From Medicago truncatula (taxonomy: Eukaryota > Streptophyta > Magnoliopsida > Fabales > Fabaceae), in NCBI RefSeq assembly GCF_003473485.1, contig NC_053045.1, positions 54,168,494 through 54,232,493 on the forward strand: 64,000 nucleotides of DNA. The letters run 5' to 3'. Positions 1 through 64,000 of this stretch are shown here, piece after piece. How positions within the stretch are numbered: position 1 is the stretch's first letter; each line of letters begins with the position of its first letter. The notes under the pieces are model-generated. The model searched no databases. It was not told the origin of the DNA and saw only the letters and a program-made list of their open reading frames with translations. Made by a program: the position numbers and the translations under genes.

Positions 1-3000
1 CTAATTTGGTACATATAGTAATTTGTACAATAAATATTGCAATGAAGCGCAGAAATAAGGGTGTATGGACTGACATATTTATAAGTACAAATAGACAACA
101 TGTAAATTTATATAAGGGATTGAAAAAGTGATGGGTTACCTGAAGAAGCAACAGCAAGTACTATCTTTTTTTCTGACCTGAGTTTTGCAATAATTGTTCT
201 GTATAGAAAAGTCTTGCCAGTCCCTCCATGGCCATACACGAAGTAGAGTCCACCAATATTAGTGTTGACAGCATTTATAACATTATTATATATATCAATC
301 TGCTGTTCGTTCAACAATGGATGACATCTTTCGTGTTCTTTTTTCAGGTCATCAACATTATAACTAAGCTCTTCCACAATAAGTCGGTTTTCCGTGGCTT
401 CAAAGGATTCACTATTTGGCAACGGCATTCCATCAAAATCAGAAAGGTAACTTCCAGCACGAACCAAAATCTTGTCAATTTCAATCAAGCAGTATGATTG
501 AATCTGTTCATCATTAAGCTCCAATCTGGAGTGTTGAAACAATATTCTCTTTTTGTAGACAATATCGTCAGACAACGTTTTCCAATTAGTTTCCCATAGT
601 TTCCCTATATCTGCCACTTCTCCATAAAGCAAAATGGTAACAAATAACTCTCTTAATTGAGTGCCTGTGGCCCACTGTGATGCTTCATTCAATGCATCAT
701 TCCACTCTCTGTTATCATTCAATAGCCCAAGAGCATTACATGTTTCTTTGAATGTCTGATAAGTCACCCCTCCCACTGTCTTTATTTCTTCATAGCTTGT
801 TGGACCATGAACAATATTCAGTAAAATTCTGAGGTAATATTTCTCCCCGCTAGTTGGATGTGCATAATAAATTCTTCCGATTGTTCTTCCAGCTTTCCGT
901 TTTTTCCACTTTTTTTTTGTCTCGTCCCAAACAAATTTTTTGGGAAACTCAGAATACGTTAATGTACGTGCTTCCGAGCTCATTGAATTCATTAGCATCC
1001 ATTCTGTAAACATAGTATGTTCAACTCCTTCCTTTGAAATTACGTCTGACAATTGCTCTGAATCTCTTAGAGTGATTGAGTGTTCTTCTGGCAAATGAAA
1101 GCTCAATCTCATAACAGCCGGATTTCTGTAGTGTATGTCAAAATTGAATATCCTCCAACATGCTTCACATGCCGATACATACCTACAATGAATAATGCAT
1201 AAAAGATGAAATGGTTATAAATTCATTGTGATCATTATTAGAGTATTCCCTATAACTACCTTGACGTACCTACAATCCAAGAATGTTTTGACCTCATCAA
1301 CCATTGTTATATGAGTTGCATTTGTGCTTCTGTTGCCCAAAACATTATCTTCTATTACCATTATTGCTCTATCTGGGCCCTTGTGAAGATATTTAAATAG
1401 GTACTTTATGGCCCTTGACTTGTTGCACCATTCAACATTTAGATGTGCTTGAAATGCCAGCAACAAACCTCGATTGTATGGAACCACATACCGATTGTCT
1501 AAATTGATATCTCCTTTTATCACATGTCTTCCATCGTCCCTCCTTCTATACGTCGGGAACCCATCTCTATCTATTGTTGTTTCATCGAAAAAACTTTTGG
1601 GAAATTTTCGACTACAAATACCATCAATCATGCAAGGTGCATTTATATTTGCATCTCCACACGGTCCATGCAGCATGAACTGTTTTACCGCATTAAAACA
1701 TTCTGGATCATCTTCCTTAGATGGCATTTCTGCAGTAATAATCTTATCTATATCCTCCGGGGTGGGATACTTATTGCTTGGGTGCAACCATAATAGTATG
1801 TGTGCATGTGGCAGACCTCTTTTTTGAAACTCTATGGTATAAATGGCTGTCAATTTGAAAAGAGAGAAAAAAAACAAATCTTTATTAGTATAACATGTAT
1901 GTATCATATAGATTGAATAAACAATTTGAATCAAATTGATCTTTAATTTTTTTTTTTTTAGAATGTGAGAACATTTATTCCATGTACTTTTACCTGATAT
2001 AATTTTACCAAAATATTGCCCCTCCACTATGTGTTTCATTAGCTGGTCAAGTTTCATTTTAAAAACTCTTGTCTTGATGTCCGGTCTATCATCGACAGAT
2101 TGACCTGGTATTTTCTGAAGCATGTATTGAATCTCTGGCCACTTTGGATTAGCAGTAAATGTCATGAAGATATCAGGATTTCCAAATGTCCTGCATATGG
2201 CCATGGCATCTTGATAGTTTTGAACCATATATCGAGGGCCACCTGTAAAAGAAGATGGCAAAACGATTCTCTTCCCAGTAGCAGCAGCTATTGTATCTCC
2301 ACGCACAACTGCATCACATACATTTCTGTACAGATCCGTACGCAACACTGTTTGATTCTGTCTAACCCAGCGCAGTCGCTCTTCTTCTATTGCCGTGAAT
2401 GCATCAACAACGTATTGTTGGAACAGTCGACCACCAATAATAAGAGTATTTGCTTCACAGGGCCTCTGTTGTATCCGGTAAGCATAATATTCTCTCATGG
2501 TAACTTTTTTTCTTTTTTTCTTTTTCTTTCTTTTTGCATGATTTTGAGAATAATAAATGTCTAGGTGAAATCCATCCTCAGCATATGGAAATAACAGAGG
2601 ATATTGCATTGCCATGAATTTTGGATGATATTCTTTTATTCTCTGCAGGCCATCTGTTTTATGCTCAATAACTATATCTCTTCGTCCATTTGATTCACCA
2701 AAATCTCCAACAATGAGACCAACAATTTCTGTTGCGGTAGGTGTTGTATATTGTCTTGAATCATTTGATCTTGTGCCAATCAACCTTATGCGAACTTCTT
2801 TGTTGTCCGGTGCAGATAATCTATCCCTTGCCATTCTAAATAATTTGGCTACAGAATTATTCATGTCGAGCATATCCTTTAGGCGCCGGACAATATCTGC
2901 ATCAAGGTCTCGTGCAGTCTTCCCACCATTCAGCGAACTCAATCGATTTTGGATCTCATTCTCCGTATCATGGACATAAAGCTGGGAGAATTTAGGTTGT

Positions 3001-5716
3001 TTTCCTTGGCCAGGTATGAGTCCACCAATTCTATGATAGTTTTGACCACTAATTTTGTACACATATGGGCCTGGACGTAAGTTCACTGTGTTGTCTATTT
3101 TAGCACCCATGGATGTGAATGCAAAAATAGAATTATATGCCCGTATTTTTTCTCTAAATTTAACGGAGTGTCTGCCACCTTTGTAAGCTAAAAGTTCCTT
3201 CAAGTAGTCTGGTGGTTGCTCTAAAAACTCTAGGGAGACATCCCCTTTCAGGCAACAAAGAGAGAATGTTGGGTTCCTTGGTCGACGTGGTTTATCAGCT
3301 CTCTCATTATACCACATTGTGCTTCCACATTTTTCGCATTCAAAATTTGGATGGCCGAGATCCATATAAGTTTGGACATGGTCTGCAAATGAGATTTTAA
3401 AGTGAAAGATTATTGGTTTTTGCAATGCTAAGTTGTTTAAAGAAATAAGCCACACTAACCATTTGTTGGATTCATCCTTCTGTCGTGTGTTCTAGATGCG
3501 ACTGACCCAGTTTGTTGGTTGTTGTTTCCTGTTGAGAGTATATATATCGAATATTATCAGTTCACGTTAGTCGTTTTTTAGAGTCTTAAGCACCGGGAGT
3601 CAGAAAAGGTAATAAATGCAGCTATGATGGTTTCATTGTGCATTTAAATATTGTATTTAAATATTATAAGCTACTATTAAATTGGTCATGCAAAGAGATA
3701 ACACTAACCACTTTTGTGTTGGATTCGATGTGTACTGTGAATACTTTTGGTATTTGTCCTTTTATGTGTTGTTATGGGTTTGGATGTCTTATTTCCTGTC
3801 GAAGAGTAAGCAGATGTAATAGAAGTAGTAAATGTTAGATTTTTATTTATTTAAATTAAAGTCTTTGATAAATTTTAAATTAATTTTCTAAGATTTAATT
3901 TAAATATAATTTAAACTATCATGAACTATATATGAAAATTAATTTAAAAATATAATTTATCATAAATATTCCACCAAATACACATTGAATGTATCGAGAA
4001 TTGAAAAATGTTAGAACAATTAAAAACTATGTAGTTTTATTTATTTTTCTTCACCTATGGTTGCTGCCAATGTGGGGCTAGGTCGCCTTGAATCAAGGAT
4101 TTGCCTCCTTTTGAATCTGGCTAGTTTAAATCTCGCACATCGTTGTATATTTTGTTCTTCTGCTTATAAGATTAAGAATAATAGAATGAAACCAATTAAA
4201 AATAAGAAGTTTAAAATGAAATATTTGAAGTTGTTTAAATGTTAAATTGATAAATGAAATGCATAAGACCCACCACTTGTGTGTCGTAGTTCAAAAGTGC
4301 TACAAACGTTTTCATTTTTCCTATTACTGTCTTGTGCTGTTGATGTGACACCTCCAATGTACCAACATTTTGAAAATGTTAAAACAGTTACAAAGTTAAT
4401 ATGTATGACTCTGAATTATTTAGTTTTATTTTTGATTTTACCTATGGATGTTGCAAAGGTGGGTCTATGTCGCCTTAAATCAAGGATTTGCCTCCTTTTT
4501 AATCTGGCTTGTTTAAACCCCGCAAGGCGTTGTATATTTTGTGGTGTTGATGTGACACCTCGAATGTACCGAGAATTGGAAAATGTTAGAACAGTTACAA
4601 AGTTAGTATGTATGACTCATGAATTATTTAGTTCTTATTTTGTTCTCACCTATGGATGCTGCAAAAGTGGGGCAACGGCGCCTTGAATCAAGGATTTGTC
4701 TCCTTTTTAATCTGGCTTGTTTAAACCCTGCAAGCCGTTGTATATTTTGTTCTTCTGTTTACAACATTAAGAACAATAAAATGGAACCAATTAAAAATAA
4801 GAAGATTGAAAGTAAAATATTTTAAGTTGTTTAAATGTTAAATTGATAAATGAAATGCATAAAACCAACCACTTGTGTGTCGGAGCTCAAACGTGGCACA
4901 AACGTTTTCAGTATTGCTATTAATGTCTTGGGTTGTTGATGTGCCTACGTTACACTGTTGGTAAGTGTCTCCTGACAAAGAGTAAGTGCATACAACATAA
5001 GTAATGAAAATAAGTTGGCCGTTAGGCCATAACGTTAGTGAGTTTTTATAAAGCATGAGCTATAATAATCCATGTGTATGTCCTAAATTTTATATTTCAC
5101 CGAAAAATGCAGCAATGTTTCCTTTATTCCGCCTCAAACTGAGCATTTGCTTCCTATTCAACCTGGCTTGTCGAAACCCAGCAAGTTTTTGTTTGTGTTG
5201 ATATTCTGTTTTTATTATTGGGAATTATAAAATGGAACAGATTAAAAGCAAAAATATAAAAATTAACAATTTAATAACATAGATAATGTAACAAATATAA
5301 AATGAGTCCACCAAATAGCTTCGACTAACCATTTTTTTGTTGGAGTTCTAGTGGGTCACTGATATTTATCGCATATCTTTTTCTTTTGTTATGCCTCTCT
5401 GATGTGTCGTTGATATTCATTGTATTTGTCTTTCTTTTGTTGTGTTTCTCCGATGTCGCTACCTCAACATGTTCTGTAGCATTTACTGGTTTATGGTATA
5501 CATTAAACAATAAAAAAATAAGAATAGAAGCATTATGTATGACATGACTATTATGAAATTAATATTTGTAAAATTGTAAGTTTAATTACTTCATATGTAG
5601 ACCATAGCATAGATACATGAGATGGTTTAGATGTTAATGTGTGTAAAAAATGTTGATCATTTGATATATGAGAATCCAAAAGAAGTCTGAAATACTATAC
5701 CTGAACTTTGATTCAT
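1..5716 (-). CDS. Helitron RepHel (Rep/helicase) protein, 3' end beyond window
   Basis: Rolling-circle replication initiator fused to a Pif1-type helicase, the transposase of Helitrons. Predicted exons (minus strand): 5716-5701, 5485-5330, 5205-5101, 4971-4870, 4754-4650, 4558-4442, 4351-4274, 4159-4055, 3795-3709, 3528-3460, 3382-1994, 1846-1270, 1182-140. The frame stays open through all of them (about 1316 codons). Visible parts: a Cys-rich segment with CEKC near residue 330; the HUH motif (GLPHAHILLWL) near 790; the two-tyrosine motif YLFKYLHKG near 925; Walker A GHGGTGKT near 1287. The start is the first ATG that splices in frame into the next exon. Exons 2-10 are short, basic and partly tandem copies. 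A splice acceptor AG lies at bases 2-1, so the rest of the helicase should lie just outside. What is seen: motifs and open frame. What is inferred: the exact small exons. Confidence 0.85.
4055..5205 (-). repeat. Tandem duplication of RepHel N-terminal exons
   Basis: A two-exon module is repeated. One exon encodes a stretch around ...TSTTQD...ENVC-TFELRHTSG (4971-4870, 4351-4274). The other encodes a basic helix-like stretch around RLAGFKQARLKRRQILDSRR (5205-5101, 4754-4650, 4558-4442, 4159-4055). The repeat unit is about 350-390 bp including its intron. Every copy starts and ends in phase 1, so gain or loss of modules does not shift the frame. The copy at 5205-5101 is the most diverged and 4754-4650 and 4159-4055 are close to each other. 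Confidence 0.8.
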
Positions 5717-6699
5717 GTTTCTTTACTGATTAAAGAATAAAAACAAAACATATATTTACAACGAAAATAGAAATAACGGAGGTTGTCGTATTGAACGCAG
5801 GGGTGGTGAGACGCGAGAAAGGAATGAAGGTTGAAGAAAGAGAACACAGGTGTCAGCGGTTCAGTTTAGATGTGAGAACAGAGAAGCAAAGTATTCTGAT
5901 TGGATGTGAGAATGTAAGAGGCGGCAACCATGGCTGAACATGTAAGTAATCATGAAGCTAAACTACAATATTATATAATCTTGACATGATTGTTTGCATG
6001 AGTAGGAACCAACAATATAAGCAGCGAAAGAAGGAACTGTGACATGAATGTTTTAGTTGCTGATATTGTATGAGAATTTGATGTTACAAAGCCACATCAA
6101 TTTATATGATAAAGAAGTCAATAAATATATAGATCATGTAGAAAATAGAAGAAAAAAAAGATGGACGGGGAAAAAAAAAAAAAACAATAAAAATAAAACG
6201 ATGATCTAATCCTAGCACCTCTGCTCAATGAAATAACTTTTTTAGAAATAGCACCTCTGAATGTTGAAATACGACTATGTGTTCATCTGATCCTATTGTT
6301 TTAGCTAATAAATTAAAAACCTGAATAAAATAAAAGAAGATGGACGGTGGAACAATTGACAGTTACATAATAGAAGTTACATAATAGAAGAACTATCTGA
6401 ATATGTATCAACATCAATATTATATACAAATAAATGTGTAGTAAATAGATGAATGATTCTACCAAAAAATAATAATAATGAAAGAAAAAAGCTAAAAAAT
6501 GAAATAGAGAGCCACATGGCATAAGTATGAGAGATTGGTTACAAAGGGAGAGCTTTGGTGAGGTGACATGTAAGGAAAATGTAGCTTAGAATACATGTAC
6601 GCATTTATTATTTATGCAACATTTATGATTTTTTATGTTATGCAGATGAAAAATTGATATCTAATAATATGATATGTTACAAAAATTAATGGATACATC

Positions 6700-6742
6700 A
6701 ACAACAACAATAATAATAATAACAATAATAATAATAATAATA
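6700..6742. repeat. (AAT)n microsatellite
   Basis: Imperfect run of AAT/AAC trinucleotides read directly from the sequence. Confidence 0.85.
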
Positions 6743-7919
6743 AGTAATTAATACGATGATCATTAGTATGTCTAGGTAGCTGTATATTTTTATTTTTTTG
6801 TGCTGAAATAGGTGTGCTACTTCTACTCAAAGGACAATTTTTCTTTTTTATCTTTCATTAGTATGTCTATGTTCCTTTTTTGTGTGCTAATGTAGAACTA
6901 ATTTGATTTCAACAAAAAGAACAATAATATTTTATTATCATTATTATTATAAAATTGAACATGTTTATATTATTTCATGCTTTTAGATATAAATATAACG
7001 TCATTGGAAAAAAACTTGTAAATATTAGTTACTTATTTATATATCAATATTATGCCTAAGTTGAGGAAAGTATAATTACATTTCACTATGTTTTATATTC
7101 TTTGATTTTTTGAAATGTAAATTTTAATTATAAATCTTTCAATATGTGGTACATCAACCATAATTAAATGGTCTAAAAAAATAGTATAGTATATAATAAT
7201 ATAAGGATAATAACTAACACACCCTTTGTCTATCACATGTTAATGTAAGAACTCACAACTGGAATTGAGCTCAAATAACATTGATGGAGTATTTGTATTT
7301 TATTAGTTATTTGGCAAAAGGTAATAATATTTTTTTTTTGGGTATTAACGTGGTAGTAATTTATAGTTACGTATAAAGAATATAATAGGATCTTAATAAA
7401 GATTAGCACTTTTTGTTAATATTTAAGTTAGTATTTTATTTTATTTTGGTTGGCCCATGTAAAAAACTTATTTATCCTTTTTTTTTTTTTTTTTTTTTGA
7501 GGAAGAACCTATCTATCTATATTTGTGTCATTGTTAATTTGATATGTCTCAATACAACTTGTGTAATTATTATGGCATTAGATTCAGTAAATTTATGATG
7601 AAAAACAGATAAACCAACAAACTTGTAAATAAACATTAACCAATAATGTAATTTAGGCCAAAGAAAAATAATTGAAAAGACTATATCATAAAAAACAGTT
7701 CTCATGTTCCTCTTGTTATAAATTAATATTAAAAATGCAATTAGTTTGAAAAGCACTTCAAACAATGCAAAGCTTAAAATACTAAATACAATTAGTTTTC
7801 TAAACAATGCTAAGCACTTCAAAAGGAAATAATATTTTTAACATCCTCGACATGGGAACATGAGTTTTCAAAATACAACATAGTTGGAATCCACAACTTT
7901 ATTAGAGGAACCTTAACCA

Positions 7920-8245
7920 AACAATGCAAAGCACTTCAAAAGCAAACATTCTTCCTTCCCTAGCAGCTAAGCTATCAATCTTCTAAATATTCCATCTGCC
8001 TCTGTCCCTAGCAGCCAAGCTATCAATCTTCTAAATATTCCATCTTGTCATCATCACCTGATTCGCTGCCAGAGTGCAATTTTTATCATTCTCCAAGTGT
8101 TGTTTCAGCATACATATTTACACGCTTAAATGATTAGACAATGATACATCTTACATTAATTTCTGCAAATCTGGCGTTTTAATGCCAAGAGATCCACTTG
8201 AGGAAGAACATATAGTGTCAATGTTGTATTCTTTCTCAATCTGAA
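7920..8245 (-). pseudogene. Duplicated 3' exons of the RPA-like gene
   Basis: This stretch resembles about 8600-8920, the end of the RPA-like gene. It repeats the penultimate exon, with the same Ser-rich segment followed by a proline/basic stretch, now disrupted. It also repeats the acidic last exon: on the minus strand 8080-8020 reads LHSGSESGDDDKMEYLED-stop, against LHSNKSGDKDQNEDVEDLED-stop in the main copy. A further short copy of the tail end sits at about 7960-8000. It could serve as an alternative 3' end, but is more simply a decayed duplication. Confidence 0.65.
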
Positions 8246-8665
8246 ATTTGTAAAATCACATAAGAATTATGTATTTCATTATTTTAAGTGAACAATAAAT
8301 GAATGAAAACATGATTACCATTCACCTTAACATATAGATGCATAATCTTTGTCTTCAAAATATAGGTCAGCATTAAAAACAACAAAATCCCTCAATATAA
8401 CATTATAAACCAACAATATAATTTAGGTCAAAGTAACATTGATCCAAAGAAAATATTCTTAAAAAAACACAACATCCAAAAAACATAAACCAACAATGTA
8501 GTCTAGGTTAAAAACAAAAAAGACAAAGTCCTCAAAAAAAAAAAAAACACAACCTCAAAAAAACATAAACTGAAATCCACATCTCTATTGATTAGAGAAA
8601 CATAAACTAAACCATGAAAAACAACTTCAAAAGCAAATCCTCTTAAATCCTTAGCAGCCAACTTC

Positions 8666-11148
8666 TCAATCTTCTAAATCTTCCACATCTTCATTCTGGT
8701 CCTTATCACCTGATTTGTTGGAGTGCAATCTGAAAAAATCCGCAAGTTTTTTTTAGCTCACATTTATAGCTTACATATATACATGGTTAAATGCATTAGA
8801 CAATGATACATCTTACATTAATTTTCTCCTCTTCTTCGGCAAATCTGGTATTTCAATGGTAAGAGATCCACTTGAGGAAGAACACGCAGTGGCAATGTTG
8901 TCTTCTTTCTCAATCTGATATTTGTTAAATTACATCAAAAATTTAGTATATAATGGTTTCCAGCAGTGAAGAATAAAAGAATGGAAACATGATATAACTA
9001 AACACCTTAACAACTGGCTTCAGAATCTTATGTGCAGTGAAGCTTTGTACTCCACGACGTTCAAAGTAAGAGCTCAGCTTAACTTGAAAAATATGCTTTG
9101 AACCAATGATATGCTGGAGCTGTTTAGGCAGATCAGAGTCACGTCCAGTCTGCTATCCAAACAAAAAGGAATGGAATGTAAGTTTAGAAAACAATCAACT
9201 TTTATTCTATTTTTTCAATAATAAAAAAAAAACACCGATAAACACCATATTAGATTTAGGATATAATGTAACACACATTTTCTAAATCCGGGGTGAGGTC
9301 ATCTAGCTTTAGTTGTGCCAATTGTTCAGCAACTTCGGCAAACAACACAAATATTGTTGATTCCGTAGAGTCGTTGACTTGAAGTTCCAAACGGTACCTA
9401 TAGAGATTCATTGTAATTATTTCAAGCAACATATATATATTTAAGGCCATGTGATAAGGAAAAAAAATACTTCAAATGAACTCACCTAATCTTTGGATAG
9501 TCGACCTTTTTAGTACAATGCTCACAATTGAAGTCTGTCTCAGTGGAACTCACAGTTTTCCTACAATGAGGGCAAGAAACATAATACAACCCATTTTTTA
9601 GCAGGATGTCATCAACTGTTGCAACACAATTGTAGACAACATCACCCTGCAAGTAAAGTTGAAAGTATGAGTGTATGACACACTGTGATAATGAAATAAA
9701 AAATAGGTCTAGAGAATAATTAACCAAGTGTTGACCTGATAAACTCCCGAAACTGCCATGGATAAAAGCTCAGATATGGTCTTCACATCAACATTAGTTA
9801 AAGACAAAGTTTCAGTTGTTTTCAGAACACTGTTTTTCCCCCTACAACGATGCAACAACACACAATTAGAAAATAGGCAACATAATATAAACATAAGTAT
9901 TTAAACATGAGTTAAATGACGCACTTGGACGACAAAATTAGATCAGCAACTTCAGGGGTGTCTATGTTGATATAAATTGTTGTGGATCTTGAAGACGAAA
10001 CATAAAGCTCACCTACAAAAATATATCACATATGGAGTGGTTGAGGAGAGGGTAATTAAGTTGAATATTAAATGTCATGGTATGAGCAGTTACCTTGGTA
10101 TTGTTTTACCAAAGTGGAGGTAAAAATTGCCACATTTGGCTTAGGAGTAGCATGCATTTGATCTATCAGTTTTTGATTAAACATCGGAGCATAGTCATCC
10201 CATAGCGTTACCTTCAAGACATTCCCACTGCCAAAAGTTGCGTAGGATTAAAAAGTTTGTTAATTGATTTTTGTGGTAAATGTGTTATACGCTACTAAAT
10301 GAGAATTAAATCATGGGGAACAAATTATGTTGCACCTGCCATCCCCCAAATGAAGTGACAACATGTCGACTTTCCCATTGACGGTTGTTTTCTCCTCAAT
10401 TGGATCCACATCAATTATAAATCCAATTACATCTGTCGAGAAACAAAAGTGTTACATTCTTTACACAATGTAATAGATTTGTATTACATATAATTTAATA
10501 TTTTGCTAAACCAACCTGCCAACACCTCTTTCCCGCAACGTTTGATAAGATCATTGAAATTAACAAATTCAAAGATATAGCGAGGGATTGTGTTGTCATC
10601 CGAGCCCTCCTCAGTCACAATTGCGTCACCATAGAAACTAAGCATGGAGGGATTGTTTTCAACCACAGCATATTTCTCCTTGTTTTTTGAGACCTCAAAG
10701 TGTGAAATTACATATATCTTGCCTTCTTGCAAGACTTTCTTCAATGAAGGTGAGAACCTCCTTGGTATTGTAGCATGAATGCAATTTGCCTAGAAAGCAT
10801 TTGTAAATAGTAAGTAAAGAAAGATTATTTGCGAAGGAACAACAATATAGCAATTTCATTGATAAACACCTTCTCATCAATTAGCACCATATCTGTACTA
10901 ATTATTTCCTTTTTTTTTGTTATATTCAGCGTGTCCCACATGCGTGCTACCCTAACTTTGATCTTGGTATCAGGGGCAGCATTGGAGAGTTTGTTGAGAA
11001 AGGTATGCACACCATTGTTGTTGACTTCTCCGACCCTGTAAAAGTAAAGAACATGAAAAAAGATTAGATTAAAGGTTTTATTTAACATGGTAGAGGAAAA
11101 GTGCAAGAAAGTGGTTTACTTGGTTCCAATGACATCAATGGCAGACAT
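8666..11148 (-). CDS. RPA70-like single-strand DNA-binding protein of the Helitron
   Basis: Replication protein A large-subunit-like protein, a usual partner gene of RepHel in plant Helitrons, expected to coat single-stranded DNA during rolling-circle transposition. Exons: 11148-11120, 11035-10870, 10789-10516, 10432-10336, 10227-10094, 10012-9925, 9841-9736, 9646-9486, 9397-9277, 9149-9006, 8914-8817, 8729-8666. They total 1482 nt, exactly 494 codons with the stop, with GT-AG at every border. N-terminal and central parts fit OB folds (WDTLN near 40, YAVVENNPSMLSFYG, GNVLKVTLWDDYAP). A four-cysteine zinc finger (CPHC...CEHC, about residues 326-342) sits in the C-terminal OB domain, as in RPA1. 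A basic nuclear signal KKRRK (about 469) and an acidic tail ending VEDLED follow. No disabling change is seen. Confidence 0.85.
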
Positions 11149-11240
11149 GGTAGGGAAGCAAAGAGAGTATGTGGGAAGAAATGAAATTACACAGATAGAT
11201 GTGACAGAATGAGTGGAAAAGGAATGACACCAATGCTGGT

Positions 11241-11246
11241 TATATA
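11241..11246 (-). promoter_or_regulatory. Probable TATA box of the RPA-like gene
   Basis: On the minus strand the sequence reads CTATATAACC about 95 bases before the start codon at 11148, a normal plant distance allowing for a short leader. Seen by eye only. Confidence 0.5.
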
Positions 11247-11249
11247 GGT

Positions 11250-12085
11250 GTGTGGGAAATACTGTCATTGAAATGGTTTAAAGTGTAACAAATTTTTAGG
11301 CTTTATGTGAAGGAATGCGAAGAGGCACAAATTGAAATTGTAACCAAGGATGAACATATTTTGGCCGAAATTATTCATTACTTCTATTAAATTCTAATTT
11401 GTTTATTTATTTATTTATATTTATATTGCATTCTTGGTGATACAAATAAAAAAATTGTGAACCTTGTTTACTGTGACCATTGCTTTTGTGTGGCATGATA
11501 TATTAAAACCGTAACCTATAAGGAGTTACAATAAGAAATAAAGGTACATAATTTTGGTAAAAAGGAGTTACCCATATAATTGTCAGCCGCTTATAATAAA
11601 GGTAATAAGTAAGATGTGTAACTGACCATTACTACACCATAATCATTCAAGTTTTGGTAATTATTAATTAAAAAATTAGCAAATGATTTTTGGTAAATGG
11701 GATTTGCACATAGATTGCCACAATAAATTCATGGGAGTCACAAATCAGTGAATCACAATTCATTTACAATTCATTTGGCCAATAACTCGTGGCTGCATTT
11801 AGCAGTTGCATATATGTTTTTTTTTGTTGAGAAATTGCATAGTTTTGAAGGATTGTGGCAGTTACATGTTTAAAAATATTTATGTCACACTAAATATTAT
11901 AACCCTTTCATAGGAGAATGCATTCATTCATATAATATACTAAAATTCATATAAGAAATAAGAATTATTGGTGAGGTGACACATAAGCAAAGTCTTGCTT
12001 ATAATGAGAGAATGCATGTAAGGAAATAGTTAGAAAGGGGGATGTTTGTGAGGTTACACATAGGTAAAATGTAGGTTAGAATACA
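11250..12085. other. AT-rich flank of the Helitron, no gene seen
   Basis: No supported coding region. The 5' terminus of the Helitron (5'-TC on the minus strand) should lie here or a little further right, but I could not fix it. Confidence 0.4.
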
Positions 12086-12087
12086 TG

Positions 12088-12123
12088 TATAATAATAATA
12101 ATAATAATAATATATATATATAT

Positions 12124-12200
<77 letters not shown>

Positions 12201-12222
12201 TAGATAGATAGATAGATAGATT
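12088..12222. repeat. Compound microsatellite (AAT)n-(TA)n-(GATA)n
   Basis: Seven or so AAT units, then a TA run, then more than 20 GATA/TAGA units interrupted twice by a TATA slip. A likely highly polymorphic locus. Confidence 0.95.
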
Positions 12223-12229
12223 AGAAAGA

Positions 12230-13005
12230 AAAAATAAACAGAATTAATTTTACCTCATCAGAGTTTATTATTAGGCCTACGTACGTTACCATATTTTTTA
12301 TGATCTTAGAAAACAAATTGATATAAATTGCATCTGCTTTTGCACTATTTTACTAATATTGGTTTCAATTCAAAATTCCTTTCTCTCGAACTCAAGTATA
12401 GAGATGTCTGTCACAAATTTAGGCTACATTTAGTTTTTTCCCATTCAAAACTATAAATCTCAAAATTCATACGCTTAGAATCCCTATGTAAATATTAGAT
12501 TTGTTTCTATGATTTTTCAATTTATCTGCTTCTATATTTTTCTCATTGTGTTTTCCCAACTGACTTGAATATGATATGAACTTTCTTAATATTGGTAGGC
12601 CATTTTTTATAATAATGGCACGTCGTATAAAAATTGGAAAAGAATAAACATCTTAACGTTACCTGCACCGGAAAATTATCATATTAAAGATTGGTATGTC
12701 TCACCTTTTATAGGTTGTTATTTACGAGACAAAGAAAATTTAATTTTCTTTTTTTAGTACTTCACCTCCTTTTATGATTTAATATAGACGGGCCATTAAA
12801 TTTTGTGTAGCTTTCATTTTTTATCTTGTTAGTTGAACTTGATTTATTTTTTGAAATTTTGGCATCCGACCCAAAAATCATCTAATCCGAGGAACCAAAG
12901 TCGTTGTCCACTAACATGCGGTCCAACTGTAGGCAGTTTGAAGCTCTATATCACATATGAATTGCCCAAAACCAAAAATTATTAGCACTAAAATGATTCA
13001 GAATG
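12230..13005. other. Intergenic, no gene seen
   Basis: AT-rich sequence without supported ORFs. It abuts the truncated copia remnant on its right. Confidence 0.4.
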
Positions 13006-14346
13006 CTTTTATATCTTTCGAAGGATTTTCACATCACATGCAGCAAACAACCAGTCTTATACTGTGATAGTCAAAGTGCTATACACATAGCCTCCAATCC
13101 GGTGTTTCATGAGAGGACAAAACACCTTGAAATAGACTTTCATTTGGTTAGAGAAAAGGTGCATAAGGATATTTTGAAATTGCTTCCTATCTCCATTGAT
13201 GAACAACTAGCAGATTTCTTGACCAAACCTTTACCACCTCCAAAATTTAGCCTTTGTTTGGATTGGTAGTATTGGATAGAATGGAATGGTATGTGATGGA
13301 ATGACATTATATTCCATTGTTTGGATATTAAACAAAAGAATGGAAGGGATGGAACTTGATGGTATTCATTCCACCGTATTCCATCACTTACTCTCATTTT
13401 GCTTCCCCTCCAATTTGGAGGGTATGGGATGGAATGACCCATTAACTTCATTTAATAAATAAGTTATTTACTATTTTATCCTTGTATGATTTTTTATTGA
13501 CCACGTGAATGCTATTTCCCTTTTCGTGATATTTATTTGGCCTGTATGATTCCCAGCTTCTTCAAAGAAAGAAAAATCCCAGCCGAATGCATTTTTTTGT
13601 GATGTTTGTTTCGTATTTATATTTTAAATTGTCTCCATGCTTTCAGTTTTGCACAGTACCTCATGCCTCAATTTTCATTTGATCTTTTAATCTCGTTTTA
13701 ATTTATTTTGAATAACATTGTTTAATCTTTGAAAACTAATGCATTAATCATCTTCTAATCCTGCTCTTTTTTCTTCAATTTTACAGATGTTTGTTTCAAT
13801 ATATTTTTTTTTTTAATAAAAAAACATGTTAAACAATAATGCATTTTATAAAATGCAAATAAATATTTTAAATAAAGTTTCATATACATATAAAATAGTA
13901 AACAATATATATTTATATGAACAAATCATTTTTATGAGATAAATATATTTTTGAAATACATTTCTTTCATGTAAAATATATTTTTATTAATAGGGGTAAA
14001 AATGGAATAAAAAAGTTATAATTCATTCCATTTCGTTCTCTTTCCAAACAATGGAATGAAAATTTTATTCCGCTCCGTCGTGAAATATCCAAACAATGGA
14101 ATGGAATCTCTCTTCCATTCCGCTCCACTCCATTTCATTCCACTCCGTTCCATTCCATTCCGCTTTGTTCCATTCCATTCCGCTCCGTAGTATTCCATCA
14201 TTCCAAACATAACTGCTTTCATTTCCAAGCTTGGCATGATCAACATTTATCATGCTCCAACTTGTGGGAGGATATTGAAACAAGACATCAATGAGTTAGA
14301 GTCAAGCTTGCTAGCCAATAAGGAAGAAGAACACGCTACGGCATAA
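13006..14346 (+). pseudogene. Ty1-copia pol (RNase H end) remnant, split by an insertion
   Basis: C-terminal part of a copia polyprotein. The segment 13006-13250 encodes the RNase H region ([43 protein letters not shown]). The reading continues only at about 14221-14346 (ISKLGMINIYHAPTCGRILKQD...), ending with a stop at 14346. The roughly 970 bp between is a later insertion (listed separately). The 5' part of the element is missing, so it cannot be active. Confidence 0.85.
13251..14218. mobile_element. Non-autonomous DNA element inserted in copia pol
   Basis: It interrupts the copia frame. The left end reads CCTTTGTTTGGATTGG and the right end, reversed, ATGTTTGGAATGATGGAAT. Both flanks carry many GGAATGGAATGG-like units (13270-13440 and 14010-14200), dense subterminal repeats of the hAT/Tourist-like kind. 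Exact ends and target duplication could not be settled. ORFs seen across the right-hand array are low-complexity artefacts. Confidence 0.55.
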
Positions 14347-14661
14347 TTACTTGAATCACAAGATATTAGAAACCCTAATGGGAAAATCAGTTGTAACTAA
14401 ATCCTAAAAATATAATGAAAATTATTAATTATTTAAATAAAACCTAAGTTTTAAATACATATAAAAAACAAGTTATAATGCTTTTTTTCTTTTGAATAAA
14501 TGTATCATGCTTACATTTATTATTTTCTCCTTAGGACGTGACATTAGCTGGTTTCTTGTCTAACGCAGAAGTGATCATTATGTTGGCGATTTTTTTTGGA
14601 CGTCGAAGAGAAACGTCAAAAAAAAAAAAAAATCCTATTATTTCATGTTATTTAAAAAAAA

Positions 14662-15006
14662 TGCAAAATTACACAATTAGTCCCTTAATTTTATTTTAGG
14701 TAACATTTTCGTCCTTTATCTTTTTTTTGTCACAATTTAGTCCTTTATGTTATAAAATAACAACATAGTTATCCTTTTTTATGAAAAAAATAATCAAAAA
14801 CTCCAAAAAAAAATCATCAAATTCATAGGCAAACGTAAATCTTCATCATAAAGCCTAGAAAATCAAATTTCTTTGAAAAAAATCTCATAAAAAATGATAA
14901 AATATTATCATTTTATAATATAAAGGACTAAATCGTGACAAAAAAAAAATAAAGGACGAAAGTGTTACCTAAAATAAAGTTAAGGCACTAATTGTGTAAT
15001 TTTGCC
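14662..15006. mobile_element. Mutator-like MITE with about 120-bp terminal inverted repeats
   Basis: The left end (GCAAAATTACACAATTAG...) and the right end are inverted copies for about 120 bp, with a short unique centre. The 9-bp flank TAAAAAAAA occurs at 14653-14661 and 15007-15015. A 9-bp duplication fits Mutator-type insertion, although the repeat is low complexity. Confidence 0.75.
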
Positions 15007-15015
15007 TAAAAAAAA

Positions 15016-16060
15016 ATCATATTTTTCAAGATTTGTTTTTACTTGTTTTTACTTATTTTCTTAAAAAATCATCACTATTCCTTCCATTTTCTCCACCAAT
15101 AAAAATTATTTTTACACGTGATCATGAAATTTCAAGGAGAATACAAAAAGTCGTACCACAAATTATTATATTTTAATTTTTTTTTAATAAGTGTGTGATT
15201 CAATTTTTTTGTTTTTCCTTATAATTTGGGACAAAGGGTGTAGTTAATTTTGAGGGGTTTATAGATTGACATGAACAAGCTGCATATTGAAAGTATAATT
15301 GTCTTAGAGAATGAGTGCAGGAAAGCTTGCCCTTATCATAACATCATATGCATAAAGAGTGTAAGAAAGAACTAGACGGTTTTAGGATCCTATGATGAGT
15401 TATAATTTACCATCTTGAACAAATTTTGTGATTCATCTACTCAAATCATTATGAATAATGTAGAAGAGGGGAGGTGACAATGCATACTCTAAGATTATTT
15501 GAATCCAATGAGAATTTTTTTGCATTGACCTATAACATTTTTAAAAGAAATGGCCAAAATCAGGAGTATCATAGCCGTTAGCTACAACAATTTTGAAAGC
15601 AAGATTATCTCCAAAAAAATTCTTGTGCAACAAGTTAATGGCTTCAAAAGTTAAGCAAATATAATCCCCTATAAGTAAGCCTTTATAAATCCCCTTTTAG
15701 AGATGACGTGAGACATAATCGTAGCTTCATTTTCTTATTAAATAAGTAGCCACTAGAATTATTTTTGACCCTCCCAAAACTTTTTTTTTTTAATGGCAAA
15801 ACTATTTTCTTGTAGTGTAGGTTCCTTCAAAAACAAAATTACCAAACTAGGTATCCATAAAAAAAATCTAACTATATAGATAAGCATTTAATAAAGAAAT
15901 CTAACTCGTATACTTCTATGAAAAAATGGAATATTTACGAGGAATTAATTCATTTTGAATGTACATTTTATATATTTTAGATGTATAATATTTTTTTTTT
16001 GAGGGAAATGTTAATTTAGATGTATAATCCTAAAAAAAAATATATAATTTTTGTTGAAAA
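15016..16060. other. Intergenic, no gene seen
   Basis: AT-rich, with several poly-A/T runs. No ORF with recognisable content. Confidence 0.4.
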
Positions 16061-16064
16061 TAGA

Positions 16065-16067
<3 letters not shown>

Positions 16068-16110
<43 letters not shown>
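16068..16110. repeat. (TA)n microsatellite with adjoining element end
   Basis: About 20 TA units. Directly after it comes AAAGGACATTTCAAGTGAGAAC..., which resembles the ends of the TA-flanked elements at 37.65-38.44 kb, so one end of that family may sit here. Confidence 0.75.
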
Positions 16111-16112
<2 letters not shown>

Positions 16113-16530
16113 GACATTTCAAGTGAGAACACTTTTTAAATGAGAGGACTCATTAATAACTATTAGATCAAATTGTATGGATCAGATTAAAAGCTTCATA
16201 TAAAATTAATTGCTCATGAATAATACATGGGAACGAGACAAATATGTATTTTTTACAAGATATGTTAATGAATTGTGCATGCAATTTATGATTGAAATAC
16301 ATTACTCCAAAGTCATGTTTAGTTCGTGAGCATGAGAGAAAATCAATTGTGTATGATTTATCTAATATTCAAAATTAATTTTTTAAATTTAAAGTTAATT
16401 ATGTATTAATTTTTTTAATTTACAGTTAATTATATATTAATTTTTTATTTAATTAACAAAGCAAGCAATCTCCAAGATTCGTTAGATTTCTAAAATCATT
16501 CACTTTGAAAATTGATTCAAGCAGATTTGT

Positions 16531-17838
16531 TTTTTTTGAACAAACAAAAATGGAATATATTAACATCAAATCGTAATTGTTGCAGCACAAGATGTGCCAT
16601 AACAATCACGGAGAGAAACACAAACTAGTCAATGATACAAGACAGTTAGTCGATACCCATACAAATGAGCGGGTTCGACCACCAATTATGAATACCAAAA
16701 CTAAAAACTACATTACTAACTTTCATCCATCATAAGGAACATGATTTTACTTTATCTAACAAATGCGGTAAAGAGCTGTGTTTATTTCAGAAAACTCTAT
16801 CATTCCGCTCATTCCACAATATCCAAACACACATAAGCCAAATTAGATGGAAAAAAGAACGCCGTGCTCTCATACCACCTGCATAATTAATAAATTGCAA
16901 AAAATGGTCTGTTATGAACTGAGTTTCGACCCCAACAACACCAAGCCAAGCTCGCACCATCGGCCACAACACATCAAAGTACGGACAAGACAAAAATAGA
17001 TGATTCAAGTCCTCGACATGCCCACACCCATTTATGCATGACCACGCCTCCAAAGATAAGACCCCACGACTTGCCAAATTTTGTTTAGTAGGTAATCGGT
17101 CCCTCAGCAAGCGCCAAGCAAAAATAGACACTTTCAAAGGCACCTATTTGTGCCAAATCAACTCCATATTTTGATGTAACATGGGTTGTTCCTGCGAAGT
17201 CAACATATCATACACACCACGAACCGTATACCCACCGGTCTGATCTAGTAACCAAAGCCACCTGTCAGAAGAGGAATCCTGCAAAGTAACTGTAAGTAAT
17301 AGTTCCCTACACTCCTCTGCCAACTCTTCCTCCCAAACCCACAAGCGGCGACACCCCCCCCCCCCCCCCCCCCCACCAACCTCCAATCCCACCTGGAACA
17401 TGTTCCTAACCGTGACAACTTTGTTGACTGTTAAATCAAAAAGCCGTCTAAATCGCACACAAAACGGAACATTTCCACACCAACAAATCACGCCAAAAGT
17501 CAGTCTCAGCACCGTCTCCCACCTGTCTCCTAACACCCGATGCAAACCAACCATCTCCGCCCTCTCCTATCCCATCTATAATCCTCACTATCTCCCGCCA
17601 CCAAGATGAACAACTCCGGCCCCCATTCTCCAAACCACCATCCGCTGCACCATATCTAGCCACCAACACCCTACGCCACAACCCATCTCTCTCTACTAAC
17701 AACCTTCAACACCATTTTCCTAACAAAGCAATGTTAAACCCCCTCAATCTCCTAACACCCATCCCTCCGTACTCCTTCCTCAAACATAAAGAATTCCAAC
17801 TAATCCACGATATTTTTCTTTTATCCTCACTTCCTTCC
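16531..17838 (-). mobile_element. 5'-truncated L1-type LINE, inactive
   Basis: The exact 14-bp target-site duplication TCAAGCAGATTTGT flanks it (16517-16530 and 17839-17852), and the poly-A tail lies at 16531-16537 on the minus strand. The minus strand encodes the tail of a LINE reverse-transcriptase protein. At 17143-16787 is the zinc-binding zf-RVT type (SIFAWRLLRDRLPTKQNLASRG, INGCGHVEDLNHLFLSCPYFDVLW). Upstream pieces lie in several frames (17702-17448, 17554-17144), so the copy is frameshifted. A run of 21 C (17354-17374) breaks the frame. Confidence 0.9.
17354..17374. repeat. Poly-C/poly-G tract of 21 bases
   Basis: An uninterrupted 21-C run within the LINE copy, unusual in this AT-rich region. 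It could be biological slippage or an assembly artefact. Confidence 0.9.
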
Positions 17839-17852
17839 TCAAGCAGATTTGT

Positions 17853-18250
17853 ATTAACTCACATCACTAATTAAAAAATTATAAAACAATATTAAATGTT
17901 GTAATGGATGTTTTCTTAGTAGGATTTCAGTTGTTTTATTTTTAAGTCATTCCATATCAAAAAAAAATAAAAATAGTAGCTTATATTGAGTAAGGCTTTT
18001 TCAGTTTTGATAAAATAGTTGGTATGTTATTCAGTGTTGTTTGTTGTGATGTTTCTTAAATTTATTTGTATGTTCGCATTGAGATATCTATCTTTATTTT
18101 GACTTGTTGTATATGTGGCCATATTAATTATTTTATATATGAATGAATATGTCGTTTTTTTAGTTTGCAACTAAAATTTTTTATCTTTACTTTAACACCT
18201 CATTTCCAACCTCCACTATTATGTACATGCGGATTTTTTTTTCATAATAA
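17853..18250. other. Intergenic, no gene seen
   Basis: AT-rich sequence between the LINE and the copia fragment, with nothing recognisable. Confidence 0.4.
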
Positions 18251-18259
18251 TATTATGAG

Positions 18260-19370
18260 AGGGTCGGGGCCTAATATCAGTTGGCTTAGGGCACAAAAGG
18301 TCTCAAGACCGGCCTAGGGTGATTTTCTCTCATATCACCGAGGCACAAGACAATGACACTCCTAGCATTGTCCACCATCTCGGTCTTCTCCGCTTGTGTC
18401 ATGGTGACCGGCAATGCATCTTCACCCTTCAAAGCTTTCTGACACTTTGTTGTATCAACACCGTTTGCATCTTCACCTTCCATAACCCAAAATCATTGCT
18501 TCCAGTGAACTTCTCAATATCTCACTTTGAACCCATGATACTCACTTAACCAATTCACTCTTATTCCCCACGGTGGGCGCCAATTGTTGTGAATTCCGCC
18601 TCAAAACTCACACCAATGCAAACTATGATGTGTGGAGCAAAGGAAAGTAGTAACCAATATCAAAGTGAACACAAGCAACAACAATAATAACAATACCTAG
18701 ATCTAATCTAGTAATCAAAGTGAAAAGCTCAAAACCACAAGCAAAAGATAAAGAGAGAAGAGAAACAAACACACCAAAGATTGTTGACCCAGTTCGGTCC
18801 AACTTGACCTAATTTGGGGGAGAGATTGATGTCTCCAATCCACTATCAAAGAGTTCTTACAAAGAGATACAAATGAGTTACAAGAAATTAGCTTCAACAA
18901 GCTCACAATGAACAACCCTAATTTCTACCCATTTTTCCAATCTCACCGATGAACAAGACAATCAACCTCTCAAGAAAACCCTAATCAAAGACCCTCAACC
19001 CTAAAGTTACCTCCTTTGATTTCCCAAGTTTTTCTCTCTTGAAGCTCTTACCAAAAATTGAAGAATGAAACCTTAAATAGTGTTCAGGAATACGCAGCAT
19101 CGTGCCACGTTTTGAGCCCATCGTGCCACGTTGGAGCAGGTGATAGTACAGTACTATACCTTATTCGTCTGCATCGTGCCACGTTCCTCCTGGATCGTGC
19201 CACGATTTTTCCAGTGACAAACCCAAACCTGAACCATTCAATCGAAACGTGCCATGATTTTTCCAAACTTCAACATCAATTTTGAGACACATTTCAACAA
19301 CAACAATTTGTGATATCAAAGAGAAGAACATGCGGATGGATCTGAGGCCGTGTAGCATCCATCAATTACA
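18260..19370 (-). mobile_element. Ty1-copia 5' fragment: LTR, primer site and broken gag
   Basis: On the minus strand the order is: LTR-like region (about 19370-18590), primer-binding-like TTGGCGCCCACCGTGGGG (about 18588-18570), then the start of gag (about 18535-18280). The gag text contains EKFTGSNDFGLWK and GEDALPVTMTQAEKTEMVD, typical of copia gag. It has an in-frame stop soon after the start and a frameshift, and it ends abruptly near 18270. No second LTR is seen. The left and right ends are approximate. Confidence 0.65.
19073..19255 (-). promoter_or_regulatory. LTR promoter: TATA box and repeated CGTGGCACG motifs
   Basis: On the minus strand CTATTTAAGG (19082-19073) is a likely TATA box. 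Upstream of it, within 180 bp, lie five copies of CGTGGCACGAT or close variants (near 19250, 19203, 19180, 19130 and 19108). The core is nearly palindromic. The arrangement looks like a U3 enhancer, but function is inferred. Confidence 0.5.
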
Positions 19371-19380
19371 ATACATCACC

Positions 19381-19806
19381 CTAGTATTTAGCCAATCGTT
19401 GAGACTCACGCTCGTCAATAGCTTCTGAATCAGGTATAGCATGTCTAGCCATTAAATCACCCACTCGGTGGGTTTCATAAAAGTTACGACGAAAATAAGC
19501 ATGCAAATTAGCACACCTGGCCAAATATTTGGGATAGAGTTCTTTAACCCCTACCCATAAATCCCTTTCGACCAACAATTTTTGATTTAAAGCAGCAACA
19601 TTCTTCGCAACTTCTTCAACAATCTTATGCAACATGTCGTTCATAATATCGTTCATCATCTCTATGCTTTCAACCGTGATATCTAAATCAGGATGCACCT
19701 TCTTCGCAACTCTATATATGTGCTTTTTAAATTCTACAGTTCTTCTCTTTGTGCCACTGCTGCTGCCAACTTCTAGTATGATATTCTTTCCTTTCTTCGA
19801 TGCCAT
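19381..19806 (-). CDS. Divergent histone H2B-like protein
   Basis: Intact intronless ORF of 141 codons. Residues from about 25 to 102 align without gaps to the H2B histone fold: TVEFKKHIYRVAKKVHPD matches the conserved ETYK-IYIFKVLKQVHPD stretch, MMNDIMNDMLHKIVEEVA matches the MNSFINDIFEKLAQE helix, and YPKYLARCA falls where LPGELAKHA is expected. Most positions have changed. The N-terminal tail is short (about 25 residues) and poor in lysine repeats. The C terminus runs about 40 residues past the usual end. The start at 19806 is the only sensible ATG and has a telo-box just upstream. It could be a real variant histone or a decaying family member still open by chance. Histone-fold assignment is by eye. 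Confidence 0.65.
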   Translation of the reverse strand: MASKKGKNIILEVGSSSGTKRRTVEFKKHIYRVAKKVHPDLDITVESIEMMNDIMNDMLHKIVEEVAKNVAALNQKLLVERDLWVGVKELYPKYLARCANLHAYFRRNFYETHRVGDLMARHAIPDSEAIDERESQRLAKY

Positions 19807-19834
19807 CGCAGTTCAGTGCATTGTCTCTACAAAA

Positions 19835-19843
19835 TTAGGGTTT
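19835..19843 (-). promoter_or_regulatory. Telo-box (AAACCCTAA) before the H2B-like ORF
   Basis: AAACCCTAA lies 29 bases upstream of the ATG on the coding strand. Telo-boxes are common near starts of plant histone, ribosomal and replication genes, so this supports the ORF being a gene. Confidence 0.5.
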
Positions 19844-20330
19844 CATCAAATGATAAAATTTGTTTCAAAATAACAGTTCAAAAGAGTAATTAAAGGGATT
19901 TGTGACCCGTTCACCGAAAAAAAGGATTTGGATTTGTGATCCTTCTAGAGAAGATAAAAGGGCAAAGATCACATCTTACCATCATGAGATTATGTTGAGA
20001 TTAAGGAAACATGGTCACCAAGTAAGTGTTTGCTTTGGCCGTGGAATTCCAGTTCAACCAAAATTGCGGCAACAACCCACGTTTGCAGTGAAGCTAGGAA
20101 TATTAGCTTATTAAAATTACGGTAAACAACCCACGTTTGTTAAGTTTGAGTTTCTTGCACGAGCCATTTTGCAGTAGAAATTTATGACGTGTCATGATAT
20201 TTCAATTACACTAATTAATCACTATTATAAGCTAAAAACTACTCTTTAAATTCATTAATTAACTGATGTATCTGATTTATATATAAACCAGATACACTAA
20301 TTAATCTAAAAAATATGATTTATTTTATAA

Positions 20331-20515
20331 GGGAAATGCTAACCGGTGCCCCGGGCATTTGATAAGAATATGAAAAAGGAAATTATATAATAATTAATAC
20401 ATTGAAATTGTGTAATTAATTTATAATAAAGTCAAAAACAATTTCTTTTTATGGTAATAATTCTCTTTTATGGTATGTTTAACCAGTGTCTCGAGGGCAC
20501 CAGTGACTAGGACTC
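20331..20515. mobile_element. Small Mutator-like MITE
   Basis: A 185-bp element with ends GGGAAATGCTAACCGGTGCCC and, reversed, GAGTCCTAGTCACTGGTGCCC. It is flanked by a perfect 9-bp duplication ATTTTATAA (20322-20330 and 20516-20524). Confidence 0.8.
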
Positions 20516-20524
20516 ATTTTATAA

Positions 20525-22770
20525 TAGTGATTTGAGTGATTACTTGACAAGTTATTAATTCCTACGAGCTAATATCATAATCTCAATTTGTTTATATTTT
20601 TTGTTAAATAAGTTAGTAAGCTTGAGCTTACAACAAAATTCTCACATCAAAACCATAGATATATATATTTGGTTTTAATTTTGCTAGTGAAAAGAGAGAA
20701 GAAAATCTGACCGAAGCATGGTTGAATATTTATTCTCTTCTCAGTTTAAAGTTTATGTAATTTTTATTTCTTTTCATTGGGATTTTTTGACGCAACTATA
20801 CTTTATTGTGTTTGCATTAATCAACATGCGGTACTTTGATTTGGCCGCTGAATATAATTAATGCATCTAAACATTTTTTTGACAAAATTAACGAATCTAA
20901 ACATGGTAATCTCCAGTCCACCCCCAACAAAACACAAGTAACACTCGCGAGACACTCTTGAAACATTCAAGTTACATGAGATATATACCAACTTAAACCA
21001 AACTTTCATGGATTATTCACTAAAAGATTAGTACAACTAGTGAATGGAACATAACATAACACTACATATATAGTTTTCATTCAGATCTAAAAGAAAGAAA
21101 AGGAAAAGTGGACTCCATTATCAAATGATACCGGTCCCTTCAAATTATAAAGTTTCAATCAAAATTTTTAGCGCCTAAAATATTAAGGAAAAATATGTTA
21201 CATGCACATAATTTAACAACAGAAAATTGCTATTACGAGTAGAATTGAAATTTTGATTGGAATAAGTTTAGTTGGATCACCTTTCAAAAAAAACAATTTG
21301 CAAACTAAAAAGGGATAAGAAAAAGAAGAGAGATGTTATAGATAAATTTGAGATAAAAAAATATATGTTATGAGATACCACACTTGAACTTGAATAGAAA
21401 ATAAACACGAAATATAGGAATTTAAAGACAAATAGTACTTCTTGTCAAACAAAATAAAAGACAAATACTTGGTAATGTTTAAAACTACAAAATACGGAAA
21501 CGATAAAACACCGAAAAAGTATCAATTTATATGAACTGATTTATTGGTTGGAGTTGAAATTAAAGTAAAAGGTAAAAAGAAAAAGAGAAGATTGGAGGGA
21601 ATTCGGGTGAATATGGGGAAGACATTTCTAAATTTTCTGAATTATTATAATTATCCTGATATATAGATACCTTGTTTATGAACATTTGTGTAAAAGCAAC
21701 AATAATTTGTTTAATAAACTTAGCTTAATTGACAAAGATATTGTATTATATAAGGGTCGGTATTCAAACTCCAAAATTTCCCCTTATTTACGCATGTCTC
21801 AAGATCGTTGGAGTGCTTCAAGTAGACCAAGTCAACATGTGTGGCATTCTTGTTTGCATTTACGGCGGTGCCAAAGAAAAATGTGGTTTTGCAACAAATT
21901 CTCATTGTCCATTTTCATGTGCACACTCACGCATGTAGATGTTATGCAATCATTTGAATTGTACATGAACACCTCTCACTGACTCATACTCCCCCATGAA
22001 TTCTTGTGAAATCGTACATATATCATATATACACACAATTTACATACATTAAGAGAGAAAGTTCCATCCAAACAAATAGATTGGCTACCTGCCGTTAAGA
22101 TGATTTTGAGTTGAAGTTGTCTTTTTTCCTCTAAAAGATTTGGAGTTTGTTTTTAGAGGTAACAAACACAAAAAGAGTAATAAATAAAAATTACTCCTAC
22201 TATAGGGAATACTTACTCCTATTGACTGAAGGTTAAAGGAATCCAATTCTTTTTTAACAATTGCCGATGAGATGTTATGAATCGATTGCAACGAGAAGCC
22301 TCTCTTGGCCAAGAAGCAAAAGTTCCGGTGCGGAGTAAGATTCTTATCCAATCTGGTGTGTGAGACTAGTTGATGATAAACGACCATTAGTCAATCATGT
22401 AAGTACAACTTATTTTTAAAAGATGTAAGTACACCTTAGTTGCTAGTTTCAATGACAATAATATATTGTGGGTGAAGTTCAAACTCTGAATTCTTCATTT
22501 CTTCACACATAAAGTGTGTGATTTCAACTAATAGACAATTTGACAAAAAAAATATATGACCATTAGCCAAAGAAGAGTTATCGAGGTTTATTTTTCGCAA
22601 CCAACCCATTAATTATGGATACATTGCAAATATGTTATACCAAAAAAAATTATGTATTCTCTTTATTAGTAGTAAATAGATGTGTATGCATATGTTTGCA
22701 TAAGTATATATATGACTTGGGAAAAGAAATGAATCGAGATAGTAGAAATATATTGAATTGAATTTCTTAT
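20525..22770. other. Intergenic, no gene seen
   Basis: About 2.2 kb of AT-rich DNA. The short ORFs present (for example near 21690-21980) show no recognisable protein and lack gene-like context. Confidence 0.4.
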
Positions 22771-22771
22771 T

Positions 22772-22860
22772 TCCCCTATAGTATCGTCACCGCAGTAGAG
22801 TTTAACCACCAAGTTCGAGATGGATTGGTGTGGTTCCTCTACGCCTAGGACACCAGAATA
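22772..22860 (-). pseudogene. rrn5: Plastid-derived 5S rRNA fragment
   Basis: Matches the first about 89 of 121 bases of chloroplast 5S rRNA, starting TATTCTGGTGTCCTAGGCG at 22860 and breaking off after the GACGATACT region. It is not functional. Confidence 0.85.
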
Positions 22861-23084
22861 TCAAACCATGAACGAAGTAAATATATGAGATACAAGCATA
22901 TTGATTAGTCGATGTCAGGTCCTAATTCTTGACTGGAGAGGACACCAAAGGCATTTTCCCTTCCATCCCTAGCTATTCAAGGGATGGGGGACAAATGTTT
23001 TGGTTTTTTATGTTGTCAAAGAGTTGAACAATCAAAATAGATGGTGATTGCCTGATTGAATTGATCAGGTCATGTAAGAAAAAG

Positions 23085-23188
23085 GTTCAAGTCTACCAGT
23101 CTGTTAGGATGCATCAGCTGCATGCATTACTGCACTTCCACTTGACATCTATCGTTAATGAAAATTGGCTTGTCTCGCCGCGACCTTC
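23085..23188 (-). pseudogene. rrn4.5: Plastid-derived 4.5S rRNA copy
   Basis: Full-length match by eye to chloroplast 4.5S rRNA, from GAAGGTCGCGGCGAGAC at 23188 to AGACTTGAAC at 23085, with several substitutions and a small indel. In the nucleus it is a dead copy. Confidence 0.85.
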
Positions 23189-23523
23189 TCTTGAATTCTC
23201 AAAACTTCTTTTGCTCCATCCCTGCAGGGGCAGAGAACCCATCGTTGTTTCGGCTGTTATAGAAAAACATCGTAACAAATCTAGGTCATCTAATCTTAAA
23301 TCATTTTATTAGGTAAAACTAAGTTTAAAATTTGAACCGATTAATCTAAAATCAACAACTGTGTAAATCTCTATAACACGGAATCCGAGTGTAAATAGTG
23401 GTGGTGTAAATAATGTTGCCCTAATTTAAAAATAAGGTAAGCCCAACCCAGTATAAACTGAATCCAAAGTGGGCCACTCAGTCACTACTTCTCTTCTCTT
23501 CCCTTCTCTTCGGGGAAGGAATC

Positions 23524-23553
23524 GAAACTGAAACTGAAACTGAAACTGAAACT
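23524..23553 (+). repeat. (GAAACT)5 hexanucleotide repeat in the 5' leader
   Basis: Five exact GAAACT units about 70 bases before the start codon of the zinc-finger gene at 23621. Confidence 0.95.
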
Positions 23554-23620
23554 GAAGGTGTTGTTTCTGTTTTTCTCTCTTTTGTGTATCTCAAAACCAA
23601 TCTGAATTGAAGAAACAAAG

Positions 23621-26600
23621 ATGAGCCAAGATTCTGAGAAGAGGTTTCGTTCCATCATGGATAAGCTCTTTCATTCTTCCAAATCTTCATCAAACAATCC
23701 TGATAAGAGGTTCATCAATCATCCTCACATTCATATTCATCTTTATATATGTGTATATTAGTTAAATAATAATGTGTGTTGTTTTTGCAGTTCATCGGGG
23801 GTTCAATTATCAAGTTCAAGGGGTAAGAAACGTGGTTTTCAGTCAATTGTGGATAGGAGAGGGGATGAACAGTACTTATCAGCTACAGCAGTATCAGAAT
23901 CCCAAGGACATTTGTGTAGACCGTGGGATCGTGCTGATTTTATGAGGAGATTAGCTACATTTAAATCTATATCATGGTTTGCTAAACCTAAGGTTATTCC
24001 TCACTCTCCATCTTTTGTTTGTTATACTTTGTTCCTGCATTTCTGTGTGGTTCAAAAAGCAGCTTAATTAAGCACTTATTGCGTAATCGCTTTGCATATA
24101 ACTGTTTGTGTATAAATTATTTGAATTACAAAAGATGAAATCAAGTTGTAACTTGTAAGCTGTTTTCATAAGCTATCATAGAGATAGAGGGTTTATGGAA
24201 ATAAGCTGATAACAACTTGTGGGCATGTAATAAGTTGTTCCAAATTCCATAAGCTCTCCCAAACATTCTCACGATTGCTTATGACAGTAGATAACCTTGA
24301 ATAATCCAATTCAAACAGGAGGGGTAGATATTTTATTTGATGAGAAGAGTGAAAAGGTGGGGGTATAACCCTTTTTTTTTGTTTGGTTCACGAAGAGTGA
24401 TGGGATTTTAATGGAGAGGGTTCTGTTGTAGCAAAAAATTATCCTTCTTTGACTATATTTGGTGGAAATTAACATTTTTTATGTCACTTTAATCATACCA
24501 TATCATCTCCTTCATTAAAGAAAACTCTTACTACTTTATTCTTTTTGTGGACTTGGATCGGCAGTATAGCTATTAAGAGTTTGCATACAAAAACCTCGTT
24601 GTGTTACCCTCCTTCATTCTGTTTCCCTCAAATTTGAAGGTTTATTTTTTACTTTTTATATTTACAGAAAGTAAGCGCTGTCAATTGTGCTAGAAGAGGT
24701 TGGATCAATGTGGATGTTGACACCATAGCCTGTGAAGAATGTGGAGCACGCCTTTTGTTCTCTACACCGGCTTCTTGGAATCACCACCAGGGTATGGCAT
24801 TGTTCTTTTCAAAATAATTCACAAAAATGCTCAATTGTATGATTTTTCTAACCAGAATGGTTTTACACAGTGGAGAAGGCAGCCTTGGTCTTCAGCTTAA
24901 AATTGGATAATGGACATAAATTACTTTGTCCATGGATTGACAATGCCTGCAGTGAAACACTGGCACGATTTCCTCCCACATCTCCTCCAGTATTAGTTGA
25001 TAATTTCAGAGAACGTTGCTCTGCTCTGTTGGAATTGTCAACTCTTCCACGTATTGCATCTTCTGCACTAGACCACATGCAAAGCCCGTATATGGATGAC
25101 TTTCTTGGACAATCATTGATGCAGGAGTGTGGAAATGGTTCTGCCGAAAATTTTGGAATAGAAGATGTCAGTAGTCAAGAGGAGCTGAAGTTGTATTACC
25201 AGGTAATAACAGGTTTTCCAATGGAGAAAATTTCTTCTACTACTGGTATTTTGGTCTGGGATTTGTACGTTGATTTTGTTTAGCGTTTTTTTTTTCTGTG
25301 AATTCAACTACTGGTGTTTTTTTTCTTTCTGATCCATGTAGCCGACCCCACTTAGTGGGATAAGGCTTGGTTGTTGTTGTTGTTGGATTGAACACGGAAC
25401 TTCTTACCATATAGAATTTTTCCATTTTACCTTTCTATGTTGGCTGCCAGATTATTGTATTCCATTGACATTCTTAGGAGACATTACATGTCTTTTTGGC
25501 TTAGGAAGATGCTTTCCAAAACAAACCTGGCTTGGACCGCTACTCTTTTGCAAATAAATCATAGGTGCCTTACATGATCATAAAAGAAGTGGATACTTGG
25601 CTGATGTTAAAATTGGTTAAATAATGGTTTGCATTGGGTTTTTCTATAAAATTGCTTAATGCATTTGATGAATGTTTTTTACATATATGGGTCTTGCTAA
25701 GAGCACTGGTTAATCAGTCTATGTATAGAAGTTTTATATTGGAAGTCGCAACATTGAATGCATCAGTGATTTTCAAAAACTGTAAGTTCCAATAAAATCT
25801 TTATGATTTGGCTTCTTTAAATAATGTTACTAAGAGCAATGATCGATCAATCTATGTATAGAAGTTTTATAGTGGAAGTCACAACATTGAATGCATCAGT
25901 GATTTTCAGAAACTGCAATTTCCAATAAAATATTATGATGTTGATTGTTTAAATAATGTTGGTCACTGGTTGGTTAGCATTTGCTTTTTTTTTTTTAATA
26001 ATTACAAATTTCCATCATTTCATTTATTCTCATCAAGCCCTCTTAATATATCTTAGCATTTCTTTGTTTCCTCCTATTTTGAATGATGGTTAGTGTATGT
26101 TTAACTATGCAGGCTCAAAGGCTAATAAGTTTATGCGGTTGGGAACTTCGTTATTTACCTTATGCAGTCGATTGCAGGGATGTATCAGATCAGTCTCATA
26201 AAAATTCAACTATTGTATACTCTCCTCGAGTAGTTTCTGATGCGAGGAATAACAATCTCACTGTCTATTCTGCTGACAACAATGAAAGTTCGAAAATGGA
26301 TGAAAATTCCAAGCATTCTATTGGGGAGCAAATGGATCCCAATTCTGCAGTTTTGGATTGTTCCCTATGTGGAGCCACTGTTGGATTGTGGGCATTCTGT
26401 ACAGTTCCCCGACCTGTGGAATCAATCAGATTAGTGGGATATGCAGAAGTGAATGTTGATAATGATCTTGAAAGTAGGCAGGGGGTAAATAATGCCTTGT
26501 CTGACATTGCTAATTCATCAAAGGACACGTCTTTGGGTTTAAATATGACAATTGCAGGGGGTCCTCCCCCAACAAAGCAAAACTTCAAAGCAATAATATC

Positions 26601-28389
26601 TCTGCCTATTATTGGTCAGAACTTAAGAGCTCGTCTTTCTTATGATTATGATATTAGAGATCATTTTTTTGTTGATCGGGGTGGTAGTCAGTCAGATTCA
26701 CAGGAGATCAAGATTCAGGAGAAAACTGATAACACGGTTGATGCTTCTATTGGACAACTTGTTCCCGTGTCATCTGAGATAAGAGAAATTTCAAATTGTG
26801 AAACTGGTTCTCAACAAGCAAGCATTTGTGACTCGGTGTTAGACAATGATTTAGAGGGCACCAGTTCTGCAGGACAACCTTCTGGTTTTAAGGAGAAGAT
26901 GCCAGTACAAGCAGAAACTGGTGGATTGAAGAATTCGTCTGCAGAAGATCCTAGTAGCTCTCAGGTTGGTGTTTTTTTGCTTGTCAAAGGGTCACTAGAT
27001 TATGATGTTAGTAGAAAAACATTATTGCCCAGTAGTTATTGCAATAACTCTGAACAAAATGTAAAACTAGTATGTTACAACCTTTGTTTTTTTAATATCA
27101 TTCAACCTTTGATTTAAAAGATATAGAAAGAAAACATTATTCCCATGCATAGCATGGGCATTTACACTAGTGTGTTATAATACAGATGTTCCTTTGCTTG
27201 ATCATAAGTAGTCTTGCTAGGAGTTATTGTTTGGAAGTCCATTTTTAACTATAATACTGCTTTGCAGACAGACATGGCAGAAGATGAAGCACTTTCACAT
27301 AAGACCAAAGAAGGCAGTCATGTTGAAACTTCTGGGGTCAAAGAAAGAGCAGAGAATCCCATTAACCGCGAAGATGTACATAATAGTATAGGTAAGTACT
27401 ATATTTGATAGTTCCTTGGTAAATAATTGTCATGGAATATTTGAACGTGAAATTAGAATGTGCATGCATTCTGATTGGCAGTTGCATTGTTGCATGTTTA
27501 GCATGAATGATCGTATGTAGTTTGCTTCTCGTTGTGAGAATTTATATGATGAGTGGAAAATTTAAGAATCATCTTCTCTTTGCATTCCAGGTAAGTTTAA
27601 GAATCCATCCCTGCCCGGTAAAGCAATGGAATTTGATCCAATCAGACAGCACAGACACTTCTGCCCCTGGATTGCATCAGAAGACGGTGTAGAGCCTGGT
27701 TGGAAACAAACATTATCTGCTCTGTATCGTCCAAAAGAACATTTGCGACATTCTTCAAATACATCTCCATCATCTATGTCCATTATGAAGGTATTTTTTG
27801 CATGCCTTGTTACTTTTAAGTTTTATCATTGGATGTGCTATTATACAATGCAGTTAATTGATGGTGGATAGTAACAACATGGACGAGAGTGCTGGAGTCT
27901 ATTCTTTGACAATTTGATACTTGAAGAAATATCTTAAAGCTAAATATATTAGGTTTAAATTGTTTAACAAGTCAAGGTTAACCCTTTGCTTATCTTTTTT
28001 GCTGCAATGGTTAACCCTTTGCTTTAGTAGGCTCTTGTACAATCATGATTTCCGTTAATCTCATAATAAAAGTTTTAATTCCTCACAACATTCGGGTTGG
28101 TTTGGGGGCTCATCAGGTTTGCTTTCCCCAACATGTTACGTGAACTAAACACATTGTGTTTCATACAAAGGGGATTTAAATTATATACGAGTCATAACAC
28201 CACAGAAGAGAATGATAATCTGGTTATGTTAATATTTCACGTTGTCTTAGAAGTTTCACCATCTTACTATATACCATGTGTATGCAGGTAGATGACCCTG
28301 TCGGTTCAATCAGAAAGCTTTTCATGTCTCCACCTACAAGCAGAAGGAAGCTCACTCACATTTCGAGTCAAAATGCAGAGCATAGGTAG
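23621..28389 (+). CDS. C3HC zinc-finger protein, ZC3HC1/NIPA-like
   Basis: Plant member of the ZC3HC1/NIPA family, whose animal and yeast relatives act at the nuclear-pore basket. Exons: 23621-23709, 23791-23992, 24668-24791, 24871-25202, 26113-26964, 27268-27391, 27591-27790, 28288-28389. They total 2025 nt (674 aa plus stop), with GT-AG throughout. The zf-C3HC domain follows RPWDRADFMRRLATFKSISWFAKP (about 73-97), with C104, C119, C122, H154 and C158. A second related zinc-binding region (Rsm1/NuBaID C-terminal type) begins at LISLCGWELR (about 254) and includes CSLCG and, after a long Ser/Asp-rich linker, H595-x3-C599 in RQHRHFCPWI. The start is in a good leader context with no earlier in-frame ATG. 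It converges with the cyclophilin gene. Assignment is firm for the domain and weaker for the cellular role. Confidence 0.9.
24100..24300. repeat. AGCTTAT-family dispersed repeat in intron 2
   Basis: Contains the recurring pieces 'CATAAGCT', 'GGAAATAAGCTG', 'AACAACTTGTGG' and 'CCATAAGCTCTCCCAAAC'. They are shared with copies near 46970-47110, 47278-47487, 59208-59450 and 61128-61290. Confidence 0.6.
25685..25960 (+). repeat. Tandem duplication of about 145 bp in intron 4
   Basis: The stretch around 25690-25815 ('CTATGTATAGAAGTTTTATA', 'CAACATTGAATGCATCAGTG') recurs at about 25830-25960 with few differences. Confidence 0.85.
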
Positions 28390-28766
28390 CTTAGACCCAG
28401 TTGTAAGACAAATTTTAATTGAAGAACCCTAAACCATTGTATACTGTCATTTTTTCTTGGCATTATTCCATTTGAAAACCATGTAAGCTGTAATTTTTGT
28501 ACTTATAGTTCAATAGGTATTTTTTAAGATGATGTTGGACGGGTTCCCTTCCTAACAAAAAGAAAGTAATTTGTCGCACCTAGATGTTATTCATGATTAC
28601 TTTGCTTTTGGGTACTGAGCTGTAATATGTTTTTCCCCATTTACAATCAAGTGGCAGACGGCAAATAGAGTTGGATAACGATAGATATTGATTGTCATAT
28701 TATGTGCTTGATGTGTTCTCTTACACTCAAATTCAACTAGAGAAGAGAGTGAAATACAATTTTGTA
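28390..28766. other. Convergent 3' regions of two genes
   Basis: Holds the 3' UTR of the zinc-finger gene (AATAAA-like signals are not clear) and that of the cyclophilin gene on the other strand. Only 377 bp separates the two stop codons. Confidence 0.5.
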
Positions 28767-29927
28767 CTACTGTATTACACCGCAGTTTGTAATGACAACT
28801 TTGGAATATGGGCGGTTGAATCCTCTTTCTGCAACAACAGCCCTCTTGTCTCCTATAAGCTTCGCCACCCTGTTATAATAATAATTTAAATACAAATGAT
28901 TAATGAACATGGTTCAACTGCAGATAGCAGCAGAAGCAGAAAACAGAGAAAGATCTCAATAATTGTTTCAAACTTATCATGTTGGGCATAAAAATATCTT
29001 CTTTGACTAAAATGGCAGCAAATTCTTGTGTTATACTCACCTAAAATATGGAGAGCTCGTGTTCTCTTGTACAGTTTTTACCTGACTAATCTTCTGTACA
29101 AACTCCATTCCTCCTACCACCCTTCCAATTACCAGAGTTGAAGCATCTAGTTCTGGCGAATCCTTTGTTGCAATGACAAATTCTGTCCCATTAGGATCGG
29201 TTCCAACTTCTTCTTGATCAATCTCTAGCTTCCCTAGTCTTGCAACCAGTTTAAACTTAGGAGGTGGCTTTGATGGATCTCTCACAATGATTCCTACACT
29301 ACCAGCCACATTTTTAGTCCCAGGGCATTTCTCGTACACACTCTCCCATTCCTCAACAAGTTTTTCAGTAGCCAAATTACTCCCTGTTTTGTTAGCAAGC
29401 TCTGCATCCACCCCGTAGGATCTAAGTCCGCCATGTTGGACGTAATTTGGCATGATTTTGACGAACTCTTTCCTTCTGTAGCTTATACCAGCAGCTCCAC
29501 TGACAATCTTGCTAAACCTCTCAACTCCTGCAGGGACATCATCTCCATAAAGCTCTATAGTAACGCGACCAACTGGTTCCCGATCAATGGATACGTCAAA
29601 GAAAACTTGTTTTGTTGGTTTTCTTTCAGTGCAGCTGGGAGTTTTAGTCAAATCCTCTCCTAGTTTGTCACTGTTGGTAACATCTTCTGCTGCTCTTGCT
29701 CTGGATCCACTGCCCAAAAGAAGCAGCAAGCAAGTGTTGCTGTAGATTGCGAGCTCTCTACGTGACAATCTGCATTGCTGTTTGAGGTTTGGAAAATGTG
29801 GTGTAGTTGGTAATTGTTGGAATGATGAATGTGATGGTGTTGATGTATGGGATGAAGGGTTGAATGGTTGAGGGGAACTTCGCAGTACTCTTGGGTGTTG
29901 TAGCATTTCTCTACTTATTGTTGGCAC
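28767..29927 (-). CDS. CYP26-2: Cyclophilin-type protein CYP26-2-like, thylakoid lumen
   Basis: Two exons, 29927-29041 and 28869-28767, totalling 990 nt (329 aa plus stop). Targeting: a Ser/Pro-rich plastid transit region, then a twin-arginine (R56-R57), a hydrophobic run (YSNTCLLLLLG) and an ARA-A site near residues 77-80, which together point to Tat import into the thylakoid lumen. The cyclophilin-type domain starts near residue 107 (VFFDVSIDREPVGRVTIELYGDDVP) and ends with RPYSKVVITNCGVIQ. The usual catalytic stretch (F-H/R-R-...-P-F-x2-Q-G-G) reads FVKIMPNYVQHGG here, with the key Arg and Phe replaced, so isomerase activity is doubtful. The second exon is too short to stand out but restores the conserved end. 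The name is from family resemblance to the Arabidopsis protein. Confidence 0.88.
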
Positions 29928-31150
29928 TGCTTAGGAATTGGTTTATGTTAGTGTTTCTCCTGCAATTTTTCTGATTAAGCTGTTCCTTTTTTAGGTAGCT
30001 TATTATGGGATATAGAAAAGAAATGTAAAACAGAATAACAATAGATAGAGTAAAGGATACGTGAGGGATTTCGTGGATAAGAAAGATGGTAATAGCTATG
30101 TTCTATGGCAGACAATTGTTTGGTACATATCAGAATTTTATGTACTCTATATGTGGGTCCCTTTATATATTGAGAACAAAATTTGCACCAATGTGGCATT
30201 TGGACTTAGATAGACCTATTAAACCTTCACTGTGCTAGAAACGTTTGGTTGGAAATTAAGAGAAAAAGGTGTACAAATTAATAGAGGAAGAGGAAGATAT
30301 TTTAATTAGATATCCTGATTTATTAAAAAAGGGTGAAAAGGAAGAAAATATATCTTTACTTGTTTCACAAGTGAAAGTGAAAAATTGCAAAACTTTTCTA
30401 TAAACATAGTACAAGGTATTCCGTTTAAGATTGATTAATTATCTTAGAATTTTCTCCGTGTACATAATAATCACATATTGAAGTCATTAATGTTTGTTTG
30501 GTGTCAAGTTTCTTATTACTTGGACTAACCATGAGTTTGTAAACTAATTAGATATTACCTCTCATATTTTCCTTCTATAATATATGAAGTTAAAAATAAA
30601 CTTGTAAACATCTGTTAAAGAAAAGAATGATATAATTTGTAAACATCTGTTAAATAAAAAAAAAAGGATTTTTTTTATATATCAATTGACAATAAGTGAG
30701 ACCCTAATCGACAAAGAAGAATCACAAAAATATAATACCCCAAAATTGTTAAGGTATGGTGTTACTACATTTCTTTTCTCTTTCGACCTTGTATGTGTAT
30801 TATCTAATTCTTCTTTTTATTACTGATTCAGTTCTATTTCCGAATGTCATTAAGAAAAGAATTTTTTTTATTCATGTTTCAACCATTTAAAAGAAATAAT
30901 CAAACATCATTATTATTTTAACAATAATGCCCTTATTTTGACACAATTGTAAAGATATAACAAATGATAGTACTAAGAAATGAAACCATGGCTTTAACAC
31001 AAATGAAGAGATTATTGTATTTCTTATTCTATAACTTTAAATGCCACTTAAAAATGAATGGCAAGAGGGCATACAACCAAAATTGTAGTGCCTTGAAAAT
31101 TGCAACAAGGACAAGAAACCAAAGGTCGGAGCCAAAGTCAGTCGATAGAG
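29928..31150. other. Promoter side of cyclophilin gene and PPCS 3' flank
   Basis: AT-rich. It contains the 5' leader of the cyclophilin gene (right next to 29927) and the 3' UTR of the ligase gene near 31150. No further gene is seen. Confidence 0.45.
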
Positions 31151-34100
31151 TCACCTACTGGAATCCTCAATATAAGTGGCATGTCTCTCTGAAAGAAGTT
31201 TAATCAAGGGTTTTTCGACATCATTAGCAGACTCACTATTGTCTCGCCGAACAGTAATCTTCTCAACACCAGTTGTAACCAGCACTTGCTCCTTCCGAGT
31301 TGAGAGTTCATTTGCAACAACTGCATGCATCTTGTACCTTTCAAGAGCTGCATTAGCCTTATTTAGAAGAATGCTTGAATCTGTCTCCAACTGTCAGCAA
31401 ATGAGGAAAGCAATTCTTATCTATGTGTCAGGATATATTAGTCAGGACTTTCTATTTTCAAACGATTGCTATTGAAACAAAACAAAAACTTGTCTCGTTA
31501 ATTGAATACCTGATCAGAGATCACCACCGAGAGGTATTTTGATCCTCTTGTGTGGAATGCTATTTTAGATCTCACATAGTTCATGTTAATTTCTAAATAT
31601 CCTCGGTGGAAAACATAGATAATGCAGTTCTTTTAGAAAATTAGTACTATGTATTTTAGTTTATTATTCTGCAAGTGTGGAAAGGGTACTTGATGATATG
31701 TAAGGTGTCACCACATGTAGATTCAGACTGAAATAATTTTCAGCCATGTTCTTTGATCAAAACTCTCAAATTTCCATACAAGATAGTATTGCTATGTTAA
31801 TAAGTGCAATTCAGTGTCTATCAAATTGGTAAAGATCCATATAGAATTCAGTGTCTAACAAATACCATCAATACCTTGAAAGATACGCAGAATGCCAGAG
31901 GAGCCCAATCTTTCCTAAGCACTGACAACATTTTTGGCACTTGAACAAGTTTCACGTCCAAGAGGTGAGATCCTGACTGAATTTTGTGCTCCACCTGCAA
32001 GATTAACATGCCACAAGAAAATAGAGGAAAGTCTTAAAAGCTATTGCATTACAAGTATTACAACTAGACAGAACACGAGTCACCTTCTTACATTTCATTT
32101 CATGTTTACTGATATAGAAGCAAGACTTATAAACTTATGTGACATTATCTGTATTTACACAAGAAACTAAGGCCAAATTGTCTAAACACAAATTCCATCT
32201 TTGACATAAATAATACTGAAAATTTCTTCAAATACTCTTATCCTATGAAGCATGGATACGGACACGGACACGACACAGACACGCCGACGCCGTTAAAAAT
32301 ATGAGAAAATAACATAATTCAGTGTTATTATATGTGTCGGTGTCGTGTCGGTGCGTGTCCAGCAATGGGATACATCTAATCCTAGGAGTGTCCGTGTTTC
32401 ATAGCTCTTATCCTTAACCGATAAATATTCATTTTAGCCGAGATTAAAGTCATATGGCATCAAAACTTTCATGGAATTAAGAACCAACATATCATATATA
32501 TACCATATCTTTCCAAGGAACATAGTAGTCAGATACTGCAGCAGCGAGATAAAACATTGCACGTGGGCCAATACACCTCGTTGAGGTTCCAATTATCTGC
32601 AACATCTGCAAAATAGAAGGCAATTAGCACTGACTAATTAGTGCAGGAAAATCTACTATTTTAAATACCTATACTTATAATTTACATAAAACAAGTAGCT
32701 CTATTTTGTAATATGACAAAGACATGAAATAAAAAGCACAATAATTTAATCCACCCCCATGGTTGATTGCAGTAATCACTCGGATAAACTAAAGAAAAAA
32801 TATTAAATACCATATAGGAGATTCAAATGTCATTATCTGTTGCATCAAACAATGCTTACAATTTACAAACATAGGCTAAGCTAACCTGAAGATATTCAAA
32901 TATAGTGCTGAAAGGAAGTTTTAACAAGTGACCGCCTGCTACTGCCTGCAGTGGAATGAAAACCACAATGAGGCTATAATAACATTTGAATAAGCTAAAG
33001 CTAATGTACAATTATAAAAAGGAGACAAAATAAAATTAGATAAACAAAAAAGAAGATAAATGTGTAAAGCACAAAATTCAATCTACAAATCATACAATAT
33101 GATGATCCACGATAGCACTCTTCACTGCTTTAGAATAATCCTTCCGAACTGAAATTTAAAAAAAAAAAAACATAATTCAGCAAATTCAAGATAACCCTGG
33201 TTGATTTTGTAAAATATAAATAGAAATAAAAAGGGAAAAAAAATCAAGTAGACATATTACTTAAGTCACAAAATAGCCAATGAAATATAAATCTTTGACC
33301 AGTCTTCATCAGATTAGGAAAAAAATAATACTGTATGAAGAAAGTATATAGACACACATTGGTTAGCCTTTGAGGAACCACCATAAAGTGTAAGACTCGT
33401 CTAGAAGAAATATTTGCTAATGAGACACTTAATATCATCATACCATACAACATGAATAACATGCATTGACAAATATTATCTATCAAGATATCAAGTGCAA
33501 TGTTAATGTAAATGCTTCCCTTTTTATTCTTGGCACACCTTGTTCTTTGAATAGTTTAATCAATACAAGTTCTTTTGGTCTTTTAAAAAAAAAAAAAAAT
33601 ATAGTGTCCTAATATGGTACAATTGTTTGTATGATTTACGGTATTAGCCTCTTTATCTTTTTATTGCGTGAAACAGGAGAATGCAGAAACTGAAAACCTT
33701 GAATGTTTAAGTCGTTGGTGGGCTCGAAGCATTCAAGTAAGGGATCCTCGGGAAGGGATCTGCAAAATGGCTGGAAACTTCCCCTGCATAAATATTCATT
33801 GGTAATTAACACATCAAGCACTTCTTAAAAAAAAAAAATTAACAAATCAAACTAAAGAAAAGGCTAATTGCAGGACCAGAAATTTACCTCCGGTACAGAA
33901 AGATAACAGCATATCCAGCCTTCAGAAAGTACCTGCAAAGTAACCACCGACCTGTTACTCTCAAGATAATAGAATTGAAAATTTACTAAGTTTATTTCAA
34001 AAAGAACAAGGCAAGTTGATCATACTCAGTGGATGTGGCCCCTCTATGACCTGAACTAAAGTTGTCGACATAGCGAACGCACCGTTGCTCCAATGGAGCA

Positions 34101-34376
34101 GTGGTACCACCAGAAGTTACACAAACAATTCTCCTAGCTTCCCCATTTTCTGAGGTCCAAAAACCACACAAATAATTTAGAATGGAAGCAACACAAAAAG
34201 AAATATGCAGATTTGAAAGATGTATCAGAAGCTAAATCACCTGATGATGAAGAATTGCGTTGAATGAATTGATTCAATTTTTGAGTTATTTCATGACTGT
34301 TGTGCAAAGGAGGAGCAGAATCAAAAAAGGCTTTGACTTGTGCTTCAAGGGTTTCCGTTCTGTTTTCAGTATCCAT
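31151..34376 (-). CDS. COAB: Phosphopantothenate-cysteine ligase (CoA biosynthesis)
   Basis: Joins 4'-phosphopantothenate and cysteine, the second step of CoA synthesis, in the cytosol. Nine exons: 34376-34241, 34149-34026, 33932-33888, 33783-33698, 33148-33096, 32945-32886, 32605-32504, 31994-31875, 31390-31151. They total 966 nt (321 aa plus stop). Diagnostic stretches: [27 protein letters not shown] with [68 protein letters not shown] (the AAAVSDY signature); a Lys/Val stretch [11 protein letters not shown]; and a C-terminal [15 protein letters not shown]. All expected blocks are present in order, so it looks functional. The ATG at 34376 gives the usual N terminus (ffdSAPP...). A MITE sits in the intron between exons 7 and 8. 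Confidence 0.92.
32244..32404. mobile_element. GACAC-rich Mutator-like MITE in PPCS intron
   Basis: 161 bp, ends TATGAAGCATGGATACGGACAC and, reversed, CTATGAAACACGGACAC. The perfect 9-bp duplication CTCTTATCC lies at 32235-32243 and 32405-32413. The interior is a near-palindrome rich in GACAC/GTGTC. A decayed relative lies in the BED gene intron near 52283-52402. Confidence 0.88.
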
Positions 34377-34807
34377 CAAAATCTACCTGCATATTATTCG
34401 CCATAAACACCGAACCAAATAATTGAACAGCAACAAAAGCAAGCTCAGTTAACCAAAAAATACGAGAAGATTGCATACACAAAAGATTTAGACTGCCGAG
34501 AGCATTTAAATGAATCTACAAGACTACAGAAATATACGAACTTGTTTAAAGAATTTGAAATATGTTAGTTACCTGGAATTAGATGCGAAAATGTGCGCTT
34601 TGAAATCGGAGGCAACCAAAGTGAGATTTAATATAAAGAATATAGGTTTACTTGATTGTAAAGCTGAAGAATCTAGCTAATTTTTTATTTGAAGCGCATA
34701 GCCCAATTAACATGAATGATATGATACTGAAAAGAAAAGGAAGACCTGTCAAGAGTTTCGGTAATTAGAATTCTAATGAGGAGGTGTAAGTTGTATTGTA
34801 TCACAAC

Positions 34808-36187
34808 CAGTGGCGGAGCCAGACCTAAAATTTTGGGGTGGCAGCTTTAAAAATAAACTAAAATATATAAATCATATAATATACAATACGACCCATTTCG
34901 GTGTCGTTCATAAAAAATTTCAACAAAATAATACTAAAAACCGATCATCATATTCAAAGTGATGCTTTACGCATCCCGACTTTTCATCTTAACTTTTCCT
35001 GTTGAAACAGTTTCAAAATCAACTAACAATACATGGTTTCAATGTTACATCAATTCTAATAACATTCAAATTTCATAACAATAGCCGGTTTCAATTTCAT
35101 TGAAATAACATAAATGATTTCAAAATGAACCAATTTCACTTGATTTTCATAAACAGAAGACGATGATAGCTAAATTCAAAAGTTGAGCCAGGTTTGATAG
35201 ATCTTTCTGATGGAAAATGCCATGAATGTTGCTACTTTTCATGACAAGTTGCTAGAACATGCTAGTCATATATAGAAAAACCGAACACTATCAAAAATAG
35301 AGGAAGATTAGCTCATCTAGGCATGCTAGAAGTTGAAGATATGCTTACATTTTTTTGAATTAAATAAGCTTACATTTTCCATCTTTTCCACCGCTACTAT
35401 TTAGGATTATTGATTACGTCCTCCTCTCAAAGTCATTGCCATACATGATTAAAATTGGCAAAGGAAGTAAGTTAACTTTTCTTAATTACCTATAGTAACT
35501 CTAAAACAATTTGACTAGTTATCAGGCTTTCATATTCTACTATTGTTTAAGACAATTATTTAAAACCGAGGCTTTCAATTGGAATTCGTCTCTCACACTC
35601 AATACAATTATTTAAACACAAGTAACAGTTCAGTAGCAATCAGAGTTCATGTTGTAAACCATAATAATAAGCAGAACATTCATGTCTTAGTAAAACATTC
35701 TGAGTTCTGTAGTAATCAGTAGCAATCGAAAACTAAAAAAATTCAATTTCACATTACTAAAGAACATGTAATCATCAAATCAGAATCAGAATTGAAGGAA
35801 ATTACATTCAATTTCACATTACCTTACAAGTTACAACAATTAGGGTTTGTGGAGAGAGATGGATGGAGATAGCTCTCTAAACTAAAGAATCAATATAGAA
35901 GATAGAGGGGGGTGCGGCGGTGATGGATGGAGAAGGAGAAGAGTGGTCGCGGCTCGCCGGCAGTGGTGTGGTGGTGGATGTTGTTCGGTAGTTTTGCTTT
36001 GGCTGGGAGAAGAAAAAAGAGGAACGCGCATCAGATGAAAGAGAAAGGGGAAGAGGAAATGAAATTGAATTGGTAATATTCATATTAGTTAAGGGCATTA
36101 TAGTAATTTCGAGTGTATAATTTTTATTTTTTTTTAAGAGATGGAGTGGCGGTGGCTCCCCCTTGCCACCACCCAGTTCCGCCACTG
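34808..36187. mobile_element. Non-autonomous hAT element
   Basis: 1380 bp. The ends are CAGTGGCGGAGCCAG and, reversed, CAGTGGCGGAACTGG, and the 8-bp target duplication ATCACAAC is exact (34800-34807 and 36188-36195). No transposase ORF remains; the ORF at 36185-35877 is low complexity. It sits 431 bp upstream of the ligase start codon. Confidence 0.92.
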
Positions 36188-36195
36188 ATCACAAC

Positions 36196-37044
36196 AACTA
36201 GTCGAGTCGGGTATGAAAAGGGAGAATCGCTAGTGATTCCACTCTTAAATATGATTTAATCCAACGGCTAAAAATAATCCACATTCCAAATTCACCACTA
36301 TTTTATTTAATTATTATACACCAACACATTTCCTAAAAAAAAATAAAGTTTAATTATATCATAAACCAATACATAAAAGTTATTTTATATCTAAACATAA
36401 AGTGTTCGACTCGAAGATAAGTAAAGTTTCGCCTACGAAAAATCAATATTAAATTCTCTCGAACGATTTATCCTAAAGTAATTTTATTAACAATTTGAGC
36501 TCGATTTCTTAGTTAAAATAATATAAAAAATAATTGTACGTTGATAGTGCATATTAATTTTAAAAAAAGTGATAAATTTACATTTGTTTTTTTTTAGGAA
36601 GATAAATTTACATTTGTTGTCGCCTCTTAACTTAATTTATGGATGAGTGATATGATCATTCTATTTCTAACACTTACTCTTAAATCGAATGAAACTCCTG
36701 TGGTTTTCACACTATCAAAATAGATTCCACTAGTAAAACTCATGGATTTCATCTAATAATAAAACGAGTGTTATTTCTTCTAAGGAAAAATAAAATGAGT
36801 GTTAGAAAGAAATGTTTTTAACATTTATCTAATTTTCAACCGCGATTCCATCCTTTATTTTTTAAGTCATTTTTTATAGGTTTGCATATGAATTTATATG
36901 AAAACATGAGAAAAGATCATAGAAGAGTTCACATCAAAATAAAATTATAAATTTTTTTTTAGGGTACAATTATAGATTTAAATTTTAAAGTCATACACAA
37001 ATTGATCGTAACAACAAAAGGGACATGAAAAAGATATAAATGAA
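36196..37044. other. Intergenic, no gene seen
   Basis: AT-rich sequence between two transposons, with no supported ORF. Confidence 0.4.
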
Positions 37045-37649
37045 AAAATTGTTAGGTGAAATTAACTTTGAGAATTGTTGTTGACACATTGTATAAGGCT
37101 GTGTCACACTAGTAATTTACCGAAATGTCCTTCGGCAGTTAACTGTCGAATTATGGAACCGGCTGCAGTTAACTACCGAGGAAAACTAAAAATTTCGGCA
37201 GTTAACTACCGAGGAAACCTCAAACCTGTTTTTTTTTTTTTTTTTTTTACAAAAACCATTAATTGTCATTAATAATATTTATTGATTTTGAATGTTTCAA
37301 ACAATTGCAGTATTATACTTATGCGTATATATCTTAATAAGAATAGCATTTAAATCAGTGTAAAAATTAAGCATTTGAATATTGTTTTGCACATTACTTA
37401 AATACAAATAATAATAATAAAAAAATCGTTAAAATAATTGTGCAACGATTTTTTTTAAGGTATAATATGTAGTTATATTTTCTACATTAAAATAATTGTG
37501 CACATAGATTTTTTTTTATTTAAGTAATTTGCAAAACAATATTCAAATGCTTAATTTTTACACTTATTGAAATGTTTTTTTGAGGAATGCTCTTTATTTT
37601 TTGGTCAATATTTAAATGATATTCTTATTAAGATATATATATATATATA

Positions 37650-38438
37650 TTATATAGAGGGCATATCAAGTGAGAAGAGTAACTTAAATGAGAGATGAGA
37701 GGAGCTAATATTATCTGTTGGATCAAAATAAACGGTCATGATCAAATTCCACTAAACAAGGATTGGCACACCTAATCTCTTTTGATTGTCTTCTTTGGAT
37801 CTCCCTTCTCTTCTTCCAATTACAAAATCCAAATCTGCCATCCACCTTAAATCTAAATCATTATAACCTTCACTACCAACGATCTCAGCTCAGCCACTAC
37901 ATCTACATGTGTTTTTCAAAATAGAAAAATTGATTTTTTTCTACCAGAGTAATTATAAAAATGTTTGAAGAACCAATTAGAATTTAATTTTTCTGTCTGA
38001 GTAATCATGATAAAGTTCAAATATTCAATTAGAACTTAAAAATACACAGGAAGTTGATGCGCATCATGTATAGTTTGAAGAAGTAATTTCAAAAAAGATG
38101 AAATTGAAGAATTCCAGACAACAAAGAAATTGGGTGGGTGAGAAGTTGATACGTAGAACTTAATAATACATAGGAAGTTGAATCATGGTGTGCATAACTC
38201 TCAAGTCTAATTGCAGATTTAAAAAATTGAAGAGAAAAACGTATGGAAAACCAGGAAAAATATAGAAGAGGAAGCAGCACGTTTCTTGAGCAGAGGATAC
38301 ATGTTTTTTTTATTCAAGTGTGCCAATCCTTGTTTAGTGGAATTTGATCATGACCGTTTATTTTGATCCAATAGATGATATTAGCTCCTCTCATCTCTCA
38401 TTTAAGTTACTCCTCTCACTTGATATTCCCTATATATG
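37650..38438. mobile_element. TA-flanked element A with about 120-bp inverted ends
   Basis: Left end AGGGCATATCAAGTGAGAAG..., through GGTCATGATCAAATTCCACTAAACAAGGATTGGCACAC, is mirrored at 38320-38436. The left side touches a (TA)n run and the right side TATATA. There is no coding capacity. It resembles microsatellite-targeting elements such as rice Micron in how it sits. Confidence 0.8.
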
Positions 38439-39515
38439 GGGATGTTTCAAATGAGAGGGATGCTTATAATGAGAGGTGAGAGGATTTAATGTGAACCGTG
38501 AGATTAAAACTGACGGTTATGATTGTTTTGACCATTTAAACATCACGTGACTCTTCTATTTTCTCTTCCACGCGCATCATTTATGTTCTATTCTTCCTCT
38601 TAACTCAGCGAGCATATGATATTAACACCCACAATTCTCAATTCATCCGATCTTTCTCTGAAATAATTTGCACACACAAACGACCCAAATTTGATTTCAA
38701 GTTTTTTATCTCTCCTTCATAAGATTTTTGAATCATTAGTAACTTCTGACTAATTTGCACACAACATCAATAATGGTTCAGCTTATGAGATCTGATTCAG
38801 ATAATCACTTCTTCAAAAAAGTTAAATTTGAGGGTTACAATCAATAACATCAATATTGGTATTCACTAATATAGCTTAATAACTTGAAAGGCATGAACGT
38901 TTTAATCAATTTGAAACAAACAGTGGACTTTACATCACATAATTGGTTTTCACCCTTGTTATTTTTAGGTTAGTTTGTTTAGCTTTACGTTTTTGGTGGC
39001 TGAAAAAGAAGAAAGAAAAGGGTACTAGAAATAACAATGGTTTTGATTGTGCATCAATTTTTATTTTTTTATCAATTGTTTCACAGAGGCTTACAAAAAA
39101 ATTGTGCAACATCATATGTCCCTCATCACTTGAAAGTTTGGCAGGTTAAAGAAAGAAAAAAATGAATAAGGAGAAAGAGGTGTGCGTGAGATTGAAGAGG
39201 AAGAAAATCTAAAAGTAAAATGAACAGTGAATGATGTTGTTGGAATTTTTACCCCTGGATATGAAATTGGAGTACAATATGAGGCTTTTTATTTTAACTA
39301 AAAATCTGGGTTTTAGTTGAGTTGAAAATTTTAGAATGAAGAGAGAGAAAGGCAATGGGAACTGATGATGATGAGTGAACTTCACGCGCGTGTGGCAAGG
39401 GAAAAATACATGAAAAACAGATTTAAGATCTCAATGTTTATTTCAATCCAAAGGTCATTATTTGCTCCTCTCACTCTCACATTAAGCACTCCTCTCATTT
39501 GATACACTCCCTATA
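38439..39515. mobile_element. TA-flanked element B, related ends
   Basis: The left GGGGATGTTTCAAATGAGAGG is mirrored by the right end, reversed, GGGAGTGTATCAAATGAGAGG. It shares the AAATGAGAG...GAGAGGA block with element A and begins where A ends, with TATATA on both sides. The ORFs inside (near 38930-39149) have no known protein. Confidence 0.75.
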
Positions 39516-39529
39516 TATATATATATAGT

Positions 39530-40425
39530 TAGGATCCGTTGACATCAGGTGTCAACGGAATTGTTGACACTAAATCCTAACCATTCATTTAAGTTTGATC
39601 AAAGCTCATAATTTTCATTAAATGGTCTCCATAAATTTCCAACTTTCTTGCTGCACCCGATCACGCTTTGTTTCAATTTAGTGCCTAAAAAACCTGGAAT
39701 GAAATCAGCCACCACTTGTATGTACAGCCACCGTTTATTCAAGAGTTTCTTTTGGCCGATCTCAAATTATCTAACTATACACCACCAATTATTCACAGCC
39801 CGTAAAGTAATTGGCTTGAAACTCAATTTGAATGAAATCATCTCCGTTCTCCTCTTTGTTCCTCTCTCAGTACGATTAGTTTAATTTTATTTGATCCAAA
39901 TGGTTTGGGATCATCCCCTTCCAAATTCATAATTCACTAATTCACCGTCTCTTTCTAATTCTAACCGAAAAGTTTCACAATTTCCAAAAAAAAAAAAAGA
40001 GGAGATTTAACACCTAAATAAAATTCATAAAATTGGAATAAAAAATTTATGAATTAATCGAACTGCATCATTGTTGTGAAATTAAATTCATGCATTATCA
40101 CCACCATAATTGATCCAGTTTCACGATGACATCTCTAAAGAATTAGATAGAGAAAGCACCATAGTTAAAAATGAAACACAAGATGAGAGAGGGAGAGAGT
40201 CATACAAGAGTGGATTTTTCAAACACAGATTTACATGAAACATAGGATGTGAGAGGCAAAAGATCAAACAGATTTATGAGTATCATATTCATTAACATTG
40301 ATAGAGTTAATAGCCGAGTAGAGGTGAGCAGGTATGGAACACGTAAACAACTTAAATGAATAAAACACAACCATTGGATTAATTAAGATTGACGGTTGGG
40401 ATTTGGTGTCAACGGATCCTAACTC
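39530..40425. mobile_element. TA-flanked element C
   Basis: Inverted ends GTTAGGATCCGTTGACA (left) and, reversed, GTTAGGATCCGTTGACACC (right). (TA)n runs lie on both sides (39515-39529 and 40424-40443). It is a different family from A and B but has the same choice of site. Confidence 0.8.
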
Positions 40426-41289
40426 ATATATATATATATATAATATTGCAATTGTTTGAAACTTACAAAATAATAATTGAAATATTCAAAATCAATAAAT
40501 ATTATTAATGACAATTTATGGTTTTTGTCAAAAAAAAAAACCAGGTTTGAGGTGTCCTCGGCAGTTAACTGCCGAAGTTTTCAATTTTCCTCGGTAGTTT
40601 ACTGCCGAAGTTTTCCTCGGCAGTTAACTGCAGCCGGTTCCATAATTCGGCAGTTAACTGACGAGGAGCATTTCGGTAAATTACTAGTGTGACAGAGCCA
40701 ATGCATATGTGTCAACAACGATTCTCATTAACTTTTATGAACCAAGGGGTAATTTTACATATTTAACTCTTTTACAGTATTTGGTTTTTTTTCTTCATCA
40801 TATTCACTTTTCAAAACCTACTGTTAGGCCGATTGGCTGTCTAAATCTTCTTTTTGGGCTATACAGTTTATACCATTAGCTTCCATTAACATTTAACACC
40901 TCATTATTAGGTTCCAAATTCATATTCATTGATTTTTTCTGCTCACAAGCCAGCATTGGCATCAATTTATTGTTTACGTTAATAAAAGAGAAGAAGTTAA
41001 TTCAGTCCTAAAACACTGGCATGGCTATTGAGAATGACCAAATGACATGTTGATATGTTTCTTAAAGACCATTTTAACAGAAAAAACAACACCCCTTCAT
41101 GATCTTTCAAAATCTAAATTTTAATGTTGGCCTTGATTGTGAGTTGTGGCTATGATCTATTTGAGCTGATGTTGATTGCTAATAACAGAACATTGAGTGT
41201 TTATTATTTAAATCACTACAATATTTTTTCTCCAAGTTTTACATATCTTCCTTTCTCTCTGTTTTTCTTGATTTGTCTTCTCTCACATT

Positions 41290-41688
41290 TTTTTTCTCTA
41301 CATTTTAAACATCATCATCTCTCTTATTTTAACCAAATTTTGTCTAAAGTCACTCTATAATTCATACCTAAAAGGTAGATGATCAAATTTTGAACATGGA
41401 CAAGGATACTGTAACTATAATTCATCTCTCTCATTTTTGCTTTATCCCATGTTTCCCCTCCATTTCAAACATTAATTCTCTTTTATTTTATCCAAATTTT
41501 GTCTACGATCACTATATTTCTTTGCCTAAAAGGTAGATGCTCCAAATTTTTAGCATGGACTTGGGTCCTGTAACTCTCATTTGTCTACCCTTCTCTAGTT
41601 CTTTATTGGTTTGTTTTCTCTAGTATCTTTATTCCTCCATTTTAAATATCATTGTCTCTTCTATTTTATCTTTTTTTTCTTTTTTTTT
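41290..41688 (+). repeat. Tandem repeat, unit about 165-175 bp, at least 2.3 copies
   Basis: Units start near 41290, 41451 and 41622, each with a TTTTATTTTA(T/A)CCAAATTTTGTCT block and 'CCTAAAAGGTAGATG'. The third unit is cut by the Mutator-like element and appears to resume after it near 42935 (AAAATCACTATATTT). Confidence 0.75.
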
Positions 41689-42919
41689 GCTTAAACCCAC
41701 TTTTTACCTCCTAAGTTTGCGGAAGTTGCAATTTTGGTCCCTATTAAAAAAAATGGCAAAAGTGACCCCATGTCTACCCTCTTTTGCAAAACGTCAATTT
41801 TGACTCAGTCAACCGTATGTGGCATGTCACTTGTGTATTTATTTTTATTTTGTATTTTTTTTAATTCCACGCGTATAATTAATTAAAAAAAACCAAAAAT
41901 AACAAAAAAAAAAAAGTGAGTGAAACATATTTATTAATGGAATTAAGTAAATCAAAAATAAAAGAAAGAAGGAAGGGCACATGAGTGAAACACGCACCAC
42001 CCCACTCTCTCCCAAACAAGTCAGAAACCATCAACCCCTCCTCACCTTGCCACCATCGTGCTGCCAGTCCGCCACTTCCCTCCCCAACAAAACACACGAA
42101 TTCGAGACCCACAGAGATGGCGGTAACATGCTCGTTTTTCATTCTCAACCGTCATTCATTAATCCCTTCACATGAATTTGTGGTGAGTTTCTTATTCACA
42201 TGGCTCCAGCCTTCATTAAATCATCTTCAACATTTATCAATTCATCTCCTACTTGAATCAAAATCCATAAACACGAATTCATCTCCAACATTCATCAATT
42301 TCACTCTTGCAAAAGAAACTTGAACTCATTCACAACATTCACTTACTCATCAATTTCACTCTTGCTTGAAGTGAAAATCAGAAACCCAAAAAAGAAATGG
42401 TCCAATCTCGAACTTGAAAACCCTAATACATAATTTAGAAAAACCAAAATGAGCTTCAACTCATAAAATTCAACATTAAAGAAAAGATTGTTGACAAGGA
42501 AGATGTAGAACTGAGGTTAGCTAAGGTACTGGGTGTTGAGTTGGTGGAGAGAATGAAGGAAAAGGAGTTGGTGGTTGAGGAATGGGTTGTGGCAGTTTAT
42601 GATTGCTACAATATTGATGGAGGTTAGGGAAATGGTTGCGAGAGAGGAAAGGAGAAAACACATGTCCTCCCATTTTTTCCTTTTCCTTTTCCATTTATTT
42701 TATTTCATCATTATTATATTTTAATTTTATAAATACACGCGTGGCTTTTCCTTTTTTTTAATTCAGAAAATACACAGTTGGCGTGACGCATAGGATTGAC
42801 CAGGTCAAAATTAGTGTTTTGCAAAAGGGGCTAAACACGAGGGTCGTTTTTGCCATTTTTTTAATAGGGGCCAAAATTGCAACTTTTACAAACTTAAGAA
42901 GTAAAAAATGGATTTAACC
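41689..42919. mobile_element. Mutator-like element with about 190-bp inverted ends
   Basis: The left end GCTTAAACCCACTTTTTACC and the right end, reversed, GGTTAAATCCATTTTTTACTTC run as inverted copies to about 190 bp (both contain TTTTGCAAAAC, a GACTCAGTCAA/GACCTGGTCAA site and ACGCGT). Both flanks are poly-T, compatible with a 9-bp duplication. The interior has short open stretches (near 42490-42625) of unknown origin, with no transposase. Confidence 0.8.
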
Positions 42920-42988
42920 TTTTTTTTTTTTTTGGGCTAAAATCACTATATTTCCCACTTAAAGACAAAGGTTTCAAGTCCTTGTACG

Positions 42989-44669
42989 TAGGGGTGGGCA
43001 TGGTTCGGTTAACCTAAAAAATCGAACCGAACCGAAATTTTGAAATGGTTTGGGAAAACCGAACCGAACCGTTTTAGGTATGGAGCTAACCGAACTGAAC
43101 CAAAGTTATGTTTCGGTTAACCGTTTTCTTACCTGTGAATCGAACCGAACCGAACCAAAACCAATATTTTGAACCAAAATGCATTTTTTTTTTATCCTTT
43201 TGTGAATTTCATTGTGTTTTTTTATCCTATTTTTTTTCCAAAAGGCAAAATATTTTTTTATTAACTTTTTTTTTTTAAGAATATATATATATTTTTTATT
43301 AATATTATTATTACACAAACACAGTAAAATAATAAGTTTAATGCAAAATATATTAAGAAATAAAAATGATAGTATGAAAATTATTATCGATTATTTTTTG
43401 AAATATATGAAGTAATAATAATATAGATTAAATTAATGTAATATATAAGATTAAACACGGTAAAAAAATATGTATTAATAATTACTTTCGCGGTCAGTTT
43501 GCTTCGGATTTGAAACAATTTACTACGATCTCTTTTTAAAAATAGCTTACTCATAACCGCTTATTTTATGCAAAACACCTTATTTTAAAAAATAGTTTAT
43601 TCAAAACAGCTTATTTTATGAAAATACCTTATTTTAAAAATAAAACAGCTTATTCAAAACAACTTATTTGATAAACAACTTATTTTCTGAAAAACAACTT
43701 ATTTTAAAAGCAACTTATTCAAAACAACTTATTTTATGCAAAACACCTTATTTTAAAACAACTTATTTTATGAAAAATTAACTTATTTTTTAAAACAGCT
43801 TATTCAAAACAGCTTCTTTTATGAAAAACAGCTTATTCAAAAAAGCTTATTTTATTAAAAATAGTTTGTTACAATCTCTTTTTAAAAACAACTTAATCAA
43901 AACAACTTACTTTATGCAAAACAACTTATTCAAAACAGCTTATTTTATGCAAAACAACTTATTTTAAAAAATAGCTTATTTAAAATAGCTTATTTTATGC
44001 AAAACAACTTATTTTAAAAAATAGCTTATTTAAAATAGCTTATTTTATGCAAAACACCTTATTTTTAAAAACAGCTTATTCAAGCAGCTTAGTTTAAGAA
44101 AACAACTTATTTTAAAACATGTTTTGAATAAGTTGTTTTTTGAAAATAAGTTGTTTTGAATAAGCTGTTTTTAAAATAAGGTGTTTTTCATAAAATAAGT
44201 TATTTTTTTAAAATAAGTTGTTTTTCAAATAAGCTATTTTGCATAAAATTAGCTGTTTTTTTTTTTTAAAATAAGCTGTTTTCATAAAATAAGCTGTTTT
44301 GAATAAGTTGTTTTTGCATAAAATAAGTTGTTTTTCAAATAAGTTGTTTTTTTATAATAAGTTGTTTTCATAAAATAAGTTGTTTTTAAAATAAGGTGTT
44401 TTGCATAAAAAGGCTTTTTAAAATAAGCTATTTTAAATATGTTGTTTTTTTTTGGAAAGATCCAACAAAGAGTTCAAGTGGTTTCCATAAAAAATAAAAA
44501 AAAAATAAAAACAGTTCAAGTGGTTTGATTCGGTTCAAACGGTTCGGTTCAAGATGGTTCGGTTATGGTTCAAGAACTGTTAATAAATTAACGGTCGGTT
44601 CGTGAACCATTATAATGATTTGGTTATTTTTGATTCGGTTCGGTTCATGGTTCTTTTTGTCCACCCCTA
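42989..44669. mobile_element. hAT-type element with a giant low-complexity palindrome
   Basis: The ends are TAGGGGTGGGCA and, reversed, TAGGGGTGGACA. The flanks CTTGTACG (42981-42988) and CTTATATG (44670-44677) match at 6 of 8 bases, both differences being transitions, as an aged 8-bp duplication would. Inside the ends are many CGGTTCGGTT units. The core 43530-44460 is an array of AACAGCTTATTTTA-like units that flips orientation near 44120. Confidence 0.82.
43530..44460. repeat. Inverted array of AACAGCTTATTT units
   Basis: From 43530 to about 44118, units read AACAGCTTATTTTATG(C/A)AAAAC. From 44122 to 44460, the same units are read reversed (AAATAAGCTGTTTT...). The centre is near ACATGT at 44118-44123. 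As RNA it would form one long imperfect hairpin. Confidence 0.9.
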
Positions 44670-44677
44670 CTTATATG

Positions 44678-45300
44678 CTTACCTTTAGCGCATGTAAACT
44701 GGTATCTTCAAAGTACTTAAACACTTTTTTATCACACAATAACACACCCAATAACAATAACATGGTTATTAAGATTAAGGAACCGTAAAAATACTCTTGG
44801 TGAGTTTGAGCTTGATTTGAACACTTTCATTAAGTGTTTTTATTTTTATTTGAGTTATTAGGAGTCATTTTTTCTTACACTAACCTACAACTATTGTCAC
44901 GCCCCAATTTATATGAGACGTAGGTTCCAATAAGAGAAATGATATTTGTACAACCACTTTGTGACAACTTTCTCTCTCGTACTCACATTATTCTCTTATT
45001 CTCTCTTCCTTTTTCTCTCTCCATTGTTTTTTACCAATGAAAAGAGAAAAAAAAGAAATTGTCACAAAAGTTGTATCAAATGGTTATTCAAATATCATTA
45101 CTCTTCCAATAAATGTTTTGTCATTAACTAACAATGATTTGGTGTGGTGTAGTACTAGTGTGGACGATACTATGTTGCGAGTGGGGAGTGACGTGTGATG
45201 GTTGATCGACCCTCCCCAAACTTTGTGAAGTCAGCTACCTCGTTCTACAAACTAGGTGTTGGGTTGGTAAATGTATCCATTTCAAGAGCCACTTTGTCTC
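44678..45300. other. Intergenic, no gene seen
   Basis: No recognisable coding sequence. The segment 44895-45250 has a non-AT-rich character and may be an old retroelement piece, but I cannot name it. Confidence 0.35.
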
Positions 45301-45302
45301 CA

Positions 45303-45500
45303 CGGTTTTTTTCTTTTCTTTTAAGAAGACAAAATGAAATATATTAAATTATTATAGGTGGTTCATCTCACACAAGATGTGCAAAAGAAAACATCCAACA
45401 CTAACAAAGTTTATTACCATCTAAATTCAAAAGCTAAAACGAATAACAGAAGAAAATAGACAAAAAGCTACACTCATGCACAATAAAGGATGTTGCCCCC
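45303..45500 (-). mobile_element. LINE 3' tail fragment
   Basis: Poly-A (poly-T on plus, 45305-45320) is followed by a stretch like the 3' UTR of the other two LINEs here (AAATGGAATATATTAA-like, then CACAAGATGTGC). It is strongly 5' truncated, with the right limit uncertain. Confidence 0.6.
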
Positions 45501-45708
45501 AATCGTTATAACATGCACAATACAAAATGTTGTCCCTCATCATTATATCTGAAGGCAAAGTCGGGGCATATTTGCCTGCCCTTAAATCAATTAAAAGACA
45601 TATTTGCCTCTACGGTTCAATCATCTTATATGATCTTACGCCTTCTATTTGGATACTTAGTATCAAATATCATACAATTAGATACACGAAAGGTTTAAAA
45701 GCAACTAA

Positions 45709-45845
45709 CCTTTTTTTTTTTCTCTTTTGAAGAAGGTAAATTAGTCCATCCAAATTAACACCGGAGAAAATCGAACCTGAGACCTCGCGGAAAAACACAA
45801 TCCAAAATCCCAAATCAATATCACCGGACCAACCCAAGTGGGTTA
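45709..45845 (-). mobile_element. tRNA-derived SINE
   Basis: On the minus strand it begins near 45845 with a GGGTTGGTCCGGTGATATT box (A-box region), then has CTCAGGTTCGATTTT (B box, 45777-45767), and ends in poly-A at 45722-45709. This layout fits plant tRNA-derived SINEs. No target duplication was found. Confidence 0.65.
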
Positions 45846-45849
45846 AATC

Positions 45850-46200
45850 AGAATTCGCTCAAATTACAAATGTGAAGTCTTCACATTTGTTTAGTTGTGT
45901 TAATTTCTTCATACATCATAAGCATCAGACATTGAGTTAATTTCTTCATGCATAAGAATCAGACATTGAATCCAACTTTAAATTCCTTATTATTTGAATT
46001 AATCTATTGTTGATAATTTTTGTTGTTTTTTATTTCTCAAAAGAAAAATGTATTCCATTTGAATGACGTCAACAGATGAATTAACATAAAAATAGTAAAA
46101 ACTGTAATTATTTATGATTTTCTCCTCAAGACTTTTTCATTTTCATGTACAACACAAGGGTTTTGTCAAGTGAAAACAGTTGTGTAGGGTTTAAGCGCAG
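45850..46200. other. Upstream region of the SSB gene
   Basis: AT-rich. It includes the probable promoter and leader of the SSB gene. A short direct repeat (TTAATTTCTTCAT...CAGACATTGA) occurs at 45901 and 45943. Confidence 0.45.
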
Positions 46201-46201
46201 A

Positions 46202-49200
46202 ATGCAGAAATCAATTGGAATGGCAAAATTCTCAATCTCAAGAACATCCACCCTCTATCGCTCTTTGCTTTCCACACCCCCTCCACCTCTTCACCACCAC
46301 CGTCACATTCCTCTCCGCTTCTGCACCACCACCACCTCCCTTTCCGATTACGACGATGCTGACTCAGCAGCTCCTTCTCCCTCACCCGAACAAACCGAAA
46401 GAACCTTCTTCGATCGACCCCTCGAAAACGGCCTCGATCCCGGCGTTTACAGGGTAATCCAATTTCCAAACATGATTTCATTTTGATTTGTGATTATTAT
46501 TGAGATTGAAATTGTGTTTTGTGTTTGTGTAGGCGATTTTGGTAGGTAAAGCTGGACAAAAACCGTTGCAGAAGAAACTGAAAAGTGGAACTGTGGTTAC
46601 TCTGCTTTCAATCGGAACAGGTGGAATTCGCAACAATCGAAGACCATTGGATCATGAAAACCCTAGGGAATATGCTAATCGATGTGCTGTTCAGTGGCAT
46701 AGGGTTACTGTTTATCCAGAGAGATTGGGGAATCTTTTGATGAAAACTGTTCTTCCTGGTTCAACTTTGTATGTTGAGGGAAATCTTGAAACTAAGGTGT
46801 TTTCTGATCCTGTTACTGGTCTTGTTCGTCGAGTTCGAGAAGTTGCTGTTCGTCGAAATGGTAACTTAGCTAACTCTTCAAATGCCTAATAGGGTTTCTT
46901 TTAATGTGTTGAACTAGTTCATGAGAGCTCAATCTTCCACTATATAGTTTTTGCTATGGTATTTCATTTAGGGTATGTTTGGATTGACTTATTTGAGTAT
47001 ATCTATTAGCATGAAAACGTGTTAGACTATTCTAGAGAGCTAGCTTATGGAAACAACTTATGACATCTCCATAAGCCGTTTTTAGTTAATTTTCATAAGT
47101 TTTCTGTAATAGCTGCCTATGTTTGGTTTAGCTTCTCTAAAACCAAAATTGCATCCCAATGCACGTTTGGCTGTGATTTTAGGAAGCTACATTTCCTTGC
47201 TTCCATTTTGACGTAGAAACAAACAACCACTATGGAAACAACTTTTAGCTTATATAAAAACAGTTTGACTATATTTTGGCTCCGTTTGGATTGAGCTTAT
47301 GAAAAATAACTTATGTAAATAAATAAGCATTTATTTTAATTTATAAGCTCTTACTAGCGAAAATTGTATCTTCATAAACTATTTTTTCATAAACTACCTT
47401 AAAAATTTATAAATAATACATAAAAACTTATTTATTTGCATAAGCTGTTTTATATAAGCTCTAAAATAAGCTAATCCAAATGGGCCCTTTATCTTTTGTT
47501 ATAGAAATAACTTATGTATAAGCACTTATAGAGTAAGAGATGACTTAAGCTGTTTAGTCCCCCTCCCTACACACACCTACTGCTCAATCGTATGCTATTA
47601 AACATAGTTTGACTATATCTTATCTTGTTATAGAAATAGCTTATGTATAAGCACTTATATAGTAAGAGAGGAATTAAGATATTTAGCTCCTCTCCCTACA
47701 CACATCTACAGCTCAATTGTATGCTATTATATACTGGATATTTAATATTGAAAAATCCATAAAAAAATATCCTCCTTAGGCTCTGTTTGGGAGTTACGAG
47801 GGGAGGGTTTTCAAAAAAAGAAGGAAGAAGTGGAAAGAATGGAGAGATATGAGAGTGGAGGGTTTCTGGAGGTTTAGTTTTCTTCATAATACAAAATCCC
47901 CTTAATTTGGAGGAACGAAAAAATTGTATTGGAGGAGGAGTTTGGAGGGTTTTGGGGGATTTGGGTGAGTTTTTCAAATCTAATCTATATTGTTATAATA
48001 CTTTCAAAGTTAAAAATACATTAATCATAAGTACTTATTTATCATTCTCTACAAAACTATTCTCTCAATTTTTGAAAGATTTCTCTATTTTTTCCTCTAA
48101 ACTCATCCCTCCAAAACCCTCCCCTCCAAACTCTCAAACAGAGCCTTAGGGCTTTGTTTGGAGGGGAGGGGAAGGGAAGACTTTGGGGGTGGAAAATAAA
48201 GAGGGAAATGGAGAAATCTTCACATTTTTTGAAAGAGTATTTTTTTAGAGAATGATAAACTAATGGTTATGATTCATATATTTTTAATATTAAAAATATT
48301 ATAACCAAATAGATTAAATTTGAAAAATTCATATAAACCCCCCAAAACCCTCCTCCAATACAACTTTTTAGTTCCTCCAAATGAGGAGGGTTTTGTATTA
48401 TTAAGAAAAATTAACCCCCCAAAACCCTCCCCTCCCAATGTACTCTATTTCTTCCACTTGTTCCTTCTTTTTTTCCAAAACCCTCCCCTCCCTTTCCCTC
48501 CAAACTCACAAACAAAGCCTTAGAAACTGATAAGGGAAGGAAAATAGAATACACAATTCTTCTATTTATATGTCTAACAGAGCAGTCCCTTTATATTTGC
48601 CAGAGGCCCAAAAGCCTTATCTGATGACTTGATTTGCAAACTATATTTTCCTTAATAATTATGGTTACAAATCTTGATCATTCTAACTGTTTAGAATTGT
48701 TTGGTGAGTAATGTGGCTCATGCTCAACTCACAAAGAAATCAACCTCATCTTATTGACTTATCTAAATAAGTCAATATGGAACCTTGTGTTCATTGAATA
48801 TTTTATATTCAGCGAGTTATGATCGGGTTTATATTTAAAATAAACTATTATTACTCAATTATTCACAAAATACACAACTCCCGACTTCCAATATATCGTT
48901 GAGGTACATGATATGTACCTTTGAAATTAAAAAATATAAAAATGCTTGACATAAACAATCAATGTGCTATATGGTTACTATTTAAATGCTGAATCAATAC
49001 AAATAACATTTTATATGAAGTTTAGAAATGTAAGAATATTTTTACTTATAGAAAATGATCTCTTGTGCATGTCGTGTGTGTTCTACTGCTTGTTTGGTTC
49101 ACATACCAATGAGTTGAACTAAGAAAGGTCAAGCTTGGCACATTCAGCAAACCTGTTAAACTTTGTAACCATTACCGATCTGTACTTGTCATTTCTGTTT

Positions 49201-49697
49201 TTCCTAGTTTTCCAAAATTGAAACATGGATTTCTTTCACTCTTGACATTTTTTCCTACACTCTTATTATTGAGTGAAATTCATGTTGGCATAAAAGGAGT
49301 TCTAGCATCTCTCTCTCTCACTCTTAACATTTTTTCCAACACTATTATTGAGTGAAATTCATGGAAGTCTCATCACTTTGAAAACGGGTCCCAAGTAATG
49401 TAACCCACATGACTTTCATCCAATAAGAGAGAGATAGAAAGAGAATGTTAGAGTAAGTATTGTTGGTACTTTTCATCGGCATAGTATTTGTAGTATTCTA
49501 TGGTTGAAGATTTTTTGTTGCTTATGTTTAAAATAATCTTTGGCATATGAGAAAATATTGTTTTAGAATAAGATGCCTTTGACCTAATACAATATAAGTT
49601 CCTGTTTTCCGCAGGCCGTGTTGTATTTTTAGGTCCGGGTGATGATCCTAAGCAACAGACACAACAAAATGACCTGAGAGCAGTTGGCTATTATTAA
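46202..49697 (+). CDS. Mitochondrial-type single-stranded DNA-binding protein (SSB)
   Basis: Bacterial-type SSB with an OB fold, expected to coat single-stranded DNA in organelles. Exons 46202-46453, 46533-46860, 49615-49697; 663 nt, 220 aa plus stop. The first about 80 residues are rich in Ser, Thr, Pro, His and Arg, as in a mitochondrial or plastid presequence. The OB region starts at GVYRAILVGKAGQKPLQKKLKSG and includes QWHRVTVYPERLG and LYVEGNLETKVF, the two best-kept SSB blocks. The last exon adds GRVVFLGPGDDPK and a short Gln-rich tail ending GYY. The start at 46202 is the likely one; an in-frame ATG at 46145 lies in what looks like leader, and 46217 would also keep the presequence. The second intron is 2.75 kb and filled with MITEs. 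Confidence 0.88.
47278..47487. mobile_element. AGCTTAT-family MITE in SSB intron
   Basis: Ends GGCTCCGTTTGGATTGAGCTTAT and, reversed, GGGCCCATTTGGATTAGCTTAT enclose about 210 bp rich in ATAAGCT/AGCTTAT. A related copy precedes it at 46970-47110. Confidence 0.65.
47779..48145. mobile_element. Tourist-like (PIF/Harbinger) MITE 1
   Basis: The ends GGCTCTGTTTGG and CAAACAGAGCC are inverted, with TTA on both sides (47776-47778 and 48146-48148). The interior carries GGAGGGTTTT-type blocks on both arms. Confidence 0.88.
48149..48519. mobile_element. Tourist-like (PIF/Harbinger) MITE 2
   Basis: Same family as its neighbour. The ends are GGGCTTTGTTTGG and, on the right, AACAAAGCC, followed by TTA at 48520-48522. 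The left TTA (48146-48148) is shared with MITE 1. Confidence 0.88.
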
Positions 49698-51679
49698 TTT
49701 TATGCTTCAAATAGGAACATGGATTCAGTTGGCAATGGAGAATTTTTTATTCTGTAATTATATTCTGGAGTTTTACAACAAATTTGGAATTGTTAGAGAC
49801 GTTTGTCATGTTACAAACTCTTGATCTAAGTGATCTTGCTTTTGTGCTTTGTAACACAAGGACTATATAAATCAACTTTCTTGCGTGTTATGGTGGCAAA
49901 CTTGTGTCAGTGCAAGTATTTCAGTTTACGAAAAGGACTTTATCTCTGGGACTAACCTTTCATTCTGTTCAAAACTCTGGATGCTAGTCTTGAAAGTTAT
50001 GGCTATGGGATGCTGCTTTGCCCCAAGAGCTTCTTAAACTTTTTTCTGAACAAACTGTTGCTATGTAATTGAACTGAATAGGATTGTAACAATTCTTTCT
50101 ATATACCACGACAGAGTTGGTCTACAATAACATGCAAACAATCTTGTCTAGCTTTTTTGCCCTTAAAATGCATGTACATTTGAAATTTTGAAGTTCAAAA
50201 TAGAAGCTCACCTCCATTTTTTGAGATAATTTTTTTTTTTCTCTCTTCCTTTTCTGGGAATTGAGATGAAGTTACCTTTGATAATGTTGTGCCATCAATC
50301 AATTTGTGCAAGATAATTATTTTTGTAACATCTTGCGTATGTCGGATGATGTTGAATTGATGTTACTCTTTGCAGGAGTTGCATTCTCTCTGAATGAGAA
50401 GAATGTCCTTCCAATGAAGTTAGAGTAAATCAGTGTACGGGGCTCTCGAAATTATGAGTTTAGTAATTTAATCTTTTCAAATTATAATAGCAATTTATTT
50501 ACTTTTTTTGACAAAACGATTTATTTAATAAAAAAATGTCTTGTAATTTAATCTTTCAACTTAAAAGATTTACCAATTGAATTATCTCGAGTTTCCTTTG
50601 CTTCCATGAATCTAATTGTTATGTGGATTACTTTTAACTCTCGAAGGGCATCAAGATCCATTTATTGTTATGCCAGTGCTTTATTTGACATATTTTTTAA
50701 AGAGTGATTGTAATACCTCTTCTTTTGTTTGTCTAGTGTGTTAATTCAATGCCTTATCTATAAAACAATAAATAAAAGATTTACAATTTGCCTTAAATAA
50801 TATCTTCTATAAAGCCTTCAAAATTGTGTTAGTAAATTTATAAAAGGACTAAATTGAACGTTGTAAAATACTCTTCCGAAGTTTCCATCCGTTAAGCAAA
50901 TTAGCACATCAACTCTTGAAATTAAAACTGAGATAACAACATTTGGAGAAAGAAAATAACAACACTGCAGTGTACTTTAAAGAAAACACGACAGTGAAGA
51001 TAGTAGTTCTCCACCCTCCGATTAAATAGAAAGTGAAAAAACAAAACTTTAAAGTAAACACAAACAGTAGGCTCTGATTATATTGTGAAAATATTTTATA
51101 TATTTCTTTTTTAAATTGCGTTAACTTTAATTGTTTTCAATGAGACACTGGAGACTAGACTCTTGATGTAAACAAATTGTGCTTTTTTTTTAAAATAAAT
51201 ATGAAAACACTAATAATCAGCATTTCATTATTTCGAAAAATGCATCATCTCAAACTAACATTTCATTTTCTCTTTATTACATCTTCTTATTAGCAAGTTA
51301 AAATATACATATATATTACAAGATAAAAAAAAATGGACCTAATATTGGGGAAGTGGAGAAAGGAGGAATGGGGGTGTGATATATAACATAACCCCAAATT
51401 TAAAAAATGAAAATGAAGCCGACTTAGTAAAGCAAAGCAACGTTGGGCTTAGTAGAAGAAAGCTGGCTAAAAACTCAAGTGGGTCGACTTCGACTCACTC
51501 ACTCACTCACGTTTATTGCTCTCTCTCTCTCTCTCTTCTTCTCTTTCTAAAGTTTGAGCGAAGCCGTGGTACCAAAAAACGAGATCTGCAGCGACGCGGC
51601 TCTCTCGGCTCAGATCGCTCAATTTCATCTCCCTCCATTTTCCCTCTCATTCATCACCAAAACTGCGTTTAATTTTTAC
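49698..51679. other. Intergenic between SSB and BED genes
   Basis: Contains the 3' UTR of the SSB gene (about 49700-50100) and the promoter and leader of the BED gene. The leader has a CT-rich microsatellite (about 51518-51545) and a (CACT)n run before it. No other gene is seen. Confidence 0.5.
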
Positions 51680-54600
51680 ATGGACTGGGGTGTTAATAGT
51701 AACAACAATCACTACAGAACTTACAAAGGTACTATACCTTAATTTACCTATTCATTCTTCATTACAACATTATATCTATCTGTAAATTCTATTGAATCAA
51801 TAATCGTGTATTTTTTGTTTGAGCAGAAGATCATAGTAATATTAATAAATCCATGATGGATTTGGAACTCATTTCAAACATGGATGGCCATGGCCTTGCT
51901 TCTTCAGAAAACCAACCAATTCCTGTTACTTCACCACTCAAACCAAGAAAGAAAACTATGACTTCTGTTTATTTGAAGTTCTTTGAGACTGCTGCTGATG
52001 GAAAGACTAGGAGATGCAAGTTTTGTGGACAGACCTATTCTATTGCAACTGCCACAGGTGCATTACCTTTCTCATCCAATTGGCTGTTTGTATGAGTGTA
52101 TGCATCTTTTTCATTGTTGTTATATTGATTCTGTGTCGGTCGCCGTAGGCCACCAACACAGACATCCAACATGACACTGACACGTAGACACTTCTAATCT
52201 AATGATTATAATCTGACTCAAGTGTCTATACTTGATGCTACAGAATTGTCTATAATATCCACTATACCATGAACCACAAATATTTCTCAGACTAGGCGTG
52301 TTCCTTTGTCGGATATGTAATGGTCCAACACATATGATTACACTGAATTATGTTATTTTCTCAAATTATTGTCTGTGTCCGGGTTTGAGTATGTGCTTCA
52401 TACTATATTAATGGTTGGTTTTCTTTTTTCAATAGTTGATTGTTTGCCATTTATTCATGTGTAATTAATCCTTGATATTAAAAATCAATCAAAGACATTT
52501 GATGCTAGATCAGTGTTACATTGTAGCATCCTTGGTTATGAAGATGTTTACCTAACGATTGTGCTTTTTGTACATGCATTCACCAAAGTTCCTTTATTTA
52601 TGTAGGCAATTTGGGGAGGCATCTTGCAAATCGCCATCCGGGATACGATAAGACAGGGGAAGCTGTCAGCAATTCAGCAGCTCGGCCCAATGTCGTAATC
52701 AAGAAATCTCAGACTCAAGGAAAAGTAAACCAGGTGGATTATGATCATTTAAATTGGTTACTCATTAGGTGGCTTGTTTTAGCTTCTCTACCTCCTTCAA
52801 CTCTAGAAGAGAAGTGGCTCGTAAATTCCTACAAGTTTCTAAACCCGACTATACAAATTTGGCCTAGTGACAAGTACAAAACTATACTTGATGAAGTCTT
52901 CCGAAGCATGAGGGAAGATGTAAGAGCCTTGTTAGAACAGGTTTCTTTTAAGTTCTCCATCACACTTGATTTCTGGACTTCCTTTGAACAGATTTTCTAT
53001 ATGAGTGTATCATGTCAGTGGATTGACGAAAACTGGTGCTTCCAGAAGTTGCTTCTTGATATCTGCCGCGTACCCTATCCATGTGGGGGTGCAGAAATCT
53101 ATCGTTGCCTCGTGAAAGTTCTTAAATTTTACAATATTGAAAGCAGAGTCCTGTCATGTACCCATGATAATAGTTCAAGTGCCATGCATGCCTGCCATAC
53201 TCTGAAAGAGGACTTGGATGGTCAGAAAATAGGACCGTTCTGTTACATTCCCTGCGCTGCTCGAACTTTGAACCTGATAATAGTTGATGGATTGAGATCT
53301 GCAAAACAAGTAATTTCAAAGATCCGAGAATTTGTAATAGAGTTAAATGCCTCACCAATAATCTCTGAGGATTTTGTTCAAATATCTACAGCTTATCAAG
53401 AAGGTACTTGGAAGTTTCCTCTTGATGTTTCAACAAGGTGGAGTGGAAACTACCAAATGCTTGATCTTGTTCGTAAGGTATCTCTTTAATTAGCTTTATA
53501 TTGAACATAAGAATCATCTGAAAAATTAACTATAGCAACATTTTTCTCAAATCACTGTTAGCATTGCAGTGCCAATATTTTACAAGACAAAGCTTGGAAT
53601 TGTAATGATTTGAATGCCTGAAGTTTTTCAATCAACACTTGTCTGAAAAGTACTGTAATTTTTTGTGTTTTCTAATGGATTCAGCCTGTGTGTTGATGTT
53701 TGTCTGATTGGAGCACTTGATTTAAACTGTGTTATGTATTACATTCATGTAGCATGCGACAGGAGTCTTGTATATTAAGATATCTTATGATGCATCACAC
53801 TTCACACTCTCACATGCACTCAAATTCAAAATTAGAAGCAATGAATACGGTAAATCATTGCATATTTTTGGTGATGCAGGCTGGTAAATCAGTGGATTCG
53901 GTTATTCATAAATATGAGGAGACACTAGGCAGTAGGATACTGCTGAGCCCTTCTGAAAAAAGTGTGGTTAACATCATGCATCAATATCTTGAGCCATTCT
54001 ACAAGACGACAAACGACCTCTGCACGAGCAATGTGCCAACAGTGGGGCTTGTCCTTTTCTTCATGGATCACATTTCAGAAACAATTGCTACCTGCAGAGA
54101 GTCATGTCCCAGCCCAGAATGGCTAAAAAGTGCTGCAGAAGAAATGGCTAAAAAGGCTAGAAATTATTTCAATCAGGTTTGCAACATATTTACATATATG
54201 ACCGCTATTCTAGATCCTCGAATAAAGGCAGAGCTGATCCCTGATAGTTTAAACTTGCAAAGTTTTCTGGACGAAGCAAGGACACATTTTATAAGAAACT
54301 ATTCTGTTAACCATTTCTCCTCCATGAGTTCTGGTTACAATGCACAAGAAATTGAAGATGGGGGAAGTGTTTCCTTTGCCGAGGAAATAGCTCGCAAAAA
54401 ACGTAGGACAAACATGAGTTCTGCCACTGATGAGCTTACACAGTACTTATCAGAGGCTCCAGCTCCTATAGCAACCGATGTTCTAGAGTGGTGGAAAGTA
54501 AACAGTGCGCGCTACCGTCGACTGTCTGTGATGGCTAGAGATTTCTTGGCTGTGCAGGCAACTTCAGTTGTGCCTGAAGAACTTTTCTGTGGCAAGGGGG

Positions 54601-54794
54601 ATGAAATTGACAAGCAACGATTCTGTATGCAGCATGATAGCACACAAGCCATTCTTTGTATCAAGTCGTGGATTCAGGTTGGCATCAAGTTCAAGTTTAA
54701 GTCGACCGAGATAGACTATGAGAGGTTGATGGAACTAGCAGCTGCTTCTGCAACAGATAATAGCCCTTCAAGTTCTGAGAAGAAGCAAAAATAA
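51680..54794 (+). CDS. BED zinc-finger hAT-derived protein, apparently domesticated
   Basis: hAT transposase-like protein. Exons 51680-51728, 51827-52057, 52606-53477, 53880-54794; 2067 nt, 688 aa plus stop. The BED finger is formed by C80, C83, H99 and H104 and is split by an intron. The RNase H-like core keeps D215 (ITLDFWTS), D281 (CTHDNSS) and a Glu at about 617-618 (VVPEELF). Flanking blocks are typical of the family: PCAARTLNLIIVDGL, STRWSGNYQMLDLVRK, a middle domain (GLVLFFMDHISETIATCRES, ILDPRIKAELIP) and the C-terminal dimerisation region (VLEWWKVNSARYRRLSVMARDFLAV). There are four intact exons and no hAT inverted ends or 8-bp duplication nearby. DAYSLEEPER/RICESLEEPER-like host genes are the best comparison. 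An alternative would be an old transposon that kept its frame by chance, which is unlikely at this length. Confidence 0.9.
52283..52402. mobile_element. Decayed GACAC-rich MITE in BED gene intron 2
   Basis: Inverted relative of the element at 32244-32404. Both contain TGAGAAAATAACATAATTCA next to a TATGTGT block, and the right end here reads, reversed, TATGAAGCACATAC. The left end is unclear. Confidence 0.65.
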
Positions 54795-55870
54795 ATGATA
54801 GAAGATGTCAGCACTGAAGGGTGGTGACAGTACTACTAACATGCAACATTACTTGTCATTTCTAGTTATATCTTGACTTTGGCTCATTTTCACAACTTAG
54901 ATAAGTAAACTGTTTTTTTCTTAACAAAAAAAAAAAACTTATTGATGTATTATATTAATATAATGCATTATGCTGTACAGTTCTGAATTCTGCAAATTAC
55001 TAACCTAGAGAAATATCAAATATATGCTCCTTGATGATGGAACTCTCTGTGCACCTGTATGATATTTGTGTGAACACCAATACAAACATATACTGAGTTT
55101 AAAAGGTATTTACTGTCGTACAATCCCATCATTATGCAGATGTTTGTTGAGATATTTGAACCACCAAGGTTGCTTAAAACAAGCTTAACTTGATATTTCA
55201 CTATTCAAAAGACAATTATAAGTAGAAAAAAAATAGAGAATTAAACGAAATATTGTGTAACAAGGGATAATTGATGACTCAGTCCCACATAGCTGTACCA
55301 TCAAAACTTGGAAATGGGTTCTCTAACTTTGTGATTTGGAAAAATGATAATGATTAAAATAAATAGTTTAAATGAGTAGGTCAAGAGATATATAGTGAAA
55401 GTTATCAAAAGTAGAGAATTGAAAGACAATCTATTAGTTAAAACTCGAGTGTAAACTTGTCAACATTTCATGCCACAATATGTTAAATAACACACACTCA
55501 TAATTTCATTCAATAAAAGCGAAGTATTTATCGTCGATTACCGAGGACTAATCTTCGTTGATGAACTTATTAATGCACATATGCAAATTAAACTAGTTTC
55601 ACGCTATTATTAAGGTATGACGTTTTGTTGTATTATAAGAATATATATTGCTTTCACAATAAGATAATATTGGTTTGAGTAAAACGAAGCTTGATTTCGC
55701 TTAGAAAAAAAACAATGAACCGAATGACATGCTATAAGACAAACTAACTGGTCCTGCCAGAAATGTCTGATTGCAAAACTAAAAATAAATGCTCTTGCCT
55801 TATTTTTTTTCACGGTTCCTATTGATGCCAATACATGAAAAAGTCAGTGTTATAGCATTGATCCACCTGA
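54795..55870. other. Intergenic, 3' UTR of BED gene and oleosin upstream region
   Basis: The first about 150 bp is probably 3' UTR. The remainder is AT-rich with no supported gene. Confidence 0.45.
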
Positions 55871-55920
55871 TATGAGGGAACCTAAACAAAACAAAACCCC
55901 ATTTCCCACCTCTATTCCTT

Positions 55921-56047
55921 CCACGTACACAACTTGCATGTCACCAAAACAACCCCACACCTGTCCCTTTATTATTAAATTTCACTCTTCATTCATTATT
56001 CACTTTTTCATTTCATTCTCTCTCAAACAAATCACATTTCCTTTCCA
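55921..56047 (+). promoter_or_regulatory. Oleosin promoter and leader with seed-type motifs
   Basis: Upstream of the oleosin ATG lie CCACGTAC (ACGT core, 55921), TTGCATGTC (RY-like, about 55934) and ACACCTG (ABI5-type ACACNNG, about 55956), then a TATA-like TTTATTATTAAAT (about 55968). The set fits seed/ABA-controlled expression, but function is inferred. Confidence 0.45.
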
Positions 56048-56503
56048 ATGGCTGATCATAACCAAACCTCACCCACATTTCTAAGAAAGCTTCAAGACAA
56101 TCTCCACTCCCCAAACTCAACCCAGCTTGCAGGTCTCTTAACCCTACTCGTCACTGGATCCATTTTCCTCCTCCTTACCGGTCTAACTGTCGCCGCCACC
56201 GTCGTCTCCCTCATCTTCTTCTCCCCATTGATCATCGTTTCAAGCCCAATATGGGTCCCAGCTGGTACCTTTCTCTTCCTCCTTGCTGCTGGATTCTTGT
56301 CCATGTGTGGATTTGGTGTTGTTGCTGTAGCTGCTTCCTCTTGGTTCTATCGTTACTTTAGAGGTCTTCATCCTCCCGGTTCGGACCGGGTTGATTATGC
56401 AAGGAACCGCCTTTATGATACTGCTTCTCATGTTAAAGATTATGCAAGAGAATATGGTGGTTATTTGCAGAGTAAGGTTAAGGATGCAGCTCCTGGTGCT
56501 TGA
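56048..56503 (+). CDS. Oleosin, oil-body coat protein
   Basis: Small intronless gene, 151 aa. It coats lipid droplets in seeds or pollen. Residues 1-25 are a short polar N terminus. Residues about 27-98 form one long hydrophobic hairpin with the proline knot at P60, S66-P67 and P71 (P-x5-SP-x3-P, exact). The C terminus is amphipathic with [38 protein letters not shown]-like repeats of Tyr/Arg/Asp. The start is the first ATG and the next in-frame Met lies far inside the hairpin. The length is that of the low-molecular-weight oleosins. A (TTTTG)n run follows the stop at about 56575-56600. Confidence 0.95.
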
Positions 56504-58016
56504 TTGAACCAAACCGGTTCGGTTGGTTGGTTGGTTCACTAGCTTATACTATCATATATTTATATTCAACCGGGTTTTTTTGTTTTGTTTTGTTTTGTTT
56601 ATTTTTATATATGTATGGTTCAATATTAAGTTAAGGTGTGTGTACGTAATCATAATTGTTAGTGGAATTAAGTTATGTCATCTTTATATTCTTTTGTTAC
56701 TTTTTTGGTGTGTGATGCTTTGCAATCGTGTCTGTCTATGTCTTACTGTTTGATATGGGCACGAGAAGAATCACGAATATAATTTTTTTTTTTTTTATAA
56801 TATTGTCTAGCATATTCGGTTTGTTATTCTATCCTAGTTGTCTTCGTTATAATTAGTTATGTTAATTAAAATTGCAAGGAAATGAGAAATTAAAAGAAAA
56901 ACTCTAGTAGAGAGTTTGTAATATGATTTTACTGTGCTATTAATTAATAGAGCAATTCAAATGTTAATACCAAAATTGGGATCTTTCCTCATTTTTGGTG
57001 AGTCATAATCATCTAAATCCCTATGGCAAACCACTTTAAAACTCAACCCGAACTCGCTCAATTGTAATTGTCTTTTTTCTACACACACATTTATAGCTAG
57101 AACCAACGTGGCAATGTAGATGCTTATGTGTGTTGGACTTGGATTCAATTGTGATCGATTCGTCTCGCATCTATTTATAAATGGGTAAAATATTTGATTC
57201 ACAATAGAGATAAATCATATGCTTAATTCATGTCTTATGGTGTGAATGTGATGTCTTTTTCTTGTACTTGTCTCTGATGCTCGCAGACTCCCAACACATG
57301 TACCATGTGGTTCTTGATCATCCTATAGTTTATAGTTTATCTTGATCATCCTCTGCAAATAGCAATGTGATTACCCTCTATTTAATATATCTTTACCACA
57401 TAATTTAAATGTCTTTTCTATATATTCAAACCACTTAAGTTGGATTTCAACCATCTTTTCCACTGTACGTGTTACTCCAACTCTCTTTAATGTTTGTTAT
57501 TTATAATTTTATCATATTCTAACACTACAAAATCTTCTCTTTTACGCCTAATTTATACTACATCTTTTGTCCCACACTCTGAATTTGATTATTTACATCA
57601 ATTTCTTCTTCATTTTCTATTATGAATCTAAAATATTTAAACAATTTAATTTGTGGTTTTAAACGTTGAGAAATATATTTAAAAAATATTTACATGATAT
57701 TAGATAAATCAAATTGCAATATCGCCGGTACTGTGCACGAATTCATGGTGAGGGATTGTATCACATCCATAGTCTGAATAGATTTATGAATGTTTGATTA
57801 TGTTGACAAAACATATACACAATAGCGAAAAGGGAAATTAACATGTTTTGATTTATCTAGCCAAATAACATATTTGATTTATTTAGCCAAATAACTTATC
57901 AGAATACATTTTGTCTACAAAGTGGTCTATTGAATTTGATGTTTTTTTTAAAAAAAGCACACAAGAAAAGGAAAATGAAGAAGAGTGTGGAAAAGTAACG
58001 AAAGAGAGTGGTCGAC
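56504..58016. other. Intergenic between oleosin and RAD51C
   Basis: The oleosin 3' UTR (with a TTTTG repeat) is followed by AT-rich DNA. No gene is supported; the RAD51C promoter should be in the last few hundred bases. Confidence 0.5.
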
Positions 58017-61000
58017 ATGGAAATCGGAATGCTACCAATCTCGGCATCAAAGAGAGGAAAGCTCTTAGCAGCTGGTTACACAACACTCCACTCCATTCTT
58101 CGCACTTCCACCACTCATCTTGTTCGAGGTGTCATTTTCAAACCCCCCTTTTAAATGTTAAAAAGTATTTTGTTTTTCAAATTGTAGCATTTTATCAATT
58201 TAGTCCCTCATATTCACAATATTTCATAATGATCCCCAAAATTGTATAAAATAGCAATGTCATGGTTATATTTGAAACTATATGAATACTTTTAGGCAAT
58301 TTTAGTAATATGAGGGACTAAATATACAGTCTTACAATTTTGGATCAAAATGTTAATTAGGTTCGTTTCTTCATTGGAATTTACAGGGACCATACTGATA
58401 TTAGTTAGTAATGTCGAGGTTGTATTTGAAACTAAATGAATATGGTCAGATATGCCTTTTTGGAATTTTAGGCTTGTTTTGCAATATTGTTTATAATAGG
58501 GACTAAATTGATACCGTTTTATAATTTTGACAACCAAGTGAATACTGTCATATATGTCTTTTTGCAATTTTAGGGATTGTTTTGCAATATTGATAATATG
58601 AAGGACTAAGTTGATACAGTACTTCAATTTTGAGGATCAAATTGGGTATTTGCTCTTAAAAAGTTACGTTTTTTCTTCAATTTTTTCACACATACCCATG
58701 ATTTGATTTGAACAGATATAGAAGTTTCTGAGAGTGAAGCTTTGGAGATTCTGAATTTTGCAACCAGAAGTAATGATTTGGACAAATCAAGTGGGAGTAA
58801 CACTAATGTTATTGATGGTATGTGTTGATTCCAATGATGTATATCAACTTCAATTTCCATTTCTACGTAAAAAGTTAGCTTTTCACTTATGCAGTTATCA
58901 GAGTTTTTAGGTTTAATGCCATGTATAAATAGTTCTAATGTCAGTAGATAAATTCAATCCAATTATTATCCAAACATACCCTATGTGAATAATGCTAATG
59001 GAGGTGATCTTGCTCAAAAGTTTAGCAACATCTTGAGCCAATTGATTCTCGTGCTTAACCTTAGATGGGATGTAGATATAGAATTTCATTCCTAGAAATA
59101 CTCCCTTTGTTAAGTATGTGAAGATTACCGATTGAGGAAAGTTAAATAACTATCAAGTGCACTATGTGTATGCTCAATGACAAAATTAATAGACATTCTG
59201 TTTGGTGGACATGTTTGGATGATCTTATTTGAGCTTATCTACTGGCATAAACACTTATGAGACTGTTTAAGAGGGTTTATGGAAACAATTTATGATATGT
59301 CTATAACCTTGTTTTAGCTTGACTCCATACGATTTCCAGGATATTTTGTGAAGTCAGCTTATAGCTTATACAAAAACATTTTCACTTTTTTGTTTTGTTA
59401 CTGAAATAGCTTATACACAAGCACCAATATGATAAGAGGTAGTTAAGTTGTTTATCGAAACAGGGTCTCTTACCATTGGAATACATATGTAGTTTTGTGA
59501 AAGCTCTTTATTCAACTGAAATATGTATATTCCCTTGTGTATGCAAAAAAAATAAAATTCTTTCTGTTTTGCGTTTTCTCCATTTTTTTTTTGTTGTGTA
59601 GGTGGTCAGACTGCTTGGGATATGCTCAATGAGGAAAGATTTTCTTCTCTCATTACCACTTCTTGTCTTGATCTAGATAACATCCTTGGTGGAGGGATTA
59701 ATTGCAAAGAAGTGACTGAAATTGGTGAGTGACTGTTTGTTGGAACACAATCATAACTTCCAATTAAATTATATGTTTTTGAGCCTTAACAGTTTTCTTC
59801 TCTATTCTGCGTTGCAATATAATTCTTAGTTTATTTATTTATTTAGGTGGAGTCCCGGGCATCGGTAAAACACAAATAGGGTATGTATGCTGTCATTCCG
59901 ATTTCTATTTCATGTTTCTATTTTTTCATCTTGAGTTGTGAAATATTTTGGTTAGTTATAGTAATGCGTAGTGTTTGCTTCTGCAGGATTCAACTTGCAG
60001 TAAATGTTCAGATTCCCTTAGACTATGGTGGCCTAGGTGGGAAGGCAATATACATCGGTAAGAGTCTTAATTATACGATATTCTAATACTCATTCACCAT
60101 TTGATGCAAGTCTTTGATTTCACGTGTGCATGCATGATACTCAGATACTGAAGGAAGCTTTATGGTTGAACGTGTTCTTCAAATTGCTGAAGCATGCATA
60201 GAAGACATGTCAGAATATAGCCACCACTTTCACAAGGATAATCAAGCTTTTGGAGTTAAAATGCACCCGAATAGTATCTTGGAAAATATATTCTATTTTC
60301 GTGTTTGCAGCTATACTGAACAAATTGCGTTGGTAAATTACTTGGACAAATTCGTAACGGAGCATAAAGATGTGAGTATAGTTTTCATCTATTCAATTGA
60401 TATTTCTTTTGGAAACATTGTAAAGTTGATTCTTCATTTTAATTTGACGTAATCCTTCTCACTGTACAATGCCTTGGGCTGTAACTAGTTAAAAGTACTC
60501 TGATTATGCTTTATTTTCTTCTGCATTCAGGCAATTGTTTTAGTAAAACTTAATTTTTCCATCATGATATTCTTTTAATGCATTGTTATAGGTGAAGATC
60601 ATCATTATTGATAGTGTTACTTTCCACTTCCGCCAAGACTTTGATGATATGGCTCTCCGGACTCGATTACTTGGTGAAATGTCATTGAAGTTGATGAAGC
60701 TTGCAAAGAACTTATCTTTGGCTGTAAGATTCATTTCATTTTGCTTGCAAGACATGTGCTTTTTTATTGAATTGATCTTTGATAGCAGTGACATGAGGAA
60801 TTTGAAATTTGTGTTGATCGCTATCAAGTTTTTGCTTTATCAGAAAGCTTTTGTCCGTACCGCTGATTCCGTCTATTGGGTGCATTAAACTAGAACTCTA
60901 TATATTAGGAATTGGATACCTGCATAGCCACTCTAACTCTAAGTTAGTGAATAGGTCAAAACAGAGCATATAAATAAAGAGAACTTAAAAAATAAAAAAT

Positions 61001-61964
61001 GAAATTGTAACTAGTGTATATATAGAGGGATGAGGACCTGTACTTCCACATCTTGACCTGGTGGTTGTGGAATCTGTGATTCCGTCATCCACCTAAGCAA
61101 TGCCACATGCCAAATGAATACTTTTAAGTCTATTTGGATTGACTTAGTTTAACATAAGTACTTGTGATACTTCTTGAGACAATAGCTCATGAACACAATT
61201 TATAGTTTATGTGAAACAAATTGACTTCATTTTATCTTTTGTTATAGAAATAGTCCTTATGCTCTAAATACTTAATTAAATTGTATGTCCAGCTGCCTTT
61301 GCTTTGTATAGCATACTAGGTTCGGCCAAGTGGACTCTCTAGTCTCTATCGCTGTCAAATCGCACTTCCTTTGCTTTTCTGTATTGTGTACATTTCTGCC
61401 CCCTTAGTTTACAATTCTAAACTTTGAAGGTTATGTTAAATTTTATTGCAGGTTGTTATGTTGAATCAAGTTACAACTAAGCATATTGAAGGTTCATTTC
61501 AATTGACCCTTGCCCTAGGTAACTTTTATTTTAGCTTTCGCATCTTACTTCGGTTTCATATTTAGAGGAGACAGAGAGGCGTATAAATGATTTTAACATG
61601 ATTTTGCCTCTAGAATTGTTTCTATCTTGAAGCTTAAATTTTACGTATTTCCCTCTATAGCTGATTTTTAGTCCCGAATTTACTATTCAAATGAACTCGC
61701 TTTTATCACAAGTCAAGTTTACAAAATCAATATAGTCAGAATCAATTTTTGTCATTGCAAAACCAATACTTTTGATAATGCTGAACAGGTGATAGCTGGT
61801 CGCATTCGTGCACGAACCGGATCATCTTATATTGGAATGGCGATGAAAGACATGCATACATTGACAAGTCTCCTTCTCTTAAATCAGCTTCAGCACCATA
61901 CTCTGTGACTTCTAGGGGGATACGTAATTCTACTTCAAGCAGTAAAAGAATCAAGATGGTGTGA
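58017..61964 (+). CDS. RAD51C: RAD51C recombinase paralogue
   Basis: RecA/RAD51-family ATPase for homologous recombination and meiosis, in complex with other RAD51 paralogues in the nucleus. Nine exons: 58017-58128, 58716-58817, 59602-59724, 59847-59880, 59987-60057, 60145-60371, 60592-60723, 61452-61518, 61789-61964. They total 1044 nt, 347 aa plus stop. The N terminus has a helix-hairpin-type stretch ([21 protein letters not shown], then [16 protein letters not shown]). Walker A is GVPGIGKT (114-121), split from the preceding glycine by an intron. [10 protein letters not shown] follows. Walker B is KIIIIDS (225-231). [28 protein letters not shown] and [29 protein letters not shown] are near-identical to plant RAD51C as I recall it. 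It ends with a nuclear signal SSKRIKMV. No damage is seen. Exon 1 was found through frame and family fit. Confidence 0.95.
58195..58650. repeat. Imperfect direct repeats in RAD51C intron 1
   Basis: Units of about 110-120 bp with 'GGGACTAAATTGATAC', 'GCAATTTTAGG(G/C)', 'TTGTTTTGCAATATTG' and 'AATACTGTCATATATG' recur at about 58300, 58410 and 58530. It could be a decayed element. Confidence 0.6.
59208..59450. repeat. AGCTTAT-family repeat in RAD51C intron 2
   Basis: Starts ATGTTTGGATGATCTTATTTGAGCTTAT and holds the same blocks as the copies in other introns (ATGGAAACAATTTATGA, AGCTTATAC). Confidence 0.6.
61128..61290. repeat. AGCTTAT-family repeat in RAD51C intron 7
   Basis: Truncated copy beginning TATTTGGATTGACTTAGTTTAAC, with 'CATGAACACAATTTAT' and 'TTTGTTATAGAAATAG' blocks shared with the other copies. 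Confidence 0.5.
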
Positions 61965-62363
61965 GATTTTGAGTAGGAAGATGATAGACTATGTGTCCTT
62001 TTCTTTTATGGCCTTCAAAGGATACTGGCTTTTGTGTAGCCTCAGTATAGTGAACTTTTGTGTAGCTATCTGACCATTTTTCCCATTTATAACTGATCGA
62101 TTGATCAATATATGCAACACTTTTAACATTTGCAATCAAATTACGAAGAAAAATAAAAACAATCTCAACAAAAGATATATACACATCCTCTCAAAAAATA
62201 GATACTCCAATTTAAAAATAATTATAAAAATCTATAATTCAATAAATGAAATTTTAGAGTGATATGAGTCACAGTAAACAAAAGATACACACATACCATA
62301 AAAGTCAGGATTGAGCACAATAACCAAAAAAGCCTAAAACCAATGAGTTGATTGACAAAATAT

Positions 62364-62522
62364 TTCAGAGTCAAGCAAGAATATCATGTATATAGTTATA
62401 TCTTTTGATTTCAACTTTAGGCATTGAAATAGTGTTTTGAAGCAATTGTTCCACTACTTCCATTATTTCCTCACCAGGTACAGTTACTACTGATCGACGA
62501 AAAGACTTCACTGTCAATGATT
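62364..62522 (-). other. Unassigned open stretch, possible terminal exon
   Basis: On the minus strand one frame reads GLESLTVKSFRRSVVTVPGEEIMEVVEQLLQN... to a stop after HDILA, 52 codons. A usable AG acceptor (ttgag) lies just before. I do not recognise the protein. The LINE insertion begins about 40 bp to its right, so the rest of a gene may have been separated from it. It could be chance. Confidence 0.25.
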
Positions 62523-62559
62523 CCAAACCTCAAACCTTAAATGTTAAATAAAAGGAATT

Positions 62560-63460
62560 TTTGAATTTTTTTTTTTTTAACAAATCAAAATGGAATATAT
62601 TGCTCAAACGAAAAGTGATTCACCCCGCACAATGTGTGCTAAAAATGATGACTCACTGAATATCTGTTACAAGAAAAAGGCACCAAACCAAAGGATGCCA
62701 CCACCAAAAAATAAAACCAAAATTACATGACACCCATACACAAAAGAGGGTGTCTTCACCAATCATGAAAATCAAAAGTGATCAGTCGTCTCAATGATAC
62801 CGCACCCGCTTACACATAAGTTGTTATCAGGTTGAAGTACATGTATGCGCACCAAATCAAGTCTTGTTGGAACTCTGTTTTGAAGAAGACGCCAAGCAAA
62901 GATTGAAACTTTTGAAGGAACTGGCTTATGCCAAACATTGTTGTATACTGCTCCATTCACTGGTTCATCAGCTGATGTGAGAAATCTATAAGTCCCACGA
63001 ACCGCGTAACCATGAGAAGGGTCTATAAGCCACCTCCAAGTATCCTGAATATTAACCTACAAAATAACGTTATTCAACAAAGCAGCACACTCCCTCACAC
63101 TCTCATCCTCCCACGCCAACAATCGTCTTCGCCAACTTCAAGCACCACCTCCTTCCGCCCACCCCATAGTCTCCATATCCTCCACCAAGTACTCCTTATG
63201 CATTGATAACTCAAAGAAACGGCTCAACTGGAGCTTTAATGGAACTCCACCAACCAATTATCGGTCCATAAAAAGTATCGTTACCATTACCTACCACCCG
63301 CCTTGTATTGTCATCAAACATATCCCCCCTCCTTTTCAACCAACAACCGCCAACACCATTTACCTATTAAAGTAACATTAAATTTCTGTAACCTCTTAAC
63401 CCCCAATCCACCATGATCCACAGGTAAACAAATAGAATCCCATTGAACCCAAGCAATTTT
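62560..63460 (-). mobile_element. 5'-truncated L1-type LINE, inactive
   Basis: Poly-A lies at 62567-62579 (minus strand) and the 3' UTR resembles that of the LINE at 16.5 kb. The segment 62960-62772 encodes the zf-RVT region (VWHKPVPSKVSIFAWRLL, LCVSGCGIIETTDHF), and decayed upstream parts run to about 63460. Both flanks carry AATTTTT(G/A)AA, a possible imperfect target duplication. It is frameshifted and not active. Confidence 0.8.
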
Positions 63461-63464
63461 TAAA

Positions 63465-64000
63465 AAAAATTACATATTCACGCATTTTGAGCACAAACGA
63501 AAACCTCAAACCTTCTTTGCATCTAACCTTTTTCCTTCATCAGATTTGCCTTCTATTATTTCTCTTACAATTTGATATATATATATATATATATATATAT
63601 TTCATCCATTTTCTAATGTAGTAGAGTACTTTTTAATATAACATATTTTCATCTTTTTGTTATTTTTATTTTTTGATTTTTGAAGACAACTTTTCAAAGA
63701 TCATAAACACTTCTATTGATGTATACACACACTCTCTTACAAGAGCTCTTATACATGAATCACCTTAGGTGGCATACACCCTTTTACACCCACACACATT
63801 TGTGACATGTGGCAAAAACATTGAAAGAAGAGATAAAAAGGGGTGATAATGTGATGTGAAATGATTAAAATACCCCTGGTACATGGGGTGTACATAAGAG
63901 GTGTATCAAAAAAGGGTGTCTACCTATCTTTTTCCCTCTTACAATACCTTGATTCAATTTTGATCCCAACTAACCATATCATCAATTTCATCATTCTATT
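63465..64000. other. Intergenic with (TA)n microsatellite
   Basis: TA repeat at about 63574-63600. Otherwise AT-rich with no supported gene. Confidence 0.5.

Follow-up and report, generated by a model that had tools for sequence, protein, structure and literature searches.

The gene studied here (the query), read on the minus strand from 19806 to 19381 of the window, is an intact, strongly altered gene derived from histone H2B; judged from its sequence, it belongs to a family bound to one chromosome and its functional role is putative. By the window we mean the whole 64-kb stretch analysed, G000:C4:54168494-54232493, on contig C4 (chromosome 4) of an assembly of 429.9 Mb in 42 contigs. The explanation that we favor, with a probability of slightly under 60%, is that the query is one member of a fast-turnover, birth-and-death family of H2B-derived histone-fold proteins, whose members would bind H2A, either within labile nucleosomes or away from chromatin.

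As the original prediction had stated, the frame is intact: 141 codons are open and end with TAG (19381..19806, minus strand, as for all features of the gene below), and sequence similarity relates them to H2B. The N-terminal tail is basic and short, as also predicted (residues 1-22, 19741..19806; K+R 6, D+E 1). An in-frame TGA, read from the sequence two codons before the ATG (19813..19815), indicated that the tail is genuinely this short, unless splicing adds an exon not seen here. Alignment and the predicted structure place the histone-fold core at residues 23-99 (19510..19740), with a net charge of 0 (12 basic and 12 acidic residues). It is followed by residues 100-113 (19468..19509), which by alignment correspond in length to the end of canonical H2B and lack the ubiquitin lysine, and by 28 excess C-terminal residues, 114-141 (19384..19467), for which homologous DNA exists in the paralogue L050.

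Searching the PDB with phmmer, we obtained 178 distinct sequences at E <=0.01. Among the best 60 of these 178, all were named H2B except one, which its depositors called H4; the top match (E 8e-18) was a chain with two H2B domains, and matches 2 to 60 had E values of 2e-9 to 1.5e-8. The Pfam Histone model (PF00125) reached 22.2 bits (E 1.8e-4), under its curated cut-off of 26.4 bits, and so the query is not formally listed as a histone. In an ungapped alignment of residues 21-99 with plant H2B, 22/79 positions were identical (28%) and 46/79 positive. Such a gapless alignment, which had been claimed, is one possible alignment; aligners that permit gaps opened a one-residue gap in loop L2 between the query and plant H2Bs. 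Taken together, the similarity is significant across the histone fold and beyond chance, and by sequence the query is an H2B by descent, strongly diverged as had been proposed. The prokaryote and virus collections (genome_contigs and viral_contigs), from which little was to be expected, yielded no relative of the query. Incidentally, residues 69-84 resembled a LINE-like frame within the window (tblastn E 5.2), which we took as chance.

A search of the query's own genome returned 23 matches, namely the query, 15 canonical H2Bs, one H2B.S and six other diverged copies. All seven diverged copies, the query included, were located on contig C4. Three of them look intact: the query, L035 (63.50 Mb, 128 aa; also row L052) and L070 (55.65 Mb, 100 aa). 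The four others are damaged: L043 (64.14 Mb; also row L051) carries one TAA; L071 (64.16 Mb) is split across frames and shows ATC in front of AQN, the residues that come after the start in L035; L069 (11.8 Mb) has GTG where its relatives have ATG, and an upstream in-frame ATG could serve; and L050 (55.16 Mb), the nearest paralogue, 58% identical to the query over 71 residues, is broken. In L050, an insert of 839 bp (L050:667-1505), which reads TGTTG...CAACA with AGTTG on both sides and thus has a solo-LTR-like anatomy, splits the gene after codon 33. The flanks of the query showed no long similarity beyond the gene to the loci compared before L050 (102 nt with L043; a 27-nt match in L002). A PF00125 search of the same genome gave 93 matches, and the query was absent among them. 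This indicated that further diverged copies may be hidden, so that the family has at least seven members; about half of the 93 places were examined (8 + 39 stretches, plus L040, a longer stretch round L035). Two truncated near-canonical H2B frames, L031 (C8:32.14 Mb, 96 aa) and L015 (C4:31.60 Mb, 51 aa), are likely fragments apart from the diverged family. None of the titles and abstract openings listed by our literature search named such a family.

A possibility was that these genes encode a non-histone protein with a histone fold, for example an NF-Y subunit. Two broken paralogue pieces weakly matched an NF-Y/archaeal histone model (E 0.015 and 0.02), and the intact L070 and the open-frame L069 reached the Histone model at just E 0.03 and 0.061, two other models scoring equally for L069. 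However, L069 and L070 matched L035 at E 5e-19 and 2e-13, and L035 itself exceeds the Histone cut-off (32.7 bits), the only one of the five paralogues tested to do so. The place of L069 and L070 in the family, weak by Pfam, thus rests on their L035 matches. Since, moreover, the query itself matches H2B chains in the PDB and the H2Bs of its own genome, and retains HPD and the places of N67, D68 and R92, we regard an NF-Y-like identity as barely conceivable.

We then return to descent from H2B, for which the kinship among the copies was informative. Over the core, the query was identical to L035 at 29/76 and to L043 at 29/75 positions, as compared with 25/76 for H2B.S and 20-21/76 for six canonical H2Bs. 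It shared 15/57 doubly changed sites with L035 and 18/58 with L043, where 3.9 and 3.6 were expected, values reached in 0/20000 shuffles. L071, being disrupted over several frames, was left out of the trees and of dN/dS. In one tree the six alignable copies (query, L035, L043, L050, L069 and L070) were set apart from canonical H2B and H2B.S with support of 100/99, and the query, on a long branch, grouped with L050 (98/97); in a separate tree the query, L035 and L043 fell on one side of a branch (99/98), all of these family groupings being subject to the long-branch warning given by the tree program. H2B.S, or H2B.8, is the H2B type of seeds and sperm in flowering plants, as outlined in PMC7410336 and PMC9668745. 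The query might have been a diverged orthologue of it: besides the core identity above, which exceeds that to canonical H2B, it shares 10/33 derived, doubly changed sites with the H2B.S protein L023, against 2.1 after shuffling. This sharing indicated that part of the query's shared changes are recurrent substitutions. Yet the genome holds a separate H2B.S gene (L053 = L023, 227 aa), with a long tail and KVVQESV, whereas the query has a 22-residue tail and lacks KVVxETV. Forcing the query together with L023 cost 12.5 log units (p-AU 0.0197, with a single H2B.S sequence and long branches), and forcing L035/L043 with H2B.S gave p-AU 0.010. Orthology with H2B.S is therefore extremely unlikely, in agreement with the original view that the gene does not match the long-tailed seed and sperm types.

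The upstream region also links the diverged copies to canonical H2B genes. A telo-box, AAACCCTAA, lies at 19843-19835 on the minus strand, 28 bases from the query ATG (29 bp had been announced), and the 64-kb window contains five telo-boxes against 1.16 expected. The motif AAACCCTA was found at -37 in the query, -27 in L050 (also at -101), -40 in L043 and -45 in L069, that is, in 4/7 copies; it was absent from the 400-1000 nt examined before L035, L070 and L071. It occurred at -30 to -53 in 9/10 canonical H2B genes of a cluster at 31-35 Mb of C4, membership of which was read from match coordinates, in 0/5 canonical H2B genes outside this cluster, and not at the H2B.S gene. As a background, 44/6388 windows of 120 nt from the 64 kb contain it; because the copies share descent, the telo-box sharing was not given a probability based on independent trials. 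Conversely, ACGTCA/TGACGT or CGCGGATC/GATCCGCG, which we take to be replication-type histone promoter motifs (hexamer and octamer), were present at -123 to -184 in 14/15 canonical H2B genes and in 0/7 diverged copies. The query has one at -384, and an octamer scan of the window found none at the query gene. A telo-box kept in place together with missing replication-type motifs fits a duplication of DNA from the C4 cluster with loss of S-phase control, and the chromosome-4 canonical cluster is, on this evidence, the likely parent of the diverged family.

To what extent the protein was maintained was approached by mutating a canonical H2B neutrally to the identity of the query over 79 codons. 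Of 3000 runs, 78 stayed free of stops, 44 kept at least 27 of 34 hydrophobic sites and none did both. Under six other settings, 128/6000 runs were stop-free and 3/6000 did both, and no stop-free run had as many positive-scoring residues. As neutral runs hardly ever keep both frame and core, much of the divergence of the query was probably built under constraint at the protein level. The dN/dS ratios between the query and L050 were 0.78 for the core (69 codons, p 0.36), 0.58 when the N-terminal part was included (102 codons, p 0.03) and 1.9 for a 17-codon piece of the extension. L035/L043 gave 0.39 (100 codons, Fisher p 0.002), or 0.46 over 124 codons, and query/L035 gave 0.51 at a dS of 1.4, near saturation. 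Few proteins are as constrained as H2B, and two canonical pairs measured here gave 0.03 (dS 2.3 and 1.7). These sequence comparisons indicate that recent constraint on the query is weak or relaxed. Relaxed evolution, which the original prediction had named together with absence of expression as evidence against it, is thus what we found, with ratios of 0.58-0.78 and 0.39-0.46 beside 0.03.

The main and serious rival to a working gene is a decaying duplicate, that is, an H2B copy that recently lost its function, or has been near-neutral since its split from L050, and whose frame is open for lack of time. The core ratio to L050, not confidently below 1, the ratio of 1.9 in the extension, the damage to 4/7 copies and the long branch of the query all point that way. 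Yet the simulations make a wholly neutral path from canonical H2B unlikely, the 141 codons are intact despite a dS of ~0.3-0.5 to L050, and the query/L050 ratio is inflated by the broken state of L050 itself. We consider decay a substantial possibility, though a minority one.

Returning to the working-gene reading, the residues that the query lost and kept are summarized as follows. In the ungapped alignment, the acidic-patch glutamates E105 and E113 of canonical H2B are Y94 and H102, the ubiquitin-accepting lysine (K120, human numbering) is F109, and the H4-facing E76 is kept as E65. The residue map showed that the equivalents of the H4-facing N67, D68, E76 and R92 are retained, and HPD too, while the DNA-contact glycine G53 is replaced by D and loop L2 is altered (the roles of G53, E76, E105 and E113 being as described in PMC8235166). 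AlphaFold performed poorly on the query sequence alone (pLDDT 64.0, pTM 0.30) and moderately with an alignment of nine rows (pLDDT 65.1, pTM 0.45), the extension being of low confidence. The latter model has helices at the places of the histone fold and superposed on two H2B chains from Arabidopsis DDM1-nucleosome entries with an rmsd of 1.2 A over 69 residues for one and 1.5 A over 70 for the other, an agreement that is not independent because canonical H2Bs were part of the input alignment.

The C-terminal extension had been put at about 40 residues. An excess does exist, yet it amounts to 28 residues: past the point that matches the "KHA" of the canonical alphaC helix, the query has 42 residues and canonical H2B 14, which places the canonical end at about residue 113. 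L035 and L043 are nine residues longer than canonical H2B. A hydrophobic-moment scan singled out one 18-residue window, 104-121, among the 13 listed, whose value was reached by 38/2000 shuffles. The possibility had been raised that the C-terminal helix was duplicated locally to give the extension, on account of GDLMARHAI, which resembles GELAKHAV. The likeness to the alphaC helix is weak, its score being reached by 114, 54, 70 and 45 of 2000 shuffles in four comparisons. Moreover, the query contains no internal repeat (shuffles did as well in 1740/2000 cases for protein and 1634/2000 for DNA), and the aligned place reads CHGITKM in L035 and CDRITKM in L043. Besides, the alignment between L050 DNA and the query runs across the extension and beyond the stop, with gaps of 4 and 30 bases and an early TAA, and one stretch of L050 still reads AHEQDIKDSEFQRFADY beside PDSEAIDERESQRLAKY of the query. 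Helix duplication is thus very unlikely, and the extension is, as DNA, older than the split between the query and L050, which does not imply that it was translated then. Its own coding signal is weak: its codon usage is no more than suggestive (of 3119 noncoding windows free of stops, 286 and 449 were as high by two measures) and that of the core no better (114 and 240 of 557), and first codon positions show a strong purine bias in the core (0.74) and none in the extension (0.52).

In the scenario that we favor, the family would have arisen by duplication of DNA from the C4 canonical cluster and would then have lost replication-coupled control, and the query would have been maintained as a protein through most of its history. 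The predicted protein would pair with H2A by a histone handshake, and the kept H4-facing residues may allow its entry into an octamer. An uncharged core, the change of G53 to D, the altered L2 and the loss of the acidic-patch glutamates and ubiquitin lysine would leave nucleosomes of this kind labile, inaccessible to readers of the H2B side of the acidic patch and closed to H2B ubiquitination. Use in a restricted, perhaps reproductive, tissue is a guess. The fullest version of the scenario is a tentative and rather doubtful one: plant H2B variants confined to one lineage and short-lived as a class, which stem from a single chromosomal histone cluster, are free of replication-coupled control, evolve like mammalian germline H2Bs and form labile nucleosomes without H2B-side acidic patch and ubiquitin site in restricted reproductive tissue.

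Compared with known H2Bs, the query shares with canonical plant H2B (the C4 cluster and Arabidopsis H2B.1) a core alignable without gaps and a single open frame, and, with the C4 cluster, a telo-box ~30-50 bp before the ATG. It differs by its 28% core identity, its core net charge of 0 instead of +5, its shorter tail, its additional C-terminal residues, and the lack of the acidic-patch glutamates, of the ubiquitin lysine and of a hexamer or octamer at -123 to -184. Like H2B.S/H2B.8, as portrayed in the two papers above, it is a diverged H2B under relaxed constraint, but it has neither the long KVVxETV-bearing N-tail nor the more canonical core of H2B.S and sits in another group. The survey of plant H2Bs in PMC7410336 singles out one strongly diverged class of flowering plants, H2B.S. 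The mammalian germline variants H2B.W, H2B.L and H2B.N, as described in PMC8857922, resemble the query in core identities below 50%, changed C-termini (H2B.W being extended in some mammals) and alterations in L2 and at residues of the H4 face or the patch. They differ from the query in their independent origin, in animals, and their reported germline expression; and the query, unlike them in that account, keeps E76 of the H4 face.

The query illustrates the copying and remodelling of a protein that normally hardly changes. Beside H2B.S this is a second diverged family, and its series from intact to broken copies on one chromosome forms a natural set for studying how a histone escapes constraint. 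It also lets one ask in what order contacts are lost, the DNA loop, acidic patch and ubiquitin site being candidates for early loss and the H2A handshake and H4 face for retention. The family likewise allows one to test cleanly whether rapidly turning-over histone variants, such as those of the mammalian germline, exist in plants.

Incidentally, we noticed several repeats and transposon-related sequences elsewhere in the window. At 108-3491 (minus strand), two neighbouring frames, each bounded by stops, encode a Helitron-type protein (Helitron_like_N, E 4.6e-55, in 1218-3491), and hAT transposase frames lie at 52542-54794 (plus strand; Dimer_Tnp_hAT, E 1.3e-22, in 53721-54791, the first part being without a Pfam match). 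About 2 kb downstream of the query is a LINE reverse-transcriptase remnant, at 16787-17735 (minus strand; zf-RVT, E 4.5e-12, in 16790-17143). Four 15-mers resembling GCATCGTGCCACGTT, spaced by 21, 53 and 21, stand at 19097-19206, ~0.2-0.3 kb past the query stop. Finally, AT-rich arrays at 43533-44428 set a AACAGCTTATTTTATG-like unit opposite its reverse complement and so form large imperfect inverted repeats.
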